Origin: Oscillospiraceae bacterium
GTDB lineage: Bacteria > Bacillota > Clostridia > Oscillospirales > Oscillospiraceae
DNA length: 64,000 nucleotides
Direction: 5' to 3'
NCBI GenBank assembly: GCA_015067885.1
Contig: SVLO01000003.1
Span: forward strand, 62,001 to 126,000
This document shows, one piece after another, positions 1 to 64,000 of this stretch. Positions within the stretch are counted from its first letter, which is position 1. The number at the start of each line of letters is the position of its first letter. The notes under the pieces were generated by a model. It saw only the letters and a list, made by a program, of their open reading frames with translations, searched no databases and was not told where the DNA came from. The translations under genes and the position numbers were made by a program.

Positions 1-632
1 CCTTTGAAGTTGACGTAGTTCTTAAAGAACAGGCCGATGGCCTTACCAAAGCCGACGTAACCGTTATGCGGGGCGCCGTAGGCGGAACTCTGGGTCTGAT
101 AACCCTGCTGGTACATGGGCTGCTGATAGGTGGGGCGCTGGACAGGGGCGTGGTAGGCGGGAGCCTGCACCGGCTGCTGCTGCACAGGGGTCTGATAGGT
201 GGGCTGCTGCACCGGCTGCTGTACGGGGGCCTGGTAGGTGGGCTGCTGCACCGGCTGCTGCACGGGAGCCTGGTAGACAGGCTGCTGCACCGGCGGCTCC
301 GCTACCGGAGCGGGCGCGGGAACAGGCTCTGGCTCAGGCTGGGGAGCCGGTGCGGGGGTGGGGTGGAACGCGCTGACCGTTCGGTCGAAATAATCCTCAT
401 CCTGAGCGGGAGCGGCAGGCTGGGCAACAGGCTCGGGGATGGGGGCCGCAGGCTGGGGAGCGGGGGTGGGATGGAAGGCGCTGACCGTCCGGTCAAAGTA
501 GTCCTCATCCTGTGCGGGGGTGGCAACGGGCGCAGGTTCGGGCGCGGGAGTGGCAACGATCTGCTTTGCCCCGCAGCGAGTGCAGAAGAGGGAACCCTCT
601 GCCAGCTGGTTGCCGCATTGGTTACAGAACAT
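1..632 (-). CDS. Zinc-ribbon membrane protein, probably DUF805-like; C-terminus beyond the left edge
   Basis: The protein starts at the ATG at 632, with GGAGGT 6 bases upstream. It opens with a zinc ribbon (CNQCG then CTRCG, spaced like a rubredoxin knuckle). About 150 residues of low-complexity Pro/Gln/Ala linker follow, including two near-identical copies of a DEDYFDRTVSAFHPTPAP segment and several PVQQPTYQ repeats. The last visible residues (KAIGLFFKNYVNFK) resemble the start of a DUF805 membrane domain, which lies outside the window. Zinc-ribbon proteins with a disordered linker and a C-terminal membrane domain are common in Firmicutes, with unknown function. The zinc ribbon is clear; the DUF805 assignment rests on about 14 residues. 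Confidence 0.65.
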   Translation of the reverse strand, partial: MFCNQCGNQLAEGSLFCTRCGAKQIVATPAPEPAPVATPAQDEDYFDRTVSAFHPTPAPQPAAPIPEPVAQPAAPAQDEDYFDRTVSAFHPTPAPAPQPEPEPVPAPAPVAEPPVQQPVYQAPVQQPVQQPTYQAPVQQPVQQPTYQTPVQQQPVQAPAYHAPVQRPTYQQPMYQQGYQTQSSAYGAPHNGYVGFGKAIGLFFKNYVNFK

Positions 633-822
633 AATGATACCTCCGAAGTGTGATAGTGGGCGCTGTGTGCGCCAACACCCGGACCGCGTCCGCAAACCAA
701 GATGACTCAAGGGATATAGTCCGGGAAGATACGATAAGCATACCACAAAATCGAGGGTATGTCTATACACATATTCATACAAATGGTATTTTCTTGTCGC
801 TTTTTATGGAACGTGAAAAGGG

Positions 823-852
823 ACCCACAGACCGAATTGCCGGCCTGTGGGT
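823..852 (-). terminator. Rho-independent terminator of the leftward T-box operon
   Basis: An 8-bp stem (ACCCACAG with CTGTGGGT) around a 14-base loop lies 20 bases past the stop of the TIM-barrel/ligase gene. Read leftwards it is followed by CCCTTTTC. The U-run is short, so termination may be leaky. Confidence 0.5.
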
Positions 853-872
853 CTGTGGATGTGTGAAGGGGA

Positions 873-3386
873 TTATTGATCGGCCGGACCCGCGGTGTCG
901 GCGCCGTCGCCCACAAGGCCAAGTTCCCGGGCGGCGTCCTGCCGCATCTTGTACTTCAAAATCTTGCCGGCGGCATTCATGGGGAAGCTGTCCACATATT
1001 TGATGTACTTGGGGACCTTGTGCCGGGCCATGCTGGCCTTGATGTAGTTCAGCATCTCGTCCACGGTGAGGGTGTTGCCCTCTTTCAGGATGATGCAGGC
1101 CATGATCTCCTCGCCGTATTTCTTGTCCGGCACGCCGATGACCTGCACGTCCTTCACGGCGGGGTGGGTGTAGATAAACTCCTCGATCTCCTTGGGGTAG
1201 ATGTTCTCGCCCCCTCGGATGATCATGTCCTTCAGGCGGCCGGTGATGCGGTAGTTGCCGTTTTCATCCTTGCAGGCAAGGTCGCCGGAGTGGAGCCAGC
1301 CCTCGGCGTCCACGGTGTCCCGGGTGGCCTGGGGCATTTTGTAGTAGCCCTTCATGGTGTTGTAACCCTTGGAGCAGAACTCGCCGTTGACGCCGTCGGC
1401 TACCTCCAGCCCGGTCTCGGGGTCCACGATCTTACAGCGCACGTGGGGGAAGGCGTAACCGACGGTGTCGGTGCGCAGATAGAGGTCGTCCGTCCAGGTA
1501 CTCATAGTGGAGCCGGGGGAGGACTCGGTCTGGCCGTACACGCTGACGATGCCGGTCATGTTCATCTCGTCGGGCTGGGCGGCCCGGCGCATCAGTTCCG
1601 GGGGGCAGCCCGCGCCGGCCATGATGCCCGTGCGCATGTGGGAGAAGTCCGTGCTGCGGTAGTCGGGGTGGTTGAACATGGCGATGAACATGGTGGGTAC
1701 GCCGTTGAAGCAGGTGATGCGTTCCTGATTGATACAGGCCAAAGACTGCTTGGCGGAGAAGTAGGGCAGGGGGCAGATTGTGGCGCCGTGGGTCATGGAG
1801 GAGGTCATGGACAGTACCATGCCGAAGCAGTGGAACATAGGCACCTGGATCATCATGCGGTCGGCGGTGGACAGGCCCATGCGGTCACCGATGCACTTGC
1901 CGTTGTTGACCACGTTGTAGTGGGTGAGCATAACGCCCTTGGGGAAGCCGGTGGTGCCGGAGGTATACTGCATATTGCACACGTCGTCGGGGCGGACGGC
2001 GGCGGCCATCTGGGCCACGGTCTCGGGGCTGACCAAGCTGGAGCGGGCCATAGCCTCATCAAAGGTCAGGCTGCCCGTCTGGCGGAAGCCAACGGTGATG
2101 ACGTTGCGCAGGAAGGGCAGGCGCTTGCAGTGCAGGGGCTGACCGGCCTTGGTTTGGGCGATCTCGGGACACAGCTCGTTGATGATGCCCTTGTAATCGG
2201 AGTCCAGGCAGGACTCGATCATCACCAGGGTGTGGGTGTCCGACTGGCGCAGGAGATACTCCGCCTCGTGAATTTTATAGGCGGTGTTTACCGTCACCAG
2301 CACCGCGCCGATCTTGGCCGCGGCCCAAAAGGAGATGTACCACTCGGGGACGTTGGTGGCCCAAACAGCCACCTTGCTGCCCGGCTTCACGCCCAAAGAC
2401 ACCAGCGCCCGGGCGAAGGTGTCCACGTCGTCCCTGAACTGGGAATAGGTGCGGGTGTAGTCCAGGGTGGTGTACTTGATGGCGTACTGGTCGGGGAACT
2501 CCTCGGCCATGCGGTCCAGCACCTGGGAGAAGGTCAGGTCGATGAGTTCGTCCTTCTTCCACACGTACTGGCCGGTGCCGTCGTGGTTGAAGTAGAGGGA
2601 CTTCTTCTTGCCCCGGGGGTTGTCAAAGCGGTTCATGTAGTTGACGAAGTAGGGGAAGATGACCTCCGGGTCCTGCAGGTCGTCCAAATAGTCCGGTTTC
2701 CACTCCAAAGACAGGAACCCGTCGTAGTTGACGGAGGACAGGGCCAGCATAAAGTCGGCGATGGGGGCGGTACCCTCACCGATGATGGTGTACTCGCCGC
2801 TGTCGTCGGAGTCCCGCAGGTGGACGTGGCGCACGTAGTCGCCCAAATTCTTGATGGTGGTGTCGCCGCTTTCACCGAAGTCCCGGTAGGGGTGATGCAC
2901 GTCCCACAGCACAGCCAGCTCGTCGCAGGCAAACTCGTCCAGCAGGCGGCGCAGGCGGGCGGTATCGGCGTAGATGCCGCTGGTTTTCATAAGAATGGTC
3001 ACATCAAAGGCGACCGCGTCGGCCAGCAGGGCGGAGAGGTTCTGCTTGACCCGCTCCTCGTTATCGGTCAGGGCCACGGCGGACACGTACTTCACCCGGG
3101 CGTTGCGGGCGGCCTCCATCAGGGTGCGAAGCTGGGCCACGGCGTCCCCCTCCGCGGACAGGTCGCAGGAGGTGTCGAAGCAGGGGATGGTGAGGTTTTT
3201 CTCTTTCAACTGGCGCACGGTGGCCGCCGCCTGATACTTATGGAAGGGGCCGGAGCGATCCATGAGGGGGTCGCACTTGGGCAGGTTGTAGACCTCGATA
3301 CCGCCGAAGTCCATGTCGGTGGCAAGGGAAACTACTTCATCCCAACTGAAATCAGCCCAACCCCGGGTGGAGAAGGAGAGCTTCAT
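873..3386 (-). CDS. Fusion of a xylose-isomerase-like TIM barrel to an AMP-forming acyl-CoA synthetase
   Basis: Residues 1 to about 265 form a sugar-phosphate isomerase/epimerase (AP-endonuclease 2 type) TIM barrel with LWDVHHPYRDFGE, YVRHVHLRD and FLSLEW as likely metal-site motifs. The first metal Glu expected in this family is not obvious (ILMKTSG at that strand). Residues ~270-837 form an acyl-CoA synthetase with the P-loop-like YTSGTTGFPKG near residue 475, YGQTE, and the C-terminal catalytic Lys in AAGKILK. The ligase would convert an acid, ATP and CoA to acyl-CoA; substrate unknown. The start overlaps the stop of the upstream IPMS-like gene (ATGA), implying translational coupling and shared T-box control. 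Domain calls are firm; the joint role is not known. Confidence 0.85.
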   Translation of the reverse strand: MKLSFSTRGWADFSWDEVVSLATDMDFGGIEVYNLPKCDPLMDRSGPFHKYQAAATVRQLKEKNLTIPCFDTSCDLSAEGDAVAQLRTLMEAARNARVKYVSAVALTDNEERVKQNLSALLADAVAFDVTILMKTSGIYADTARLRRLLDEFACDELAVLWDVHHPYRDFGESGDTTIKNLGDYVRHVHLRDSDDSGEYTIIGEGTAPIADFMLALSSVNYDGFLSLEWKPDYLDDLQDPEVIFPYFVNYMNRFDNPRGKKKSLYFNHDGTGQYVWKKDELIDLTFSQVLDRMAEEFPDQYAIKYTTLDYTRTYSQFRDDVDTFARALVSLGVKPGSKVAVWATNVPEWYISFWAAAKIGAVLVTVNTAYKIHEAEYLLRQSDTHTLVMIESCLDSDYKGIINELCPEIAQTKAGQPLHCKRLPFLRNVITVGFRQTGSLTFDEAMARSSLVSPETVAQMAAAVRPDDVCNMQYTSGTTGFPKGVMLTHYNVVNNGKCIGDRMGLSTADRMMIQVPMFHCFGMVLSMTSSMTHGATICPLPYFSAKQSLACINQERITCFNGVPTMFIAMFNHPDYRSTDFSHMRTGIMAGAGCPPELMRRAAQPDEMNMTGIVSVYGQTESSPGSTMSTWTDDLYLRTDTVGYAFPHVRCKIVDPETGLEVADGVNGEFCSKGYNTMKGYYKMPQATRDTVDAEGWLHSGDLACKDENGNYRITGRLKDMIIRGGENIYPKEIEEFIYTHPAVKDVQVIGVPDKKYGEEIMACIILKEGNTLTVDEMLNYIKASMARHKVPKYIKYVDSFPMNAAGKILKYKMRQDAARELGLVGDGADTAGPADQ

Positions 3387-4792
3387 ACGGATTCCTCCTC
3401 ATAGACGATTTTGTTCAGGGCGCTGAGGTAGGCGTTGATACCGGCGCACACGATGTCGGTGGAGATGCCGCGGCCGGAGTACAGCTTGCCGCCGGAGCGC
3501 AGGCGCACGATGGTCTGGCCCATAGCCTCCCGGCCCTCGGTAACGGCCTGAAGCTGGAAGTCGTCCAGCTCGTAGTGGCGGCCGGTGATCTGCTCGATGG
3601 CCAGGAAGGCGGCATCAATGGGGCCGTCGCCGATGCACACACCCTCCAGCACCTGCTCGTCCTTGATAAGGCGCATGTGGGCGGAGGAGGAGATGGTGTT
3701 GCCGGAGTTGATGACATAGGTGTCCAGCCGGTAGGTGGCGGGTACCTGCATGGCGGCGGAGGCCACGATGGCGTCCAGCTCCCGGATGCCCACCTGCTCC
3801 TTCTTGGCGGCGATGGCCCGGAAGGCCTCCACCACCTTGGCCCCATCCTCCTCGGACAGGTCATAGCCCAGCTTGGCCACGGCCTTCAGTACGGAATCGC
3901 CCTCGTCATGGGCGGAGAGGTAGATGCCTTCGTCCTCCCGCACGCCGCTGTCGAAGGGGGAGGTCTTTTTCTTCTCTGTCTGGCACATCCAGGTGATCTG
4001 ACCGATGATGCGGCTGAGCTGGGCGGTGCGGACGGTGGAGGTGGCCTGCAGGCTGTCGCCCCGGGCGGCCAAAATTTCGGCCAAACTGGACACGGAGGCG
4101 GTGTTTTGGGGATAGGCGGCGGCCTTGACTTCGCCGGTGCCCACAGCCACGGCGGCGATGGCGCAGGCATCGGCCAGGGACAGGGCGTTGCTGCAGCCTA
4201 CGCCCAGGGTCACGCCGGACAGGGCGGGGACCGCCTTGTAAAGACCGGCAATAAAGTCGGAGAATTCCCCGGGCAGCATGGTGCCGGCGGAGTCGCAGAC
4301 GGTGACGGTGGAGGCGCCGGCTTCGATGGCGGCGGTCAGAACACAGGCCAGGAACTGCCCGTCGGCGCGGGTAGCATCGTCGGCCACGAACTCCACGTCC
4401 TGACACAGGCCGCGGCACAGGGTGACGGCGGTTTTGATGTCCTCCAGTACAGACTCTGCCTTCTTGCGGTAGAGATACTCCATCTGCACGGAGCTGACGG
4501 GGGCGCACACCTGCAGGCGGGGGTGTTTGGCGTCCTTCAGGGCGTTCCACACGGCGGTGATGTTGGCCTGATTCAACTGCACGGGGACGGCCACAATGCT
4601 CTGCTGCACCGCCTGAGCCACCGACTTGACCCGCAGGGCGTCGATACGGCTGTCTGCCACGCCCTCCAGCTCGATGACGGAGACTCCAAGGCTGTCCAGC
4701 AGCTTGGCCAGCTCGATCTTCTCCCGGAAGGAAAGGGAAAAGCCCTTGCCCGCCTGCTTCATGGTTACGTCGCTGATGTTAATCTGTCGCAT
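3383..4792 (-). CDS. Divergent isopropylmalate/homocitrate-synthase-like protein lacking the usual metal ligands
   Basis: A DRE-TIM aldolase-like barrel (residues ~1-275) is followed by a LeuA-type C-terminal regulatory domain (~350-469, ending in AGINAYLSALNKIV), the layout of 2-isopropylmalate and citramalate synthases. The family signature DTTLRDGEQ is replaced by DVTMKQAGK, so the catalytic Arg is Lys and the metal Asp is gone. The HxHND metal motif is GCSNA, and GERAGN is YPQNTA. The protein may therefore be non-catalytic, regulatory, or use different chemistry. The chosen ATG (4792) has GGAG 8 bases upstream; a GTG at 4801 overlaps the ribosome site and is unlikely. It is the first gene behind the leftward T-box. 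Confidence 0.75.
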   Translation of the reverse strand: MRQINISDVTMKQAGKGFSLSFREKIELAKLLDSLGVSVIELEGVADSRIDALRVKSVAQAVQQSIVAVPVQLNQANITAVWNALKDAKHPRLQVCAPVSSVQMEYLYRKKAESVLEDIKTAVTLCRGLCQDVEFVADDATRADGQFLACVLTAAIEAGASTVTVCDSAGTMLPGEFSDFIAGLYKAVPALSGVTLGVGCSNALSLADACAIAAVAVGTGEVKAAAYPQNTASVSSLAEILAARGDSLQATSTVRTAQLSRIIGQITWMCQTEKKKTSPFDSGVREDEGIYLSAHDEGDSVLKAVAKLGYDLSEEDGAKVVEAFRAIAAKKEQVGIRELDAIVASAAMQVPATYRLDTYVINSGNTISSSAHMRLIKDEQVLEGVCIGDGPIDAAFLAIEQITGRHYELDDFQLQAVTEGREAMGQTIVRLRSGGKLYSGRGISTDIVCAGINAYLSALNKIVYEEESV

Positions 4793-4811
4793 ATAGATCA
4801 CTCCTGCCTAA

Positions 4812-5092
4812 ATAAAAAAGTCCCTGAGGTCCAAAGGACCTCAGGGACGAATATACATTCGCGGTACCACCCTGATTATCTCCCGAATGGGGGAAATCAC
4901 TCATCGGACTTCCAACAAAGTCCTATCCCGTAACGGGGGCGTCCGGGCTGCATTACTAACCGCCCAAAGCGGGTTCACGCAGCCGACTCGGGAAGCAGAC
5001 CGAACCTGTCCGTCGCGCCGGTTCGCACCAAACACCGGCTCTCTGAAGCGAGTTTGACAAGGCGGATTTTCCGTCAACGTCTTTCACAGTAT
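4812..5092 (-). promoter_or_regulatory. T-box riboswitch leader controlling the leftward operon
   Basis: The T-box sequence AGGGTGGTACCGCG reads leftwards at 4873-4860. Downstream is a 13-bp terminator hairpin (4820-4848) followed by six U. Stem I shows AGAGAG and the distal TTTGGTGCGAACC loop. A helix GGAA/TTCC next to a CGA bulge and GAC/GTC resembles the basal K-turn; the five-base loop strand above it is TCTGC, which contains CTG (Leu). T-boxes bind an uncharged tRNA and prevent termination, so the operon should turn on when that amino acid is scarce. The class is secure; the specifier codon is inferred. Confidence 0.9.
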
Positions 5093-5098
5093 GAAAGT

Positions 5099-5127
5099 AA
5101 TATAAAGGAAAGAAAACGGTTTGTCAA
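5099..5127 (-). promoter_or_regulatory. SigA-type promoter of the leftward T-box operon
   Basis: The -35 TTGACA (5127-5122) and -10 TATATT (5104-5099) are separated by 17 bases. Transcription would start near 5092, at the beginning of the T-box leader. Confidence 0.8.
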
Positions 5128-5175
5128 CCCTCTGAACAAATTTTTTCTTTAACGCAGTAAATTGTAAAAAAGTAG

Positions 5176-5204
5176 TTGACAAAGTCGGGCGGGTGTGGTA
5201 GAGT
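5176..5204 (+). promoter_or_regulatory. SigA-type promoter of the rightward T-box operon
   Basis: The -35 TTGACA (5176-5181) and -10 TAGAGT (5199-5204) have a 17-base spacer. Its -35 is about 50 bases from the divergent -35, so the two promoters are back to back without overlapping. Confidence 0.75.
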
Positions 5205-5210
5205 GTGTTC

Positions 5211-5477
5211 AATCGAAAAACAAAAGACTGTGACGAAGACGGTTCGGTCCTTCGAATGTGCAGAGAGTCGGCGGTTGGTGCAAGCCGGTCATTCGAACCC
5301 AGGGAACCCATCACTTCCGAGTCGGTGAGCCGAGCGTGTGCCAGGCTCTCCCGTCAGCCCGCGTTAAGGGATAGGACTTGTTGGAGTCTGAAGTGACGGC
5401 GCAAGCCGTAATTTGAGTGGTACCGCGGGTGCATTGTTACTCGTCTCAAGAAGATGGTTCTTCTTGGGGCGTTTTTT
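5211..5477 (+). promoter_or_regulatory. T-box riboswitch leader controlling the rightward operon
   Basis: The T-box sequence GAGTGGTACCGCGGG lies at about 5415-5429, followed by a 13-bp terminator hairpin (5442-5471) and TTTTTT. Stem I contains AGAGAG (5262-5267) and GGTTGGTGCAA. The helix TTCGAATG/CATTCGAA supports the upper stem. GAAG/CTTC next to a CGA bulge and GAC/GTC resembles the basal K-turn, leaving CATCA as the specifier-loop strand with ATC (Ile) at 5310-5312 followed by A. The RNA class is secure; the amino acid is an inference from geometry shared with the opposite leader. Confidence 0.9.
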
Positions 5478-5510
5478 ATTTGCCCGATCTACCTATAAGG
5501 AGTGAGTGTT

Positions 5511-7775
5511 ATGAGTAACGTAAGTCCCACAACTCAGCTGATGGATGTGGCCATGCGAATTCGCGAGATGCGCGAGATTCTTGGCTTCAGCACGGCTGAT
5601 ATGGCGGAAAAGACCGAACTGGACCAGGAAACCTACGTTCTCTATGAGTCCGGCACGGTGGACCTGCCCTTCACCTTTATGCACAAGTGCGCCAAGATCT
5701 TCGGCGTGGAGATTACCGTGCTGCTGGAGGGGCAGAGCGCCAAGCTGTCCGGCTACACCGTTACCCGCCGGGGCAAGGGTCTGACCACCGCCAGCGAGGA
5801 CGGCATCACCATCCAGGACATGGCCCCCATGTTCCGGCAGAAGCTGGCCACCCCTTACTGGGTCACCTACGAGTACTCCGAGGAGCTGCAGGATAAGCCC
5901 ATCCACACCGTTACCCACGCCGGTCAGGAGTTTGACCTGGTTATCAAGGGTTCCATGCGTATCCGGGTGGGCGACCACGAGGAGATCCTGCACGAGGGTG
6001 ACAGCATCTTCTACAAGTCCTCCACCCCCCACGGCATGATCGCCATTGACGGACAGGACTGCGTGTTCCTGGCCATGATCATGGTGTCCGACACCACCGA
6101 CCAAAAGCTGTACATCGGCGCCAAGCGCAAGACCGCCAACGACCAGCTGCTGTGCCACAAGTTCATCCACGCCCTGGAGGATGCCAACGGCGCGCTGAAG
6201 AATGTGACCTTCGAAAACGCCGACAAGTACAACTTCGCCTTTGACACCGTGGATGCCATCGCCCGGCAGGAGCCGGACAAGCTGGCTATGGTCCACATTG
6301 CCAACGATATGACCGAGCGGCGCTTTACCTTTAAGAATATGAAGGACGCATCCTCCCAAAGCGCCAACTACTTCAAATCCCTGGGCATCAAGCGGGGGGA
6401 CCGGGTCATGCTGGTACTCAAGCGGCACTACCAGTTCTGGTTTGCCATCCTGGGCCTGCACAAGCTGGGCGCCATCGCCATCCCCGCCACCAACCAGTTG
6501 CTGGAGAAGGACTTTGCTTACCGCTTCGAGGCCGCCGGGGTCAGCGCACTGATCTGCACCGCCGACGGCGAGGCGGCCCACCAGGCGGAGCTGGCCGAGC
6601 AGAAGCTGGGCATGGACCTGACCAAGATCATGGTTGGCGGCAGCCGGGAGGGCTGGCACAACTACGACGAGGAGTACAGCCTGTTCAGCCGCCGCTACCT
6701 GCGCGGCGAGGACGCCCCCTGCGGCAGCGACCCCATGCTGATGCTCTTTACCTCCGGTACCACCGGCTACCCCAAGATGGCCCTGCACAGCTACAAATAC
6801 GCCCTGGGCCACTACGTTACCGCCAAGTACTGGCACCTGGCCGAGCGGGACGGCCTGCACTTCACCATCTCCGAGACCGGCTGGGGCAAGGCGCTGTGGG
6901 GCAAGCTCTACGGCCAGTGGCTGTGTGAGGGTGCCGTGTTTACCTACGATTTTGACCGCTTCGACGCCGAGAAGATCCTGCCTATGTTCAAGCAGTACGG
7001 CATCACCACCTTCTGCGCCCCGCCCACCATGTACCGTATGCTCATCAAGCAGGACTTGAGCCGCTTTGATTTGAGCAGCATCCACCACGCCACCACGGCG
7101 GGCGAGGCCCTGAACCCCGAGGTGTTCCACCAGTTTGAAAAGGCCACCGGCCTGCGCATTGCCGAGGGCTTCGGCCAGACCGAGATGACCCTTGGTATCG
7201 CCAACCTCATGGGTACCCTGCTCAAGCCCGGCGCCATGGGCAAGCCGGTACCCGGCTATGGCATTGACCTTGTGGATACCGAGGGCAACCCCGTGGCCGA
7301 CGGCGTCAACGGCGAGATCGTCATCCGTACTGACCCCGCCCCCACCTGCGGCGTGTTCTCCGGCTACTACCGCAATCAGGAGGCCACCGATGCCGTGTGG
7401 CACGACGGTATGTACCACACCGGCGACCTGGCCTGGCGGGATGAGGACGGCTACTACTGGTACGTGGGCCGCGCCGACGATGTTATCAAGTCCTCCGGCT
7501 ACCGCATCGGCCCCTTCGAGATCGAAAGCACCATTATGGAGCTGCCCTACGTGCTGGAATGCGGCGTGTCCGCCGAGCCGGACGAGGTCCGCGGCCAGGT
7601 GGTCAAGGCCAGCATCGTACTGGTCAAGGGTACCGAGGGTACTGACGAGCTGAAAAAGGAAATTCAGGAGTACGTCAAGGCCCGCACCGCCCCCTACAAG
7701 TATCCCCGCATCGTGGTCTTCCGCGACGAGCTGCCCAAGACCATCAGCGGCAAAATTATCCGCAACAAGCTGTAA
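5511..7775 (+). CDS. XRE DNA-binding domain + cupin + AMP-forming acyl-CoA synthetase fusion
   Basis: Three domains are visible. An XRE-type helix-turn-helix (about residues 10-65) is followed by a cupin barrel (~110-185, with HTVTHAGQEF and GDSIFYKSSTPHG); together these look like the common XRE-cupin transcription factors. The rest (~210-754) is an acyl-CoA synthetase with FTSGTTGYPK near residue 413, GFGQTE, the TGD hinge region and the catalytic Lys in TISGKI. It should activate a carboxylic acid to its acyl-CoA; the partner oxidoreductase downstream suggests a branched-chain or aryl acid. The ATG at 5511 is chosen because AAGGAG sits 8 bases upstream; an in-frame GTG at 5502 overlaps that site. 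First gene after the rightward T-box. Confidence 0.88.
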   Translation: MSNVSPTTQLMDVAMRIREMREILGFSTADMAEKTELDQETYVLYESGTVDLPFTFMHKCAKIFGVEITVLLEGQSAKLSGYTVTRRGKGLTTASEDGITIQDMAPMFRQKLATPYWVTYEYSEELQDKPIHTVTHAGQEFDLVIKGSMRIRVGDHEEILHEGDSIFYKSSTPHGMIAIDGQDCVFLAMIMVSDTTDQKLYIGAKRKTANDQLLCHKFIHALEDANGALKNVTFENADKYNFAFDTVDAIARQEPDKLAMVHIANDMTERRFTFKNMKDASSQSANYFKSLGIKRGDRVMLVLKRHYQFWFAILGLHKLGAIAIPATNQLLEKDFAYRFEAAGVSALICTADGEAAHQAELAEQKLGMDLTKIMVGGSREGWHNYDEEYSLFSRRYLRGEDAPCGSDPMLMLFTSGTTGYPKMALHSYKYALGHYVTAKYWHLAERDGLHFTISETGWGKALWGKLYGQWLCEGAVFTYDFDRFDAEKILPMFKQYGITTFCAPPTMYRMLIKQDLSRFDLSSIHHATTAGEALNPEVFHQFEKATGLRIAEGFGQTEMTLGIANLMGTLLKPGAMGKPVPGYGIDLVDTEGNPVADGVNGEIVIRTDPAPTCGVFSGYYRNQEATDAVWHDGMYHTGDLAWRDEDGYYWYVGRADDVIKSSGYRIGPFEIESTIMELPYVLECGVSAEPDEVRGQVVKASIVLVKGTEGTDELKKEIQEYVKARTAPYKYPRIVVFRDELPKTISGKIIRNKL

Positions 7776-7787
7776 GGGGAGAGGGCT

Positions 7788-8453
7788 ATGGAACACAAGC
7801 GCCTGACCCTGTTCGCCGGCCACTACGGCAGCGGCAAGACCAATATTGCCGTCAACTACGCCCTGCACTTGGCGGGGGAGGGGAAGAAGGTCTGCATTGC
7901 AGATTTGGATATCGTCAATCCTTACTTCCGGACCAAGGACAGCTCCGCGGAGCTGAAGGCGGCGGGGGTAGAGCTGATCTCTCCCCAATTTGCCAACTCC
8001 AACGTGGACCTGCCCGCCCTGCCGGCGGAGAGCTACCGGCTGGTGCAGGACCGCAGCGCCTACGGTGTCATGGACATCGGCGGCGACGACCGGGGTGCCT
8101 ACGCCCTGGGCCGCTACGTGCCGTTTATCAAGGAAGAGGACGACTACCGCATGGCCTTCGTGGTCAACTTCCTGCGGCCCTTGACCACCACCGCGCAAGA
8201 GGCGCTGGAGGTCATGGGGGAAATTGAGGCCGCCTGCGGCCTGAACTTCACCTGCATCGTCAACAACACCAATCTGGGGTGGGAGACCACCCGGGACGTG
8301 CTGGATGTGTCCCAAAGCAAGGTGGACGAGCTGTGCCGCCTGTCCGGGCTGCCCCTGTGGCTGACCACGGCGGAGGAAACATTGGCCGCAAATATGGGCG
8401 AAACCGTATTCGGCCTGAAGCTGCAAAAGAAATATTTTGATATACCCCGGTAA
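7788..8453 (+). CDS. SIMIBI-class P-loop ATPase of unknown role in the vor operon
   Basis: The N-terminus has a Walker A motif (GHYGSGKT, residues ~10-17) followed by DLDIVNPYFR, typical of MinD/ParA/CooC-like ATPases with a deviant switch region. No membrane segment or DNA-binding domain is visible in its 221 residues. It lies 12 bases after the acyl-CoA ligase gene and 17 bases before the ferredoxin subunit gene, with a good ribosome site (GGGGAGAGGG). Relatives in this ATPase class partition DNA, place proteins or insert metal centres; a maturation role for the Fe-S/TPP oxidoreductase is possible but is only suggested by position. Confidence 0.75.
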   Translation: MEHKRLTLFAGHYGSGKTNIAVNYALHLAGEGKKVCIADLDIVNPYFRTKDSSAELKAAGVELISPQFANSNVDLPALPAESYRLVQDRSAYGVMDIGGDDRGAYALGRYVPFIKEEDDYRMAFVVNFLRPLTTTAQEALEVMGEIEAACGLNFTCIVNNTNLGWETTRDVLDVSQSKVDELCRLSGLPLWLTTAEETLAANMGETVFGLKLQKKYFDIPR

Positions 8454-8470
8454 ATGAGGAGGAGAGAACC

Positions 8471-8677
8471 ATGGCAAAACTCACGTTCAAAACCGACCTG
8501 TGCAAGGGCTGCGGTCTGTGTGTCAGCACCTGTCCCAAGAAGTGCCTGGCCATTGATACCGCAAGCATTAACAAGAAAGGATATTCTCCCGCCGTTATGG
8601 TGAATGGGGATGCGTGTATCGGCTGCGCCTTCTGTGCGACGATGTGTCCCGACTGCATCATCACCGTGGAGAAGTAA
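8471..8677 (+). CDS. vorD: 2-oxoacid:ferredoxin oxidoreductase delta subunit (2[4Fe-4S] ferredoxin)
   Basis: This 68-residue protein has two CxxCxxCxxxC clusters (CKGCGLCVSTC and CIGCAFCATMC), each followed by Pro or Asp, as in the delta subunits of pyruvate- and branched-chain-oxoacid:ferredoxin oxidoreductases. It carries electrons between the TPP/Fe-S core and external ferredoxin. The gene lies directly before the alpha-subunit gene (13-base gap) and has a GGAGGAGAG ribosome site. The Vor label comes from the alpha subunit; substrate choice cannot be read from this subunit. Confidence 0.88.
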   Translation: MAKLTFKTDLCKGCGLCVSTCPKKCLAIDTASINKKGYSPAVMVNGDACIGCAFCATMCPDCIITVEK

Positions 8678-8690
8678 GGAGGAACCCAAT

Positions 8691-9752
8691 ATGGCAGAAC
8701 GAGTCCTTATGAAGGGTAACGAAGCCATTGCCGAGGCCGCCATTCGCGCCGGCTGCCGGCACTACTTCGGCTACCCCATCACCCCCCAGACGGAGATCGC
8801 CGCCTATATGGCCAAGAAGATGCCCAAGATCGGCGGCGTGTTCCTGCAGGCGGAGAGCGAGATCGCGTCCATCAACATGGTCTACGGCGCCGCTGCCGCC
8901 GGTATGCGTGTCATGACCTCCTCCTCCAGCCCCGGCATCTCCCTGAAGGCCGAGGGGTTGAGTTATTTGGCCGGCTCCGACATTCCCGCCTTCGTGGTCA
9001 ACGTCCAGCGTGGCGGCCCCGGTCTGGGCGGCATCCAGCCCAGCCAGGCGGACTACTTCCAGGCCACCAAGGGCGGCGGTCACGGCGACTACCGCATGAT
9101 CGTGCTGGCCCCCGCCAGCGTGCAGGAGATGGCCAGCCTGACCATCAAGGGCTTTGACCTGGCGGATAAGTACAACATGACCGCCATGATCCTGGCCGAC
9201 GGCACCATCGGTCAGATGATGGAACCCATCACCTTTGAGGACGAGGAAATCAAGCAGTATGAAAAGCCCTGGGCCCTGACCGGCCATGAGGGCAAACGCC
9301 CCCACAACGTGGTCAACTCCCTCTACCTCAAGCCGGAGGAGCTGGAGCGCAAGAACTTCGAGCGCTACGAGCGTTACAAGCTGGTGGAAGAGAACGAGGC
9401 CATGTGGGAGGAGTACATGATGGAGGACGCCGAGTATTGCGTGGTGGCCTTCGGCATCGCCGCCCGCGTTGCCAAGAACGCCGTGGTGGCCGCCCGGGAG
9501 GCGGGTATCAAGGTGGGCCTCATCCGTCCCATCACCCTGTGGCCCTTCCCCAAGAAGGTGCTGGAGCAGGCCGCGGACAAGGTGAAAGGCTTTGTCTGCG
9601 TGGAGCTGAGCATGGGTCAGATGATCGAGGACGTGCGCCTTGCCACTAATTGCAAGCGCCCCGTGGGCCTTGTCTGCCGCAGCGGCGGTATGGTCCCCAG
9701 CCCCGACGAGGTGCTGGGCGGCATTGAAAACGCTGTGAAAGGAGTGTACTAA
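8691..9752 (+). CDS. vorB: 2-oxoacid:ferredoxin oxidoreductase alpha subunit, VorB-like
   Basis: The 353-residue protein matches the VorB type (3-methyl-2-oxobutanoate dehydrogenase alpha subunit, ~350 residues): [14 protein letters not shown] at the N-terminus, [27 protein letters not shown] and [11 protein letters not shown]. The family reversibly converts a 2-oxoacid, CoA and oxidised ferredoxin to acyl-CoA, CO2 and reduced ferredoxin. The ATG at 8691 is chosen because GGAGG precedes it by 7 bases; the longer reading frame (from 8604) only overlaps vorD. Preference for branched-chain, aryl or other oxoacids cannot be settled from sequence alone. Confidence 0.9.
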
Positions 9753-9754
9753 CG

Positions 9755-10510
9755 ATGGCTGTTGTGTTTGACAAACCCAAGTCCCTTGCGGACCTGCCCC
9801 TGCACTACTGTCCCGGCTGCCCCCACGGCATCATCCACCGCCTGGTGGCCGAGGCCCTGGACGAGCTGGGCATCGAGGGCAAGGCCATCGGTATCGCTCC
9901 CGTTGGCTGCGCCGTTATGGCTTACGATTACTTCACCTGCGATATGATCGAGTCCGCCCACGGCCGCGCCCCCGCCGTTGCCACCGGCATCAAGCGCTGC
10001 CGCCCGGACAACATTGTCTTTACCTATCAGGGTGACGGCGACCTTGCCTCCATCGGTATGGCGGAGACCGTCCACGCCGCCGCCCGCAACGAGAACATCA
10101 CCGTCATCTTCGTCAACAACGCCATTTACGGCATGACCGGCGGTCAGATGGCTCCCACCACCCTGCCCGGTCAGGTGACCCAAACCTCTCCCTACGGCCG
10201 TGACGTCAACCACTGCGGCTGGCCCATCCGGGTCAGCGAGATGCTGGCCACCCTGGAGGGTCCCGAGTACATCACCCGGGTAGCAGTGAACAACGTAAAG
10301 AACGTGATGAACGCCAAGAAGGTCATCAAAAAGGCCTTCCAAAATCAGATGGAGGGCAAGGGCTTCAGTCTGGTGGAAGTGGTCTCCGCCTGTCCCACCA
10401 ACTGGGGTATGACGCCCGAGCAGGCCCTGAAGTGGGTGGACAGCGATATGTTGCCCTACTATCCCATTGGCGTCTATAAGGACAGAAGTGCCGCGAAGGA
10501 GGAGAAGTGA
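9755..10510 (+). CDS. vorA: 2-oxoacid:ferredoxin oxidoreductase beta subunit (TPP-binding)
   Basis: The 251-residue beta subunit has the N-terminal [14 protein letters not shown], the GDGDLASIG thiamine-diphosphate motif near residue 93 and the [11 protein letters not shown] segment, all typical of the PorB/VorA/IorB group. It holds the TPP cofactor and, by family knowledge, a [4Fe-4S] cluster ligated by conserved cysteines. It starts 2 bases after the vorB stop and ends inside the ribosome site of vorC, so the subunits are made in fixed proportion. Confidence 0.92.
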
Positions 10511-10512
10511 AG

Positions 10513-11052
10513 ATGAAAACCACTCAAATCCTCATTGCCGGCTTCGGCGGTCAGGGCATCCTGTTCGCCGGTAAGTTCCTGGCCTATAAGGGCCTGAAGG
10601 AGGACCTGCAGGTGTCCTGGCTTCCCTCCTATGGTCCCGAAATGCGCGGCGGAACCGCCAACTGCAACATCATCCTGTCCGACACCCCCGTGGGTTCCCC
10701 CATCATCACTACCCCCGACGTGCTGGTGGTGATGAACCTGCCTTCCCTGCAGAAGTATGTGGACACCGTTGCCCCCGGCGGTCAGATCTACGTGGACAGC
10801 ACCCTCATCCAGGAAAAGGTCCAGCGCACCGACGTGGAAGTGTTCTACGTCCCCGCCACCCAACTGGCCCGCCAGGCCGGCGCCGGCTCTCTTGCCAACA
10901 TGGTGCTGGTGGGCAGCCTGCTGCAGAACCACCCCGAGCTGTCCTTTGACGGCGTGGACAACGTGGTCAACAGCCTGGTCCCCCCCAAGAAGGCCGCCAT
11001 GGTGGAGCTGAATATGAAGGTGCTGACCCTGGGCAAGGAGTACGGCGGCTGA
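10513..11052 (+). CDS. vorC: 2-oxoacid:ferredoxin oxidoreductase gamma subunit
   Basis: The 179-residue protein begins with the Rossmann-like AGFGGQGILFAGKFLA of PorG/VorC/IorB-type gamma subunits and contains GPEMRGGTANC, both diagnostic of the family (CoA-binding and subunit-contact role). The ATG at 10513 is preferred because AAGGAGG is about 9 bases upstream; an in-frame GTG at 10507 is too close. It completes the D-B-A-C set. No hairpin follows it, so some read-through into the dehydrogenase gene is possible. Confidence 0.9.
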   Translation: MKTTQILIAGFGGQGILFAGKFLAYKGLKEDLQVSWLPSYGPEMRGGTANCNIILSDTPVGSPIITTPDVLVVMNLPSLQKYVDTVAPGGQIYVDSTLIQEKVQRTDVEVFYVPATQLARQAGAGSLANMVLVGSLLQNHPELSFDGVDNVVNSLVPPKKAAMVELNMKVLTLGKEYGG

Positions 11053-11098
11053 CCGATGGGCCGCTTTCCAAAAAATACAAAAAATTTACAGTTCGGTA

Positions 11099-11127
11099 TT
11101 GAAAAATAAAAAGTCAACTGTTAAACT
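11099..11127 (+). promoter_or_regulatory. Possible promoter of the leucine-dehydrogenase-like gene
   Basis: TTGAAA (11099-11104) and TAAACT (11122-11127) have a 17-base spacer in an AT-rich stretch, about 45 bases before the start codon. The match is moderate; the gene may also be read from the upstream operon. Confidence 0.4.
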
Positions 11128-11172
11128 GTTTCCATCGCGAAATTCCACCTGAATTCAAGGAGGTTTTATAGT

Positions 11173-12204
11173 ATGAACGCAATGACTGAAATGAGCAACT
11201 ACCGCCATGAAAAGGTGCTGTTCGTCAACAATGAGAAGGCCGGTCTGAAGGCCATCATCGCCGTACACAACACCAACCTGGGCCCCGCCATCGGCGGCTG
11301 CCGCCTGTTCCCCTATGCCAGCTATGACGACGCCCTGTTTGATGTGCTGCGCCTGTCCCGTGGCATGAGCCACAAGAACGCCGTTGCCGGCCTGCCCCAC
11401 GGCGGCGGTAAGGGTGTCATCATCGCCGACCCCTCCCAGAAGACCGAGGCCATGTTCGAGGCATTTGCAGAGGCGGTCAATAACCTGGGCGGCGACTACA
11501 TCACCGCCGAGGACGTGAACACCACCTGCGACGATGCCATGGTCATGCTGCGCAAGACCAAGTATCTGTGCGGCCTGCCCATGAACAGCGGCGACCCCTC
11601 TCCCTTCACCGCCCGCGGCGTGTGGCAGGGTATCCGCGCCACCGCCAAGGTGGCTCTGGGCAGTGACGACCTGTCCGGCCTGACCATCGCCGTGCAGGGC
11701 CTGGGCAAGGTTGGCTATGACCTGTGCCGTCTGCTGCATGAAAGCGGCGCCAAGCTCATCGTGGCCAACCGCAGCAACAAGGCCATTGCCGACAAGGCCG
11801 CCGCCGAGTTCGGCGCCAAGGTGGTCGCCACCGAGGACATCATGGCCCAGGAGTGCGACATCTTCTCTCCCAACGCCATGGGCGCCATCCTGAACCCCAA
11901 CACCATCCCCAACCTGAAGTGCAAGGCCGTCGCCGGCGGCGCCAATAACCAGATCCTGGACGATGCCTCCGGCCTGGCTCTGAAAGCCCGCGGCATCTTC
12001 TACGCCCCCGACTTCGTCATCAACGGCGGCGGTGTTATCAACGCCGCGGCCGAGGTGGACGGCCCCTACAACAAGGACGAGGTGCTGGTCAAGGTGGACA
12101 ACATCTACAACACTATCGAGAACATCCTCGCCGAGTCCAAGAAGACCGGCGAACCCGAGGGTGTTATCGCCACCCGCTACGCCGAGTCCCTCATCTACGG
12201 CTAA
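11173..12204 (+). CDS. Leucine/valine/phenylalanine dehydrogenase-like enzyme (Glu/Leu/Phe/Val dehydrogenase family)
   Basis: At 343 residues it has the size of leucine dehydrogenases rather than glutamate dehydrogenases (~450). The glycine-rich GGGKGVI with the catalytic Lys lies near residue 79, and GGCRLFPY near the N-terminus. AVQGLGKVGYDLC forms the NAD-binding fold. The enzyme interconverts a branched-chain or aromatic amino acid with its 2-oxoacid and NH3. Placed directly after vorDBAC it would join the amino acid and acyl-CoA pools, in either direction. A strong AAGGAGG precedes the ATG and a terminator follows the stop. Confidence 0.87.
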   Translation: MNAMTEMSNYRHEKVLFVNNEKAGLKAIIAVHNTNLGPAIGGCRLFPYASYDDALFDVLRLSRGMSHKNAVAGLPHGGGKGVIIADPSQKTEAMFEAFAEAVNNLGGDYITAEDVNTTCDDAMVMLRKTKYLCGLPMNSGDPSPFTARGVWQGIRATAKVALGSDDLSGLTIAVQGLGKVGYDLCRLLHESGAKLIVANRSNKAIADKAAAEFGAKVVATEDIMAQECDIFSPNAMGAILNPNTIPNLKCKAVAGGANNQILDDASGLALKARGIFYAPDFVINGGGVINAAAEVDGPYNKDEVLVKVDNIYNTIENILAESKKTGEPEGVIATRYAESLIYG

Positions 12205-12217
12205 GATACGTAAAAAA

Positions 12218-12248
12218 GCGGAGTATGCATTGCATACTCCGCTTTTTT
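12218..12248 (+). terminator. Strong terminator after the dehydrogenase gene
   Basis: A 12-bp perfect stem (GCGGAGTATGCA with TGCATACTCCGC) is followed by TTTTTT and preceded by AAAAAA, so it can work in both directions. Confidence 0.88.
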
Positions 12249-12447
12249 GCGGGAAGAAAACCACCGGCACGGCCGGAGGTTCTGAAACGCGTTCGCCATG
12301 CCCGGTCCCGCATCGGCGTAGGGTCCGACGACTCGGTGGGCCGTGGGCGGCCACATGGGGGCGGCGTCCTCGACACCCTGCCCTGCCGGGGAAGGGGCGG
12401 TTATGATTTGTGCCTGATATTGGGGATAAGAAAGTACAGGCGTGGGA

Positions 12448-12476
12448 TTGTTTTTTTTATATGGGTAGTGTATAAT
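12448..12476 (+). promoter_or_regulatory. Promoter of the Lrp-aminotransferase operon
   Basis: TTGTTT (12448-12453), 17-base spacer and a perfect TATAAT (12471-12476). The predicted start of transcription is about 30 bases before the Lrp start codon. Confidence 0.65.
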
Positions 12477-12513
12477 AAATCATTACTCAAAAATGGATAC
12501 GGAGGCACTGGAC

Positions 12514-12996
12514 ATGAAGAAAAAAATACTCAAGCTGCTTGAAAAGAATTGCACCATGGACCGGGATCAACTGGCCGCCATGGCCGGTGTGACCCGGGAT
12601 GAGGTGGACGATACCATTGCCACGCTGGAAAAAGAGGGCGTCATCCGGGGGTATCAGGCTCTCATCGACTGGGAATGCGTGGAGCCGGAGCGAGTCAGCG
12701 CCCTGATCCAGGTGAATGTGACCCCCCAGACTGCCGATGGCTACGACGCCATTGCCGAGCAGGTGCAGCAGTACGACGAGGTGGAGAGTATGTACCTCAT
12801 GAGCGGCGGCTACGATTTCGTGGTGCTGCTGTCCGACTGTACCCTGCGTGAGGTGGCGGAGTTCGTTGCCCGGCGCCTTGCCCCCATTGACGGTGTCACC
12901 GGCACCTCCACCCACTTTGTTCTCAACCGCTATAAGGAGCAGCGGGTCAGCTTCCGCAAATGGAACGCGCCCCAAGAAAGGTTTGTCTTTGAATGA
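12514..12996 (+). CDS. Lrp/AsnC family transcriptional regulator
   Basis: The 160-residue protein has an N-terminal winged helix (KKILKLLEKNCTMDRDQLAAMAGVTRDEV...) and a C-terminal RAM ligand-binding domain (VSALIQVNV through GVTGTSTHFVLNRYKE), the complete Lrp/AsnC layout. These proteins sense amino acids and form octamers. The ATG at 12514 is chosen for its GGAGG 8 bases upstream; an earlier in-frame ATG at 12493 lies before that site. Its stop overlaps the aminotransferase start (ATGA), so the pair is co-translated. It probably controls amino acid genes here, including its own operon. Confidence 0.9.
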   Translation: MKKKILKLLEKNCTMDRDQLAAMAGVTRDEVDDTIATLEKEGVIRGYQALIDWECVEPERVSALIQVNVTPQTADGYDAIAEQVQQYDEVESMYLMSGGYDFVVLLSDCTLREVAEFVARRLAPIDGVTGTSTHFVLNRYKEQRVSFRKWNAPQERFVFE

Positions 12997-14162
12997 TGGA
13001 CTATTCCAAGATTCTTAACCAGACGGTCCAGGCCATCCCGCCCTCCGGTATCCGCAAGTACTTTGACCTGCTGGCCGGAATGGAGGGGGGTATCTCCCTG
13101 GGCATTGGCGAGCCGGACTTTGTCACCCCCTTCCATATCCGTAAGGCGGGTATCACCTCCCTGGAAAAGGGGTACACGAAGTACACCCCCAACGCCGGTC
13201 TGACCGACCTGCGCCGGGCCATCAGCGAGTATATGAAGCGCCGGTTCGACCTGGACTACGCCCCCCAGGGTCAGGTGCTGGTCACCGTGGGCGGCAGCGA
13301 GGGCATTGACCTTGTTATGCGCAGTCTGCTCTCCCAGGGGGACGAGGTCATTATCCCCACGCCTTCCTTCGTCTGCTACGGACCGCTGGCCTCCATGGCC
13401 GGAGGCGTTCCCATCATGGTGCAGACCAAGGCGGAGAACGAGTTTCGCCTGACGGCGGAGGAGCTGCGCGCTGCCATCACCCCTAAAACCAAGCTGCTGG
13501 TGCTGCCCTTCCCCAACAATCCCACCGGCGGCATTATGGAGCGGGCGGATCTGCAGGCCATCGCCGACGTGCTGCGGGACACGGACATCGTGGTCCTGTC
13601 CGACGAGATCTACGCCGAGCTGACCTACGGTCAGCAGCACTGTTCGCCCGCCACGCTGCCCGGTATGTATGAGCGGACCATCGTAGTCAACGGCTTTTCC
13701 AAGGCCTACTCCATGACCGGCTGGCGCATGGGCTTTTTGTGCGGACCCGAGGAGATCATTGCCGCCGTGACCAAGCTGCACCAGTTCGGCATCATGTCCG
13801 CCCCCACCACCAGCCAGTACGCCGCCATTGAGGCCATGCGTTACGGCGACAGGGACATTCAGAAAATGCGGGACGAGTACGACGGGCGCCGCCGCTTTTT
13901 GGTCAGCGGATTTCGCAAGCTGGGCCTTGATTGCTTTGAGCCAAAGGGTGCCTTCTACACCTTCCCCTGTATCAAGTCCACCGGCCTGACCAGTGAGCAG
14001 TTCTGCGACCGGCTCATTGAGCAGGAGCGGGTAGCCGTCATTCCCGGTACGGCATTCGGAGCCGGGGGAGAGGGGTACGTGCGGGCCTGCTACGCCGCGT
14101 CCATGAAGGATTTGGCCGAGGCCCTGCGCCGCATCGAGCGGTTTGTCAAAAGTTTGAAATAA
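12993..14162 (+). CDS. Class I/II PLP-dependent aminotransferase
   Basis: At 389 residues it has the fold-type I aminotransferase motifs: NNPTGG, SDEIYAELTYG, and the PLP lysine in FSKAYSMTGWRMGF near residue 235, with a C-terminal substrate Arg region (YVRACYAAS). The family moves amino groups between amino acids and 2-oxoacids, often aspartate, alanine or aromatic/branched substrates. It overlaps the Lrp gene by 4 bases. Position near the dehydrogenase and Vor genes suggests branched-chain or aromatic amino acid metabolism; exact specificity is not visible. Confidence 0.87.
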   Translation: MMDYSKILNQTVQAIPPSGIRKYFDLLAGMEGGISLGIGEPDFVTPFHIRKAGITSLEKGYTKYTPNAGLTDLRRAISEYMKRRFDLDYAPQGQVLVTVGGSEGIDLVMRSLLSQGDEVIIPTPSFVCYGPLASMAGGVPIMVQTKAENEFRLTAEELRAAITPKTKLLVLPFPNNPTGGIMERADLQAIADVLRDTDIVVLSDEIYAELTYGQQHCSPATLPGMYERTIVVNGFSKAYSMTGWRMGFLCGPEEIIAAVTKLHQFGIMSAPTTSQYAAIEAMRYGDRDIQKMRDEYDGRRRFLVSGFRKLGLDCFEPKGAFYTFPCIKSTGLTSEQFCDRLIEQERVAVIPGTAFGAGGEGYVRACYAASMKDLAEALRRIERFVKSLK

Positions 14163-14178
14163 AGAAAGAGTGAGAAGC

Positions 14179-14781
14179 ATGTACACGGTTTGTTTGGATA
14201 TGGAGGGCGTTCTCGTCCCCGAAATTTGGATCGCCTTTGCCGAGGCAAGCGGTATTCCCGAACTCAAGCGCACTACCCGGGATGAGCCGGACTACGATAA
14301 ACTCATGGCATGGCGGCTGGACATTCTCAATCAGCACGGTTTGGGCCTGAAAGAAATTCAGGACACCATTGCCAAAATCGAACCCCTGCCCGGGGCCAAG
14401 GCCTTTTTGGACGCCCTGCGGGCGGAAACTCAGGTCATCATCCTCAGCGACACCTTCGAGCAGTTTGCCAAGCCCCTGATGGAAAAACTGGGCTGGCCCA
14501 CTATCTTCTGCAACACCCTGGAGGTGGCCGAGGATGGCCGTATCACCGGCTATCGTATGCGCTGCCCCCAGTCCAAGCTGACCACGGTGAAGGCCCTGCA
14601 GTCCGCCGGTTTTGACACCATTGCCGCCGGCGACAGCTTTAACGATTTGGGCATGATCCGGGCCAGCAAGGCCGGTTTCCTGTTCAAGAGTACCGAGTCT
14701 ATCAAGGCGGATAACCCCGACCTTGCCGCGTACGAAGAGTTTGACGAGCTGTTGGCTGCCATCCGTGCCGCCCTTAATTGA
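14179..14781 (+). CDS. thrH: ThrH-like phosphoserine phosphatase / homoserine phosphotransferase (HAD family)
   Basis: The N-terminal CLDMEGVLVPEIWIAFAE closely matches ThrH of Pseudomonas (CLDLEGVLVPEIWIAFAE), with the HAD nucleophile Asp replaced around DMEG as in that group. Motif II is ILSDTFEQF and motif III AAGDSFNDLGM. ThrH removes phosphate from phosphoserine and can pass it to homoserine. At 200 residues it is full length. The ATG at 14179 is taken over a GTG at 14170 because it gives the family N-terminus. It follows the aminotransferase by 16 bases and precedes a DUF1015 gene, suggesting serine/threonine metabolism. Confidence 0.85.
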   Translation: MYTVCLDMEGVLVPEIWIAFAEASGIPELKRTTRDEPDYDKLMAWRLDILNQHGLGLKEIQDTIAKIEPLPGAKAFLDALRAETQVIILSDTFEQFAKPLMEKLGWPTIFCNTLEVAEDGRITGYRMRCPQSKLTTVKALQSAGFDTIAAGDSFNDLGMIRASKAGFLFKSTESIKADNPDLAAYEEFDELLAAIRAALN

Positions 14782-14793
14782 GGAGGAGTAACT

Positions 14794-16080
14794 ATGCATA
14801 AGCTGTTTGAGCGCCTGCCCTTTCGACCTGCGGATATTCTGCTGCCCCGGGACTGCGACATGACCCGCTGGAGCGTGGTGGCCTGTGACCAGTACACCTC
14901 CCAGCCTGAGTACTGGCAGCGTGTGGCGGACTTTGTGGGGGACAAGCCCTCCACTCTGAAGCTGATTTTGCCGGAGAGCTGCCTGGAGGGTCCCAATGTG
15001 GAGACCGACATCATGGAGATCAACTCTACCATGACCGGCTATCTGCGTGGCGACCGGTTCCGCGTGCTGCCCGATGCCCTGATCTACGTGGAGCGTAAGC
15101 TCCACGGCGGCGCCACCCGCCGGGGTGTGGTGGGCATGGTGGATCTGGAGCAGTATGACTACGAACCCGGCTCTCCCGCCCTTATTCGCGCCACCGAGGG
15201 GACCGTACTCTCCCGCATCCCGCCCCGAGTGGCGGTGCGTAAGAATGCCCCGGTGGAACTGCCCCATGTGATGCTGCTGTGCGATGACCGCACCGGCTCC
15301 GTTCTGCCGCCCCTGGCCGGCCAGACTGACAGCATGGAGCGGGTCTATGACTTTGAACTGATGGAGAACGGCGGTCACATCACCGGCTGGCTCATGGGTG
15401 AGGAGCAGAAGCGAAGCTTTGCCGCCGCCCTGGAGCAGCTTGCCGCCCCCGCCGCCTATCAGCAGAAGTATTCTGTGGGCGCCGACGTGCCTGTGATGCT
15501 GTTCGCCGTGGGCGACGGCAACCACTCCCTTGCCACGGCCAAAGAGTGCTACGAGCGGCAAAAGCGTCTGCTTCCGCCCGAGCAGTGGGCCGACCTGCCC
15601 GCCCGATACGCCCTGGTGGAGCTGTGCGACCTGCATGACGAGTCCCTGCAGTTTGAACCCATCCATCGGGTGCTGTTCAACGTGGATCCCAAGAAGCTGC
15701 TGGCCGACCTGAAGGCTGCCTTCCCCGGCGCTCACGAGGGAGAGGGTGAGGGCCATGTGCTGAAGTATATTACCCGGGAGGGGGCGGGTGCCATCACGGT
15801 CCCCAACCCCACGGCCCAACTGCCGGTAGGTACCCTGCAGGGCTTTTTGGATGAGTGGATGGTGGCCAATAAAAAGGCGGGCATCGACTACATACACGGC
15901 GAGGATGTGGTGGCTGACCTGTCCCGTCGGGCCGATGCGGTTGGGTTCCTGCTGCCTGCCATGGGCAAGGAGGAACTGTTCCCCACGGTCATTCACGACG
16001 GCGTGCTGCCCCGCAAGACCTTCTCCATGGGCCATGCCAACGACAAGCGTTTCTATCTGGAGGCGCGGAAAATCCGCTGA
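14794..16080 (+). CDS. DUF1015 family protein
   Basis: The 428-residue protein matches DUF1015: N-terminal RPADILLP, WSVVACDQYTSQPEYW, and the conserved VGDGNHSLATAKECYE segment at ~residue 250. The biochemical role is not established to my knowledge. In Clostridia these genes often lie beside serine-biosynthesis genes, and here it follows thrH by 12 bases with a GGAGGAG ribosome site, which agrees with a link to serine metabolism. No signal peptide or membrane segment is visible, so it is cytoplasmic. Confidence 0.8.
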   Translation: MHKLFERLPFRPADILLPRDCDMTRWSVVACDQYTSQPEYWQRVADFVGDKPSTLKLILPESCLEGPNVETDIMEINSTMTGYLRGDRFRVLPDALIYVERKLHGGATRRGVVGMVDLEQYDYEPGSPALIRATEGTVLSRIPPRVAVRKNAPVELPHVMLLCDDRTGSVLPPLAGQTDSMERVYDFELMENGGHITGWLMGEEQKRSFAAALEQLAAPAAYQQKYSVGADVPVMLFAVGDGNHSLATAKECYERQKRLLPPEQWADLPARYALVELCDLHDESLQFEPIHRVLFNVDPKKLLADLKAAFPGAHEGEGEGHVLKYITREGAGAITVPNPTAQLPVGTLQGFLDEWMVANKKAGIDYIHGEDVVADLSRRADAVGFLLPAMGKEELFPTVIHDGVLPRKTFSMGHANDKRFYLEARKIR

Positions 16081-16098
16081 CACAACGGAGGTGAGCGT

Positions 16099-16959
16099 GT
16101 GCGTACCATCGAGGTAAAGGCACCTGCCAAAATCAACCTGACCCTGGATGTGCTTGGTAAGCGGGAGGATGGCTACCATGACCTGCGCATGGTCATGCAG
16201 TCGGTAAGCCTGTGTGACACCCTTACCCTTGCTGACGGCGGGGGAGAGGGGGTCCGGGTCAGCAGCAACCTTGACTTTTTGCCCTGTGACGAGCGCAATT
16301 TGGCCGCGGCGGCTGCACTGGCCTTTTGGCGGGCTTTGAACATACCCGCCCAGCCCCTGGACATTACCCTGAACAAGGTCATTCCGGTCTGCGCGGGCCT
16401 TGGCGGTGGCAGCAGTGATGCCGCCGCGGTGCTGCGTGGCATGAACCTGCGGCACGATACGGGCCTGTCCCTGACCGAGCTTGCCCAAATCGGGGAGCAG
16501 GTTGGCTCCGACGTACCCTACTGTGTGCTGGGCAGCACCGCCCTGGCCGAGGGGCGGGGGGAGGTTTTGCGGGAATTGCCCAAACTGCCCCAATGCTGGG
16601 TGGTACTGTGCAAGCCGGACTTCTCCGTATCCACCCCCGCGCTGTTTGGCAAAATCGACTCGGTGCGTCTGCGCTGTCATCCGGATACGGAGGGGATGCT
16701 GCGGGCGCTGGGGCAGGGGGACCTGCCCGGCGTGGCCCGGCGGCTGTACAACGTATTCGAGGATGCTCTGCCCGAGCGCTGTGCCGACAAGGTCAATCAG
16801 GTCAAGAGCGTGCTGATCGACTGCGGCGCTTTGGGGGCAGTCATGAGTGGTACCGGCTCGGCGGTGTACGGCCTGTTCGATCAGGAACAGGCGGCCCGAC
16901 AGGCTGAAAGAGAACTGCTGGCGCTGTATCCCGAAACTTTTTTGGCACAGAGTGTATAA
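16099..16959 (+). CDS. ispE: 4-diphosphocytidyl-2-C-methyl-D-erythritol kinase
   Basis: A GHMP kinase of 286 residues with AKINLTLDVLGKREDGYH at the N-terminus, the ATP-binding PVCAGLGGGSSDAAA near residue 100 and the C-terminal GAVMSGTGSAVYGLF. It phosphorylates CDP-methylerythritol in the non-mevalonate isoprenoid pathway. The start is GTG, with GGAGG 7 bases upstream. It follows the DUF1015 gene by 18 bases and ends the operon; a strong hairpin follows. Confidence 0.95.
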   Translation: MRTIEVKAPAKINLTLDVLGKREDGYHDLRMVMQSVSLCDTLTLADGGGEGVRVSSNLDFLPCDERNLAAAAALAFWRALNIPAQPLDITLNKVIPVCAGLGGGSSDAAAVLRGMNLRHDTGLSLTELAQIGEQVGSDVPYCVLGSTALAEGRGEVLRELPKLPQCWVVLCKPDFSVSTPALFGKIDSVRLRCHPDTEGMLRALGQGDLPGVARRLYNVFEDALPERCADKVNQVKSVLIDCGALGAVMSGTGSAVYGLFDQEQAARQAERELLALYPETFLAQSV

Positions 16960-16967
16960 GTAATCAA

Positions 16968-17013
16968 ATCACCGTCCACACTGTAACAAATACGCAGTGG
17001 ACGGTGATTTTTT
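16968..17013 (+). terminator. Terminator of ispE, abutting the spoIIR start
   Basis: A 12-bp perfect stem (ATCACCGTCCAC with GTGGACGGTGAT) and a T-run that ends directly at the first possible ATG of spoIIR. Any transcript for spoIIR that begins upstream would have its ribosome site in this hairpin. Confidence 0.8.
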
Positions 17014-17631
17014 ATGCCTTACAGGCTTCGCCGCTGGGAGACGGCGCTTATGATCGGCGTGGCGGTGGCCATGCTGTGTGGAATGTGGTTAAACGGGGAG
17101 CAGACGGCCCTGGCCGACAGCGTGATCCGTCTGCACGTCATTGCCAACTCGGACAGTGAAGCGGACCAGGCCCTGAAACTGCGGGTCCGGGACGAGATAC
17201 TGAAACAGGCGGAAGACTTGTACCCGGAAGGCGCGGACGTACAGAGCGCCCGTCAATGTATTGAGGACAGTTTAGACAGCTTGGCCCAGGTGGGACAGCG
17301 GGTGGTGGCGGAGCATGGATATGATTATCCGGTGTCTGCCGCTGTAAAGGAGGTTTGGTTTCCAACCAAGCAATATGAGGGGTTTGCGCTGCCTGCCGGC
17401 AATTATACCGCCCTGCAGATCGTCATCGGGGAGGGAGGCGGACAAAATTGGTGGTGCGTGGTCTTTCCGCCCCTGTGTCTTGGCTGCGTGACTGAGGAGA
17501 TGGAGGCGGCGGAGCAGGCGGGCAGCTTCACCTCCGGTCAAACTGCCCTCATCACCGGCGAGAGCGGCGGCTACGTGGTCAAATTTAAGGCCATGGAGCT
17601 GTGGGAACAGCTCAAGCGGAAGTTTACGTGA
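17014..17631 (+). CDS. spoIIR: Stage II sporulation protein R
   Basis: The protein has an N-terminal hydrophobic segment (about residues 12-27) for export and the SpoIIR signature VIRLHVIANSDSEADQALKLRVRDEIL. SpoIIR is made in the forespore under SigF, is secreted into the intermembrane space and triggers SpoIIGA to process pro-SigE. At 205 residues it is of usual length. The ATG at 17014 sits right at the end of the upstream terminator without a free ribosome site; an ATG at 17050 has GGAG 9 bases upstream and keeps the hydrophobic segment, so the real start may be there. Confidence 0.9.
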   Translation: MPYRLRRWETALMIGVAVAMLCGMWLNGEQTALADSVIRLHVIANSDSEADQALKLRVRDEILKQAEDLYPEGADVQSARQCIEDSLDSLAQVGQRVVAEHGYDYPVSAAVKEVWFPTKQYEGFALPAGNYTALQIVIGEGGGQNWWCVVFPPLCLGCVTEEMEAAEQAGSFTSGQTALITGESGGYVVKFKAMELWEQLKRKFT

Positions 17632-17632
17632 A

Positions 17633-17665
17633 AACGCCCCGGACAGCGTTGCTGCCCGGGGCGTT
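17633..17665. terminator. Bidirectional terminator between spoIIR and the Clp gene
   Basis: A long stem (AACGCCCCGG paired with CCGGGGCGTT, extended by CAGC/GCTG) with T-rich flanks on the leftward side lies between two convergent genes. Confidence 0.75.
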
Positions 17666-17673
17666 GTAGCGTT

Positions 17674-19980
17674 TTACAGACTGAACAACTCAATTTTATC
17701 CTCGCCGCCTGCGGCTTTCAAATGGGTGACGGGGTCGCGGTAGCTTTCGATGATGCGGCTGGCGATGGCGTCCTCCAGCTCCCGCTGGATGAGCCGGCGC
17801 AGGTTCCGGGCGCCGTAGGTCACGGAGTAGCCCTTGCGCACCAGGTAGTCGATGAGGCTGTCCTCCCACATCAGGGTGATGCCGGTTTGGGCCATGGAGT
17901 CCTTCAGCTCGTTCAGCATCAGCAGGGCGATGCGGCGGAAGTCCTCCTCGGTAAGCTGGTTGAAGCAGATGATCTCATCCACCCGGTTGATAAACTCCGG
18001 GCGCAGGAAGTCCTGCAGGGCCTTCATAGCCCGGTCCTTGTTCTGTTCGTTGGCGGTGCGGCCAAAGCCCACGCTGCCCACCTTGGTATTGCTGCCGGCG
18101 TTGGTGGTCATGACGATGACGGTGTTTTCAAAGTTCACCGTGCGGCCCTGGGCATCGGTGATGCGGCCGTCATCCAAAATCTGTAGCAGGATGTTCAGTA
18201 CGTCGGGGTGTGCCTTTTCGATCTCGTCGAACAGCACCACGCTGTAGGGCTTGCGGCGGACCTTTTCGGTCAGTTGACCGGCCTCGTCGTAGCCCACATA
18301 GCCCGGGGGAGAGCCGATGATGCGGGACACGGCGTGCTTCTCCATAAACTCGGACATATCAAGGCGGATCAGCGCCTCCGGGGTGCTGAACAGGTCACGG
18401 GCCAACTGCTTGACCAGTTCGGTCTTACCAACGCCGGTGGAACCCACAAAGATGAAGGATACGGGCTTGCGCTTGGGACTGATGCCCACCCGGCCACGGC
18501 GCACAGCGGCGGACACGGCACGGATGGCCTCGTCCTGGCCGATAATATGCTCACCAAGGCGCTGTTCCAGCTTGGCAAGGCGCTCATACTCCTGCTGGCA
18601 AATCTGGCTTGCGGGGATGTTGGTCCAAAGCTCAATGACCCGGGCAAGATGTTCGTCGGTCAGGGCGGGTGCATCCTCGGAATCGAGTCGCTCCAGCTCC
18701 TCCTGCAGGCGCAGCTCGGTGCTTCGGATGACCGCAAGACGCTGGTAGGCGGCCTCTTCGGTGTTGTCGGTCAGCACCTCCCGCTCCTTGGCCAGGTCGG
18801 CCAGCTCCTTCTCCACGTCGGCCTTGCGGGCCAGGGCTACGTTTTGCAGGTTGACGGTGGAGCAGGCCTCGTCGATCAGGTCGATGGCCTTGTCGGGCAG
18901 GTAGCGGTCGGTGATGTACCGCTCGGACAACACCACGGCCAAACGGCACAGCTCAGGGGAGATGGTCACGTGGTGGAAGCTCTCATAGTAGGGGGCAATG
19001 CCGCGCAGGATGGCTACGGTGTCCTCAATGGAGGGTTCCTCCACAATGACGGGCTGGAACCGACGCTCCAAAGCGGTATCCTTTTCAATGTGCTTGCGGT
19101 ACTCGGTCAGGGTGGTGGCGCCGATGACCTGCACCTCGCCACGGGACAGGGCGGGCTTGAGGATGTTGGCGGCATTCATGGACCCCTCGGCATCGCCGGC
19201 GCCCACAATGGTGTGGACCTCGTCGATGACAAGGATGATGTTGCCCAGCTTTTTGATCTCCTCGATCAGGCCCTTCATGCGGCTTTCAAACTGGCCCCGG
19301 AACTGGGTGCCGGCCACCAGTGCGGTCATGTCCAGCAGGTAGACCTCCTTGTCGCGCAGCTTGTAAGGCACATCACCCTTACAGATGCGCGTGGCCAGCC
19401 CCTCTGCAATGGCGGTCTTGCCCACGCCGGGTTCGCCGATCAGGCAGGGGTTGTTCTTCTGCCGGCGGTTCAAAATCTGAATGACCCGCTCCAGCTCCCG
19501 GTCACGACCGATCATCTTGTCCAGTTTGCCTTCGGCGGCGCGCTGGGACAGATTGATGCAGTAGCTTTCCAGGAACTTGCGCTTGTTTTTTTGGCTCTTT
19601 CCCTCGCCGTTGCGGGCCTGACGCTGCTCGTTGGGGGCGGAGTCCTGGGGGGCGGGAGCATTGGCGCCGCCGAACAACTGGTTGAGGAAGGGGAAGGTGG
19701 CGGTGCGGCCGTCGTCCTCATCACTGTCCTCGGTGGGCTGGGGCAGCAGGCCGTCCTGACCCTCCGCGCCGCCAAAGGCGGACATCATCTCGGCGGTCAG
19801 GCCGTCCAAATCTTCATCGGTCAGGCCCATCTTGTGCATCATGTCATCAATGGGCTTGATACCGAGTTCCTTGGCACATTTCAGGCACAGGCCCTCGTTG
19901 CTGGTGGTGCCGTTTTCAACTTTTGTGATAAAGACTACCGCTACATTCTTTTGGCAGCGGCTGCAGATTGTGGGTTGCAT
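17674..19980 (-). CDS. clpE: ClpE-like ATP-dependent Clp protease ATP-binding subunit with N-terminal zinc finger
   Basis: The first ~40 residues hold a McsA/ClpE-type zinc finger (CSRC...CLKC). A Ser/Asp-rich linker follows, then two AAA+ modules: [10 protein letters not shown] and [12 protein letters not shown] in the first, [12 protein letters not shown] and the [12 protein letters not shown] pore-region motif in the second. There is a coiled M-domain of the short ClpC/ClpE kind between them. Such proteins unfold substrates for ClpP or disaggregate them after stress. At 768 residues it is a little longer than Bacillus ClpE because of the linker. Start fixed by AAAGGAG. I found no clear CtsR operator upstream. 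Confidence 0.85.
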
Positions 19981-20062
19981 AGTAAATGCTCCTTTCAGGA
20001 GAGTGTGGTAGCCATATCAAACCATAACCCATAATTGTGAACTTGTGATGAATAGGGTGGAG

Positions 20063-20758
20063 TTAAATCCCGGTAAGAATGGAAATGGGGTTGAACGTAA
20101 GGAAGAAACGCAGAAGATAGCTGTTGGCCACGGTTTCCGGCGGGATGATCTCACCAAACAGCCGCAAAATCCAGGCAGCGAAAAACAGCAGCAACACACC
20201 CTGGCCAAGGCCCAACAGGCCGCCCAGCAAACGGTTAAGGGTCCGGATGACGGGCAGGCGGGCGGCCAAATTCAACAACCGGGACAGGATGTACCACAGC
20301 AGAAGAATCAGCAAAAAGGCCACGATAAAAAGCAGCACGCGCGCCACCACCTGGGCGATGGCGTGGGCCAGCGCGGCAACGGTGTCGGCCGCGGCCTGAG
20401 CAGTCTGCTGGGAAAGCAGCTCACGGACGGAGTCGGCAAAGGGGGCATACAGACCCACGGACTCCAAAACACTTATCAGCGGGTTGTCGGTACCCTCTGC
20501 CGCGGTCAAAAACTGCCCGGCCCGGTCCAGTATGGCAGCATCCACATTTTGCTCGATCAGGGTGGAAAAATACGGGGACAACATATCCGCGGTTGCAGGT
20601 GCCAGATGTTGGGAGAGGATACGGGCGCCGAATAGGGCGACAAAGAAGGCCAAAAGGCCACACAGGGTCAGAATGAACCCCTTTTTGCGTCCGTGCAGGT
20701 AGAACAGAAACAGAATGACTAAAATCGCGGCATCAAATATCCAATGCAGATATGCCAT
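20063..20758 (-). CDS. CvpA family membrane protein
   Basis: The 231-residue protein has four to five hydrophobic segments (e.g. FDAAILVILFLFYL, FILTLCGLLAFFVALFGA, VARVLLFIVAFLLILLLWYIL, LLGGLLGLGQGVLLLFFAAWIL) with GRKKGF after the first, the pattern of the CvpA/colicin V production family. These inner-membrane proteins are linked to envelope homeostasis, mechanism unclear. The ATG at 20758 has AAGGAG 6 bases upstream; a longer reading begins before that site. It is the last gene of the ecf-truA-DUF5711 run, 22 bases after DUF5711. Confidence 0.75.
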   Translation of the reverse strand: MAYLHWIFDAAILVILFLFYLHGRKKGFILTLCGLLAFFVALFGARILSQHLAPATADMLSPYFSTLIEQNVDAAILDRAGQFLTAAEGTDNPLISVLESVGLYAPFADSVRELLSQQTAQAAADTVAALAHAIAQVVARVLLFIVAFLLILLLWYILSRLLNLAARLPVIRTLNRLLGGLLGLGQGVLLLFFAAWILRLFGEIIPPETVANSYLLRFFLTFNPISILTGI

Positions 20759-20780
20759 GTCAGACTCCTTTCCGCACATA

Positions 20781-21950
20781 TCAGGAGGGGATGTAGAACC
20801 AGGCCTCCTGACTATCGGCCAGCAGAACGCCGGCGTCCTCGCAAACGGCTACGTGACGAGCGCCCTGGGTGTCCTCCAAGGTGTCGTACACGGACAGATT
20901 TTTGGTATAGATGTTCAGCTCGTGACCGTCCAGCAGGGCCACATAGCGGCCACGGGCAGACAGGGACAGCACCTGTCGGGTCAGGGGCATACCGCCCAAT
21001 ACCGCGCCCTCGTGGTCCACGGTGACGGCCACGGTGGCGGAGCCGGCGCGGTACTTGCCCAGCAGGAACACGGCGAAACCGTCGCCGTCCAAAGTATAGC
21101 CCTTGAGATAATTCGGGTCAAAGGCGTACTCGCACCGATTTTCCCCGTTTTTATTCAGGGTAATGAGGGAGGATTCACTCAGCAGCCAAATGCCCTTGGA
21201 GTCGAAGTCCATGTCAAGCACAACGAAACTGCCCAAGTCGATGGTTGCGAAGGGGTCTGCGCGGTCCGTGCGGTGCAGGTGCAGTGTGCTTTGGAAGGTA
21301 CCGTCGGTCTGCGTCAGGGTGACCACTGCCACGGTATCACCGCCGGGGGAGAGGATCGCGTCGGTGACGAAAGCGCTGGAATAATTCAGTCGGATGACCG
21401 GCTGCTGATCCTCGTCCAGGACGGTGACAGCGCCGCGGTAGTGACTTTGCAGCGCCGTGACAGCCAGCCAGCCGCCGTTGTTTACCCGGGCGGACAGGAT
21501 GCCGCCGCTTTCGGGGGAATAGGTGCGGGGCTGCTGCCCGCCGCCAAAGAGATGCAGTGAGTCCCCGCCGGCGTTGTAGGTCACACCAAAGCGCTCGGAA
21601 ACGGACAGGACAGGCTTTTCGGTATGAGTGATGAGGCTGTCCACCTCCTTGCCGTTGAAGGCGTAGTGGTGGGTGCCGGCGGTGGAGGAGAAGAGATAGC
21701 CGTCCTCAAAGCAGGCGATGTCCAGGCTGTCGCCGCCGCCGTGGGTAAAGGGTTCGGTTTGACCGGTTTGCCCCGTCTGGATGGAGCGGTAGTGCAGCCA
21801 CCGGCGCAGGGCGTCCAAATTCAGATGCTCCCGAAAGACGACCAAGGCCACGGCACCCAGCACAAGAGCGCCTGTCAGCACAAGGGCCAGCAGCCGCAAA
21901 AAGAAATTCTGTTTTTTGGGCGCCTTCTTGGCGCGGTCAGGCTGTTTCAT
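20781..21950 (-). CDS. DUF5711 family membrane-anchored beta-propeller-like protein
   Basis: A basic N-terminus (KKAPKKQ) and one transmembrane helix (FFLRLLALVLTGALVLGAVALVVF) anchor a large outside domain. That domain has repeated beta-strand pairs of the kind SVSERFGVTYNAGGDSLHLF and AVVTLTQTDGTFQSTLHLHR, suggesting a propeller. The layout (389 residues, one helix, propeller) matches DUF5711, a Clostridia family of unknown function. It lies 39 bases after truA and upstream of the CvpA-like gene. Confidence 0.7.
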   Translation of the reverse strand: MKQPDRAKKAPKKQNFFLRLLALVLTGALVLGAVALVVFREHLNLDALRRWLHYRSIQTGQTGQTEPFTHGGGDSLDIACFEDGYLFSSTAGTHHYAFNGKEVDSLITHTEKPVLSVSERFGVTYNAGGDSLHLFGGGQQPRTYSPESGGILSARVNNGGWLAVTALQSHYRGAVTVLDEDQQPVIRLNYSSAFVTDAILSPGGDTVAVVTLTQTDGTFQSTLHLHRTDRADPFATIDLGSFVVLDMDFDSKGIWLLSESSLITLNKNGENRCEYAFDPNYLKGYTLDGDGFAVFLLGKYRAGSATVAVTVDHEGAVLGGMPLTRQVLSLSARGRYVALLDGHELNIYTKNLSVYDTLEDTQGARHVAVCEDAGVLLADSQEAWFYIPS

Positions 21951-21989
21951 ACCTATGCTCCCATCTGTGCGGACAGTACCGCAGGGTGA

Positions 21990-22739
21990 TCATAAAACGT
22001 CCTCGTCGTACCACAGCTTGGTCATGTACAGGCCGCCTGCCGGGACGGTGGGGCCGGCCAAAGTGCGGTTGCCGGAACTGAGAATGGCGGGGATGTCCTC
22101 CGGGGCCAGCTTTCCCTCGGCGGCATAGACCACGGTGCCAACCATGGCCCGGACCATATTGTAGAGAAAGCCGTTGGCGCTGACCCGGCACTCGATCATA
22201 TCTCCGTCCCGGTGGATGTTGAAGTAATAGACGGTGCGCACCGTGGTTTTGGTTTCCGTTCCCACCGAGCGCACGGCCCGAAAGTCGTGGGTGCCTACAA
22301 ACTGGTCGGCGGCCCGCTGCATGACGGACTCATCCAAATGCTTGGGATAAAACCACGCCCGGTCCACCAAAAAGGCGTTGCCCAGGCGGGTGTTGTAGAT
22401 GCGGTAGGTGTATTCCTTCTGCCTGCAGGAGCCGATGGCGTTGAACTCCTCGCTGACCTCGGTGGCCTTGACCACCACGATGTCGTTGGGCAGGCGGGTG
22501 TTGACCGCCAGGGGAATGCGGTCGCAGGGGATGGTGGAGGTGGTGCGGAAATTGGCGATGTAGACCTCCGCGTGGACGCCGGCGTCGGTGCGGCCCGCGC
22601 CGGTACACTTTACCGGGTGGCACACTACGGTGGACAGGGCCTTTTCCAGCGTTTCCGCCACGGAAACCGCATTTTTCTGCACCTGCCAGCCGTGATAGGC
22701 GGTGCCTACGTACATCAGTTTCAGGGCAATGTTTCTCAC
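21990..22739 (-). CDS. truA: tRNA pseudouridine synthase A
   Basis: The 249-residue protein starts MRNIALKLMYVGTAYHGWQ and contains the catalytic Asp52 in GAGRTDAGVHA, both diagnostic of TruA, which makes pseudouridine at positions 38-40 of the tRNA anticodon arm. The start is read as the GTG at 22739, 9 bases after AAAGGAGG; a GTG 6 bases earlier is only 3 bases from that site. It follows ecfT by 16 bases, the usual ecfA-ecfA-ecfT-truA order of Firmicutes, but without the ribosomal protein genes that often flank it. Confidence 0.95.
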   Translation of the reverse strand: MRNIALKLMYVGTAYHGWQVQKNAVSVAETLEKALSTVVCHPVKCTGAGRTDAGVHAEVYIANFRTTSTIPCDRIPLAVNTRLPNDIVVVKATEVSEEFNAIGSCRQKEYTYRIYNTRLGNAFLVDRAWFYPKHLDESVMQRAADQFVGTHDFRAVRSVGTETKTTVRTVYYFNIHRDGDMIECRVSANGFLYNMVRAMVGTVVYAAEGKLAPEDIPAILSSGNRTLAGPTVPAGGLYMTKLWYDEDVL

Positions 22740-22755
22740 AGGCACCGGCCTCCTT

Positions 22756-23580
22756 TTACAGGTATGGTGGATAGAGGTTCAAACGGCCCAAGACGAAGAT
22801 ACCCACGCACAGCAGCAGCGCCAGGACCAAAGTGACCCAATCCAAAGCCCGAAGCTTTAGCTGGCGCATACGGGTGCGGCCGTCGCCGCCGTGGTAGCAG
22901 CGACACTCCATTGCCACCGCCAGCTCGTCGGCCCGGCGGAAGGCGGAGATGAACAGAGGGACCAGCAGGGGGATCAGCGCCTTGGCCCGGCGAATGAGGC
23001 TGCCGCTTTCAAAGTCGGCACCCCGGGCCCGCTGGGCGGACATGATCTTGTCCGTTTCCTCGATCAGAGTGGGGATAAAGCGCAGGGCAATGGACATCAT
23101 CATGGCAAGCTCGTGGACGGGAACACGGATGAGTTTCAGGGGCCGCAGCAGCCGCTCGATACCGTCGGTGAGCAGGATGGGGGAGGTGGTGTAGGTCAGC
23201 AGGAAGGTGGCACTGATGAGCATCACGATACGCAGCACCATGAAGATGGCGGTGCGCACCCCCTCCAGCGTAACGGTTAAAATCCACCAGCTCCACAAAA
23301 CGGTTTTGCCGGGGGTATAGAGCAGATTGAGCGCGGCGGTGAAAACCAAAATAAAGACCACGGGCTTCATGCCCTGCAGAATAGACTTCAGGGGGACACG
23401 GGAGATGGCGATCAGCGTGGCCAAAACGGCAAACATGATGCCGTAGGTCAGCACGCTTTTGGCCAAAAACAGAGCCACAATATACAGCACAAGGCCCATG
23501 AGCTTGGTGCGGGGGTCCATGCGGTGCAGGGGGGAGTTACCGGGGAAGTACTGGCCCAGCGTAATATCTTTCAGCGCCAC
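22756..23580 (-). CDS. ecfT: ECF transporter energy-coupling T component
   Basis: The 274-residue membrane protein has several hydrophobic segments and the two coupling motifs that dock on the ATPases: AQRARGADF and AMECRCYHGG. EcfT links substrate-binding S components to the EcfA ATPases for uptake of vitamins and metals. The GTG start follows the ecfA2 stop directly. No S-component gene is nearby, so this is the shared (group II) energy-coupling module that serves S components encoded elsewhere. Confidence 0.93.
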   Translation of the reverse strand: MALKDITLGQYFPGNSPLHRMDPRTKLMGLVLYIVALFLAKSVLTYGIMFAVLATLIAISRVPLKSILQGMKPVVFILVFTAALNLLYTPGKTVLWSWWILTVTLEGVRTAIFMVLRIVMLISATFLLTYTTSPILLTDGIERLLRPLKLIRVPVHELAMMMSIALRFIPTLIEETDKIMSAQRARGADFESGSLIRRAKALIPLLVPLFISAFRRADELAVAMECRCYHGGDGRTRMRQLKLRALDWVTLVLALLLCVGIFVLGRLNLYPPYL

Positions 23581-24438
23581 TCAGACCACCCCCTTTGCCC
23601 GAAGAATGGCGGCTTTGGCCTGCTCCACGGTGTAGACGGAAGGGTCGATGTCCGCGCCCATGGCACGCAGACGGTTGAATACCCGGGTCATTTGGGGGAC
23701 ACCAAGGCCCATGTCCTCCAGTTCCTGCCCGTGGCAGAACACCTGGGCGGGGGTGCCCTGGAAGGGGATGCCGCCGTCGTTGACCACCACAAGACGGTCC
23801 ACGGAGCGGGCCACCTCTTCCATGGAGTGGGACACCAAAATGATGGTGGCGTTGTGGGCCAGGTGGTAGTCACGGATATTGGAAAGAACGGACTCTACAC
23901 CCACGGGGTCAAGACCGGCGGTGGGTTCGTCCAAAATCAGCACCTTGGGTTCCATGGCAATGACACCGGCGATGGCTACCCGGCGCTTTTGGCCGCCGGA
24001 CAGCTCGAAGGGGGACTTGTCCAGCAGGTCTTCCTTCAGGCCGACAAAGGCGGCGGCCCGGCGCACGCGCTGGTCGATCTCGTCGGCGTTAAGGCCCATG
24101 TTGCCGGGGCCGAAGGCGATATCCTTGTAAACGGTTTCCTCAAACAACTGATACTCCGGGTACTGAAACACCAGTCCTACGTTGAACCGGGTCTGCCGGG
24201 TCAGTTTGGGGTCGGCCCAAATGTCCTGTCCTTCGTACAGCACCTGGCCGGAGGTTGGCTTCAAAAGGCCGTTCAAATGCTGGATGAGGGTGGACTTGCC
24301 CGAGCCGGTATGGCCGATGATGCCAAGGTACTCCCCGGGGTAGGCGGTAAAGTCCACGGCATTCAGGGCGGCCCGCTGAAAGGGCGTGCCTTCGGAGTAG
24401 ATGTGTGTGAGTTGTTTGGTTTCGATGATAGGCTGCAT
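23581..24438 (-). CDS. ecfA2: ECF transporter ATP-binding subunit A2
   Basis: ABC ATPase with Walker A GHTGSGKST, Q-loop FQYPEYQLFEETV, signature LSGGQKRRVAIAG, Walker B VLILDEPTAGLDP and the H-switch VSHSMEE. The C-terminal ~60 residues form the extension typical of EcfA2. It pairs with EcfA1 and EcfT. The ATG at 24438 is preferred over an ATG 9 bases earlier because AAAGGA then stands 8 bases upstream. Length 285 residues, standard. Confidence 0.93.
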   Translation of the reverse strand: MQPIIETKQLTHIYSEGTPFQRAALNAVDFTAYPGEYLGIIGHTGSGKSTLIQHLNGLLKPTSGQVLYEGQDIWADPKLTRQTRFNVGLVFQYPEYQLFEETVYKDIAFGPGNMGLNADEIDQRVRRAAAFVGLKEDLLDKSPFELSGGQKRRVAIAGVIAMEPKVLILDEPTAGLDPVGVESVLSNIRDYHLAHNATIILVSHSMEEVARSVDRLVVVNDGGIPFQGTPAQVFCHGQELEDMGLGVPQMTRVFNRLRAMGADIDPSVYTVEQAKAAILRAKGVV

Positions 24439-24498
24439 AGCTTCCATCCTTTTTCGTGTGGTGCACGCCCAGGGGGTCGCGCCCGAAAGGGGAGAGGG

Positions 24499-25347
24499 TC
24501 AGTGGTTCAAAAGGTCGTAGAGGGCGCGGGCGCACTCCTCGTCGCTCAGGGCGTCCAAGGGGACATCCTGCCCGGCTTGGCGCAGCTGCCACAAAAGCTC
24601 GGTGGTGTCGGGGACGGTCAGGCCGACGGCCTTCAACCCCTCCACATCCTGAAAGACCTCTTTGGGTGTGCCGTCGGCCACCACGCGGCCCTTGGCCATG
24701 ACCACAAGGCGGTCGGCCTGGGCGGCCTCGTCCATGTGGTGGGTGATGATGACCACGGTGATGCCCTTGGCGCGGTTGAGCTGCTTGATGGTGCGCAGCA
24801 CGTCGGCCCGGCCCACGGGGTCCAGCATGGCGGTGGGTTCGTCCAGCACGATGCACTTGGGTTCCATGGCGATGACGCCGGCGATGGCGATGCGCTGCTT
24901 TTGTCCGCCGGACAGGAGATGGGGGGCGTGTTCCCGGTACTCGTACATACCCACGGCCTGCAGCGCCTCGTCCACCCGGCGGCGGATCTCCTCCGGGGGA
25001 ACGCCCAGGTTTTCCGGGGCGAAGGCCACGTCCTCCTCCACCACGTTGGCGACGATCTGGTTGTCCGGGTTTTGGAACACCATGCCTACCGCACGTCGGA
25101 TGTCCAGCAGCTTTTCCTCGTCGGCGGTATCGGTGCCGGTCACATACACCTTGCCGCCGGAGGGCAGCAGGATGGCATTCATGTGCTTGGCAAAGGTGGA
25201 TTTGCCGCTGCCGTTGTGGCCCAGCACCGCCACAAAGGAGCCGGCTTCAATTTGCAGGTCCACGCCGTCCAGCACCACGGGGGACTGGCCTTCGGCATTG
25301 GTATAGGAAAAGCGCAGAGCTTCGGTTTTGATAATGGGGTCGTTCAT
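24499..25347 (-). CDS. ecfA1: ECF transporter ATP-binding subunit A1
   Basis: ABC ATPase of 282 residues with Walker [35 protein letters not shown] (the Q-loop region typical of EcfA1), signature [14 protein letters not shown], Walker [14 protein letters not shown] and the switch His in ITHHMDE. It is the first of the three ECF genes and lies 9 bases after the methyltransferase-like gene, with a 60-base gap before ecfA2 that shows no terminator. Confidence 0.93.
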
Positions 25348-25356
25348 TGTATTACC

Positions 25357-26220
25357 TCAATCGCACATCCAACGGCCCGTGGCGCCGCAGGGCAGCACCA
25401 GGCCGGTCTCGCTTACGGGCAGGCCCAGCTCCTGGCTCTCGGTATGGCCGCCGAAGCGCTTGGAAATGATGGTTTCCAAAATATAGGTCACCACGCTGGG
25501 GGCAAGGCCGGTGGTGTAGGAGTTCAAAATCAGGAACAGGGGATCGTCGCTCAGCACGCCGCTGACCAGCTCCACAAAGGGGTACAGGTTTTCCTCCAGC
25601 TTCCACACCTCACCGGTGGGGCCGCGGCCATAGCTGGGGGGGTCCATGATAATGGCGTCGTACCGGCGACCACGACGGATCTCACGCTCCACGAACTTGG
25701 CGCAGTCGTCCACGATCCAACGGATGGGGGAGTCCTCCAGGCTGGAGCTTTTGGCATTCTCCTTGGCCCACTGGACCATGCCCTTGGCCGCGTCCACGTG
25801 GCACACGCTGGCCCCCGCCGCGGCACAGGCCACGGTGGCGCCGCCGGTGTAGGCAAACAGGTTCAGCACGCTGATAGGCCGGCCGGCAGAGCGGATCATC
25901 TCGCCGGCCCAGTCCCAGTTGGCCGCCTGCTCGGGAAACAGGCCCGTGTGCTTGAAGTTCATGGGCTTGATGTTGAAGGTCAGGCCCTTGTAATCCACGG
26001 TCCACCGTTGGGGCATGGACTTATTGTCCCACGCGCCGCCGCCGGTGGAGGAGCGGGCGTAGCGGCCCGCGTTGTGCTTCCAGCCCGGGTGGGAACGGGG
26101 GGTGTTCCAAATAGCCTGAGGGTCGGGCCGCACCAGAAGCTGGTCACCCCAGCGCTCCAGCTTTTCGCCCCGTCCGCAGTCGATGAGTTCATAGTCTTTC
26201 CAACCGTCGGCGATCCACAT
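25357..26220 (-). CDS. Class I SAM-dependent methyltransferase, RlmI/RlmK-like
   Basis: The SAM-binding motif VLNLFAYTGGATVACAAAGA near the middle and the catalytic-region IIMDPPSYGRGP identify a Rossmann methyltransferase of the RlmI/YccW class (23S rRNA m5C/m7G methyltransferases), though without the N-terminal PUA domain of RlmI. The C-terminal RWMCD is a conserved end of this Clostridia group. The start is uncertain: the ATG at 26220 gives the usual MWIADGWKDYELIDCG beginning, but the frame stays open to an ATG at 26256. Confidence 0.75.
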   Translation of the reverse strand: MWIADGWKDYELIDCGRGEKLERWGDQLLVRPDPQAIWNTPRSHPGWKHNAGRYARSSTGGGAWDNKSMPQRWTVDYKGLTFNIKPMNFKHTGLFPEQAANWDWAGEMIRSAGRPISVLNLFAYTGGATVACAAAGASVCHVDAAKGMVQWAKENAKSSSLEDSPIRWIVDDCAKFVEREIRRGRRYDAIIMDPPSYGRGPTGEVWKLEENLYPFVELVSGVLSDDPLFLILNSYTTGLAPSVVTYILETIISKRFGGHTESQELGLPVSETGLVLPCGATGRWMCD

Positions 26221-26315
26221 ACATAGACACACCCTTCCACGATAATTCGTATCCATCAGTATACCATTTTTTCAACAGCTCGTCAACAAAAGCCGGGGGT
26301 AAAGTGAAGGAAACA

Positions 26316-26349
26316 AACACCCCGCACATCGCGAGATGTGCGGGGTGTT
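26316..26349 (-). terminator. Terminator of the metallopeptidase gene
   Basis: A 15-bp perfect stem (AACACCCCGCACATC with GATGTGCGGGGTGTT) and a GCGA loop, just past the stop; TGTTTCC follows on the leftward strand. Confidence 0.75.
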
Positions 26350-26352
26350 CTG

Positions 26353-26913
26353 TCAGAGGATATAGAGCTTGAGTTCCCGCCGGCGATCCTTCCAGTCGGG
26401 CATCAGCCGGGTCATAGTGGCCTTGAACTCCGGGCCGTGATCGTGGTGGAGGAAGTGGACCAGCTCATGGAGAACCACGTAGTCCTGCAAATGCTCCGGA
26501 CAGCCGGCCAGGGCCACGTTCAGGGTGATGTATCCCTGCTGGTAGTGACAGTTGCCCCACTGGCTGCGCATCTTGCGCAGGCGCAGCTCCGGACGGGCCA
26601 CGCCAAGGGGGTGAATGACGGGCAGCATCCGACCAAGGGCGGCAGACAGAACCCGCATACATTCGGCGCGCGGCAATTGCTCCGGGGTGCGCCGGGCGGT
26701 CTGCCGCTGACGGTCCAGAGCGACAAAAATCCAGTCGGCACGGCTTTGGATGAATAGATCTGCCTGCAGATTGCTGATGCGCAGGGGAGCGGACAACAGC
26801 ACCTGCTCCCCGCGCACGTGCAGGTTCCAGTTGCGAATGACTTTGCGGGTCAGGGTATAGGTCACGGGACCGCGATCGGTGCGGACGGTACGAGTCTGCT
26901 CCGGGTAGTCCAT
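26353..26913 (-). CDS. YgjP-like M48-type zinc metallopeptidase (DUF45)
   Basis: The C-terminal zinc motif HELVHFLHHDHGPEF carries HExxH and the third ligand His, as in YgjP/WLM-like DUF45 proteins. The N-terminus (VRTDRGPVTYTLTRKVIRNWNLHVRGEQVLLSAPLRI) and the QWGNC motif also match. The family is predicted to be proteolytic but its targets are unknown. The ATG at 26913 has GGAGGG close upstream; an earlier start lies before it. A 186-residue single gene with its own terminator. Confidence 0.82.
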   Translation of the reverse strand: MDYPEQTRTVRTDRGPVTYTLTRKVIRNWNLHVRGEQVLLSAPLRISNLQADLFIQSRADWIFVALDRQRQTARRTPEQLPRAECMRVLSAALGRMLPVIHPLGVARPELRLRKMRSQWGNCHYQQGYITLNVALAGCPEHLQDYVVLHELVHFLHHDHGPEFKATMTRLMPDWKDRRRELKLYIL

Positions 26914-26943
26914 AAGAGACCCTCCTTCCTCGGCGATGAAAAC

Positions 26944-26967
26944 CACCCCGGACAAATGTCCGGGGTG
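26944..26967 (-). terminator. Terminator of the amino-acid ABC transporter operon
   Basis: An 11-bp perfect stem (CACCCCGGACA with TGTCCGGGGTG) with a two-base loop lies 9 bases past the ATPase stop, followed leftwards by GTTTTC. Confidence 0.65.
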
Positions 26968-26975
26968 ATTTGGGA

Positions 26976-27719
26976 TTACAGAACCTTGCTCAAAAACAGC
27001 TTGGTGCGGTCGTGCTGGGGGTTGGCGAAGAATTCGTCGGGGGTGTTTTCCTCCACCAGTTTACCCTCGTCCATGAACAGAACACGGCTGCCCACTTCAC
27101 GGGCAAAGCCCATCTCGTGGGTGACCACCACCATGGTCATACCCTCCTGGGCCAGCTCCTTCATGACGTCCAGCACCTCGCCCACCATCTCGGGGTCCAG
27201 GGCGGAGGTGGGCTCGTCAAAGAGCATGACCTCCGGCTCCATGCACAGGGCGCGGACAATGGCGATGCGCTGTTTCTGGCCGCCGGACAACTGGCTGGGA
27301 TAGGCGTTGGCGCGGTCGGCAAGACCCACGCGCTCCAGCAGGGCCATGGCCCGCTTTTCGGCCTCGGCGCGGCTCTTACCAAGCAGCGTGATGGGGGCCA
27401 GGGTCATGTTCTGCAGGATGGTCTTGTGGGGGAAGAGGTTAAAATGCTGAAACACCATGCCCATCTTCTGCCGATGGTGGTTGATGTTCACCTTTTTGTC
27501 GGTGATGTCCACACCGTTGAACAGGATGCTGCCGCCGGTGGGCCGTTCCAGCAGGTTCAGACAGCGCAGAAAGGTGGATTTACCGGAGCCGGAGGGGCCG
27601 ATGACCACCACCACCTCGCCGCGGCGAATGTCGGTGGATACGCCGTCCAGCGCTTTGATTTGGCCGCCCTTAAAATACTTCTGTACGTTTTGGGCGCTGA
27701 TGATGACATTATCGCTCAC
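26976..27719 (-). CDS. Polar amino acid ABC transporter ATP-binding protein
   Basis: The 247-residue ATPase has [18 protein letters not shown] (Walker A), [15 protein letters not shown] (Q-loop), [15 protein letters not shown], and [16 protein letters not shown]. These are the close matches seen in GlnQ/HisP/ArtP-type polar amino acid importers. The start is taken as GTG at 27719, with AAAGGAGG 10 bases upstream; it overlaps the permease gene by 11 bases. A longer open frame upstream has no ribosome site. Confidence 0.93.
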
Positions 27720-28512
27720 TGGTACGCAGCCTCCTTTCCAGAATACCGACCAGCCATGTGAAGAACATGACCACGGCCAGATAGATGATGGCAACTGCGA
27801 TCAAGGGCATAAAGGCCTCGAAGGTGCGGCCACGGATGATTTCGCCGCCCTTGGTCAGGTCAATCACACCGGCGTAACCGGCAACGGAGGTCTCCTTGAT
27901 CAAAACGATAAACTCGTTGGCAAGGGCGGGCAGCACGTTTTTGAAGGCCTGAGGAATAATGATGTGCCACATGGTCTGCACGTAGTTGAACCCCAGGCTG
28001 CGGCCAGCCTCGAACTGTCCCTGGTCAATGGACATAATGCCGGAACGAATGATCTCCGCGACGTAGGCACCGGAGTTAAAGCCGAAGATAATGCAGGCGA
28101 CCGTCACATCCCCGAGGAACAGGAAGATGACAAACACGCCCAGCAGCAGTTGGACCACAACGGGAGTGCCGCGGACCACGGTCAGGTAAACCTTGCAGAT
28201 GGCGTTGAGCAGGGCGAGGACCGTCTTGCCGAAGCCGGGGCGCATATCCTCTTTATTCTTGTCATAGCTGGAGCGGATAATTGCAACCACCACGCCGACG
28301 ACCACGCCGATAATAAGGGCGAACAGGGTGATCAACAGCGTGTTGCCCAAGCCACGAGTCAGATAGCGCCAGCGGTTATCCTCGATAAAGCAACGATAAA
28401 ACGTGTTTTGGAAATCAGCCCACCAGGCCGAAACTTCGGTCACGACGGAAACGTTCCACCAATCCTGAATGAGGATGACGAGGTTGTTCCACCACACTAA
28501 AAATCCATTCAT
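27709..28512 (-). CDS. Polar amino acid ABC transporter permease
   Basis: The 267-residue permease belongs to the HisMQ family: [32 protein letters not shown], the coupling motif [25 protein letters not shown] and a long first segment. It has an N-terminal extension of ~55 residues before the family domain, rich in Trp. Single permease gene, so the transporter probably works with a homodimer. It lies between the binding protein and the ATPase genes, separated from the former by a hairpin. Confidence 0.92.
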
Positions 28513-28542
28513 TTGGCGTTCTCCTTTTTGTTATTTCAGCGG

Positions 28543-28575
28543 AAAACCGGGGGCGGCGAACCGCCCCCGGTTTTT
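28543..28575 (-). terminator. Intra-operon terminator between binding protein and permease
   Basis: A 14-bp GC-rich stem with TTCG-type loop and a T-run on the leftward strand. In ABC operons such partial terminators give more binding protein than permease. Confidence 0.72.
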
Positions 28576-28587
28576 ATGAGGAGTAAA

Positions 28588-29394
28588 TTAGCCGTTGTTG
28601 GTGGCGACGTAGGCCTTGGCAGGCTCCTGGTCGATGACCACGGCGCTGACCTTGCCGGTCAGCAGGGCCTGAACAGCCTCGTTGCCGGTCTTGTAGCGGA
28701 CGACGTTATCCTCGCCAACACCGCCATCCTCGTAGGAAGAGGACATATAGATGTCGCCGGTGGTGTCCTGCTGCACGCCGACCTTGTAGTTCTTCTCAGG
28801 GTTGAGCAGATCGTCAACAGTGGCGATCTCGCTGCCCTCGGGCACGATGACGACCTGAACGCCGGTGGCGTAGGTGGTGGAGAAGTTGATGGACTGCAGA
28901 CGCTCCTCGGTGACGGTCATGCCGGCCATACCCATGTCGTACTTACCGGTCTGGACGCCGCCGATGATGGAACCGAACTCGGTGTCCACAATGACCAGCT
29001 TCATGTCCAGCTTGTCAGCGATGGCAGCGGCCATCTCGGCATCGATGCCGACGATGGTGTCGTTCTCGTAGTACTCGTAGGGGGGGAAGTAGGCGTTGGT
29101 AGCCATGACCAGCTCCTCCTTGCCCTCGGCGTTGGCCTGGAAGGTCAGGTCGTGAGCGGTGCCGGAGATGTACTTGTCAACGATCTTCTGAGCGGTGCCG
29201 TCGGCGGTCAGCTCAGCCAGAGCGGCGTTGACCTTCTCCAGCAGATCGGTGTTCTCCTTGGCGATGCAGATGGCGTAGTCCTCGATAGCGTACTCGGTGT
29301 CCAGGATCTTCAAAGTGACCTTCTCGGAACCACCGCAGGCGGCCAGGGCCAGCACCATGGCCAAAGCCATGATAGCAGCAAACAGTTTCTTCAT
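28588..29394 (-). CDS. Amino acid ABC transporter substrate-binding lipoprotein
   Basis: A lipoprotein signal (MKKLFAAIMALAMVLALAACGG, Cys ~20) is followed by a periplasmic-binding-protein type 2 domain: NAYFPPYEYYENDTIVGIDAEMAAAIADKL, FGSIIGGVQTGKYDMGMAGMT and VIDQEPAKAYVA. This is the polar amino acid family 3 of binding proteins. An odd point is an extra ~70-residue segment between the signal and the NAYFPPYEY strand that itself resembles the last part of the domain (LLEKVNAALAELTADGTAQKIVDKY), hinting at a circular permutation. The start is fixed by the lipoprotein signal and GGAG. Confidence 0.9.
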   Translation of the reverse strand: MKKLFAAIMALAMVLALAACGGSEKVTLKILDTEYAIEDYAICIAKENTDLLEKVNAALAELTADGTAQKIVDKYISGTAHDLTFQANAEGKEELVMATNAYFPPYEYYENDTIVGIDAEMAAAIADKLDMKLVIVDTEFGSIIGGVQTGKYDMGMAGMTVTEERLQSINFSTTYATGVQVVIVPEGSEIATVDDLLNPEKNYKVGVQQDTTGDIYMSSSYEDGGVGEDNVVRYKTGNEAVQALLTGKVSAVVIDQEPAKAYVATNNG

Positions 29395-29449
29395 AATGAT
29401 AACTCTCCTTTTTGTTGGGCGGATACACCGCCACTTAAATAACGAATGG

Positions 29450-29478
29450 ATTATACTCCCCTTTCTATATGGTGTCAA
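29450..29478 (-). promoter_or_regulatory. Consensus promoter of the ABC transporter operon
   Basis: Perfect TTGACA (29478-29473), 17-base spacer and perfect TATAAT (29455-29450). This predicts strong SigA transcription. No T-box or other riboswitch is visible in the ~50-base 5' region. Confidence 0.9.
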
Positions 29479-29587
29479 TAGATTTTCTTTCATAATTATC
29501 ACCAAAGAGCGAAAAAATCCGCGATTAAGCGGGAAGAAAACACGTTTTATGCATAATTTGATGAATATTCATGTAAAAACATGAAAC

Positions 29588-29616
29588 TTGCAAAAAGGGA
29601 TAAAAGGGAGTATCCT
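29588..29616 (+). promoter_or_regulatory. Possible promoter of the LtaS-like gene
   Basis: TTGCAA (29588-29593), 17-base spacer, TATCCT (29611-29616), ending 27 bases before the start codon. Confidence 0.45.
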
Positions 29617-29643
29617 AAGGAAAACAGGTGACACGGAGGAATT

Positions 29644-31476
29644 ATGTACAAGCTTTTGTTTGGCAAAGATTTTCCCCAACTGTGGGAGGATATGCGTGGC
29701 AACCCGGGCCGATGGCTGAGCCGGTTGGTGTTTCTGCTGGGACCGTGGTTCGCCTTTGCGGCGGTGGAGCTGCTGAATCAAAACAGCCTGACCGAGAATT
29801 TCGAGGCGTGGCAGCTGCTGTTCAACCTGATATGGTACTACATGATTTTTGCGCTGCTGCGCCTGTTGCTGGGGCGACTGCGGCGGGCGGCCGTCAGCGC
29901 GGCGGTGCTGTGCTTTCTGTTCGGGCTGGTCAACCACTACGTACTGCGCTTCCGGGGCCGGATCCTGTTCCCGGCGGACTTGAGCGGCTGGCGCACGGCG
30001 GCCAATGTGCTGGACGGTTTTGACCTGACTCCGGATATATGGGTCAGGCAGGCGGCGATCGTGCTGGTGGTCTACCTGTTCCTGGTGGCGGTCTGTCCGG
30101 CCCAGAAAAAGCGGGAACGCCTGCCCCGGGTCGGGGGCGCGGTGCTGGTGCTGGTCATGGCGGCCTACACCATAGCCTTTTTCTGCACCAATATGCTGCC
30201 GGCGCTGAATATTTACACCCAACAGTGGAACACACAGAAAAACGGTTTTCTGTTCAACTTCTCCATTGCCCTGCGGTACAGCCGGGTGGAAAAACCGAAG
30301 GATTATTCCCGGGCGGGACTGTTGGAGCTGGCGGAGCAATTCCCGGCGGTGGAGGCAAATGAGCAGGCGGTGCGCCCCACCAATCTCATCCTTGTGATGA
30401 ACGAAGCCTTTTCGGACCTGACCATCTACGAGGGGCTGGAGGTGTCCGAGAACCCGACCCCTTTCCTGCACAGCATGGAGGAAAATACCATCCGGGGCTG
30501 GCTGATCCCTCCTGTTACGGGCGGTGGTACCGCCGCCACGGAGTTTGAGGTTCTGACCGGCCTGTCCAATGGCTTTTTGCCGCCCCACTGCGTGGCGTAC
30601 CAGTTGTATATGAATGAGGACGTGCCGGCGCTGTCCGAACGGATGGGGGCGCAGGGGTACGGGACCACGGCGTTTCACCCCTACCGGGCCTCCGGCTGGA
30701 ATCGCCCCATCGTGTACGAGTACATGGAGTTTGATACCCAGCTGTACAACAAGGATGTAGAGCAGCCGCACTACGTAAGAGGCTATATCTCAGACCGCAG
30801 CAGCTATGAAAAGGTGTTCAGCTTGACAGAGCAGGCGGCCGGTCAGCCAACCTTCATCTTCAATGTGACCATGCAAAACCACTCCGGCTACGCCCAGGGC
30901 TGGCGCAATCTGTCCGACTCCGTGACCCTGTCCGACGAGTTGGACAAGCTGGACCCGGACGCCCGGCAGTATGTTGCGCTCATGCGGGAGAGCGATGATG
31001 CCCTGCGTATGCTTATCGAGCATTATGAACAGGTGGACGAGCCGACAATGGTGGTCTTTTTCGGGGACCACCAGCCCTCCTTGAAAAAGGCGTTTCTCGA
31101 TGCGATCTCCGGGGTGGAGCAGGGGAGCGAGCTGACGACGGAGCAAACTCTGCAGCGCTACGCGGTGCCCTTCTTCATTTGGACCAACTATGATATCCCG
31201 GAGCAGCGGGATGTGGTCCTCAGCTCCAATTTCCTGGGACCGCTTGTGGTGGAAACGGCGGGCTTGCCCAAAAGCGGCTGGATGAACTTCCTGTCCCGGT
31301 TGAGTGATGAGATACCCGTGGTCAGCCCTGCGGGCTATGTCACACAGGACGGCCGTGTGACCGACGACCCGGCCGACCTGACCCAAGCGCAGCGGCAATG
31401 GCTGGAGTGGTACGAGCAGCTTTGCTACTGTGGCCTGACGGAACCGGAGCGGGCGGAGGAATTTTTCCGCCCGTAA
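29644..31476 (+). CDS. LtaS-like membrane sulfatase (lipoteichoic-acid-synthase family)
   Basis: About five hydrophobic segments fill the first ~200 residues (e.g. LVFLLGPWFAFAAVELL, LVVYLFLVAVC), followed by an extracellular sulfatase domain. That domain has LILVMNEAFSD, the likely catalytic Thr in TGGGTAATEFEVLTG near residue 296, and VVFFGDHQPSL. The family transfers glycerol-phosphate or related groups to cell-wall polymers outside the membrane. At 610 residues it is typical. It stands alone between a divergent ABC operon and a convergent DegV operon. The exact polymer cannot be told. Confidence 0.88.
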   Translation: MYKLLFGKDFPQLWEDMRGNPGRWLSRLVFLLGPWFAFAAVELLNQNSLTENFEAWQLLFNLIWYYMIFALLRLLLGRLRRAAVSAAVLCFLFGLVNHYVLRFRGRILFPADLSGWRTAANVLDGFDLTPDIWVRQAAIVLVVYLFLVAVCPAQKKRERLPRVGGAVLVLVMAAYTIAFFCTNMLPALNIYTQQWNTQKNGFLFNFSIALRYSRVEKPKDYSRAGLLELAEQFPAVEANEQAVRPTNLILVMNEAFSDLTIYEGLEVSENPTPFLHSMEENTIRGWLIPPVTGGGTAATEFEVLTGLSNGFLPPHCVAYQLYMNEDVPALSERMGAQGYGTTAFHPYRASGWNRPIVYEYMEFDTQLYNKDVEQPHYVRGYISDRSSYEKVFSLTEQAAGQPTFIFNVTMQNHSGYAQGWRNLSDSVTLSDELDKLDPDARQYVALMRESDDALRMLIEHYEQVDEPTMVVFFGDHQPSLKKAFLDAISGVEQGSELTTEQTLQRYAVPFFIWTNYDIPEQRDVVLSSNFLGPLVVETAGLPKSGWMNFLSRLSDEIPVVSPAGYVTQDGRVTDDPADLTQAQRQWLEWYEQLCYCGLTEPERAEEFFRP

Positions 31477-31480
31477 ATAG

Positions 31481-31520
31481 AAATACGGCAGAAGGATGTG
31501 AGTATCCTTCTGCCGTATTT
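31481..31520. terminator. Bidirectional terminator between ltaS-like and degV genes
   Basis: A 17-bp perfect stem (AAATACGGCAGAAGGAT and its complement) around GTGAGT, between convergent genes. Confidence 0.85.
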
Positions 31521-31522
31521 TG

Positions 31523-32362
31523 TCAGCGCTTGAAAAAGGCGACCACCACACTGCCGGGTCCCAGGTGAGTGCCGATGACACTGCCGATGGTGGTGTAGCG
31601 TACCTCGTCCAGATTGCCGTCCCAAATGTGGCGGCTGTCTTCGATGTACTTTTGAAGCAGAGCGTCGGACAGGCCGCTGTAGCCCAGCAGGACCGGCTTG
31701 GTGAAGTCCACGCCGCCGGCCTTCTCGATCTCCTGCGCCAGCAAATTGTTGCCCATTTTGGAGCCCCGGGCCTTGCCCAGCACGCTGATTTCGCCGCCGA
31801 TGACGGAAAGCACCGGCTTGATATTCAGCATCATGCCCGCCAGGGCGGCGGTCTTGGAGATGCGCCCGCCCCGCTTGAGGTACTCCAGGGTGTCCACCAG
31901 GGCCACGATGATGATATTTTCCTTGAGAAATTCCAGCTCTTTGGCAATTGCGGGGGCCTCCATGCCGCTGTCCAGCAGGCGGAAGGCCATCTCGGTCAGG
32001 ATACCGCCGCCCATGGCGCCGGTGCCGCTGTCCACGACATAGATGTTGTCGTAGTCCTCGGCGGCGATCACAGCACTTTGGTAGGTGCCGGACAGCTTGG
32101 AGGAGATGGTGATGACCACGGCGGCCTCGCCGGCCTGCTTTGCAGCTTCAAATTCTTTGGCAAAGGCGTCCGGAGTGGCCTGACTGGTGGTGGGCAGCAC
32201 GTCGCACTCCACCAGCTTTTCATAGAACGTCCTGTGGTCGATGGTCACGCCGTCCACAAACTCGTCCTCGCCAAAGCGCAGGGTGAGGGGGACAACATGG
32301 ACCCGCTCCTTGAAGGGAGAGAGCAGGTCGGCGGTGGAGTCCACGATAATTCTTGTGTTCAT
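31523..32362 (-). CDS. DegV family fatty-acid-binding protein
   Basis: The 279-residue protein has the DegV hallmarks IIVDSTADL, VVPLTLRFGEDEFVDGV, TSQATPDAF, ISSKLSGTYQSA and the C-terminal GSVIGTHLGPGSVVVAFF. DegV proteins bind a fatty acid and, as FakB, present it to FakA kinase in Firmicutes. It is the last gene after MarR, alcohol dehydrogenase and aldehyde dehydrogenase, 18 bases after the latter, which suggests use of the fatty acid made or released by that pathway. Confidence 0.9.
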   Translation of the reverse strand: MNTRIIVDSTADLLSPFKERVHVVPLTLRFGEDEFVDGVTIDHRTFYEKLVECDVLPTTSQATPDAFAKEFEAAKQAGEAAVVITISSKLSGTYQSAVIAAEDYDNIYVVDSGTGAMGGGILTEMAFRLLDSGMEAPAIAKELEFLKENIIIVALVDTLEYLKRGGRISKTAALAGMMLNIKPVLSVIGGEISVLGKARGSKMGNNLLAQEIEKAGGVDFTKPVLLGYSGLSDALLQKYIEDSRHIWDGNLDEVRYTTIGSVIGTHLGPGSVVVAFFKR

Positions 32363-32380
32363 GGTGTTTGTCCTTTCGTG

Positions 32381-33763
32381 TCAGCGCAGGAAGATGTGCA
32401 GCAGGGATTCATACAGCCGGCTTTTGTACGGCTGGTAGCGCATGGGCAGGTCCAGCCAGGTCTTTTTGTCCACAATGGACTTGTGGTGGCAGAAGGCGTC
32501 AAAACCGCGCTTGCCGTGGTAGGCACCCATGCCGCTGGCGCCTACGCCGCCAAAGCCCATTTCGCTGGTGGCCAGGTGGATGACCACATCGTTGATGCAG
32601 CCGCCGCCATAGGAAAGCTCCCGGGTGACGCGGCGGATGTGTTTTTTGTCGCCAGAGAACAGGTAGAGCGCCAGGGGCTTGTCGTGGTCCTTCAGCTTCT
32701 CCACCATCTGTTCAAAGCAGTCAAAGGTGAGAACAGGCAGAATGGGGCCGAAAATCTCCTGGCCCATGACGGCGTCCTCCGCGGTCACATTGTCCATGAC
32801 AGTGGGGGCGATTTGGAGGGTGTCGGGGCAGATCTGCCCGCCCACGACCACCTTTTCCGGGTCGATCAGAGAACACAAACGTGTAAAGTGCTTTTCATTT
32901 ATAATCTTGCTGTAATCGGGGTTTTTCAGCGGCTCATCACCGAATTGCAGGGCGATTTGCTTTTGGACCTCGGTGAGGAGCCGGTCCTTCACGCTGTGGT
33001 GGCACAGAATATAATCCGGGGCAACACAGGTCTGGCCGCAGTTGAGATATTTGCCGAATACGATGCGCCGGGCGGCCAGCTTGATGTTTGCGCTCTCGTC
33101 CACGATGCAGGGGCTTTTGCCGCCCAGCTCCAGCACGCAGGGGGTCAGATGCTCCGCCGCGTGGCGCAGCACGTCCCGGCCCACCGCCTGACTGCCGGTG
33201 AAGAAGATGAAGTCGAAGGGCTGGGCCAGCAGGGCGGTGTTTTCCTCCCGACCGCCTGTGACCACCGCCACGTACTCCGGGTCAAAGCACTGGCTGATAA
33301 TGCTTGCCACAATTTGACTGGTGGCGGGGGAATAGGCGCTGGGCTTGACGATGGCGGTGTTGCCTGCGGCGATGGCATTGGTCAGAGGGTCCATGGCCAG
33401 CAGGAAGGGATAATTCCACGGACTCATAATCAACGTATTGCCATAGGGGATGGGCTGTACAAAGCTGCGAGAGGCGAACTGCGCCAAGGGCGTGTACACG
33501 GTTTTCCTCTTGGAAAAGCGGCGGGTGTGGCGAATCATGTAGGAAATCTCGCTCAGTACAAGGCCGCTTTCGCACATGAAGCCCTCATAGGCGCTCTTGC
33601 CCAGGTCCCGGGTCAGGGCGGCGTTGATTTCTGCCTGATGGTCCTTGATGGCCGCATACAGCCGTTTCAGCTGCCGGATGCGGAACTCCACGGGGATGGT
33701 GGCACCGCTGTTGTAATAGGCACGCTGCTTGTCCAGCAGGGCCTTAATTTGCGTGTCGGTCAT
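32381..33763 (-). CDS. NAD(P)-dependent aldehyde dehydrogenase, class 3 type
   Basis: The 460-residue enzyme has MSPWNYPFLLAMDPL, FTGSQAVGRDV, ELGGKSPCIV with the general-base Glu, and the catalytic Cys in NCGQTCVAPDYIL. It also has the C-terminal hydrophobic extension (PYKSRLYESLLHIFL) seen in class 3 (fatty) aldehyde dehydrogenases. It oxidises medium/long aldehydes to acids. The ATG at 33763 overlaps the stop of the alcohol dehydrogenase gene by 4 bases, so the two are coupled: alcohol to aldehyde to acid. Confidence 0.92.
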   Translation of the reverse strand: MTDTQIKALLDKQRAYYNSGATIPVEFRIRQLKRLYAAIKDHQAEINAALTRDLGKSAYEGFMCESGLVLSEISYMIRHTRRFSKRKTVYTPLAQFASRSFVQPIPYGNTLIMSPWNYPFLLAMDPLTNAIAAGNTAIVKPSAYSPATSQIVASIISQCFDPEYVAVVTGGREENTALLAQPFDFIFFTGSQAVGRDVLRHAAEHLTPCVLELGGKSPCIVDESANIKLAARRIVFGKYLNCGQTCVAPDYILCHHSVKDRLLTEVQKQIALQFGDEPLKNPDYSKIINEKHFTRLCSLIDPEKVVVGGQICPDTLQIAPTVMDNVTAEDAVMGQEIFGPILPVLTFDCFEQMVEKLKDHDKPLALYLFSGDKKHIRRVTRELSYGGGCINDVVIHLATSEMGFGGVGASGMGAYHGKRGFDAFCHHKSIVDKKTWLDLPMRYQPYKSRLYESLLHIFLR

Positions 33764-34944
33764 GCTTGTTCGCTCCAATCTGCGATTTGATGGTAAAACT
33801 GCGCCAGCTCCTTGCGCGTCATAAGCTTGGGGACGGGGTAGAGGGGATTTGCCTCTTTCTCGGCATGGGCTGCAAGGTCGGGAATATCCTCCTGCCGGAT
33901 TCCGGTCAGCTTGGTGGGGATGCCCAGTCCGGCGTTAAGCTCTTTGACGGCGCGAATAAAGGCCTCCGCCCCCACCTTGGGGCTGTCGTCGGGTTGGCAC
34001 ACCCCGGCAGCCACGCCCAGCCGGTGCAGCTTTTTGTGGATGGTTTCTCCGTAGGCCTCCAGCACATAGGGCAGGACCACCGCGTTGGCAAGGCCGTGGG
34101 GCGTGCCGTAGCGACCACCCAAGGAGTGGGCCACCGCATGGACATAGCCCACGTAGGACTTGGAAAAGGCGATGCCGGCCTTATAGGCGGCGTGGAGCAT
34201 ATGTTCCCGGGCAGTGTGGTCGCAACCGTCGGTGCAGGCGCGCTCCACGTTCTGAAAGACAAGCCGGGTGGCTTCCAAAGCAAGATGTCGAGTCTCTTTG
34301 GTGGTGGAGCGGCCGATAAAGGCCACCACCGCATGGGTCAGGGCGTCGATGCCTGTGGTAGCTGTGATGTGCCGGGGCAGGGAATAGGTCAGGGTGGCGT
34401 CCAGCACAGCATAGTGGGGAATGAGGGGAAAGCTCATAATGGCATATTTGCGGTGGGAATCCCGGTCGGTGACCAGAGCGGCCAGGGTGGCTTCGCTCCC
34501 TGTGCCTGCGGTGGTGGGGATGGCAATCAGGGTGGGCAGCTTGCGCCACACCTTCAATTTGCCGCCCAGCGGCTTCAAGGTGCGCCGGGGGTAAGCTACC
34601 CGGGCCCCCACCGCCTTGGCGCAATCCATGGCGGAGCCGCCGCCGATGGCGAGCAGAGCGTTGCAGCCGTTGGACCGATGCAGGGACAGGGCATCCTCCA
34701 CATTTTGGACCGTGGGGTTGGGTAGGGTGTCGTCATAGATACAATAGGGGATGTTGTCTGCACGCAGAACCGACTCCACCTGCGCTGCCAGACCGGCATT
34801 GACAATGCCCTTGTCCGTCACCAAAAGGACGGATTTGACCCCTTCGGCCTGAAACACCCCACTCAGCTGCGCGCAGGAGGGGATGATGTCCGGCTGGCGA
34901 TAGGGCAGCACAGGCAGGGCAATTCGAAACGCCGCCTGAAACAC
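33760..34944 (-). CDS. Iron-containing alcohol dehydrogenase; 5' end possibly frameshifted
   Basis: A group III alcohol dehydrogenase with GGGSAMDCAKA, TTAGTGSEAT, GIDALTHAVVAF and the metal motif VGYVHAVAHSLGGRYGTPHGLANA. The first start codon in frame is the GTG at 34944, without a good ribosome site. The frame stays open upstream and encodes FLKAVYCRVFQAAFRIALPV, which resembles the N-terminus of relatives. An ATG at 34973 is out of frame by one base across a run of five T (34970-34966); a sixth T would give one continuous protein. This is either a recent mutation, programmed slippage or a sequencing error. Confidence 0.82.
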   Translation of the reverse strand: MFQAAFRIALPVLPYRQPDIIPSCAQLSGVFQAEGVKSVLLVTDKGIVNAGLAAQVESVLRADNIPYCIYDDTLPNPTVQNVEDALSLHRSNGCNALLAIGGGSAMDCAKAVGARVAYPRRTLKPLGGKLKVWRKLPTLIAIPTTAGTGSEATLAALVTDRDSHRKYAIMSFPLIPHYAVLDATLTYSLPRHITATTGIDALTHAVVAFIGRSTTKETRHLALEATRLVFQNVERACTDGCDHTAREHMLHAAYKAGIAFSKSYVGYVHAVAHSLGGRYGTPHGLANAVVLPYVLEAYGETIHKKLHRLGVAAGVCQPDDSPKVGAEAFIRAVKELNAGLGIPTKLTGIRQEDIPDLAAHAEKEANPLYPVPKLMTRKELAQFYHQIADWSEQA

Positions 34945-34979
34945 GCGGCAGTAAACAGCCTTCAGAAAAACATGGTTGG

Positions 34980-35426
34980 TTACAGTTCTCCCTTCTTTGA
35001 CACGGCATCCAGGCTATCGCTGATGATGGACAGGCAGCGGTAGAGGGTGGCGCGCTCATCTTCGGAGAACTGTTCGTTCAGGATATTCAGGACAGTGTCG
35101 ATTTTATCGGAAATGATTTTGCCGGCCTGAATGCCCTTCTCTGTCAGTACAAGGGGACTTTTGTATCGCTTTGCGCTTTCGCCGCGGCAGGTGATATAAC
35201 TGTTCTGCTCCAAAAAGTCAAGGGCGCGGGACACAGTGGCCTTGTCATCCTCACACCGCTCACACAGCTCGGTGGCGGTCAGCTCGCCGCAGGCGTACAG
35301 AAAAAACAGGCAGGAAACGTGAGAGCTGCGCAGCTCGTAGTCTGCCATCTCCTGGTTTTTGATTTTGCGGATATTACGGCTGATGCGGTTGATCAGCACC
35401 GTAAAGGTTTCAAAACGTGCTTCCAC
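34980..35426 (-). CDS. MarR family transcriptional regulator
   Basis: The 148-residue protein has the winged-helix layout of MarR: an N-terminal dimerisation helix, SSHVSCLFFLYACGELTATELCERCEDDKATVSRALDFLEQNSYI and the wing RGESAKRYKSPLVLTEKG. It is the first gene of the operon leading to alcohol and aldehyde dehydrogenases and DegV. Two inverted repeats overlap its own promoter, so it most likely represses the operon until an alcohol, aldehyde or fatty-acid ligand binds. Confidence 0.9.
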   Translation of the reverse strand: MEARFETFTVLINRISRNIRKIKNQEMADYELRSSHVSCLFFLYACGELTATELCERCEDDKATVSRALDFLEQNSYITCRGESAKRYKSPLVLTEKGIQAGKIISDKIDTVLNILNEQFSEDERATLYRCLSIISDSLDAVSKKGEL

Positions 35427-35442
35427 AAAGATACCTCCTAAT

Positions 35443-35460
35443 TTGTTGAAGTTTCAACAA
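35443..35460 (-). promoter_or_regulatory. MarR operator O1
   Basis: An 18-base palindrome with 8-base perfect arms (TTGTTGAA and TTCAACAA) lies immediately downstream of the -10 box, over the transcription start. Confidence 0.8.
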
Positions 35461-35464
35461 GTGG

Positions 35465-35493
35465 ATTATAAAACAAAGATGTTGAAATGTCAA
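35465..35493 (-). promoter_or_regulatory. Consensus promoter of the MarR operon
   Basis: Perfect TTGACA (35493-35488), 17-base spacer, perfect TATAAT (35470-35465). Both ends are covered by operator-like palindromes. Confidence 0.9.
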
Positions 35494-35495
35494 CA
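35480..35495 (-). promoter_or_regulatory. MarR operator O2
   Basis: TGTTGA-4-TCAACA, sharing the half-site of O1, lies over the -35 box. Its centre is about 36 bases from that of O1, between three and four helical turns. Confidence 0.75.
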
Positions 35496-35509
35496 AGCAA
35501 ACAAAAATA

Positions 35510-35547
35510 AATGCTGCAGTGAATCGAAAGGGAATCACTGCAGCATT
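35510..35547 (-). terminator. Terminator of the cell-wall polymer operon
   Basis: A 13-bp perfect stem (AATGCTGCAGTGA with TCACTGCAGCATT) 5 bases past the stop of the GT-CsaB gene, followed leftwards by TATTTTTGT. Confidence 0.8.
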
Positions 35548-35552
35548 TGATT

Positions 35553-37766
35553 TTATTGGTTGCCCTCCAAAAGCTCCAGCAGCAGACGCCGGTTCTCGGC
35601 GGCGGCCTGGGACAGTTGTTCGGAGCGGCGGATCAGCTCCGCCTTGCGGGAGTCGTAGTGGGTCATCAATTCGTCCAGTTGCCGCATGGCGCTGTCGGGG
35701 TCGAAGCAGGTCACGTCGCCGGCGCAGGGCATTTCCAGCTCTTCCAAATAGCTGCTGACCTTGGGGTCATAGACCAGACCGGCCAAAGGCACGCCGACCC
35801 GTGCGGAAAAAATCAGCGTGTGCAGACGCATGGAAAGGCACAGGCGGCTGCGGGCAATGACCCCCATGATGTCGGCGGGGGAGAGGACCTTGTCCAACAG
35901 CAGCGCGGGCGCTTGCATTTGGGCTATGACCTGCCGGCTGATGTCCCGGTCGTGGTGGGGCTGCATCAATACAAACAGACAGGTCAGACCGTGGGTGTTG
36001 TACAGATGGTCGCAAACCTGTGCCAGCCGGGCGGGAAACGCGCCCATGCCGGACCAGCCGCGCACCGAGACCACGGCGAAGGGGCGGTCGGCCGTCAGGC
36101 CGATGTCCTGTAGGATGCTGTCAACGGCAGAGTCGTCCGCACGGTCCATAGAAAAGACCGGGTCGGCGGTGACGTGCAGATCGGTCCGGGCCACACCCAT
36201 GGCCTCCAACTCCTGGCGGGAATTGTGGTCCCGCAGGGTGACGAGGTCGGCCTTTTCCACGGCGCGGCGCACCCGGCGGCGATTGGCGGGACGGGTGACC
36301 GGGCCGATGCCGTTGGCATACAGCATGACTCGTTTGCCCCGCAGCCGGGCCAGAGCCATGACGGACAGATAATACAGCAGGGAGCGGGTGGAGGTGTGGT
36401 CCTGCAGCAGGCTGCCGCCGCCGCTGAGCAGCACGTCGCACCGTCCCACCGCCCGCCACAGGGCGGGCAGGTTGAACCGGGGGATGGCAGTCACGTGGTA
36501 GCGGCTGCCGGTCTGGGCGGGGTCGTTGGACAAGACGGAGATCTCGATGCGCTCATCGTCCACCTGCAGGCTGTCCCGGATGGACTGCAGGATGGCATCG
36601 TCACCGGCATTGGAGAAGCCGTAATAGCCGCTCATCAGCACTCGGCGGGGCGGAACGACCTGCAGATACATATCCAGGCAATCCTGGGCCATGCGGCGCA
36701 CGGAGTAATAATCAAAGATGACCTGTCGGCCGTATTGGCCAAGGCCTTGGCGCCGCTCCTGAGGCAGGGAGATGGCCTGAACCACGTCATCGAGCAGCGT
36801 TTGCGGCTCGGACAAGGGCAGGCCGCGGCAGCAGAAGTTGCCCAAGCGGGCCTGCTCCAGTTTTTCCGGAGTGAACAGACCGTGATAGCCCTCGTTACCC
36901 GCCACAATGACGGGTTTGCCGGCAGCCATAGCCTCCAGCGCGGCCCGGGACACACCGATGAAGATGTGGCCGGCGGCTACGATGCGGTTGATGTCGGTGC
37001 GGGGGCCGGTCATGGTGACCACCGTGCGGCCCAAATCCGCATTGACTTTGTCCGCCATGGCCTTCAGCTCGTCAAATACGTTACCGCCGCCGGCGATGAG
37101 AAGCTGTACCCCGGGAACCTGCTTGCTAAGCTGCGGGGCGACTTCAATGAGCTGCCGGGCCACCAGCGCCCGGTCGGCATCCATGCGGCTGACATAGGAT
37201 ACGATGGGCCGTGCGGGGTCAAGCCCAAACTCCGCCTGCACCTCCGCACCGGACACGTCGGGGGAGAATTTGTCGGTGTCGATACCGTTGATCGTGATGC
37301 GGATATGTTCCTCTGGTACGCCGTATTCCCGCATGAGATAGGCCTTGATGTCGTCGGATACGGCGATGGTGCGCTGGCCCCAGTTGGTCAGTCGGCGCAG
37401 ACCGCCGCCGGTGTCAAAGACCCAGTGGGCGGTGGTGACGAAGGGAAAACGCATCACCGGGCGCAGCAGGCCGCACAGAAAGCCGGGGATGCGGGCGTGG
37501 GCATGGACCACATCCGGCCGCTCCCGCCGAATGATGCGGTGCAGAGCCACAAGGGAGCGCAGCATACATGGGATGCTGCGGCGATTCAGCGGCGCGCTGT
37601 GGTGGCGGATACCGGCGGCGGTGATCTCGTCCACGTAAACGCCGCCGTTGGAAACCACGGCGACATCATGCCCCATGGCCTTTAGCTGCTTGGAAAGTTC
37701 CACAATGTGGGTTTCGGCACCGCCGATGTCAAGCCCCATTGTGACCATCAAAATGCGCCTGCTCAT
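35553..37766 (-). CDS. Glycosyltransferase (GT4) fused to CsaB polysaccharide pyruvyl transferase
   Basis: Residues ~1-365 form a GT4 enzyme (GLDIGGAETHIVELSKQL at the N-terminus, ALEAMAAGKPVIVAG with the donor-binding region). Residues ~375-737 form CsaB (MSGYYGFSNAGDDAILQSI, LLSGGGSLLQDHTS, RLHTLIFSARVGVPLAGLVYDPKVSSYLEEL). CsaB adds pyruvyl groups to secondary cell-wall polysaccharide so SLH-domain S-layer proteins can bind. The fusion would couple sugar transfer and pyruvylation. It overlaps the upstream DUF4330 gene by 4 bases and ends the operon starting at the MurJ-like gene. Usual CsaB is ~360 residues. Confidence 0.9.
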   Translation of the reverse strand: MSRRILMVTMGLDIGGAETHIVELSKQLKAMGHDVAVVSNGGVYVDEITAAGIRHHSAPLNRRSIPCMLRSLVALHRIIRRERPDVVHAHARIPGFLCGLLRPVMRFPFVTTAHWVFDTGGGLRRLTNWGQRTIAVSDDIKAYLMREYGVPEEHIRITINGIDTDKFSPDVSGAEVQAEFGLDPARPIVSYVSRMDADRALVARQLIEVAPQLSKQVPGVQLLIAGGGNVFDELKAMADKVNADLGRTVVTMTGPRTDINRIVAAGHIFIGVSRAALEAMAAGKPVIVAGNEGYHGLFTPEKLEQARLGNFCCRGLPLSEPQTLLDDVVQAISLPQERRQGLGQYGRQVIFDYYSVRRMAQDCLDMYLQVVPPRRVLMSGYYGFSNAGDDAILQSIRDSLQVDDERIEISVLSNDPAQTGSRYHVTAIPRFNLPALWRAVGRCDVLLSGGGSLLQDHTSTRSLLYYLSVMALARLRGKRVMLYANGIGPVTRPANRRRVRRAVEKADLVTLRDHNSRQELEAMGVARTDLHVTADPVFSMDRADDSAVDSILQDIGLTADRPFAVVSVRGWSGMGAFPARLAQVCDHLYNTHGLTCLFVLMQPHHDRDISRQVIAQMQAPALLLDKVLSPADIMGVIARSRLCLSMRLHTLIFSARVGVPLAGLVYDPKVSSYLEELEMPCAGDVTCFDPDSAMRQLDELMTHYDSRKAELIRRSEQLSQAAAENRRLLLELLEGNQ

Positions 37767-38260
37767 TTTGTCAGCCCCGTGATCAGGCCGCTGAAGGTGC
37801 TGGCCTGGGTGTAAACGTTCAGAGACCAGCCCAGGGCCACCAGGCTGGAACGGTTTACATAAATGTGCTGCCGCTCGTCGGTGATGGCCTTTGCATCGAC
37901 GGTCAGAACTACATTGTATCGACCCTCCACAGTAGCGTAGTCAAAGGTGCCGTCGGCCTTCAAGATGGAAATTACGCAATCCTCCGTCTTGATGTCGGCA
38001 ATGGTGCCAACGGGGTTGTAGGTTTCGTTGTCATAGAGGGTGTCGCCCACCTTCAGACTATTCAGGCGACCCTCGGGCATATTGCTGATGGTCAGCTCGT
38101 AAGAGATGTCGTCCATGGGAGCGGCGATATTGACGATGGGGGAGGCGGTATCCTTCATCAGCAGGGCGGCAACCAGCACGGCGGCGATGGCGAGGACGGC
38201 CAGGTCGATCAGGCTTACAAGGCCGAACAGACGACCGTTTTTGTCAATGATTTTCTTCAT
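37763..38260 (-). CDS. DUF4330 family membrane-anchored protein (copy 2)
   Basis: A 165-residue protein with an N-terminal basic stretch, one membrane helix (LIDLAVLAIAAVLVAALLM) and an outside beta-rich domain. KVGDTLYDNETYNPVGTIADIKTE and VLTVDAKAITDERQHIYVNR match DUF4330, which is found in polysaccharide clusters but has no known function. Start by AAAGGGG 9 bases before the ATG at 38260. It is a distant paralogue of the adjacent gene upstream, with a 5-base gap, and overlaps the GT-CsaB gene. Confidence 0.75.
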   Translation of the reverse strand: MKKIIDKNGRLFGLVSLIDLAVLAIAAVLVAALLMKDTASPIVNIAAPMDDISYELTISNMPEGRLNSLKVGDTLYDNETYNPVGTIADIKTEDCVISILKADGTFDYATVEGRYNVVLTVDAKAITDERQHIYVNRSSLVALGWSLNVYTQASTFSGLITGLTK

Positions 38261-38265
38261 ATCCG

Positions 38266-38778
38266 TCAACCCCTTTCCACCTGGAGAACATAGCCGGAAC
38301 CGTAATAGCCGGGACCCAGCACACGCACAGAGCTGCCGGCCCGTACCTCCAGACCGCTGGCCAAAACGATGGCAGAGTCGCTGAAGGTGGCAGGGGAGGA
38401 CAGGGTCATGGTCACATCCATCCGGTCGGGTACCTCAACAAAGTGGAAGGTACCGTCAAGCTCGTTTTTGGTAAGGGTTCGGGCGGCGGTGACCTCCACG
38501 GTCTCGATCACGCCCATATCCTCTTTCTTGGTGCGCTCGTAGAGATGCTGACCCTCCTCCACCAGCTCGGCGGTCTGGGGCAGCACCTGCTCCAGCTGGA
38601 CCACATAGCGCACGGACTGGGGTGTTTGGACAGGCGTACCCTCCACCGGGTCCACAGGGGAGGGGGAGCTGCCCAGCTTGATGGCGGCAAAGGCGCCAGC
38701 GGCCACCAAAACCACGGCAATGAGAATGATGTCAAACAGATTTAGCTTCCACTTGATTTTTTTCTGATTTTCACGCAT
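38266..38778 (-). CDS. DUF4330-like membrane-anchored protein (copy 1)
   Basis: The 170-residue protein has a basic N-terminus (MRENQKKIKWKLN), one membrane helix (LFDIILIAVVLVAAGAFAAI), a Pro/Ser linker, and a beta-rich outside domain (HLYERTKKEDMGVIETVEVTAARTL, RAGSSVRVLGPGYYGSGYVLQVER). Shape and location match its neighbour, but sequence identity is low. The ATG at 38778 has GGAGGG 8 bases upstream. It overlaps the glycosyltransferase gene by 8 bases. Possibly these act as paired components of a polymer export or assembly site. Confidence 0.65.
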   Translation of the reverse strand: MRENQKKIKWKLNLFDIILIAVVLVAAGAFAAIKLGSSPSPVDPVEGTPVQTPQSVRYVVQLEQVLPQTAELVEEGQHLYERTKKEDMGVIETVEVTAARTLTKNELDGTFHFVEVPDRMDVTMTLSSPATFSDSAIVLASGLEVRAGSSVRVLGPGYYGSGYVLQVERG

Positions 38779-39895
38779 GATGCTTGCCCTCCAGTACAGC
38801 GTAATATACAGCTTCGATGTTCTGCGCAAAGATGTCGGAAGTGAACCGGCGGCGGAAAATTTCCACTGCCCGGCGGCTCATATAGCTCAGGGTGTCCCGG
38901 TCATCCATCAACCGGGCGATGCAGCGGGCCAGGTCGGCGCTGTCGCGGTTTTCAAACAGCAGTCCGTCCTCGTTGTCATCAATGAGCCAGGGGTTGCCGC
39001 CGTAACTGCTGACCACCGCGGGCAGGCCCATGCTCAAGCCCTCCAGAATGGACAGGCTGGAGGTCTCGGTGCCGTAGGAGGCGTTGAGCTGCAGGTCCAG
39101 CACGGACAGGAAGTCGGCCACCTCGCTCTGGAAACCGAGGAAATGTACCCGCTCGGCAAGGCCCAGTTCCTGCGTTTTGGCACGCAGATCATCCTCAAAA
39201 GTGCCGGTGCCGGCAATGAGCAGATGGGGCAGCTTGCCTTGCTGGGTCAACAGTTCCATCGCTTCCAAAATGTGCAGGTGGCCCTTGTACGGCTCGATAC
39301 GGGCCAGGATACCCAGCACAAAGGCGTCCTGCGGGACACCCCACTGCTCCCGCAACTGGGCGGCCCGCTCGGCGGGACGGCGCAGGACGGGGGTGACACC
39401 GTTCATCATGGTGGTGATGCGCTTGGGGGAGATGCCCGCGTCGGTCAGGTTTTCCGCCGAGGCGGGGCTGACGGCGATGATGTGGTCGGAGTAGTACTCG
39501 TTGATCCACTTGTTCACCCAGCGGCCCGGGGGATATTTCAGTTTGGCAGGGACAGGGAAGGCGGAATGGCGGGTGTAAATGACCACCTTGCCGCAGCGCC
39601 GGCCGGCAATGCGGCCGGACAGCGCGCCGTGGGTGTGGACGATGTCGGGCTGTACCCGGTCGATGAGGGCCATCAGTTCCTTCACATCGTCCTTGTGGTA
39701 AGAGCGGTCACACAGGCCGTCCACCTCGTATACGGTGGTGTTCAGTTCCTCCAGCGGTGCCTTCAGCAGGCTGCCCCGGGGCAGCGCCACGGCGGTGTCA
39801 AAATTGGCGCGGTCGCTGCTTTGCATATAGTTCAGCAGCACGCGGCCCGCACCGCCGATGTTGGTGTCGCTGATGATATTGAGTACTTTGATCAT
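38771..39895 (-). CDS. GT4 family glycosyltransferase
   Basis: The 374-residue enzyme has the GT4 layout: VLNIISDTNIGGAGRVLLNYM for the acceptor domain, PDIVHTHGALSGRIAGR, ILARIEPYKGHLHILEAM, and LSILEGLSMGLPAVVSSYGGNPWLI for nucleotide-sugar binding with a DxxxxE-type region. Start at ATG 39895 with GGAGG 7 bases upstream; it overlaps the ligase gene upstream by 4 bases. It likely adds a sugar to the cell-wall polymer precursor made by this operon. Confidence 0.9.
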   Translation of the reverse strand: MIKVLNIISDTNIGGAGRVLLNYMQSSDRANFDTAVALPRGSLLKAPLEELNTTVYEVDGLCDRSYHKDDVKELMALIDRVQPDIVHTHGALSGRIAGRRCGKVVIYTRHSAFPVPAKLKYPPGRWVNKWINEYYSDHIIAVSPASAENLTDAGISPKRITTMMNGVTPVLRRPAERAAQLREQWGVPQDAFVLGILARIEPYKGHLHILEAMELLTQQGKLPHLLIAGTGTFEDDLRAKTQELGLAERVHFLGFQSEVADFLSVLDLQLNASYGTETSSLSILEGLSMGLPAVVSSYGGNPWLIDDNEDGLLFENRDSADLARCIARLMDDRDTLSYMSRRAVEIFRRRFTSDIFAQNIEAVYYAVLEGKHHA

Positions 39896-41340
39896 GCCTT
39901 TACCTCCGTTTTCAGGTCGTTCCACCCGGCGGCCAGCATACCCAATGCCAGATATACCCAAAACAGGAACATGACCCGATAGTTATAGAAGGAGTAGTCG
40001 GTCATAGCCTGCACCATGAACCCGGCGGTGCCGGACAGGAAGGCGATCTGCAGCAGCCTGCCGGTTTTGCAGGTGGTGGCGTGGATGGCAGCGCACAGGC
40101 GGCGGAAGTACACCCACAGAATAACGCAGAACAGAATCAGCGCGCATACGCCGGCGTCCGAGGTGATCTGCAGCAGCAGATTGTGGGAGTGGGGGGTGAC
40201 GATCTCGTCATAGCTGTACACGGGGTAGACCGTGTTGAAGGCATCGGGACCGGGTCCCACGCCGCACAGCCAATAGTCACTCAACATTCGCAGGGAACCC
40301 AGCCAAATGGATACCCGGTAGGAGGTGGAGTGGTCGGACAGGTCACCGATGCTGGTAAAGCGCTGAATGATGGTGTCCGGCAGAACAAAGTACAGCGCCA
40401 CCAGCGCGAAGGGAGCCAAAATCAACAGCCGGGGATTGATCAGCACGAAGAAGGCAAGACCCGCGCACAGCAGGGCCAGCCACGCGCCCCGGGAGAAGGT
40501 CAGCACCATGCACATACACATCAGGCCGCAGCACACCAGCCACAGCCAGCGCAGCCGGGGTTTGGCGAAATCATTGAGCAGACACGCACCGCCCAAAGGG
40601 ATCATCAGTACCAGGTATTGACCCAGCATATTGGGGTTGCTGAAGGTGGACACCACCCGGAAGCTGATGCCGGCAAACATATTGCTGTCCACCCAAGCGT
40701 CGGATTGATAGCCCGTGCGGAAGATGAACTGGTACAGGCCGTACAGGCTGACCGCGGCACCTACCAGCACCAGCAGTCGGACCAGCATAAGCAGCTTGTT
40801 TCGGCTGTCCACGGTGTTGATGGGGATAAGGGCGAACAGAGTGAACAACACGGTCAGCAGACCCACCGGCAGGCTGGCCCGGGGGGTGACAGAGACCACG
40901 GTACCCACGGCAAACACAACTGCGTACAGCATGATATACTTGTTGACAGCGGTGAATTGCAGCCGGCGGGCCCGGTCGCGGGCAAAGGCCAGCAGCAGGG
41001 AAACGAAGCAAAGACAGGCAAGGCCCGCTGTGGCCATGGTGGGCAGCAGGGGGGCCAGGGCAATGGTCACGGCACACCAAAACCAAAGCCGGGTGAACAC
41101 ACTGCCGGCAAACAGCTTTTCCAGCCGCAGCCTGTCATAGACCCAGCAGACAAGACCGTGGAGCTTGTCCCACAGCAGGGCAAACACACTGCTGCCCGAG
41201 GTGCGGCAACTAAGGTCGGAGGGGGAGAGATAGGCCTGCACCACCCGGCTGGCCGCCCACTGCCGCCCAAGCCAGTCGCAGCAGGCGGACAGAGCGCGCC
41301 AGAGCAGACTGGCCCGTAAAATGCTTTTTATACGCTGCAT
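39892..41340 (-). CDS. O-antigen ligase/polymerase-like membrane protein (Wzy/WaaL family)
   Basis: About ten to twelve hydrophobic segments and the central Wzy_C region MVLTFSRGAWLALLCAGLAF, followed by an extracellular loop with YWLCGVGPGPDAFNTV...TPHSHNLLLQITSDAG, place this 482-residue protein in the O-antigen ligase family. In Gram-positives such proteins polymerise or attach cell-wall glycans. It lies between the MurJ-like flippase and GT4 genes in one tightly packed operon (4-base spacing, then overlap). Confidence 0.88.
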   Translation of the reverse strand: MQRIKSILRASLLWRALSACCDWLGRQWAASRVVQAYLSPSDLSCRTSGSSVFALLWDKLHGLVCWVYDRLRLEKLFAGSVFTRLWFWCAVTIALAPLLPTMATAGLACLCFVSLLLAFARDRARRLQFTAVNKYIMLYAVVFAVGTVVSVTPRASLPVGLLTVLFTLFALIPINTVDSRNKLLMLVRLLVLVGAAVSLYGLYQFIFRTGYQSDAWVDSNMFAGISFRVVSTFSNPNMLGQYLVLMIPLGGACLLNDFAKPRLRWLWLVCCGLMCMCMVLTFSRGAWLALLCAGLAFFVLINPRLLILAPFALVALYFVLPDTIIQRFTSIGDLSDHSTSYRVSIWLGSLRMLSDYWLCGVGPGPDAFNTVYPVYSYDEIVTPHSHNLLLQITSDAGVCALILFCVILWVYFRRLCAAIHATTCKTGRLLQIAFLSGTAGFMVQAMTDYSFYNYRVMFLFWVYLALGMLAAGWNDLKTEVKA

Positions 41341-41344
41341 AGCA

Positions 41345-42901
41345 TCAACCTCGTTTCAAAAAGCGTGCGGCCAGCCGACGCAGGGGCTGTACCTCGGAAA
41401 GGCCGAACAGGGCGGCCAGCGCAAAATAAACCAGCACACCGCAAAGGGCGCACCCGCCAAGAAGGAGCAGCAGTCCCAGCTTGCCGGTGGCAAAGGGGGT
41501 CAGCACATGGCTCAGGCCCACCACCACCGCCGCCATGGCCATCGTGGCCACAAGCATCTTGCCCATGTCCAGCCAAAAGCGGCCATGGAAGATGCGGCCC
41601 TGCCGCTCCAAGGGCAGCAGCAGGCACAGGGCGTACACCGTGGAGGAAACGGCCGAGGCGATGGCAAGGCCCGACACCTTCAACCGGTTGGTCAACAACA
41701 GGCACAAAACCAAATTGACAGCAATGGAAATTCCACCGGCCAGCAGGGGGACGCGACCGGATTGCTTTGCGAAATAGGCCCGGCTGAGAATGTTCTGCAC
41801 AGCATAGCCCACCATGCCCAGCGAGACCCAGGCCAGTGCCTGAGAGGTCAGGTCAACGGATTGGGTGTCAAAGGCACCGCCGCCGTAGATAAAGGAGATC
41901 AGTGGTCGGGCCAGGGTCACAAGGCCCGCGGACATGGGCAGCACGAAAAACAGGGTGGAGTGGACGGTTTGGCGCAGGGTCTCGCGAAAGGCCTCGGCAT
42001 CCCCCTGAGCGGTTTGCCGAGACAGCTTGGGGAAGATGACGTTGGTCACCGACAGCACGAACACGCCGGCAACGATGAGGTAAAGGTTGGTGGAGTACTC
42101 AATGGCAGCCACACCGGCGCCCTCATAGAGGTGGGAGCCAAACCGGGAGTTGATGGTCAGGTTGATTGGCTGCACCCAGGTGGAAACCATGACGGGCAGC
42201 ATCAGGGCAAAGACCTTTTTCATCCCCTCGCTGCGCAGGTCAAAGCCGGGGCGGTAGCGGAAGCCACGGCGGTGCAGGGCGGGAACCTGGACCGCGGCCT
42301 GTAAAAACCAGCCCAACAGATAGGCGATGGCAAGGCCGTAGATACCGAACCGGTCGTTGCACAGCAGGAAATAGCCCACGATGACCAGGTTGGAAATGGT
42401 GCTGATGAGGGCGGGGATGTTGAACTCGTCCAAAGATTGTAAAATGCCCACAAAGGAGAACGCGATGCCGGTAAACAGCATGGTGGGGAACATGATGCGG
42501 GTCAGCTCCACAGCCAGGCGGGTGGTTTCGGCATCATAGCCGTCGGCAAACAGCCTGACCAGCAAACCGGAGCCGGCCACGCCCAGCACGCTGAGCAGTG
42601 CGGTCAGGGCTGCCATCACGGTCAGGAAGGTGCCGGCAAACTTCATGGCCTTGCCCTTTCCGTGGCGGGTCAGATGCTCGCTGAACACGGGGATGAAACA
42701 GGCGGCAATGGCGCTGGCAAACACCGCGTCAAAAAAGACCCGGGGGATACGGCTTGCGGTCAGGAAGGCGTTTGCCTCCATCCCCATGCCGTAATTGATG
42801 GCCAAAAGGCGGTCCCGCAGCAGACCCAACACCTTGCCAAGTAACGTAATAATCATGACGATGCTGATGGTTTTTGAAGCATTGTCTTTCCGGCCACCCA
42901 T
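41345..42901 (-). CDS. MurJ/MviN-type lipid flippase
   Basis: The 518-residue protein has ~14 hydrophobic segments. N-terminal SIVMIITLLGKVLGLLRDRLLAINYGMG and ASRIPRVFFDAVFASAIAACFIPVFSEHL match the MurJ signature, with conserved Arg/Asp residues. MurJ flips lipid II; paralogues in polymer clusters may flip other undecaprenyl-linked glycans. As the first gene of a polysaccharide operon it may be the flippase for that polymer rather than the main MurJ. GGGAGGTGGGG precedes the ATG. Confidence 0.9.
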   Translation of the reverse strand: MGGRKDNASKTISIVMIITLLGKVLGLLRDRLLAINYGMGMEANAFLTASRIPRVFFDAVFASAIAACFIPVFSEHLTRHGKGKAMKFAGTFLTVMAALTALLSVLGVAGSGLLVRLFADGYDAETTRLAVELTRIMFPTMLFTGIAFSFVGILQSLDEFNIPALISTISNLVIVGYFLLCNDRFGIYGLAIAYLLGWFLQAAVQVPALHRRGFRYRPGFDLRSEGMKKVFALMLPVMVSTWVQPINLTINSRFGSHLYEGAGVAAIEYSTNLYLIVAGVFVLSVTNVIFPKLSRQTAQGDAEAFRETLRQTVHSTLFFVLPMSAGLVTLARPLISFIYGGGAFDTQSVDLTSQALAWVSLGMVGYAVQNILSRAYFAKQSGRVPLLAGGISIAVNLVLCLLLTNRLKVSGLAIASAVSSTVYALCLLLPLERQGRIFHGRFWLDMGKMLVATMAMAAVVVGLSHVLTPFATGKLGLLLLLGGCALCGVLVYFALAALFGLSEVQPLRRLAARFLKRG

Positions 42902-42935
42902 GGCCCCACCTCCCGACAGTATATATAATCAGTAC

Positions 42936-42965
42936 ATTTTACCATGAATGGGCAGACTGTTTCAA
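42936..42965 (-). promoter_or_regulatory. Promoter of the cell-wall polymer operon
   Basis: TTGAAA (42965-42960), 18-base spacer, TAAAAT (42941-42936), 35 bases before the MurJ-like start codon. Confidence 0.5.
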
Positions 42966-43011
42966 CCATTGAGAGGAGAAAAATGCCCTTTTTTCAGCGA
43001 AAGAAAAGTGA

Positions 43012-43040
43012 TTGTTTTTTTCGACAGAGTGTGATAGAAT
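43012..43040 (+). promoter_or_regulatory. Promoter of the DivIVA-like gene
   Basis: TTGTTT (43012-43017), 17-base spacer, TAGAAT (43035-43040). The same TTGTTT -35 variant is seen before the Lrp gene. Confidence 0.6.
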
Positions 43041-43091
43041 AATCAAAGAATATGATTTTTGCGCCCTTTTAGGGCGGGAGAGAGGTATCCT

Positions 43092-43715
43092 ATGGACAAT
43101 AAGTTCAGAGGTTCGGCTTTCGGCGGATTTAACCGCAAGGATGTTATCCGTTACTTGGAGAGTTCTGCAGCTGAGCATAACCACAAGCTGGAGCTGCTGA
43201 ATACCCAGCTTGCCGCTGTGACCGCCCAGCGGGACGAGGCGCTGGCTCGTGCCGACCGGGCGGAGAATGCCCTTGCGGAGCTGACCGGCGAGCGGGACGA
43301 GTGCCTGCGTCAAAAGCAGGAGATCGCCACCCGCGCCGACCGTGTCCCTGAGTTGGAGGCGGAGTTGGAGCAGCTGCGCCGCCGGGTTGCCGAGCTGGAA
43401 CCCGATGCCACCGCCTACGTTGCCATTAAGGAGCGGGCCGCCGGTATCGAGCTGGAGGCCCATCATCGCGCCCAGGGCATTGTCGATCAGGCCCACGCCC
43501 AATCCGATCAGGTGCGTCAGCAGACCCGTCAGTGGGTGCTGCAGGTGCGCCGGGAGTATGACGAGCTGCGCGGCCTGGTGGAAACTACCGTTTCCCACGC
43601 CGCCGGCGATTTGGACCGGGTGCGCCAAAGTCTTGGTAATATCTCCCTGAGTATGGATCGGCAGAATAATGCCATGGATCAGTTTGTCCGCAACGCGGAA
43701 AAGGAAGACAACTAA
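43092..43715 (+). CDS. DivIVA-like coiled-coil protein
   Basis: The 207-residue protein begins with FRGSAFGGFNRKDVIRYLE, a DivIVA/SepIVA-like N-terminal segment, and continues with a long coiled coil (AAEHNHKLELLNTQLAAVTAQRDEALARADRAENALAEL through ELEQLRRRVAEL) and a second helical region. DivIVA-type proteins recognise curved membrane and organise division or wall synthesis. The ATG at 43092 gives this N-terminus. It is a single gene with its own promoter and terminator. Confidence 0.75.
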   Translation: MDNKFRGSAFGGFNRKDVIRYLESSAAEHNHKLELLNTQLAAVTAQRDEALARADRAENALAELTGERDECLRQKQEIATRADRVPELEAELEQLRRRVAELEPDATAYVAIKERAAGIELEAHHRAQGIVDQAHAQSDQVRQQTRQWVLQVRREYDELRGLVETTVSHAAGDLDRVRQSLGNISLSMDRQNNAMDQFVRNAEKEDN

Positions 43716-43730
43716 ACCACATAAACAAAA

Positions 43731-43766
43731 AACCGCTCTGTCCGATGGGACAGAGCGGTTTTTTGT
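43731..43766. terminator. Bidirectional terminator between the DivIVA-like gene and purD
   Basis: A 13-bp perfect stem (AACCGCTCTGTCC and complement), a GATG loop, A-run and T-run flanks, between convergent genes. Confidence 0.88.
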
Positions 43767-43771
43767 TTGTA

Positions 43772-45028
43772 TCATACCTTGCCGATGTCGGTGCGGAAGT
43801 GCATATCGGTCCAGGAGATGGGCTTGCAGCCTGCGTAGGCCTTCTCGATGGCCTCACTCAAGCTGGCGCCGGTGGCGGTCACGCCCAGCACACGGCCGCC
43901 GGCGTTGACGATCTCGCCCTTGTCATTGACCTTGGTGCCGGCGTGGAACACGGTGGCCAGGTTGGCAGCCTCATCCAGGCCGGAGATGGGATAGCCGCTC
44001 TCATAAGCCACAGGGTAGCCGCCGGAGGCCAGCACGATGCAGCAGGCGGCGCCATCCTTCCACTTGATGTCCACCTTGTCCAGGGTGCCGTTGACGCAGG
44101 CCTGGAAAATGTCCAGCAGGTCGGTGTCCAGCATGGACAGGATGGGCTGAGTTTCCGGGTCGCCGAAGCGGGCGTTGTATTCCACTACCCGGGGGCCGTC
44201 CTTGGTCAGCATCAGGCCGAAGTAGATCACGCCCTTGAAGGGGCGGCCCTCAGCCTTCAGGGCGTTGACGGTGGGCAGGAAGATGTTCTTTTCGCAGAAT
44301 GCGGCAACATCAGCGGTGTAGTTGGGGGAGGGGCAGAAGGCGCCCATACCGCCGGTGTTGGGACCCTTGTTGCCGTCATAGGCGCGCTTGTGATCCTGGC
44401 TGGACAGCATGGGGACCAAATGCTCGCCGTCGCAGAAGGCCAGCACGGTGACCTCGGGACCCACCATGCACTCCTCGATGACTACGGTGGAGCCGGAGGC
44501 GCCGAACTTTTTGTCCTCCATCATCTCGCGCACGGCCTGCTCCGCCTCGGCCACGGTGGCGGCGACCACAACACCTTTGCCCAAAGCCAGACCGTCGGCC
44601 TTGACCACGATGGGGGCGCCCTGCTTACGGATGTAGGACAGAGCGGAATCAAGGTCTGTAAAGGTTTCATACTTGGCAGTGGGGATGTTGTATTTTTTCA
44701 TCAGTTCCTTGGAGAACGCCTTGCTGGCCTCGATAATGGCGGCGTTGGCCCGGGGGCCGAAGGCGGGGATGCCGGCAGCCTCCATGGCGTCCACCATACC
44801 CAAAGCCAGGGGGTCATCGGGGGCCACCATGACAAAGTCCATGGCGTTGTCCTTGGCCCATTGGACCATCTCATCCACCGCGGTGGCCTTGATGGGGACA
44901 CAGGTGGCAACCTGGGCGATACCGGCGTTGCCGGGGGCGCAGAACAGCTCGCTCACCCGGGGGGACTGAGCCAGCTTCCAGCAGATGGCGTGTTCACGGC
45001 CGCCACCGCCGACGACTAATACTTTCAT
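43772..45028 (-). CDS. purD: Phosphoribosylamine-glycine ligase (GAR synthetase)
   Basis: The N-terminal MKVLVVGGGGREHAICWKL and the ATP-grasp region PIVVKADGLALGKGVVVA, GPEVTVLAFCDG, PNTGGMGAFCPSP and ARFGDPETQPIL identify PurD, the second purine step. At 418 residues it is full length. The ATG at 45028 gives the family start. It is the last gene of the pur operon, 142 bases after purH with a cluster of hairpins in between. Confidence 0.96.
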   Translation of the reverse strand: MKVLVVGGGGREHAICWKLAQSPRVSELFCAPGNAGIAQVATCVPIKATAVDEMVQWAKDNAMDFVMVAPDDPLALGMVDAMEAAGIPAFGPRANAAIIEASKAFSKELMKKYNIPTAKYETFTDLDSALSYIRKQGAPIVVKADGLALGKGVVVAATVAEAEQAVREMMEDKKFGASGSTVVIEECMVGPEVTVLAFCDGEHLVPMLSSQDHKRAYDGNKGPNTGGMGAFCPSPNYTADVAAFCEKNIFLPTVNALKAEGRPFKGVIYFGLMLTKDGPRVVEYNARFGDPETQPILSMLDTDLLDIFQACVNGTLDKVDIKWKDGAACCIVLASGGYPVAYESGYPISGLDEAANLATVFHAGTKVNDKGEIVNAGGRVLGVTATGASLSEAIEKAYAGCKPISWTDMHFRTDIGKV

Positions 45029-45044
45029 ATCATAACACCTCATA

Positions 45045-45165
45045 CATTTTACCCCGCCGGAGGCCGGAGGGGGTATCGCGGCAAAGCCGCGTATCTAGGG
45101 GGAACTGGTTCCCCCTGGAAGGGGCGGAGTGCGAAGCACAAGCAAATTCCGCAGAATTTGCCCGA
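45045..45165. repeat. Mosaic of four to five small palindromes between purH and purD
   Basis: Consecutive inverted repeats fill this gap: TACCCC...GGGGTA with inner CCGG-3-CCGG; GCGGC-3-GCCGC; AGGGGGAAC-2-GTTCCCCCT; TGC-3-GCA; GCAAATTC-4-GAATTTGC. The arrangement looks like a repetitive extragenic palindromic element or mRNA-stabilising hairpins; copies elsewhere cannot be checked in this window. Confidence 0.6.
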
Positions 45166-45170
45166 CCCTT

Positions 45171-46343
45171 TTAGTGGTGGAACAGCCGGATACCGGTAAA
45201 CGCCATGACCATGCCGTACTTATCGGCGGTGGCGATGACCTGGTCGTCACGGATGGAGCCGCCGGGCTGGGCGATGTACTGCACGCCGGACTTGCGGGCC
45301 CGCTCCACGTTGTCACCGAAGGGGAAGAAAGCGTCGGAACCCACGGTCACGCCGGACATTTTGGCGATCCACTCCTTCTTCTCCGCCTCGGTCAGCACCT
45401 CGGGACGGACCTTAAAGGTGTTCTGCCACACGCCCTCGGCCAGCACGTCGTCATGCTCGTCGGAGATGTAGATGTCGATGGCGTTGTCACGGTCGGGGCG
45501 GCGGATACCATCCACAAACTGCAGGCCCAGCACCTTGGGATGCTGGCGCAGCCACCAAATGTCGGCCTTGTTGCCCGCCAGGCGGGTGCAGTGGATGCGG
45601 CTTTGCTGGCCGGCGCCCACGCCGATGGTCATACCGTCCTTGACGTAGCACACGGAGTTGGACTGGGTGTACTTCAGGGTGATGAGGGACAGCAGCATAT
45701 CGTTCTTAGCGTCCTGGGACAGCTCCTTATTGGCGGTGACGATGTTCTCCAGCATCGTCTCGTCGATGGCCAGGTCGTTGTAGCCCTGCTCGAACCAAAT
45801 GCCGTAGATGTTGCGGCGCTCGGCGGGGTCAGGCTCGTAATCGGGGTCGATCTGCACAACGTTGTAGCCGCCCTTGCGCTTGGACTTCAAAATCTCCAGC
45901 GCCTCGTCGGTGTAGGCGGGGGCGATGACACCGTCGGACACCTCGGCGGCCAGGTAGCGGGCGGTGTCGGCATCGCAGGTGTCGGACAGGGCGGCCCAGT
46001 CACCGAAAGAACACAGGCGGTCGGCGCCCCGGGCGCGGATATAGGCGCAGGCGATGGGGGACAGGTCACCCTCGGGGGCGAAGTAGATCTTGCGCTCCAC
46101 CTCGGTCAGAGGCTTGCCCAAAGCGGCGCCGGCGGGGGACACGTGCTTGAAGGAGGCGGCGGCGGGCAGGCCGGTGGACTTCTTCAGTGCCTTGACCAAC
46201 TGCCAGGAGTTCAGAGCGTCCATAAAGTTGATGTAGCCGGGCTTGCCGTTGAGAACGGTCAGGGGCAGCTCGCGGCCCTCCATATAAATGCGGGCGGGCT
46301 TCTGGTTGGGGTTACAGCCGTACTTCAGTTCCAGTTCGGTCAT
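45171..46343 (-). CDS. purH: AICAR formyltransferase, short PurH without the cyclohydrolase domain
   Basis: The 390-residue protein contains only the AICAR transformylase domain: SFKHVSPAGAALG holds the catalytic Lys-His pair, with TLKYTQSNSVCYVKDGMTIGVGAGQQSRIHCTRLA. Usual PurH is ~510-540 residues with an N-terminal IMP cyclohydrolase; here that activity is supplied by the separate PurO gene next door. It transfers formyl from 10-formyl-THF to AICAR. Start at 46343 with TTAGGAGGAG upstream; 18 bases after purO. Confidence 0.94.
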   Translation of the reverse strand: MTELELKYGCNPNQKPARIYMEGRELPLTVLNGKPGYINFMDALNSWQLVKALKKSTGLPAAASFKHVSPAGAALGKPLTEVERKIYFAPEGDLSPIACAYIRARGADRLCSFGDWAALSDTCDADTARYLAAEVSDGVIAPAYTDEALEILKSKRKGGYNVVQIDPDYEPDPAERRNIYGIWFEQGYNDLAIDETMLENIVTANKELSQDAKNDMLLSLITLKYTQSNSVCYVKDGMTIGVGAGQQSRIHCTRLAGNKADIWWLRQHPKVLGLQFVDGIRRPDRDNAIDIYISDEHDDVLAEGVWQNTFKVRPEVLTEAEKKEWIAKMSGVTVGSDAFFPFGDNVERARKSGVQYIAQPGGSIRDDQVIATADKYGMVMAFTGIRLFHH

Positions 46344-46361
46344 TTCCTTCTCCTCCTAAAA

Positions 46362-47069
46362 TCAGTTGTGCTTGTTGATGATAACGCTGTCGCGCGCGCC
46401 GGTGGACAGGTCGATATACTCCACAAACAGGGACACCTTGTTGTCTGCGTTCAGGTTGGCCCACAGCTCGTTCGCCAGCGTCTTGGCGTCGGGGGCGGTG
46501 ACGGCCACCTTGCGGGGCTCACCCTCGAAGGAGGGCAGGGGGTCCAGGTTCTCCTGATAGGTGTGGATGAAGTGGCCGGTGCCGGCCACGGGGGCGTCGT
46601 ACTCGTAGAAGAAACGGTGATTACAGTCGGGGTCAGCGTCGGCGGACTTGAGGATGGACAGGCAGTAGGAGCCGTCCTTGTTCACCACGCCGGAAATGCG
46701 GGGGGTGTAGTTGGGGGGATCGGGCTCGTAGCAGCGGGTGCGCAGAGCCTCGATGTAGCTCTTACCCTCCAGCATAAAGTCCCGGATGGTGTCGGTCTGG
46801 TCGCCGTTGGTGACGATGGTGTCGCCGTTCAGCACCCGGACGGGGTGGTAGATGATGAGGGAGGGGTCCACCATCTTGCTCTCGTCATAAGCCTTGGTAC
46901 GGATACCGTCCTCGGTAGTCTCGAAGATGCGGTTGCGGCTGTTCTCGCTGCGGCCCATGATGAAGTAGGCGATGACCGCCTTTTTGTTGTCGGCGGAGCG
47001 GCCCAGCATAATGCCCCGGCCGGGGTAGGCGTGGTTTTGCAGGATGTTGTTGAAGTCCAAAAGCTGCAT
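46362..47069 (-). CDS. purO: IMP cyclohydrolase, PurO family
   Basis: The 235-residue protein matches the archaeal-type IMP cyclohydrolase (PurO): NHAYPGRGIMLGRSADNKKAVIAYFIMGRSENSRNRIF at the N-terminus and NYTPRISGVVNKDGSYCLSILKSAD in the middle. PurO closes the purine ring of FAICAR to IMP. In most bacteria this is a domain of PurH; here it is separate, next to the short PurH. A hairpin lies upstream between purN and this gene. Confidence 0.92.
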   Translation of the reverse strand: MQLLDFNNILQNHAYPGRGIMLGRSADNKKAVIAYFIMGRSENSRNRIFETTEDGIRTKAYDESKMVDPSLIIYHPVRVLNGDTIVTNGDQTDTIRDFMLEGKSYIEALRTRCYEPDPPNYTPRISGVVNKDGSYCLSILKSADADPDCNHRFFYEYDAPVAGTGHFIHTYQENLDPLPSFEGEPRKVAVTAPDAKTLANELWANLNADNKVSLFVEYIDLSTGARDSVIINKHN

Positions 47070-47095
47070 AGTCGTTTCTCCTTTCAGTTAAAACA

Positions 47096-47130
47096 GGGCG
47101 CACCGATACACGCAAATGTACGGTGCGCCC
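47096..47130 (-). terminator. Possible intra-operon attenuator between purN and purO
   Basis: A 10-bp stem (GGGCGCACCG with CGGTGCGCCC) followed leftwards by TGTTTTAA, in the 143-base gap. Confidence 0.6.
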
Positions 47131-47212
47131 AGACGGTCGGCAAGTTTTATGCGGTACTCCCTGTGGTCAATTCCACTTCCGTCAGTCATATCGCACGCGG
47201 TTAAATTGTCGG

Positions 47213-47836
47213 TTAAAGCACCCGGACGGTGCGGCCCTCCACCTGCAGGCGGTCCTGACAGAACAGGGACACGGCCTGGGGCAGCAGCTTCCACTCCGCC
47301 TGCTCCATAATGCGCCGCTGCAGCACCTCGGGGGTGTCGTCGGGCAGCACCTCCACCGCCTTTTGGCTGATGATGGGGCCGCCGTCGCACTCGGCGCTGA
47401 CGAAATGCACCGTGGCGCCGGACAGCTTCACGCCGTAGGCCAGCGCCTTCTCGTGGACGTGCAGACCGTAACAGCCCGGGCCGGCAAAGGAGGGGATGAG
47501 GGCGGGATGGACGTTGATGATGGCGTTGGGGTAGGCCTCCACCATCTCCTCGGTGAGGATGACCATAAAGCCGGCCAGCACCACCAGGTCGATGTTCAGC
47601 TCTTTGAGCTTGTCCACCAGAGCAAGGGTCATGGCGCGGTTGGAGTCAAACTCCTTCCGGGCCAACACATAGCCGGGGATGCCGGCCTTGGCGGCCCGCT
47701 CCAGGGCGAAGGCGCCGGGAGCGGAGGAGATGACGGCGGCGATCTGGCCGCCTACGATCTCACCCCGGTTTTGGGCGTCGATCAGCGCCTGCAGATTGGT
47801 GCCGCCGCCGGAAACGAGAACGGCAATTCGTTTCAT
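47213..47836 (-). CDS. purN: Phosphoribosylglycinamide formyltransferase (GAR transformylase)
   Basis: The 207-residue protein has RIAVLVSGGGTNLQALIDA, the catalytic-region VVLAGFMVILTEEMVEAYPNAIINVHPALIPSF (N-x-H-P) and SGATVHFVSAECDGGPII with the catalytic Asp. It formylates GAR using 10-formyl-THF. It overlaps purM by 4 bases. Confidence 0.96.
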   Translation of the reverse strand: MKRIAVLVSGGGTNLQALIDAQNRGEIVGGQIAAVISSAPGAFALERAAKAGIPGYVLARKEFDSNRAMTLALVDKLKELNIDLVVLAGFMVILTEEMVEAYPNAIINVHPALIPSFAGPGCYGLHVHEKALAYGVKLSGATVHFVSAECDGGPIISQKAVEVLPDDTPEVLQRRIMEQAEWKLLPQAVSLFCQDRLQVEGRTVRVL

Positions 47837-48885
47837 TCCAAAATCACCTTTTCCTCGCCACGGACGATGGTGCCGATGGCGTAGGCGTCAATGCCGTTGT
47901 CCTTCAATACGGACAGGGCGGTGTCCACCTGGTCGGCGGGGATCACGATGCTCATGCCCACGCCCATGTTGTAGGTGTTGAACATATCCCGCTCGGGTAC
48001 GTTGCCCCACTTGGCGATGACGTCGAAGATGGGCAGCACCTTGACGGCGCTGCGGTCGATCTTGGCACACAGGCCGTCGGGGATGGAGCGGGGGATGTTC
48101 TCGTAGAAGCCGCCGCCGGTGATGTGGCTGATGCCCTTCACGTCCACCTTCTCCAGCAGAGCCAGCACGGGCTTGACGTAGATCTTGGTGGGGACCAGCA
48201 GAGCCTCGGCAATGGTCTTGCCGCCCAGCTCATCCCGGGGGACGTACAGCTCGGGGTTGTTGTTGTCGATGTCGAACACCTTGCGGCACAGGGAGAAGCC
48301 GTTGGAGTGGATGCCGGTAGAGGGCAGGGCGATGACCACGTCACCCTCGTTCATGCGGGTGTTGTCGATGATCTTCTTCTTGTCCACGATACCCACGGCA
48401 AAGCCGGCCAGGTCGTAGTCCTCCACGGGCATCAGGCCGGGATGCTCGGCAGTCTCGCCGCCGATGAGGGCGGCGCCGGACTGGACGCAGCCCTCGGCCA
48501 CGCCGCCCACGATCTCGGCGATCTTCTCCGGGACGTTCTTGCCGCAGGCAATGTAGTCCAGGAAAAACAGGGGGCGTGCGCCCACGCAGATGATGTCGTT
48601 GACGCACATGGCCACGGCGTCGATGCCGATGGTGTCGTGCTTGTCCATCAAAATGGCCAGCTTGACCTTGGTGCCGCAGCCGTCGGTGCCGGAGACCAGC
48701 ACCGGCTCATCCATACCGGCCATAGGCAGGCCGAAGCAGCCGCCAAAGCCGCCCACGTCGTCCAGGCAGCCCTCGTTCCGGGTGCGGGCCACGTGCTTTT
48801 TCATCAGCTCTACGGCGCGGTAGCCGGCCACGATATCCACGCCGGCAGCGGCGTAGGATTCGGAGTGGGAATTCTTGTGATCCAT
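47833..48885 (-). CDS. purM: Phosphoribosylformylglycinamidine cyclo-ligase (AIR synthetase)
   Basis: The 350-residue protein has VSGTDGCGTKVKLAILMDKHDTIGIDAVAMCVNDIICVGARPLFFLDYIACGK and GGETAEHPGLM, the PurM signatures, and the C-terminal GGGFYENIPR. It makes AIR from FGAM with ATP. AAAAGGAGCG precedes the ATG. Confidence 0.97.
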   Translation of the reverse strand: MDHKNSHSESYAAAGVDIVAGYRAVELMKKHVARTRNEGCLDDVGGFGGCFGLPMAGMDEPVLVSGTDGCGTKVKLAILMDKHDTIGIDAVAMCVNDIICVGARPLFFLDYIACGKNVPEKIAEIVGGVAEGCVQSGAALIGGETAEHPGLMPVEDYDLAGFAVGIVDKKKIIDNTRMNEGDVVIALPSTGIHSNGFSLCRKVFDIDNNNPELYVPRDELGGKTIAEALLVPTKIYVKPVLALLEKVDVKGISHITGGGFYENIPRSIPDGLCAKIDRSAVKVLPIFDVIAKWGNVPERDMFNTYNMGVGMSIVIPADQVDTALSVLKDNGIDAYAIGTIVRGEEKVILE

Positions 48886-48921
48886 AATGATCGCTCCTTT
48901 TCAGAAGTTCGTCGCAGGGGG

Positions 48922-50349
48922 TTAGTTCTCTTCTCCCGTCCAGCAATAGGTACAGACCTTGTCACGGTCCAGGCCGATGGCCTCCAGCATACCGTCCAGG
49001 GACTGGTAGCCCAGGGAGTCGAACCCGAACTTGTCGCAGATGGTCTTCAGCAGGCACTTGCCGCGCTCGGTACCGGAATCGGCGTACTCGGCCAAATGCT
49101 TTTGGCCCTCGTCGCCCTCCAGCTCCTGCACCGTGGCCCGGGCCAGCAGCTCCATCTCGGACTTGCTGCTGGAGAAGTTCAGGTACTTACAGCCGTACAT
49201 GATGGGGGGGCAGGCCGAGCGCATGTGCACCTCTTTCGCGCCGGACTCGTAGAGGAACTCCACGGTCTCGCGCAGTTGGGTGCCACGGACGATGGAGTCG
49301 TCCACAAACAGCAGCTTTTTGCCCTGAATGAGTTCGGGTACGGGGATCTGCTTCATCTTAGCGGTCTGGCTGCGCAGACGCTGGTCGGCAGGGGTGAAGG
49401 AGCGGGCCCAGGTGGGGGTGTACTTCACGTAGGGACGGGCAAAGTGCTTGCCGCTGCGGTTGGAATAGCCGATGGCGTGAGGTACACCGGAGTCAGGCAC
49501 GCCGGCCACGAAGTCCACGTCGGGGAGCGTACCGGCCGCCAGCTCGTCCCGGGCCATGATCTCGCCGTTGCGGTAGCGCATGACCTCCACGTTGCGGCCC
49601 TCGTAATTGGAGTTGGGGTAACCGTAGTAGGTCCACAGGAAGGCGCAGATCTTCATCTCGCTGCCGGCGGGGGACACGGTTTCAAAGCCGCTTTTGGTCA
49701 GGGCCACGATCTCCCGGGGGCCAAGCTCGTAGGCGTCCTCGTAGCCCAGCTTGTGGTAGGCGAAGGACTCGAAGGACACGCAATGGCTGCCGTCGGGGTG
49801 CTTGCCGATGAGTACCGGCAGACGGCCCAGGCGGTCACGGGCCACCAAAATGCCGTCCTGGGTCATAAGCAGGATGGTGGCGGAGCCGCGAATGAGTGTC
49901 TGCGCGTGGAGAATACCGTCCACCAGGTTTTCCCGCTGATTGATCAGGGCGGCCACCAGCTCGGTGGCGTTCACCTTGCCGGAACTCATGGCCATAAACT
50001 GGTGTCCGTGGTCGGAGAAGTAGGTCTGCACCAGCTCCTCGGCATTGTTGATGATGCCCACGGTGCTGATGGCGTACAGGCCCAAGTGGGAACGGACCAG
50101 CAGCGGCTGGGGGTCGGTATCGCTGATACAGCCCATACCGATATTGCCCCGGAACTCGTGCAGGTCCTTTTCAAATTTGGTGCGGAAGGGGGTGTTCTCA
50201 ATGCTGTGGATCTCGCGGTGGAAACCAGCCTGGGGATCGTAGCTGACCATGCCGGCCCGCTTGGTACCCAGGTGGGAGTGGTAGTCCACGCCGAAGAACA
50301 CGTCGAGCGTTACATCTCGGTTGGAAACTGCGCCGAAAAAGCCACCCAT
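48922..50349 (-). CDS. purF: Amidophosphoribosyltransferase homologue without the N-terminal catalytic Cys
   Basis: The phosphoribosyltransferase half is intact: PRPP loop LLFVDDSIVRGTQLRETV, VGVPDSGVPHAIGYSNRSGK and the C-terminal CTYCWTGEEN. The glutaminase half has the NTN-hydrolase layout (HLGTKRAGM, GNIGMGCISDTDPQP), but the expected Cys directly after the initiator Met is Gly (MGGFFGAVSNRD). There is no upstream in-frame start and the ribosome site (GGAG, 9 bases) fixes this Met. It may use free NH3 or another glutaminase. The same GGFFG variant occurs, from memory, in some other anaerobes. Length 475 residues, standard. Confidence 0.9.
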   Translation of the reverse strand: MGGFFGAVSNRDVTLDVFFGVDYHSHLGTKRAGMVSYDPQAGFHREIHSIENTPFRTKFEKDLHEFRGNIGMGCISDTDPQPLLVRSHLGLYAISTVGIINNAEELVQTYFSDHGHQFMAMSSGKVNATELVAALINQRENLVDGILHAQTLIRGSATILLMTQDGILVARDRLGRLPVLIGKHPDGSHCVSFESFAYHKLGYEDAYELGPREIVALTKSGFETVSPAGSEMKICAFLWTYYGYPNSNYEGRNVEVMRYRNGEIMARDELAAGTLPDVDFVAGVPDSGVPHAIGYSNRSGKHFARPYVKYTPTWARSFTPADQRLRSQTAKMKQIPVPELIQGKKLLFVDDSIVRGTQLRETVEFLYESGAKEVHMRSACPPIMYGCKYLNFSSSKSEMELLARATVQELEGDEGQKHLAEYADSGTERGKCLLKTICDKFGFDSLGYQSLDGMLEAIGLDRDKVCTYCWTGEEN

Positions 50350-50373
50350 GTATCGTTTCTCCTATGGATTGGC

Positions 50374-51060
50374 TCAGGCGAAGAACAGCTTGTTCAGGGT
50401 CAGGGGATCCACGTACTCGCCGTCCTTGTACACGCGCATGTTGCCGGAGGCGACCTCGTCGATCAGCATGACCTTGCCGTCGGGAGCGTAGCCGAACTCG
50501 AACTTGATGTCGTACAGCTCCATGCCCTTGGCGGCCAGGTCGTCGGCCACGATCTTGGTGATCTTCTGGGTCATGTCCTTCAGATCCTCGTACTGCTCGT
50601 CGGTCATGACGCCGATGGCCACCAGCGCGTCCTTGGTGATGAGGGGATCGCCCTTGGCGTCGTCCTTCAGAGTGGTCTCCACGTAGGAGGGCAGGTCGGC
50701 GCCGGACTCGATCAGGTCGCCGTAGCGACGGATGAAGGAACCCACGGCCTTGTTGCGGCAGATGACCTCCAAACCCTTGCCAAAGACCTTGGCGGGCAGG
50801 ACCTCCATGGTAGTGTTGGCCAGGTCCGCGCTGACATAGTGGGTCTTGATGCCGGCGGCGTTGATCTTCTCGAAGAAGTAGATGGACATACGCAGGTTCA
50901 CGTCACCCACGCCGTCGATGGTCAGGCCCACGGAGTTCTCGCCGGGATCGAACACACCGTCCTTGCCGGTGCAGTCGTCCTTGAACTTCAGCAGGCAGTT
51001 GCCGTTGGGCAGGGCGTAGACGTTTTTGGTCTTGCCGGTGTAGAGCAGCTCGTAATTCAT
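50374..51060 (-). CDS. purC: SAICAR synthetase
   Basis: The 228-residue protein starts [13 protein letters not shown] and has [33 protein letters not shown] and [22 protein letters not shown], the PurC signatures. It joins aspartate to CAIR. Ribosome site GGGAGGAATT before the ATG; 24 bases before purF and 42 after purE. Confidence 0.96.
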
Positions 51061-51102
51061 AAATAATTCCTCCCGAAATTTGGTTTACAAAGATTGATAG
51101 GT

Positions 51103-51600
51103 TCAGCCGTTGAGCTCGGCCTGAAGCTTTGCTTCCTTTTCTGCGATCTGGTTTGCCATGTCCACGCGGGCGGCGTCCAGCTTGGCGGCCAGATCGTCAT
51201 CGTAGATGGCCAGCATTTGGGCGGCCAGCACGGCGGCGTTCTTGGCGCCGTTGATGGCCACGGTGGCCACGGGGATGCCGCTGGGCATCTGAACGGTGGC
51301 CAGCAGGGCGTCCAGTCCGTCCACGGCGCCGCCCTTCATGGGGATGCCGATGACGGGCAGGGTGGAGTTGCCGGCGAAGGCACCGGCCAGGTGGGCGGCC
51401 ATGCCCGCAGCGCAGATCAGCACGCCGAAGCCGTTGGCTCGGGCGTTCTTGGCGAACTCCGCGGCGGCGGCGGGGGTGCGGTGAGCGCTGAGGATGTGGG
51501 CTTCAAAGGGGATGCCGAACTGCTCCAGTTGGGCGCAGGCGGCCTTTACCACAGGCCAATCAGAATCGGAACCCATGATAACAGCGACTTTTTTGCTCAT
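51103..51600 (-). CDS. purE: N5-CAIR mutase / AIR carboxylase, class I-type PurE
   Basis: The 165-residue protein has [38 protein letters not shown] and [26 protein letters not shown], with the active-site Ser, Asp and His of PurE. No purK is adjacent, so whether it works on AIR or N5-CAIR is open. It is the first gene of the operon, preceded by a terminator-like hairpin and a short reading frame in the leader. Confidence 0.94.
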
Positions 51601-51629
51601 AACGATACCTCCGTGGCAGTGTTGTGAAA

Positions 51630-51664
51630 ATAAAACCGGCTGCCCGCAGAGGGTGCGGACAGCC
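51630..51664 (-). terminator. Leader terminator/attenuator upstream of purE
   Basis: GGCTGTCCGCA pairs with TGCGGGCAGCC around CCCTC, followed leftwards by GGTTTTATTTT. It lies between the promoter and purE, so read-through is needed for expression; it is a candidate attenuator. Confidence 0.7.
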
Positions 51665-51669
51665 GAAGG

Positions 51670-51738
51670 TCACAGGGTGATTTTAGGCGCAAAGAGGCCC
51701 CGGGCGGACAGGCAGTTCATACAGGAAAACAAAACCAT
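51670..51738 (-). CDS. Candidate 22-residue leader peptide upstream of purE
   Basis: An ATG frame in the purE leader encodes 22 residues ending CMNCLSARGLFAPKITL and stops 6 bases before the attenuator hairpin. GGAGG lies 12 bases upstream of the ATG, a long but usable spacing. Stop position against the hairpin is what a translation-coupled attenuator would need. The two Cys in CMNC and the Arg-Gly segment are the only notable residues. I do not recognise it as a known family; it could also be a chance frame. Confidence 0.45.
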   Translation of the reverse strand: MVLFSCMNCLSARGLFAPKITL

Positions 51739-51774
51739 CAATGTCAGCAGCCTCCTCACAATATCCTGGCTCAT

Positions 51775-51803
51775 ATTCTATCGAAAAAAGTACAAATTTG
51801 CAA
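51775..51803 (-). promoter_or_regulatory. Promoter of the purine operon
   Basis: TTGCAA (51803-51798), 17-base spacer and TAGAAT (51780-51775), giving a leader of about 170 bases before purE. Confidence 0.7.
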
Positions 51804-51869
51804 GGGCAGAACGAAAATTCGTAGGCTTGAACAAGGGGAGTTGAAATTTAGGCCGAGGCATGGTGAAAC

Positions 51870-52958
51870 TCACAACAGGCCGGCGGTGTGCAGCAGTTGC
51901 AGAACGCTCTCCGCCCGCTTGGGCCAGGAGGCCTCTTCCCCATAGGCGCGGCGACGGCCGGCCACCCAGGAACGGTCCTCGTCCAAAGCGCGCTGGCAGA
52001 GGGAGGAGAAATCCTGCTCGGTGTAGGCGGCGTAGACCACGTCGGGGAACTGCTCCACCTGCTCGGGCCACAGCATGGACACCACAGGCTTTCCGGTGGA
52101 CAGGTATTCGTAGACACGGCTGGGAATGATGTCACTGTCCGGGGCGTCGGTGCGCAGCAGATTGATGCATACGTCGCTGCGCTCCAGCCAGTCGGGAAGC
52201 TCCATCAGCGGGCGCTCTCCGGCGAAGATGACGTTGGGGAAGCGACGCAAGCGCTCCAGATAGGGGTTTTCCTTTTCGGTGCGGCCCACAAACAGGAAGG
52301 TCCATTCCGGGTGCTGGGCGGCGGTATACACCACCGGGGACAGGTCCAGCTCGGCATGGACCACGCCCGACCAGCAGAAAATGGGGGTATTTACCTTGGG
52401 CAGCAGGGTGGTGGCGGTGCTGCCGGCGTTGGAGAAGAGAGAATAGTTCACGCCGTTGGGCAGCAGCGCGATGTTGCCGCTGCAGGGGGAAAGCTGCTCC
52501 AGCAGGTTGGGGGAGGCGGCAAAGACCAAATCGGCGGCCTGGGCAAGGCTGCCCTCCCACTGGGCGGGCAGGTCCACCCAATCCCGGTCACAGTCATAGA
52601 CCAACGTATCGTAGGACAGGCGGTCCAGCAGATGGACGTGGACAGGGGAGGTGGCCCAAAGCAGGTAGTTGCGCACCCGCTGGCGGTCCAACTGACGCTG
52701 GATGAACCGGGCCTGACGGCGCTGACCCCAGCGGAAGGGCAGGGACAGCCGCTCTTCCCCGGTGGCAAGGGGAGGCAGGGTATAGACCGTTACCTCGGGC
52801 CGGACCTTTTGGCCGGGCTTGCGCCAGCTTCGGTCCCGACGGTGGGCGGCAGGCTGGAAGAACAGCACGTGGGCCCCCTTCATCCGGGTCATGAGATGCT
52901 GGGTGCGGGAGGGGACACTGCTCCAGGGTTTGCCGGAAAGACAGACGATGTAATTCAA
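51870..52958 (-). CDS. Glycosyltransferase, TuaH-like
   Basis: The ~362-residue enzyme has the GT-B layout: LLWATSPVHVHLLDRLSYDTLVYDCDRDW, LVFAASPNLLEQLSPCSGNIALLPNGVNYSLF, FCWSGVV and PSRVYEYLSTGKPVVSMLWPE. This is like TuaH (teichuronic acid) and related GT1/GT4 proteins that begin with a short N-terminal domain. The start is uncertain: TTG at 52958 lies 7 bases after GGAGG, whereas the GTG further upstream (52982) lies before it. Stand-alone gene; sugar and acceptor unknown. Confidence 0.8.
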   Translation of the reverse strand: MNYIVCLSGKPWSSVPSRTQHLMTRMKGAHVLFFQPAAHRRDRSWRKPGQKVRPEVTVYTLPPLATGEERLSLPFRWGQRRQARFIQRQLDRQRVRNYLLWATSPVHVHLLDRLSYDTLVYDCDRDWVDLPAQWEGSLAQAADLVFAASPNLLEQLSPCSGNIALLPNGVNYSLFSNAGSTATTLLPKVNTPIFCWSGVVHAELDLSPVVYTAAQHPEWTFLFVGRTEKENPYLERLRRFPNVIFAGERPLMELPDWLERSDVCINLLRTDAPDSDIIPSRVYEYLSTGKPVVSMLWPEQVEQFPDVVYAAYTEQDFSSLCQRALDEDRSWVAGRRRAYGEEASWPKRAESVLQLLHTAGLL

Positions 52959-52992
52959 CAAAAAACCTCCCAACGAAAACACAAGCAGGCAC

Positions 52993-53021
52993 TTGTGTGT
53001 AAGTGAAAAATGGGATATACT
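52993..53021 (+). promoter_or_regulatory. Possible promoter of the PAP2 gene
   Basis: TTGTGT (52993-52998), 17-base spacer, TATACT (53016-53021), about 100 bases before the start codon. Confidence 0.5.
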
Positions 53022-53124
53022 GCTAAGGAACAGGGAACGCTATACTATAACTCCTTTTATTATAAACAACCGCGCCTGCCCGGTCAAGAGCGAGGGCGCA
53101 TAATCTTGGGAGGGGGCCACGATT

Positions 53125-53679
53125 TTGTTGGATGCTGTATTTGAGTTTTTGGCTAAGGTCGAGGGGCCGATTTTGCTTTGGGTCCAAAACTGGTTGCGGC
53201 AGGATTGGCTGGATGGTCCGGTGACCGTGTTCAGCACCCTGGGCAATGCGGGGATGCTGTGGCTGGTGCTGTGCGCCCTCATGCTGATTTTTCCCCGCAC
53301 CCGCCGGGCGGGGGCGTTGGGCCTTGCGGCCCTGGCCATGGGATTTTTGCTGTGCAACGGACTTTTGAAGCCGCTGCTCCACCGTGCAAGACCCTGGCTG
53401 GTGGTGGAGGGGCTGACGCATTTGGTCACTCCCGGCGACACACATTCCTTCCCCTCCGGCCACACCTGTGCCGCCTTCGCCGCGGCCTGGACCTGGCGCA
53501 GGCAGCTGCCCCGCCGCTGGATGGGACACATAGGGATGGTTGCGGCAGTGCTGATGGGTTTGTCACGGCTGTACCTGGGCGTACACTTCCCCACAGACGT
53601 GCTGGCCGGGGCGATCGTTGGTATATTTGCTGCCTGGATCATGGGAAAGATCCTCGGCACGTCGCGCAAGAGACGATAA
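53125..53679 (+). CDS. PAP2 family lipid phosphatase (undecaprenyl-diphosphatase-like)
   Basis: The 184-residue membrane protein shows the three PAP2 motifs: KPLLHRARP, FPSGHT and SRLYLGVHFPTDVLAG, between about five hydrophobic segments. Family members dephosphorylate undecaprenyl pyrophosphate or phosphatidic acid derivatives outside the membrane; BcrC-type activity is the likely option. The start is TTG (53125) with GGGAGGGG 9 bases upstream. Confidence 0.88.
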   Translation: MLDAVFEFLAKVEGPILLWVQNWLRQDWLDGPVTVFSTLGNAGMLWLVLCALMLIFPRTRRAGALGLAALAMGFLLCNGLLKPLLHRARPWLVVEGLTHLVTPGDTHSFPSGHTCAAFAAAWTWRRQLPRRWMGHIGMVAAVLMGLSRLYLGVHFPTDVLAGAIVGIFAAWIMGKILGTSRKRR

Positions 53680-53685
53680 GAAAAC

Positions 53686-53723
53686 AAAAAGACAGCGAAG
53701 CAGGTCTGCTTCGCTGTCTTTTT
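53686..53723. terminator. Bidirectional terminator after the PAP2 gene
   Basis: An 18-bp perfect stem (AAAAAGACAGCGAAGCAG and complement) with a two-base loop, between convergent genes. Confidence 0.88.
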
Positions 53724-54486
53724 ATGCCTTTGAGGATTGAGGGCGGTACTCGATGTAGGAATACGTGCTTGCCCGGCTGCGCCGGGTCATTGCGTGGGAA
53801 ACCTGATGGTGCAGGTCGCGGACTTTGTCCTTGACGGTGTTGCCTGCGGGGTAGAAGGGGCCGTCAAGAAACACCTCCATGACCGGACGTTTGAACAGCT
53901 TGGCTTTTCGATAAGTGACGGTCATGGCGTAGGCGGGTTTGTCGAACTTGACCGGAAACTTGAACGAGGTGTCCGGAAAGGGGCGAATTCCGGTGTAATA
54001 CTCCCATACGTGGGCCTCCGGGTAAATGACGATGGGGTGTCGCCGCCCGAGCCGCTGCTCCATGGCCCGGGTCAGCTCCTTCACGCCGTGCATGGAATTG
54101 ACCGTGGGTAACGCGCCCAAATAGGGCAGGAGCTTCCCGATGGCGGGGATGCCGTAATTGGCGGGACTGACCACGGTGAAAATACGCCGGGGAAGAAGAC
54201 AAAGGGCGGGGATGAATACGTCGCCCGCGGGCTGGGTGTGGTTGCCGTAGAGGAAAAAGCCGTCCTTCATTCCCTTGAGATTTTTGCGGCCGGTGACCTT
54301 CATGTGCAGAAAGCAGCGACAATACAGGCCGCCAAAAATGACAGCCAGGCCGTAAATGAGTCCGGACAGGAATTTGGAACCGACGTCGTTTTTCACCCAT
54401 TGGTAGTCGTCGGGCAGGCGAAAATCCTGGTTGGCGCTGCGTTCAAAATCGTCCTGGAAAGAGGAGTAGTAGCGGACCCGCTTCAT
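53722..54486 (-). CDS. Membrane-associated acyltransferase-like protein (PlsC-type), motif variant
   Basis: The 254-residue protein resembles the 1-acyl-glycerol-3-phosphate acyltransferase family: one hydrophobic segment (FLSGLIYGLAVIFGGLY), FLYGNHTQPAGD in place of motif I NHxxxxD, and IVIYPEAHVWE as motif III. The Asp of HX4D is shifted (H-TQPAG-D), which may be the local variant of this subfamily. It would transfer acyl chains to a glycerol or sugar lipid. It overlaps the upstream acyltransferase by 4 bases and ends the GT8/acyltransferase operon. Confidence 0.75.
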   Translation of the reverse strand: MKRVRYYSSFQDDFERSANQDFRLPDDYQWVKNDVGSKFLSGLIYGLAVIFGGLYCRCFLHMKVTGRKNLKGMKDGFFLYGNHTQPAGDVFIPALCLLPRRIFTVVSPANYGIPAIGKLLPYLGALPTVNSMHGVKELTRAMEQRLGRRHPIVIYPEAHVWEYYTGIRPFPDTSFKFPVKFDKPAYAMTVTYRKAKLFKRPVMEVFLDGPFYPAGNTVKDKVRDLHHQVSHAMTRRSRASTYSYIEYRPQSSKA

Positions 54487-55346
54487 GGGGTCTCCTTCCA
54501 GCCTGCGATGTCGGAACGGTCAAAGGCATAGGTCAGCTCCTTACCGTAAACCGACTCGTAACAGGACTTCTTCAAGGAATAATCCTTTACACCGAGTGCC
54601 TCGGTATTTTCCCGGACCGTCTTGTTTGGATCGGGGTACAGCACATCCAAAACGTGAAGCACGTAGCGCACCCGTTTGAACTGCGGCGTGGCATCCTCCT
54701 CCCGGTCAACGATCTCCACAAAGCAGGAGATGATGGGGACGTTCAGCTTGGCCGCATAAAAGTACGCGCCGTTCTTGGGCGGGCGTGGCTTGCGATAATT
54801 GAACCACATTTCCTGCTCCGGATAAAGCAAAACGGCGTGCCGCTTGTCTACCAGCCGCTCTCTGAGTATGGACAGAAAGTTCCGCGCCAGGTAGCGGGGG
54901 TCGGTGGAGATGGGAATGGTGTCGGCATAATTCATAATGAAGCCCAGGATACCTGTCATGGCGAAATTGGAGGTTTGGCTGATGATGCCGAGCTTGCGCC
55001 GGCCCAACTGATCGGTCAGGTGGCGGATCACGGTGTTTTCCAGGGGTCCGAAGTGGTTGCTGGTTATGAGTACGCCGCCCAGGTCCCCGGGTATCTTATC
55101 AAGGCCGACGATTTCTGTGTCCCGGTTGATCAATCGGGTGGCCGTTTTTGCAATCAGCACACCCAGGGCGGTTTTCAGCTTGAAGGACAGGTGGTTTCTG
55201 TGTTCGAAGTAGGCATCTGTAATGGCCCGGCTCTGCTCGGAGGTAAGAACAGGGTCATTCAGCTCAACTTTGCTGTGAAATTGACCGCTTTCGGCAAATT
55301 CTTTTATGTTTTGGATAACGGCCAGCCGGTTTTCACCAATGATCAT
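54483..55346 (-). CDS. Acyltransferase-like protein (PlsC-type), motif variant
   Basis: The 287-residue protein has ITSNHFGPLENTVI where motif I NHxxxxD is expected (HX4E) and VLLYPEQEMWFNYRKPRPPKNGAYFYAAKL as motif III and following region. No strong membrane helix is visible. It is related to, but clearly distinct from, the next gene. Both are encoded in an overlapping run with two GT8 enzymes, so they may modify the same glycolipid or wall polymer. Confidence 0.7.
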   Translation of the reverse strand: MIIGENRLAVIQNIKEFAESGQFHSKVELNDPVLTSEQSRAITDAYFEHRNHLSFKLKTALGVLIAKTATRLINRDTEIVGLDKIPGDLGGVLITSNHFGPLENTVIRHLTDQLGRRKLGIISQTSNFAMTGILGFIMNYADTIPISTDPRYLARNFLSILRERLVDKRHAVLLYPEQEMWFNYRKPRPPKNGAYFYAAKLNVPIISCFVEIVDREEDATPQFKRVRYVLHVLDVLYPDPNKTVRENTEALGVKDYSLKKSCYESVYGKELTYAFDRSDIAGWKETP

Positions 55347-56296
55347 AGTCTGATTTTAACCCCCTTGGCGCGCATTTTTTTGAAGGTGATGTCGTTTTCG
55401 GGGATTTCCGTGCCGCGGCGTATCAGCAGCTCCAAACAGGCCCGGTCCTCTGCTTTTTTCTCATCGGAATAGGCGGCCTTAAACGCCCTGATTTCGTCGA
55501 TATAACCGCTGTCGGAGGCGTAGTGCCAAAATTCGTCCGCGTACTGGATGCCGTCATAGCACCAGGGCTTGGAGAACAGGTTGTAGTGGATAAGATTCGT
55601 GTGCGCAAGAGGAGGCTTGGCGTCGTTGGGCATGGTGTCCCAGGATGCGTCCAAATAGTGGATTTTTCCGTTGCACATGGCGTTGAGATAGTCCTGATCC
55701 GGGGCAATGCTGTCAAAGTGGTAGGTGTTCAGCAGGGTCAGGAAATGCTGCTCCAGATCGTGCTGACGCATGGCCGCAAGGTTCATCAGCAGAACGCCGG
55801 AATTGATGTATTCCTCCTTCTTTACGCCCACGGCTCGTTCCGTGTAGGCCACCAGCGGCGGGATGTCGGCAATGGACAGGTCGTTGCAGGCGCCGATGAA
55901 GTTGTCGCCGATGTCGGTGTCGTACAGCTTGGCAATGTCACTGGTCAGCACCACGTCGCTGTCGATGTAGATGCCCTTGTCATACTGGGGGAACATGGCG
56001 GGGATAAACAGGCGGAAATAGATGGTCAGGGTAAAATAGTCACAGCGAAGGCGATTGCTCATGCGGTCATCCAGCGCCTCAAAGTTTGCCTTCATGGGGG
56101 TGAACTCGATTTGAAAGTTGTCCGTCTGCAGGGCGTGCAGCTTTGCCATGTTTGCCTGGGACAGATCCTGATGCAGGACGATGGCGCGGTACTGCCGGGT
56201 GGGGTCCGCGTTCTTGACGGCGGAATTGAGGGCCACCGCCAAAAAGGGCGCGTAAGCGTTGTCAATGGTGAAGAAGATCGGAATTTCTCGTTTCAT
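55343..56296 (-). CDS. GT8 family glycosyltransferase (copy 2)
   Basis: The 317-residue protein has IPIFFTIDNAYAPFLAVALNSAV, the metal-binding DxD in GIYIDSDVVLTSDIAKLY, NSGVLLMNLAAMR and the C-terminal NLIHYNLFSKPW His motif, all typical of GT8 (galactosyl/glucosyl transferases with a retaining mechanism). The ATG at 56296 has AAGGAG upstream and lies within the 3' end of the preceding GT8 gene (35-base overlap). It overlaps the acyltransferase gene by 4 bases. Confidence 0.9.
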   Translation of the reverse strand: MKREIPIFFTIDNAYAPFLAVALNSAVKNADPTRQYRAIVLHQDLSQANMAKLHALQTDNFQIEFTPMKANFEALDDRMSNRLRCDYFTLTIYFRLFIPAMFPQYDKGIYIDSDVVLTSDIAKLYDTDIGDNFIGACNDLSIADIPPLVAYTERAVGVKKEEYINSGVLLMNLAAMRQHDLEQHFLTLLNTYHFDSIAPDQDYLNAMCNGKIHYLDASWDTMPNDAKPPLAHTNLIHYNLFSKPWCYDGIQYADEFWHYASDSGYIDEIRAFKAAYSDEKKAEDRACLELLIRRGTEIPENDITFKKMRAKGVKIRL

Positions 56297-57092
56297 GGTC
56301 AATACTCCTTTGATATGCATCTAAGATGTCGTCAAACTCAAAAATGCCCAGTTCCCGGTGCATCCGGTCCGTCTGCCAGGGTTTTACGGTGACCGCCCGC
56401 ACATAGGGGAAAAATCGGAAAAAGGTCGTGAAATGCTTGAATACCGTGTCCGGCTTGATGCGGCCCTGCTCGTTGTATCGGGCGGGGAGCTTCCCCTTGC
56501 GCGCGGTTTTGTTCAGCGCGGACTGGTCGGGCATGAACATCCTGACGTCCCGGCACATATCCCGGCAGCGCTGAAACACGCCGCTTTTCCGTATATTCGC
56601 CATATTCATCAGCAGCACGCCGGAATTGAGATAATCGTGCTTGAAAAGGTTGCCGAAGAACCACTTGCCGTATCGGTCGGGTACACCGGCGATCTCCACG
56701 TGGGAGAGGTCTTGATCGTACAGCGGACTGAAATCGGCACGGCACAGCACGTCGGCATCGAGATATAAGATCCGGTCCGGAAGCTCCGGCACCATGTCGG
56801 CAAACAGCCTGAGCATACAAAGGGGTGTGAAGCGTGTGTTCATGTTTGCCCTTGGAACATAGTGGGCAAACAGCGCGCTGATGTCAAACAGAGTGACCGT
56901 GCTTTGGGGGTGCCTGGCCTGCACGGCCTTTCGCAGCCTTTCCGCGTAAGACTGGCTAATAGGGGTGTGGCCGGCGATGTCGGCGGTCAGAATGTAAAAA
57001 TCCAATGCCCGGGTTGTGTGCTTGCATAGGGAGAGAGCCGACAGAAAGATGCCCTGGCACACGTTTTCGTCGCCGCAAAAAAGGATATTCAA
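56262..57092 (-). CDS. GT8 family glycosyltransferase (copy 1)
   Basis: The 276-residue protein has ILFCGDENVCQGIFLSALSLCKH, DxD in ILYLDADVLCRADFSPLY and YLNSGVLLMNMANIRKSG. The C-terminal KHFTTFFRFFPYVRAVTVKPWQ motif of the family is less standard than in its neighbour. The start is TTG (57092), with GAGGTG upstream. First gene of an operon of two GT8 and two acyltransferase genes, so probably acts first on a lipid-linked or wall glycan. Confidence 0.85.
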   Translation of the reverse strand: MNILFCGDENVCQGIFLSALSLCKHTTRALDFYILTADIAGHTPISQSYAERLRKAVQARHPQSTVTLFDISALFAHYVPRANMNTRFTPLCMLRLFADMVPELPDRILYLDADVLCRADFSPLYDQDLSHVEIAGVPDRYGKWFFGNLFKHDYLNSGVLLMNMANIRKSGVFQRCRDMCRDVRMFMPDQSALNKTARKGKLPARYNEQGRIKPDTVFKHFTTFFRFFPYVRAVTVKPWQTDRMHRELGIFEFDDILDAYQRSIDHETRNSDLLHH

Positions 57093-57118
57093 CCGCTTTC
57101 ACCTCGCTCTTTGCCCGG

Positions 57119-57147
57119 ATTATAGGTAGTTTCTTCTGCAAAGTAAA
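57119..57147 (-). promoter_or_regulatory. Possible promoter of the GT8/acyltransferase operon
   Basis: TTTACT (57147-57142), 17-base spacer and a perfect TATAAT (57124-57119), 27 bases before the TTG start. Confidence 0.45.
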
Positions 57148-57232
57148 CCGAAGAATCGGAGAAATTCGACTCTACCGCTCTCCGACCCGCGTAGAGAGAT
57201 TCTACGGGCCGTTCTACGATTCGGAGAGTGAA

Positions 57233-57269
57233 AAAACCGTCCTGTTTCGTGCTGAAACAGGACGGTTTT
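57233..57269 (-). terminator. Terminator of the XRE gene
   Basis: A 16-bp perfect stem (AAAACCGTCCTGTTTC and complement) with a five-base loop; TTTT follows leftwards. Confidence 0.88.
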
Positions 57270-57275
57270 GGGGAT

Positions 57276-57878
57276 TTATTTCGTTTTTGGCTTACTGATA
57301 AGCGAACAAAGAATAATTACGATTTGCCCCGCGACACCCAGAAGGTAAATCAGAGCAACGTTGATGCCGAAGTACAGAAACGTGATATGTATGGCCGCCA
57401 AGATCGACCAAATCAGCGCGGAGATGATATAGTAGTTGTTCCGGCGGTTGAACCAAACGGAGTTGAAAATCAGCTTTATAATAAACGTGACCGGGAGCGC
57501 GTACACAAAGCAGAACCACTGAAAGGTCGCCTGCTGTGCCACGAGGGCCATAATGATAAAGGTGAACAGCGCCACAAACCACACGATAGCCTCGGAGAGG
57601 TAGGCGATGGCCCGTCGATTGTAGGTTATTTCCTTTTGTTTGTTCTCCTGAACCGCTTTGTCGATGGTTTCAAAGCCGACCAAATAGTCCAAGGACACGC
57701 CGAACACAGTGGCGATCTCAGCCAGCACGGCAATGTCGGGGGAGGACTCCCCGCGCTCCCACTTGGAGATGGTTTTGTCCGAGTAGTTGAGTCGTTCCGC
57801 CAGCTCCAGCTGTGTCATGTTATTCATGAGCCGAAGCTCGGTTATGTTTTTGGCAACCACGCTCTTTATGTCTTCCAT
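57276..57878 (-). CDS. XRE family regulator with C-terminal membrane domain
   Basis: The N-terminal XRE domain (KNITELRLMNNMTQLELAERLNYSDKTISKWERGESSPDIAVLAEIATVFGVSLDYLVG, residues ~8-66) is followed by four hydrophobic segments (AIVWFVALFTFIIMALVA, FVYALPVTFIIKLIF, IISALIWSILAAIHITFLYFG, LIYLLGVAGQIVIILCSLI). Membrane-bound XRE proteins of this shape are frequent in Clostridia, with unknown signal. The ATG at 57878 has GGAGG 6 bases upstream. Stand-alone gene with a consensus promoter. Confidence 0.85.
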   Translation of the reverse strand: MEDIKSVVAKNITELRLMNNMTQLELAERLNYSDKTISKWERGESSPDIAVLAEIATVFGVSLDYLVGFETIDKAVQENKQKEITYNRRAIAYLSEAIVWFVALFTFIIMALVAQQATFQWFCFVYALPVTFIIKLIFNSVWFNRRNNYYIISALIWSILAAIHITFLYFGINVALIYLLGVAGQIVIILCSLISKPKTK

Positions 57879-57909
57879 GGTGTTCCTCCCAACGAAAGGA
57901 ATTGTTCGT

Positions 57910-57938
57910 ATTATACACCGGTGCTGACAAAATTGCAA
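57910..57938 (-). promoter_or_regulatory. Promoter of the XRE membrane regulator
   Basis: TTGCAA (57938-57933), 17-base spacer and a perfect TATAAT (57915-57910). Confidence 0.8.
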
Positions 57939-57981
57939 GCGTCCGGTGTGGTGTCCGCGGGACAGAACGCCTGAAGGCTGC

Positions 57982-58686
57982 TCACGATACCTTGAGCAAC
58001 AGCATGGTTACGTACTGACAAATAGTACCCAAAAGGATGAATGCGTGGAAGATTTCGTGGCAGCCGAAGCGGGTGTTATTTCGTCCCGGCCACTTCAGCG
58101 CGTACAGGACCGCGCCTACAGAGTACATCACTCCGCCGAAAACGAGCCAAAACAGGGGGGCGGGGGGCATCAGGGTGAACAGAGGCTTGAGGGCGAAAAT
58201 CGCCAGCCAGCCCATGGCCAGGTAGACCACCGAAGACAGCCAGCGGGGGGCGCCGATCCAAGCAATGGACAGCACGATGCCCGCCAGGGCGAACAGCCAG
58301 ACTCCGCCAAGCAAAATCGGGCCGCAGCAGTCCCAAAGCACCAGCAGGCAGATGGGGGTATAGCTGCCGGCAATGAGCAGGCAGATGTTGCTGTGGTCCA
58401 GCTTGCGCAGGAAGAGCCGAAGGCTAACGCAGGTGCGCAGGCAATGATACAGGGTGCTGGCGGTGTACAGGGCGATCATGGAAAAACCGTAAATGCCGAA
58501 GCCGAACACCTGGAAGGGAAAGCTGGCGCCCCACAGCAGCCACACCGTACCCACCAGCGCAAGGACCGCGCCGATGCCGTGGGTGATAGCGGACCAGGGG
58601 CGCAGGGCATCGTAGGGGTCGCGCCCGCCCTTTGTGCGGCGGGGAGAGTGAGGGGAATGGACTTGCGGGTGGTTTTGGTGGTTCAT
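57982..58686 (-). CDS. Hemolysin III / TrhA family membrane protein
   Basis: The 234-residue protein has seven hydrophobic segments with the family residues SAITHGIGAVLALVG, YTASTLYHCL, LDHSNICLLIAGSYTP and GCHEIFHAFILLGTI, which carry conserved His and Asp. TrhA homologues (PAQR-like) are linked to membrane-fluidity or energy homeostasis. Despite the name, haemolytic function is not implied. The ATG at 58686 has AAAGGAG upstream. Confidence 0.9.
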   Translation of the reverse strand: MNHQNHPQVHSPHSPRRTKGGRDPYDALRPWSAITHGIGAVLALVGTVWLLWGASFPFQVFGFGIYGFSMIALYTASTLYHCLRTCVSLRLFLRKLDHSNICLLIAGSYTPICLLVLWDCCGPILLGGVWLFALAGIVLSIAWIGAPRWLSSVVYLAMGWLAIFALKPLFTLMPPAPLFWLVFGGVMYSVGAVLYALKWPGRNNTRFGCHEIFHAFILLGTICQYVTMLLLKVS

Positions 58687-58724
58687 AGTCGGCTCCTTTA
58701 CGCAAAACAAATCTTACGAACCAC

Positions 58725-58753
58725 ATTGTACTCTGCAAAACGATGAAAGTCAA
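58725..58753 (-). promoter_or_regulatory. Promoter of the hemolysin III gene
   Basis: TTGACT (58753-58748), 17-base spacer, TACAAT (58730-58725). Confidence 0.8.
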
Positions 58754-58831
58754 TACAAAATACGATTAAATATAATAATTAAAACCATATTGAGGGGCGA
58801 ACACGAATGGATAGGGCAGGGGAGAATAAAA

Positions 58832-58865
58832 AAACAACCGTGTTTCAAACGAAACACGGTTGTTT
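58832..58865 (-). terminator. Terminator of the infC-rpmI-rplT operon
   Basis: A 15-bp perfect stem (AAACAACCGTGTTTC and complement) with an A/T-rich tail, 12 bases past the rplT stop. Confidence 0.88.
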
Positions 58866-58877
58866 GACGAGATGAAA

Positions 58878-59231
58878 TTACAGAGCCTTCTTGGCGGTCT
58901 CCACCAGCTGGGCGAAGGCGGCCTTGTCGTTGACGGCCAGCTCAGCCAGCATCTTGCGGTTGATGGCGATGCCGGCCTTCTTCAGGCCGTTCATGAAGGT
59001 GGAATAGTTCATGCCGTTCATCTTGGCACCGGCGCTGATGCGGGTGATCCACAGCTGACGGAAGTCGCGCTTCTTCAGCTTGCGACCGGTGTAAGCGTAG
59101 GTCAGGGACTTCATGACAGCCTGGTTAGCCATCTTGAAGTGACGGGACTTGGCGCCCCAGTAGCCCTTAGCCAGCTTCAGGATCTTGTTTCTTCTCTTGC
59201 GCGTCATCATCGCGCCCTTAACTCTTGCCAT
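58878..59231 (-). CDS. rplT: Ribosomal protein L20
   Basis: The 117-residue protein starts [32 protein letters not shown] and contains [20 protein letters not shown], as expected of bL20. In Firmicutes L20 represses this operon by binding the leader RNA. It is 22 bases after rpmI. Confidence 0.97.
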
Positions 59232-59253
59232 TGTTGTCTACCTCCCTTTCCTC

Positions 59254-59457
59254 TTACTTGTACAGAATCAGACGCTTGACAGCGGCCTCATTGGTCTTGT
59301 CAGCGTAGGCGCCCTTGCGCAGACCGCGCTTGAGCTTGGTGGTCTTGCCGTGGCCGTTCAGCAGGTGACGCTTGTTGGCGTGGGCACGCTTGACCTTACC
59401 GGTCTTGGTCAGGGAGAAGCGCTTCTTAGCGCCGCTGTGAGTCTTAATCTTCGGCAT
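59254..59457 (-). CDS. rpmI: Ribosomal protein L35
   Basis: A 67-residue basic protein with [33 protein letters not shown], the bL35 N-terminus. It lies between infC and rplT in the conserved order. Confidence 0.96.
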
Positions 59458-59475
59458 AACAGAAAACTCCTTTTC

Positions 59476-60006
59476 TTATTTTTTGCTTTCTTTGGCGGAC
59501 TTGGGGGACAGGAAGATGGACATATGCCGACCTTCCAGTTTGGGAGCCTTGTCCAGGACTGCGCTCTCACCGCACTCATCGGCGAACTTGACCAGCAGGT
59601 CCTGACCGATTTCGGTGTGGGCCATCTCACGGCCGCGGAAGCGGACGGTGACCTTGACACGGTTTCCCTCGCCCAGAAACTTCTGGGCGCTGCGCAGCTT
59701 GACGTTAAAGTCGTTCACATCGATGCTGGGGGACATACGAACTTCCTTAATTTCGACCACGCGCTGGTTCTTGCGTGCTTCCTTTTCGCGCTTGGTCTGT
59801 TCGAACCGGAACTTGCCGTAGTCCATGACCTTGCACACAGGGGGGACGGCGTTGGGGGAGATCTTGACCAGGTCAAGACCCTGCTCCTCGGCCAGTTTCA
59901 GGGCGTCCTGCGCGGACATGATGCCCAGCTGCTCGCCGGTTTCGGAGATCAGGCGAACTTCTTTGTCGCGGATTTCCTCGTTGAGCTGATGATCTGTGTT
60001 AGCGAT
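59476..60006 (-). CDS. infC: Translation initiation factor IF-3, apparent AUC start codon
   Basis: The protein (176 residues) has LNEEIRDKEVRLISETGEQLGIMSAQDALKLAEEQGLDLVKISPNAVPPVCKVMDYGKF and the C-terminal MAHTEIGQDLLVKFADE, both standard for IF-3. No ATG, GTG or TTG precedes the mature sequence in frame near a ribosome site. The codon 9 bases after GGAGG is ATC, giving (M)ANTDHQLNEEI. E. coli infC uses AUU, and rare starts let IF-3 limit its own translation. The frame extends to an ATG at 60192, but that lies on the promoter. Confidence 0.93.
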   Translation of the reverse strand: MANTDHQLNEEIRDKEVRLISETGEQLGIMSAQDALKLAEEQGLDLVKISPNAVPPVCKVMDYGKFRFEQTKREKEARKNQRVVEIKEVRMSPSIDVNDFNVKLRSAQKFLGEGNRVKVTVRFRGREMAHTEIGQDLLVKFADECGESAVLDKAPKLEGRHMSIFLSPKSAKESKK

Positions 60007-60163
60007 GGGAAAGCACCTCCAGACAAAAATAATTGCGGCTGCCGAAACGGCACCCGCACAACGAAACACCACCGGTGACCCGGTGAAGTGATACGATGTT
60101 GACCCTTGGGCCCAATGGCTTGGGGTGAGGACGGGAACCGTTCCTGCTTTGTTTTGCTTGAGT
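60007..60163 (-). promoter_or_regulatory. L20-type leader of infC-rpmI-rplT with terminator hairpin
   Basis: The ~150-base leader between promoter and infC includes a stem (60034-60057: TGCGG-x-TGCC with GGCA-x-CCGCA) followed leftwards by ATTATTTTT, which is a terminator. Firmicutes infC operons usually carry an L20-binding leader at this place. I can support the terminator directly; the L20 site is by analogy. Confidence 0.7.
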
Positions 60164-60192
60164 AGTATACCAGTATGAGCGCGCTTTGTCAA
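60164..60192 (-). promoter_or_regulatory. Promoter of infC-rpmI-rplT
   Basis: TTGACA (60192-60187), 17-base spacer, TATACT (60169-60164). Confidence 0.88.
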
Positions 60193-60219
60193 CAGGAAAA
60201 TGAAAAATATTTATTATGA

Positions 60220-60249
60220 AACATCCCGGCTCGCATGAGCCGGGATGTT
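60220..60249 (-). terminator. Hairpin after the esterase gene
   Basis: A 13-bp perfect stem (AACATCCCGGCTC and complement) with a GCAT loop, 9 bases past the stop. The leftward tail is TCATAATAAA, so only weakly U-rich. Confidence 0.6.
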
Positions 60250-60258
60250 GTGGGAGCA

Positions 60259-61533
60259 TCAATCGTAATAGCTGGTATACTTTCTCGTCGGATGCTCGAA
60301 ATCGGTGCAATCCGGGCACAGGGGTCTGCGGTAAACGCCGCGCTCGGTTTTTACATACAGAGCGTCGGTAACGGCGATATCGATCGGCATGGTGTCATCG
60401 GGGAGGTCGAGGATGACGTCGATCAGACCGAAGGAGCGCACACACTGAACGCCGATGGCGGTCAGTACATAGAGCCGGTCGACGGCGTCGGTGGCCATGG
60501 CGATGGCACCCTTGGGGTAAATTCTGGGGATGGTGTGGAGGGTTGCGTGGAGGATTCGCTTTTCGACCGCGAGCGCATCGTCCGCAACATACATATATAC
60601 TATGTCATCGTCGCGGTCTGCGGCGTACCATGTCAGGCTGTCGAAGGACGGGAGGACGTGGTCATAGGTACGGATTGCGGTGGGGACCTCCGGGGAGGTT
60701 TTGACAGGGAATTCGTCACACAGTTCCCAACGGCTGCCGAAGGGAATGACCTGATTCACCCGGGGAGAATTGGCGGGTGCGGTGATGGGCTTTGTTTGAT
60801 AATCCTTCCAAAGCCATTCAAACCGCTGGTAGGCCTCGGCCTGGTTTCGGTAACGGCTGCTGTGGCCCTCGCCCTTGAACTGCGCGAAACGGTAATCATA
60901 GCCGGCAAACACCAGACCCTTGTCGGTTTCTTCATCGATGCCGCGGCTCCAACCGAAGTAATCATTCGGCTCGTTTTCCGAGGACTCGTGATAGATGCGC
61001 AGAGGCTTGGTTTCGTATTTGCGGATGAGGTAGGGAAGCTCGTTGCCCCGACCCATGGCAAGGAAAGAGGGGGAGCACATATAGACCCGGCGGAAATATT
61101 CGGGGTGGAACCAGGCCATCACGAGGGAGGAGATGCCGCCGGAGGAGCCTCCGCTGATCATATGCATATCAGGGGAGGTGGAAAGGTTCAATTCGTAGGT
61201 CTTTGTAATATAAGGAATCAACTCATACACAACAAAGTCGGCGTATTCCCGGTCGAACAGATCGTAGCTGTTCATGCGCATGCCACGCACGGTTCCGTCG
61301 GGCATGGTCAGCTTGCCGGGGTTTATGCCAACGTAGATGCAGTAGGGAGCCTTCCCTTCGTCAGCCAGGGTGAGCATGGCGTTGTGGTTGGCATCGTTCT
61401 GGCGGTCATGCTCCAGAAACAGAGCGAATTCCTTTACATCAACCTGAGGAACGGAGAGGGTGAAGTTGAATTTGAAACCGGGTTTATACTTGACACCCAC
61501 CAGTTCACCGGCAATTATTTTGACTTCGGTCAT
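60259..61533 (-). CDS. Alpha/beta-hydrolase esterase with C-terminal propeller-like domain
   Basis: Residues ~1-270 resemble enterochelin-esterase/putative esterase enzymes: a beta-rich N-terminal segment, the nucleophile in MISGGSSGGISSLVMAWFHPEYFRRVYMCSPS, and GEGHSSRYRNQ with the catalytic His. The remaining ~150 residues (DDDIVYMYVADDALAVEKRILH, AMATDAVDRLYVLTAIGVQCVRSFGLIDVILDLP) look like blades of an SMP-30/NHL-type beta-propeller; the combination is seen in some gluconolactonase/esterase proteins. The ATG at 61533 follows AAGGAGG by 9 bases. No signal peptide, so cytoplasmic. Confidence 0.78.
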   Translation of the reverse strand: MTEVKIIAGELVGVKYKPGFKFNFTLSVPQVDVKEFALFLEHDRQNDANHNAMLTLADEGKAPYCIYVGINPGKLTMPDGTVRGMRMNSYDLFDREYADFVVYELIPYITKTYELNLSTSPDMHMISGGSSGGISSLVMAWFHPEYFRRVYMCSPSFLAMGRGNELPYLIRKYETKPLRIYHESSENEPNDYFGWSRGIDEETDKGLVFAGYDYRFAQFKGEGHSSRYRNQAEAYQRFEWLWKDYQTKPITAPANSPRVNQVIPFGSRWELCDEFPVKTSPEVPTAIRTYDHVLPSFDSLTWYAADRDDDIVYMYVADDALAVEKRILHATLHTIPRIYPKGAIAMATDAVDRLYVLTAIGVQCVRSFGLIDVILDLPDDTMPIDIAVTDALYVKTERGVYRRPLCPDCTDFEHPTRKYTSYYD

Positions 61534-61564
61534 AGCGAATCGCCTCCTTGATTGTTCGGGTATC

Positions 61565-61593
61565 AGTATACCATCAAACAGTTGGTATATCAA
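61565..61593 (-). promoter_or_regulatory. Promoter of the esterase gene with an overlapping inverted repeat
   Basis: TTGATA (61593-61588), 17-base spacer, TATACT (61570-61565). The inverted repeat TATACCA-9-TGGTATA (61567-61589) lies across the spacer and both boxes and could be an operator. Confidence 0.75.
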
Positions 61594-61617
61594 GGGAAAA
61601 GGTGAGAGAGGAACAAA

Positions 61618-61645
61618 AACTCCCGACTCGAATGAGTCGGGAGTT
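61618..61645 (-). terminator. Terminator of the tRNA operon
   Basis: A 12-bp perfect stem (AACTCCCGACTC and complement) with GAAT loop, followed leftwards by TTTTTGTT, 4 bases past tRNA-Cys. Confidence 0.85.
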
Positions 61646-61648
61646 AAT

Positions 61649-61722
61649 TGGAGGTGCCACCCAGATTTGAACTGGGGGTGGAGCTTTTGCAGAGCTCTGC
61701 CTTACCACTTGGCTATGGCACC
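61649..61722 (-). tRNA. tRNA-Cys (GCA)
   Basis: A 74-base cloverleaf with encoded CCA. The acceptor GGTGCCA pairs with TGGCACC; the anticodon loop CTGCAAA has GCA. Last gene of the tRNA operon. Confidence 0.96.
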
Positions 61723-61751
61723 ACATGGAGCGGTATTCCGCCCCAAAAAAA

Positions 61752-61827
61752 TGGAGCGAGTGACGAGGCTCGAACTCGCTACCTCCACCTTGGCAAGGTG
61801 GCGCTCTACCAGATGAGCTACACTCGC
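61752..61827 (-). tRNA. tRNA-Gly (GCC)
   Basis: A 76-base cloverleaf with encoded CCA. Acceptor GCGAGTG pairs with CACTCGC; anticodon stem CCACC/GGTGG holds loop TTGCCAA with GCC. Confidence 0.96.
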
Positions 61828-61870
61828 ATTTTGCCCTGAAAGGGGAGGACCCTCTCAGGGGCTTTGTTGT

Positions 61871-61946
<76 letters not shown>

Positions 61947-61949
61947 AAA

Positions 61950-62026
<77 letters not shown>

Positions 62027-62043
62027 AGATGGTAAAGGATTAA

Positions 62044-62119
62044 TGGTGGGAACAACAGGGCTCGAACCTGTGACATCATGCTTGTAAGGCATGCGCTCTA
62101 CCAGCTGAGCTATGCTCCC
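62044..62119 (-). tRNA. tRNA-Val (TAC)
   Basis: A 76-base cloverleaf with encoded CCA. Acceptor GGGAGCA, anticodon loop CTTACAA with TAC. First gene of the Val-Asp-Phe-Gly-Cys operon. Confidence 0.96.
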
Positions 62120-62151
62120 CTGTTGTGCCGTCAACTCGAACGGCAGGTGCT

Positions 62152-62180
62152 ATTATAATGGAAACAAACAAAGATGTCAA
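62152..62180 (-). promoter_or_regulatory. Consensus promoter of the tRNA operon
   Basis: Perfect TTGACA (62180-62175), 17-base spacer, perfect TATAAT (62157-62152), 33 bases before tRNA-Val. Confidence 0.92.
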
Positions 62181-62247
62181 CAGGAAAATCATCTTTTTTT
62201 GAAAAAGTTTTTTGCCGGGTAAAATAGAGGGAACACCTGTGATTTCC

Positions 62248-62277
62248 TTGACAATCGGTGTGATAAAATGGTATAAC
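62248..62277 (+). promoter_or_regulatory. Promoter of pfkA
   Basis: TTGACA (62248-62253), 18-base spacer, TATAAC (62272-62277), 35 bases before the start codon. Confidence 0.75.
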
Positions 62278-62311
62278 ATAGGCGGAATATAACAGATGGG
62301 AAGTGACCTGT

Positions 62312-63292
62312 ATGGAACATAAAATCAAACGCATCGGCGTGCTGACCAGCGGCGGCGACGCTCCCGGTATGAACGCAGTGGTCCGCGCGGTGGTCCGTAC
62401 CGCCATGAGCCGGGGCGTGGAGTGCATCGGTATCCGCCGTGGCTACAACGGCCTGATCAAGGGTGACTTCATCCGCATGGACGCAAGTACCGTCAGCCAC
62501 ATCATCGAAAAGGGCGGCACGGTGCTGTACACCGCCCGCAGCGAGGAGTTCAGGACGGAGGAAGGGCAGAAGAAGGCGGTGGACACCTGCCGTCTGCTGG
62601 GGCTGGACGGTGTGGTAGCCATTGGCGGCGACGGTACCTTCCGCGGTGCGCTGGCCCTGTCCCGCCACGGCATTCCCGTGGTTGGCATCCCCGCCACCAT
62701 TGATAACGACATCGGATGCTCCCAGTACACCATCGGCTTTGACACCGCCTGCAATACCGCGGTGGATGCCATCGATATGCTCCGTGACACCATGCAGTCC
62801 CACGAGCGCTGCTCTGTGGTGGAGGTCATGGGCCGTCAGGCCGGCTACCTTGCATTGTATGTAGGTATTGCCACCGGTGCTACTGCCGTGTTGATCCCCG
62901 AGCGACCCGTGGACATCGAGCGGGACGTGGTGGAGAAGATACGTCAGGCCCGTCTGGCCGGCCGCACCCACTTTATGGTGGTGGTGGCCGAGGGCGCCGG
63001 CAGTGCCATGGACATCTCCGCCCAGATTCATGAGGCCACCGGCCTTGATCCCCGGGTCACCGTGCTGGGTCACATTCAGCGTGGCGGATCTCCGTCCTCC
63101 CGGGATCGGGAAACGGCCACCCGCATGGGGTACGAGGCGGTGCAGACTCTGCTGGCCGGCAAGGGCAACTGCGTGGTTGCCACCAAGGACGGCAAAATCG
63201 TTACCATTGACATTGAAGAAGCCCTGACCATGACCAAGCAGTTCCCCATGGACCGCTACGATGTGCTGGAGGCAGTTACCACCAACGGCTAA
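62312..63292 (+). CDS. pfkA: ATP-dependent 6-phosphofructokinase
   Basis: The 326-residue enzyme has IGVLTSGGDAPGMNAVVRAVVR, VAIGGDGTFRGA, GIPATIDNDI with the catalytic Asp region, IGFDTACNTAVDAID, VVEVMGRQAGYLAL and GHIQRGGSPS. The Gly-Gly-Asp-Gly motif agrees with ATP-type rather than PPi-type enzymes. It phosphorylates fructose-6-phosphate in glycolysis. The ATG at 62312 gives the family start. Stand-alone gene. Confidence 0.96.
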   Translation: MEHKIKRIGVLTSGGDAPGMNAVVRAVVRTAMSRGVECIGIRRGYNGLIKGDFIRMDASTVSHIIEKGGTVLYTARSEEFRTEEGQKKAVDTCRLLGLDGVVAIGGDGTFRGALALSRHGIPVVGIPATIDNDIGCSQYTIGFDTACNTAVDAIDMLRDTMQSHERCSVVEVMGRQAGYLALYVGIATGATAVLIPERPVDIERDVVEKIRQARLAGRTHFMVVVAEGAGSAMDISAQIHEATGLDPRVTVLGHIQRGGSPSSRDRETATRMGYEAVQTLLAGKGNCVVATKDGKIVTIDIEEALTMTKQFPMDRYDVLEAVTTNG

Positions 63293-63302
63293 GTTGCAGA
63301 AT

Positions 63303-63335
63303 AAAACCCCGGACGGATTTCCGTCCGGGGTTTTT
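63303..63335. terminator. Bidirectional terminator between pfkA and murC
   Basis: A 14-bp perfect stem (AAAACCCCGGACGG and complement) with ATTT loop and flanking A/T runs, between convergent genes. Confidence 0.88.
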
Positions 63336-63344
63336 GTATGATGA

Positions 63345-64000
63345 TTACTTGCGTTGGGCCAGTTTTTCGCCCACGGTGTAGATGCTGCCGGCACCCACCG
63401 TCAAAATGAGGTCGCCGGGTCGGGCAAGGTCTGCCAGAGCGTCGGTCAACTCGTCTAATGTTTCATAGTAGGCCGCCCCGGGGATATGAGGCAGCAGGTC
63501 GCGGGAGGAGATGCCGATGGTGTTTTTCTCCCGGGCGGCGTAGATTTCGCCCAGCAGGGTCACATCCGCCAGCTTCAGCACCCGACAGAAATCGTCAAAC
63601 AGCTCCTTGGTGCGGGTGTAGGTGTGGGGCTGGAAGGCGCAGACAATGCGCTTGTAGCCCAGCGGCTTCACGGCGGTGAGTAGCGCCTCCACCTCGCTGG
63701 GGTGGTGGGCGTAGTCGTCATAGATCTTTGCGCCGTTGTACTCGCCCTTGAACTCAAAACGGCGGCCGGCACCGGTGAAGGCACCCAAACCCTCCGTCAC
63801 AGCGGCGGCGGGAATGCCCATCACATAGGCGGCAGCAGCGGCGGCAAGGGCGTTTTTCACGTTGTGCATACCGGGTACCTGCAGGGCGGCGTGGGCGTAC
63901 AGTTTGCCGTCGGCCACGATGTCAAAGTCGGCCATTCCGTTGGTGAAAGTCAGGTTTTTTGCATGGACCACGCCGGTCTCCACACCGAAGGTGATGATAT
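63345..64000 (-). CDS. murC: UDP-N-acetylmuramate-L-alanine ligase, C-terminal part (N-terminus beyond the right edge)
   Basis: The visible ~218 residues hold the end of the central ATPase domain (VPGMHNVKNALAAAAAA) and the C-terminal domain with IYDDYAHHPSEVEALLTAV, AFQPHTYTRTKELFDDFCRVL and LTVGAGSIYTVGEKL. These are MurC signatures (the AHHP motif and QPHTYTRT separate it from MurD/E/F). MurC adds L-Ala to UDP-MurNAc. The gene is open at the window edge. Confidence 0.95.
   Translation of the reverse strand, partial: IITFGVETGVVHAKNLTFTNGMADFDIVADGKLYAHAALQVPGMHNVKNALAAAAAAYVMGIPAAAVTEGLGAFTGAGRRFEFKGEYNGAKIYDDYAHHPSEVEALLTAVKPLGYKRIVCAFQPHTYTRTKELFDDFCRVLKLADVTLLGEIYAAREKNTIGISSRDLLPHIPGAAYYETLDELTDALADLARPGDLILTVGAGSIYTVGEKLAQRK

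Follow-up and report, generated by a model that had tools for sequence, protein, structure and literature searches.

The window, that is, the whole 64,000-nt stretch of DNA analyzed here, contains two T-box leaders that lie back to back and drive two divergent operons. The minus-strand leader (4840..5086) matches Rfam RF00230 with 106.6 bits, above the Rfam cut-off of 93, and has a readable Leu specifier, CUG, at 4996-4998; the plus-strand leader (5221..5451) matches the same family with 91.7 bits, slightly below that cut-off, with an E value of 1.2e-20 on a short stretch, and has the Ile specifier AUC at 5310-5312. Both specifiers score 13.4. Folding of the 80-nt ends predicts that each leader finishes in a strong terminator hairpin and T-run (4814..4848 on the minus strand, -31.1 kcal/mol; 5442..5476 on the plus strand, -26.1 kcal/mol). 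The minus operon opens with a gene for a LeuA-like pseudo-isopropylmalate synthase (3383..4789), which combines a degenerate HMGL-type barrel with a LeuA_dimer domain (Pfam PF00682, PF08502), followed by a gene (873..3386) that fuses a xylose-isomerase-like TIM barrel (residues ~1-275) to an AMP-forming acyl-CoA ligase (residues ~280-820; PF01261, PF00501, PF13193). The plus operon encodes an AMP-forming acyl-CoA ligase joined to an HTH and a cupin domain (5511..7775; PF12844, PF07883, PF00501, PF13193), a ParA/NUBPL-like P-loop NTPase (7788..8453; PF10609, below its cut-off), and four adjacent VOR/KOR-type subunits: VorD, a 4Fe-4S ferredoxin subunit (8471..8677; Pfam Fer4 families), VorB, the 2-oxoacid:ferredoxin oxidoreductase alpha-type subunit (8691..9752; NF005507, 548.5 bits, cut-off 399), the TPP-binding VorA (9755..10510; PF02775), and the gamma subunit VorC (10507..11052; PF01558). 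An earlier, sequence-only reading had described divergent operons under back-to-back T-boxes, each with an AMP-forming acyl-CoA ligase and one with a complete VorDBAC, and detection of both leaders with RF00230, the Pfam domains and the NF005507 match bear this out. That account made no mention of the LeuA homologue, of the domain fusions, of the P-loop gene or of the specifier codons.

Across relatives, the specifiers sort by gene. All 58 high-scoring leaders of LeuA-like genes specify Leu, as do the six readable leaders of fusion genes with no LeuA-like gene in the fetched stretch. The 80 high-scoring leaders of HTH-cupin ligases specify Ile in 51 cases, Val in 26, Leu in one and another amino acid in two, and a third arm with a Val-specifier leader is present in many relatives. 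Not every gene has a T-box core within reach: it is lacking for 28 of the 96 LeuA-like genes and for 39 of the 130 ligases, the latter including HTH-cupin ligases such as those of the ilvC-positive genomes G024 and G098. Applied to leaders of the window's own genome that precede a nameable gene and score at least 11.6, the specifier rule returned the expected amino acid in six of six cases, with gene names confirmed for five; it fails on three own-genome leaders, giving wrong reads for GlyRS (score 7.6) and HisRS (10.6) and no read for AlaRS. Some reads in the set are misreads: the leader of locus L110 reads ATC by eye, and the Leu and Ile leaders of L208 read CTG and ATC. The sequence-only reading had named specifiers unrelated to acyl-CoA or 2-oxoacid chemistry as evidence that would count against it; those found are for Leu and Ile here and for Val in relatives. 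Its aromatic option, synthesis from phenylacetate, was rejected, as none of the leaders read at these genes has a Phe, Tyr or Trp specifier.

The same reading predicted that carriers would lack ilvC, ilvD and leuB, and this holds branch by branch, with exceptions. Among 101 genomes of the family, just one of the 28 with a LeuA-like operon has leuB over its cut-off, compared with 49 of the 73 without it (1/5 versus 45/47 within ilvC-positive genomes), and ilvC and ilvD are each found in 0 of 16 genomes with a Val ligase versus 52 of 85 others, in tests that take no account of shared ancestry. Two further leaders, in G023 and G085, read GTC by eye and belong to ligases with Ala at the pocket residue discussed below; both genomes are without ilvC over cut-off, and adding them gives 0/18 versus 52/83. 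The Ile ligase alone shows no association with ilvC loss (9/16). Fusion homologues above 700 bits occur in 36 of the 101 genomes, of which 5 retain leuB and 10 ilvC; in a second set of 50 fusion genomes the numbers are 4 and 10. Genes resembling leuB at 131-265 bits, below its cut-off, are found in 20 more of that second set and in 3 of the 28 genomes with a LeuA-like operon. Ten of these were sampled: six score best as isocitrate and four as tartrate dehydrogenase, and three of the four tartrate-type genes (two of them in the panel) also barely pass a second 3-isopropylmalate dehydrogenase model. If the two panel genes are taken as leuB, the comparison becomes 3/28 versus 49/73 (p 3e-7). In the window's own genome, which is 87% complete, neither ilvC, ilvD nor leuB was found over cut-off, nor any aconitase-family match, nor a Val arm; a congener (G039) has ilvC, ilvD, leuB and an aconitase-family gene and is without the fusion. 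Two KARI_N matches in the own genome lie at or just above the Pfam cut-off, one at 24.2 bits and one, the dehydrogenase-like gene downstream of VorC in the window, at 20.3 bits; we take such KARI_N-only matches for generic NAD-binding folds. Citramalate synthase, considered as a marker of the classical Ile route, was uninformative, scoring over cut-off in only 5 of the 101 genomes.

The LeuA-like protein shares the fold family and the allosteric LeuA_dimer domain of LeuA (2-isopropylmalate synthase) but, unlike LeuA, its catalytic residues are gone. The window protein reaches 293 bits with the best LeuA model, for which the cut-off is 532, and its LeuA_dimer domain 99.3 bits against a cut-off of 24.9. 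We take the Arg and Asp of DTTLRDGEQ, the HxH metal site and the GERAGNA segment to be catalytic features of LeuA. The Arg, the Asp and both His are replaced in the window copy; among 17 LeuA-like proteins, at most two retain the metal-type Asp and both His, and the GERAGNA-type segment is deleted, judged by position, in 15 to 17. Moreover, conservation is lower in the barrel (0.575) than in the regulatory domain (0.748), whereas ten true LeuA proteins show the opposite pattern (0.748 and 0.592), and 13 of the 15 LeuA_dimer columns that are invariant in true LeuA are kept in at least 90% of LeuA-like proteins. Loss of the catalytic residues combined with retention of the leucine-type regulatory domain thus argues that this protein is probably a non-catalytic, leucine-sensing subunit. 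The alternative is that it has kept an enzymatic activity, though an altered one that needs no metal, the Leu arm then proceeding via a condensation and not by plain carboxylation of isovalerate. This would fit the persistence of an HMGL-type barrel that can still be aligned with isopropylmalate synthases and the N-terminal Arg that some LeuA-like proteins retain. However, with the metal ligands and the GERAGNA-type segment mostly gone, the barrel the less conserved part, leuB over cut-off missing in 27 of 28 carriers, and Leu specifiers also on fusion genes that have no LeuA-like neighbor, we regard an altered enzyme as unlikely.

In the HTH-cupin ligases, residue 459 (codon at 6885..6887 of the window, plus strand) follows the specifier: it is Gly in 49 of 49 proteins under an Ile specifier and Ala in 25 of 25 under a Val specifier, a match in all 74 ligases on the tree for which Ile or Val was read. 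This residue has the highest mutual information with the specifier of all alignment columns, and the two changed jointly six times on the ligase tree. Loci with two motif-bearing ligases have one with Gly and one with Ala in 34 of 34 cases, and the residues of panel ligases with no specifier read, which lie outside the 74, also agree. Standalone ligases, which have neither the HTH-cupin module nor a T-box read, carry either Gly or Ala and occur also in ilvC-positive genomes. The best PDB relative of the Ile-arm ligase domain (606 bits over 514 residues) is 3etc, which we take, from the title of its structure paper in a reference list, to be MacsMa of Methanosarcina acetivorans; MacsMa carries Gly at the equivalent site. 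Passages of PMC10455477 indicate that MacsMa prefers 2-methylbutyrate and that Trp259 is a pocket residue, which the residue-459 site adjoins. The best NCBIfam model is MbcS (NF047394), at 423.5 bits, below the equivalog cut-off of 850. MbcS of Staphylococcus aureus, according to part of PMC10026030, accepts 2-methylbutyrate and isobutyrate and hardly isovalerate, which is in line with a separate ligase type for the Leu arm. What sets the ligases here apart from MacsMa and MbcS is the attached HTH-cupin module and the split into two pocket types under matching T-boxes, Gly with Ile and Ala with Val. From its specifier and Gly459, the HTH-cupin ligase of the window is proposed to be a 2-methylbutyrate-CoA ligase, and the TIM-barrel fusion is a proposed isovalerate-CoA ligase.

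Such ligases might serve a different end: during a shortage of branched-chain amino acids they could provide branched acyl-CoA to prime membrane fatty acid synthesis, with amino acid synthesis not their purpose. The same part of PMC10026030 has MbcS channel 2-methylbutyryl- and isobutyryl-CoA to fatty acids in S. aureus, and it is this ligase type that sits here behind Ile and Val T-boxes. Primer supply nevertheless has no need for VorDBAC, which is found in line behind Ile or Val ligases, and predicts neither the branch-specific scarcity of leuB and of ilvC/ilvD, nor a LeuA-type regulatory subunit, nor a strict codon/pocket match with one ligase per amino acid; we therefore consider it very unlikely. 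A moderately likely evolutionary scenario is that a dead isopropylmalate synthase became a detached leucine sensor, its leucine-binding domain now exerting feedback on an unrelated isovalerate ligase, and that in the sister arms residue 459 (Gly/Ala) and the T-box codon (Ile/Val) changed in step.

The order of genes around Vor recurs in part. Locus L133 carries, on one strand, the HTH-cupin ligase, the P-loop gene, VorDBAC, the LeuA-like gene and the fusion, and the P-loop gene sits between ligase and VorD in relatives as well. The complete cluster is present at L208, from the isolate Erysipelotrichaceae NK3D112. Vor genes lie within 6 kb in 48 of 158 fetched loci, many of which are short or ended by a contig edge. 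VorA, VorC and VorD score below the cut-offs of the NCBIfam models listed, and branched 2-oxo acids are putative Vor substrates. Downstream of VorC, the sequence-only reading had seen a dehydrogenase and an aminotransferase that would finish the route; the genes exist, a dehydrogenase-like gene at 11173-12204, for which ScyB is the top NCBIfam model at 356.7 bits, under its cut-off of 600, and an aminotransferase gene at 12993-14162, but their neighborhood is not conserved. Of the loci fetched, the window alone has the dehydrogenase, and a single further locus (L162) shares a close aminotransferase; for this lack of conservation both were rejected as members of the unit. Vor enzymes can work in either direction, and fermenters of amino acids run them oxidatively, so one might picture a catabolic or exporting locus in which Vor oxidizes amino-acid-derived 2-oxo acids and the resulting acids are recycled by the ligases. 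T-boxes, however, activate genes in amino acid shortage, AMP-forming ligases proceed toward acyl-CoA, and the usual biosynthetic genes are missing from most carriers; we give a catabolic or exporting role hardly any credence and infer that Vor runs in the carboxylating direction.

Collectively, the specifiers and the rarity of the classical genes in carriers support the proposal of the sequence-only reading, in which branched acids are activated with CoA and then carboxylated with the help of ferredoxin to give branched amino acids. We consider it highly likely that the locus is a starvation-controlled module making branched-chain amino acids from environmental branched short-chain acids. In this model, uncharged tRNA-Leu or tRNA-Ile would build up and the cognate T-box leader would permit transcription, the Leu arm yielding the isovalerate-CoA ligase (the TIM-barrel fusion), the Ile arm the 2-methylbutyrate-CoA ligase with VorDBAC, and the Val arm of relatives an isobutyrate-CoA ligase. 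VorDBAC would then convert acyl-CoA, CO2 and reduced ferredoxin to 2-oxo acids, which a transaminase encoded elsewhere in the genome would aminate. The LeuA-like subunit probably binds leucine and restrains the isovalerate ligase, providing protein-level feedback alongside the RNA control, and RNA codon and ligase specificity would switch together after duplication of the Ile/Val arms.

It has been clear since the 1960s that branched short-chain acids act as growth factors for rumen bacteria and that Leu, Ile and Val can be derived from them. The route to these amino acids by carboxylation of isovalerate, 2-methylbutyrate and isobutyrate, in rumen bacteria and in methanogens, was reportedly worked out by Allison and co-workers in the 1960s-70s. 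The branched-acid carboxylation route is described for the rumen in passages of PMC7356843 and, to Ile and Leu, for methanogens in passages of PMC10658910. The chemistry and substrates proposed here are the same; those accounts, in the passages concerned, give physiology without these genes, and the separate ligases, the T-box for each amino acid, the pseudo-LeuA and the domain fusions go beyond them. In the classical ilv/leu operons of Firmicutes the same RNA class responds to the same amino acids, and a T-box survey (PMC2494555) reports that T-boxes govern branched-chain amino acid synthesis in Bacillales and Clostridia; its main text has no word starting with acyl, CoA or ferredoxin. Unlike in those operons, the genes controlled here are acyl-CoA ligases and Vor. 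Searches of open-licence papers turned up no description of this gene system, and it appears that the chemistry was already known and that the genes, their control and the sensor are new.

These loci offer candidate genes for a mode of nutrition that was recognized in rumen bacteria in the 1960s. Each arm is labeled by its own T-box codon, so that substrate assignments can be read from the sequence, and the covariation of codon and residue means that an RNA switch annotates enzyme specificity down to one methyl group. According to the model, amino acid fermenters would cross-feed the carriers; the model could also account for apparent auxotrophies of gut genomes without ilv/leu genes, and it is relevant to isoacid feed additives. 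In many uncultured gut bacteria, re-carboxylation of branched short-chain acids released by other microbes appears to be the way to Leu, Ile and Val, with a separate activating enzyme under T-box control for each.

Two divergent operons, each preceded by a T-box, occupy positions 873-11052 of the window. The minus-strand operon runs from its T-box through a LeuA-like gene to a fusion gene whose product joins a xylose-isomerase-type TIM barrel to an AMP-forming acyl-CoA ligase, and the plus-strand operon from its T-box through a gene for an HTH, cupin and AMP-forming ligase protein and a P-loop protein gene to VorD, VorB, VorA and VorC. Both leaders end in a terminator hairpin and T-run, and the arrangement described in the sequence-only reading, back-to-back T-boxes governing divergent ligase operons, one with a complete VorDBAC, is real. 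The P-loop NTPase (7788-8453, plus strand) also lies between ligase and VorD in relatives and is possibly an Fe-S or assembly helper. Elsewhere in the window are a ZMP/ZTP riboswitch (47120-47199, minus strand, 55.4 bits) and five clustered tRNA genes (61652-62119, minus strand).

The specifier codon was read as the triplet at a set position 5′ of the 3′ strand of the lower stem I helix, with helix and K-turn required, and the rule was calibrated on the 13 T-boxes of the same assembly (1.93 Mb, 43 contigs, 87% complete), the window's two included. At scores of at least 11.6 it returned Val for ValRS, Ile for IleRS, Thr for ThrRS, Cys for CysE, and Trp for two TrpX-like transporter proteins; the GlyRS and HisRS leaders, with low scores, were misread, and the AlaRS leader gave no read. 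A profile-model search backed the gene names, the second TrpX-like protein being outside that search; TrpX, IleS and AlaS were top matches below their cut-offs, IleS and AlaS from cut fragments. Tyr and Phe reads precede transporter-looking proteins (by our reading EamA-like and MFS-like, respectively) whose gene names do not allow the amino acid to be checked and which had no model matches at E 1e-30. The two Trp leaders are near-identical; together with the Tyr and Phe leaders they make up loci L003 (top match TrpX, below cut-off), L005, L006 and L009 of this genome. The window leaders, scoring 13.4 each, read CUG (Leu) on the minus strand and AUC (Ile) on the plus strand; specifiers unrelated to acyl-CoA or 2-oxoacid chemistry, which would have spoken against the sequence-only reading, were not what was found.

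Relatives were sampled as 60 stretches from a 101-genome family panel, in regions picked from homologue matches, 80 named loci (the best 80 of 580 relatives) and 20 more stretches; identical leaders were removed before counting, although one contig may still be represented more than once. All 58 high-score reads upstream of the 96 LeuA-like genes are Leu; 10 others are low-score (7 Leu, 3 non-Leu), and 28 genes have no T-box core in reach. Of the eight fusions that lack a LeuA-like gene in their locus, six read Leu and two have no core. Among 130 HTH-cupin-type ligases, a count that takes in fragments and standalone relatives, 80 gave high-score reads (51 Ile, 26 Val, 1 Leu, 2 other), the remainder comprising 4 low-score reads, 7 cores without a read and 39 genes without a core. 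Leu, Ile and Val arms occur together with Vor genes in panel loci L122, L123 and L124, where the L123 Leu read is low-score and the fetched stretches of L122 and L124 stop within the Vor genes, and in the isolate Erysipelotrichaceae NK3D112 (L208), with two leaders read by eye. Among the matches listed, the fusion also appears in MAGs labelled Salinivirgaceae, Bacteroidia, Abditibacteriota and Eggerthellaceae (L181, L192, L199, L201, L209, L211 and others), through either transfer or misbinning.

Of 158 loci, many of them short, 48 have Vor genes no more than 6 kb away, 43 of these on the same strand. Locus L133 carries on one strand ligase, P-loop gene, VorDBAC, LeuA-like gene and fusion, the VorC and LeuA-like matches being 12 bases apart, and L095 has the order VorB-VorA-VorC-LeuA-like-fusion. 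A second, divergent VorBAC type (VorB 43-53% identity), for which no VorD match was found, adjoins the same ligases or LeuA-like genes in L095, L100, L128, L132, L137 and L139.

Specifier and ligase pocket covary. In a tree of 120 ligases, one clade of 33 has 17 Val and no Ile reads, another of 26 has 23 Ile and no Val reads, and the outer group is mixed. Four differences between the two clades are fixed at 90% or more, and one of them, residue 459 (numbering of the window's ligase; motif GW[G/A]K), also splits ligases outside both clades. This most informative column of the whole alignment is Gly in 49/49 Ile-specifier and Ala in 25/25 Val-specifier ligases; an alignment-free motif check gave Gly in 44/44 and Ala in 25/25, leaving out 8 Ile/Val genes in which the motif or that protein region is missing. 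Parsimony on a single tree counted six specifier changes and six residue changes, all six joint. Loci with two motif-bearing ligases have one Gly and one Ala in 34/34 cases, and standalone ligases with neither HTH-cupin nor T-box read divide into 7 Ala and 7 Gly. One outlier (L092, genome G011, 11726-13921), upstream of VorDBAC, joins a Leu leader (CTC) to an Ala pocket and is possibly a rewired specifier. Two sister ligases of one genome (L137, 6821-9076 and 4083-6338) are one Ile/Gly and the other Val/Ala, which would reflect either a recent duplication or gene conversion in which specifier and residue switched together. The nearest solved relative, MacsMa (3etc), has Gly at the equivalent site, which is 255 in paper numbering, four before Trp259 (offset 23, from the YHTGD motif at 431-435 in PMC10455477); excerpts of that paper give 2-methylbutyrate as the preferred substrate and Trp259 as critical for substrate binding. 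Ala instead of Gly at 459 would fill roughly the space of the one methyl group by which 2-methylbutyrate exceeds isobutyrate.

The ligase of the Leu arm belongs to another branch, and its top model is the fatty acid CoA ligase NF009233 (673.5 bits; cut-off 832). MbcS of Staphylococcus aureus, the top NCBIfam model for the window's Ile ligase, though below cut-off, has in the excerpted text of PMC10026030 a KM below 10 uM for 2-methylbutyrate and isobutyrate and above 500 uM for isovalerate; this poor use of isovalerate by MbcS is in line with the different ligase for Leu.

Seventeen LeuA-like proteins were compared with 10 true LeuA of the same family at residues whose catalytic and metal roles we take as given. 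The metal-type Asp and each His are kept in at most 2 of the 17, and the GERAGNA-type segment is deleted. Of the barrel columns invariant in true LeuA, 32/98 are kept in 10% or fewer of the LeuA-like proteins, whereas 13/15 such LeuA_dimer columns are kept in at least 90%. Conservation is inverted (barrel 0.575 and dimer domain 0.748 in LeuA-like proteins, 0.748 and 0.592 in true LeuA). Together with gene order, this conservation suggests that the LeuA-like protein probably senses leucine as a partner of the fusion's ligase, the proposed isovalerate ligase. Residue 134 of the fusion's TIM barrel (873-3386, minus strand), likely a metal ligand when Glu, is Lys in 73/95 and Glu in 18/95 fusions with a LeuA-like gene present and Glu in 6/6 in loci without one; the barrel, too, looks decayed where the LeuA-like gene is present.

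The fusion exceeds 700 bits in 36 of the 101 panel genomes, 28 of which have a LeuA-like gene (in pieces in G057). LeuB is over cut-off in 1/28 genomes with this gene versus 49/73 without (Fisher p 2.5e-9, kinship ignored), and within ilvC-positive genomes in 1/5 versus 45/47 (p 2.7e-4, kinship ignored); G029, G043, G061 and G100 retain ilvC and ilvD and lack leuB. The 16 Val-ligase genomes have neither ilvC nor ilvD (0/16 each), versus 52/85 each in the others (p 2.1e-6, kinship ignored); the specifier identified 14 of the 16, a low-score read G094, and clade membership G092. An Ile ligase without a Val ligase showed no association with ilvC in the panel (ilvC in 9/16), as expected if valine still requires IlvC. 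In genomes at least 90% complete the counts are 1/17 versus 37/50 for leuB and 0/8 versus 39/59 for ilvC; the eight fusion genomes without a LeuA-like gene retain leuB in four and ilvC in five. The window's own genome, 87% complete, gave only 18.6 bits for ilvC (cut-off 226) and no matches for ilvD, leuB or the aconitase family; a congener without the fusion (G039) has all four. In a second set, which takes 50 genomes from the 80 named ones and may overlap the panel, leuB is over cut-off in 4 and ilvC in 10, and NK3D112 has neither over cut-off. LeuB-like genes below cut-off (131-265 bits) occur in 3/28 panel genomes (G058, G062, G076) and 20/50 of the second set. Ten were typed by NCBIfam, six best as isocitrate dehydrogenase and four (G058, G076, G119, G134) best as tartrate dehydrogenase; G058, G076 and G119 also score narrowly above the cut-off of another 3-isopropylmalate dehydrogenase model (399-402 bits versus 393). 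Counting G058 and G076 gives 3/28 versus 49/73 (p 3.0e-7, kinship ignored). The absence of ilvC, ilvD and leuB from carriers, a check proposed in the sequence-only reading, takes the form of rarity branch by branch, with exceptions.

In the rumen, according to excerpts of PMC7356843, which cites Allison, Leu arises by isovalerate carboxylation, Ile from 2-methylbutyrate and Val from isobutyrate; excerpts of PMC10658910 describe Ile from 2-methylbutyrate and Leu from isovalerate in methanogens. A T-box survey (PMC2494555) and PMC3438747 were also drawn on. No paper on this gene system was found in searches of an open-licence library. The three-arm T-box logic, the codon and pocket covariation and the branch-specific rarity of ilv/leu genes appear new, as does the dead LeuA as a probable leucine sensor. 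The function first proposed for the locus, amino acid synthesis by CoA activation and carboxylation, is well supported by the specifiers and by the rarity of the classical genes.
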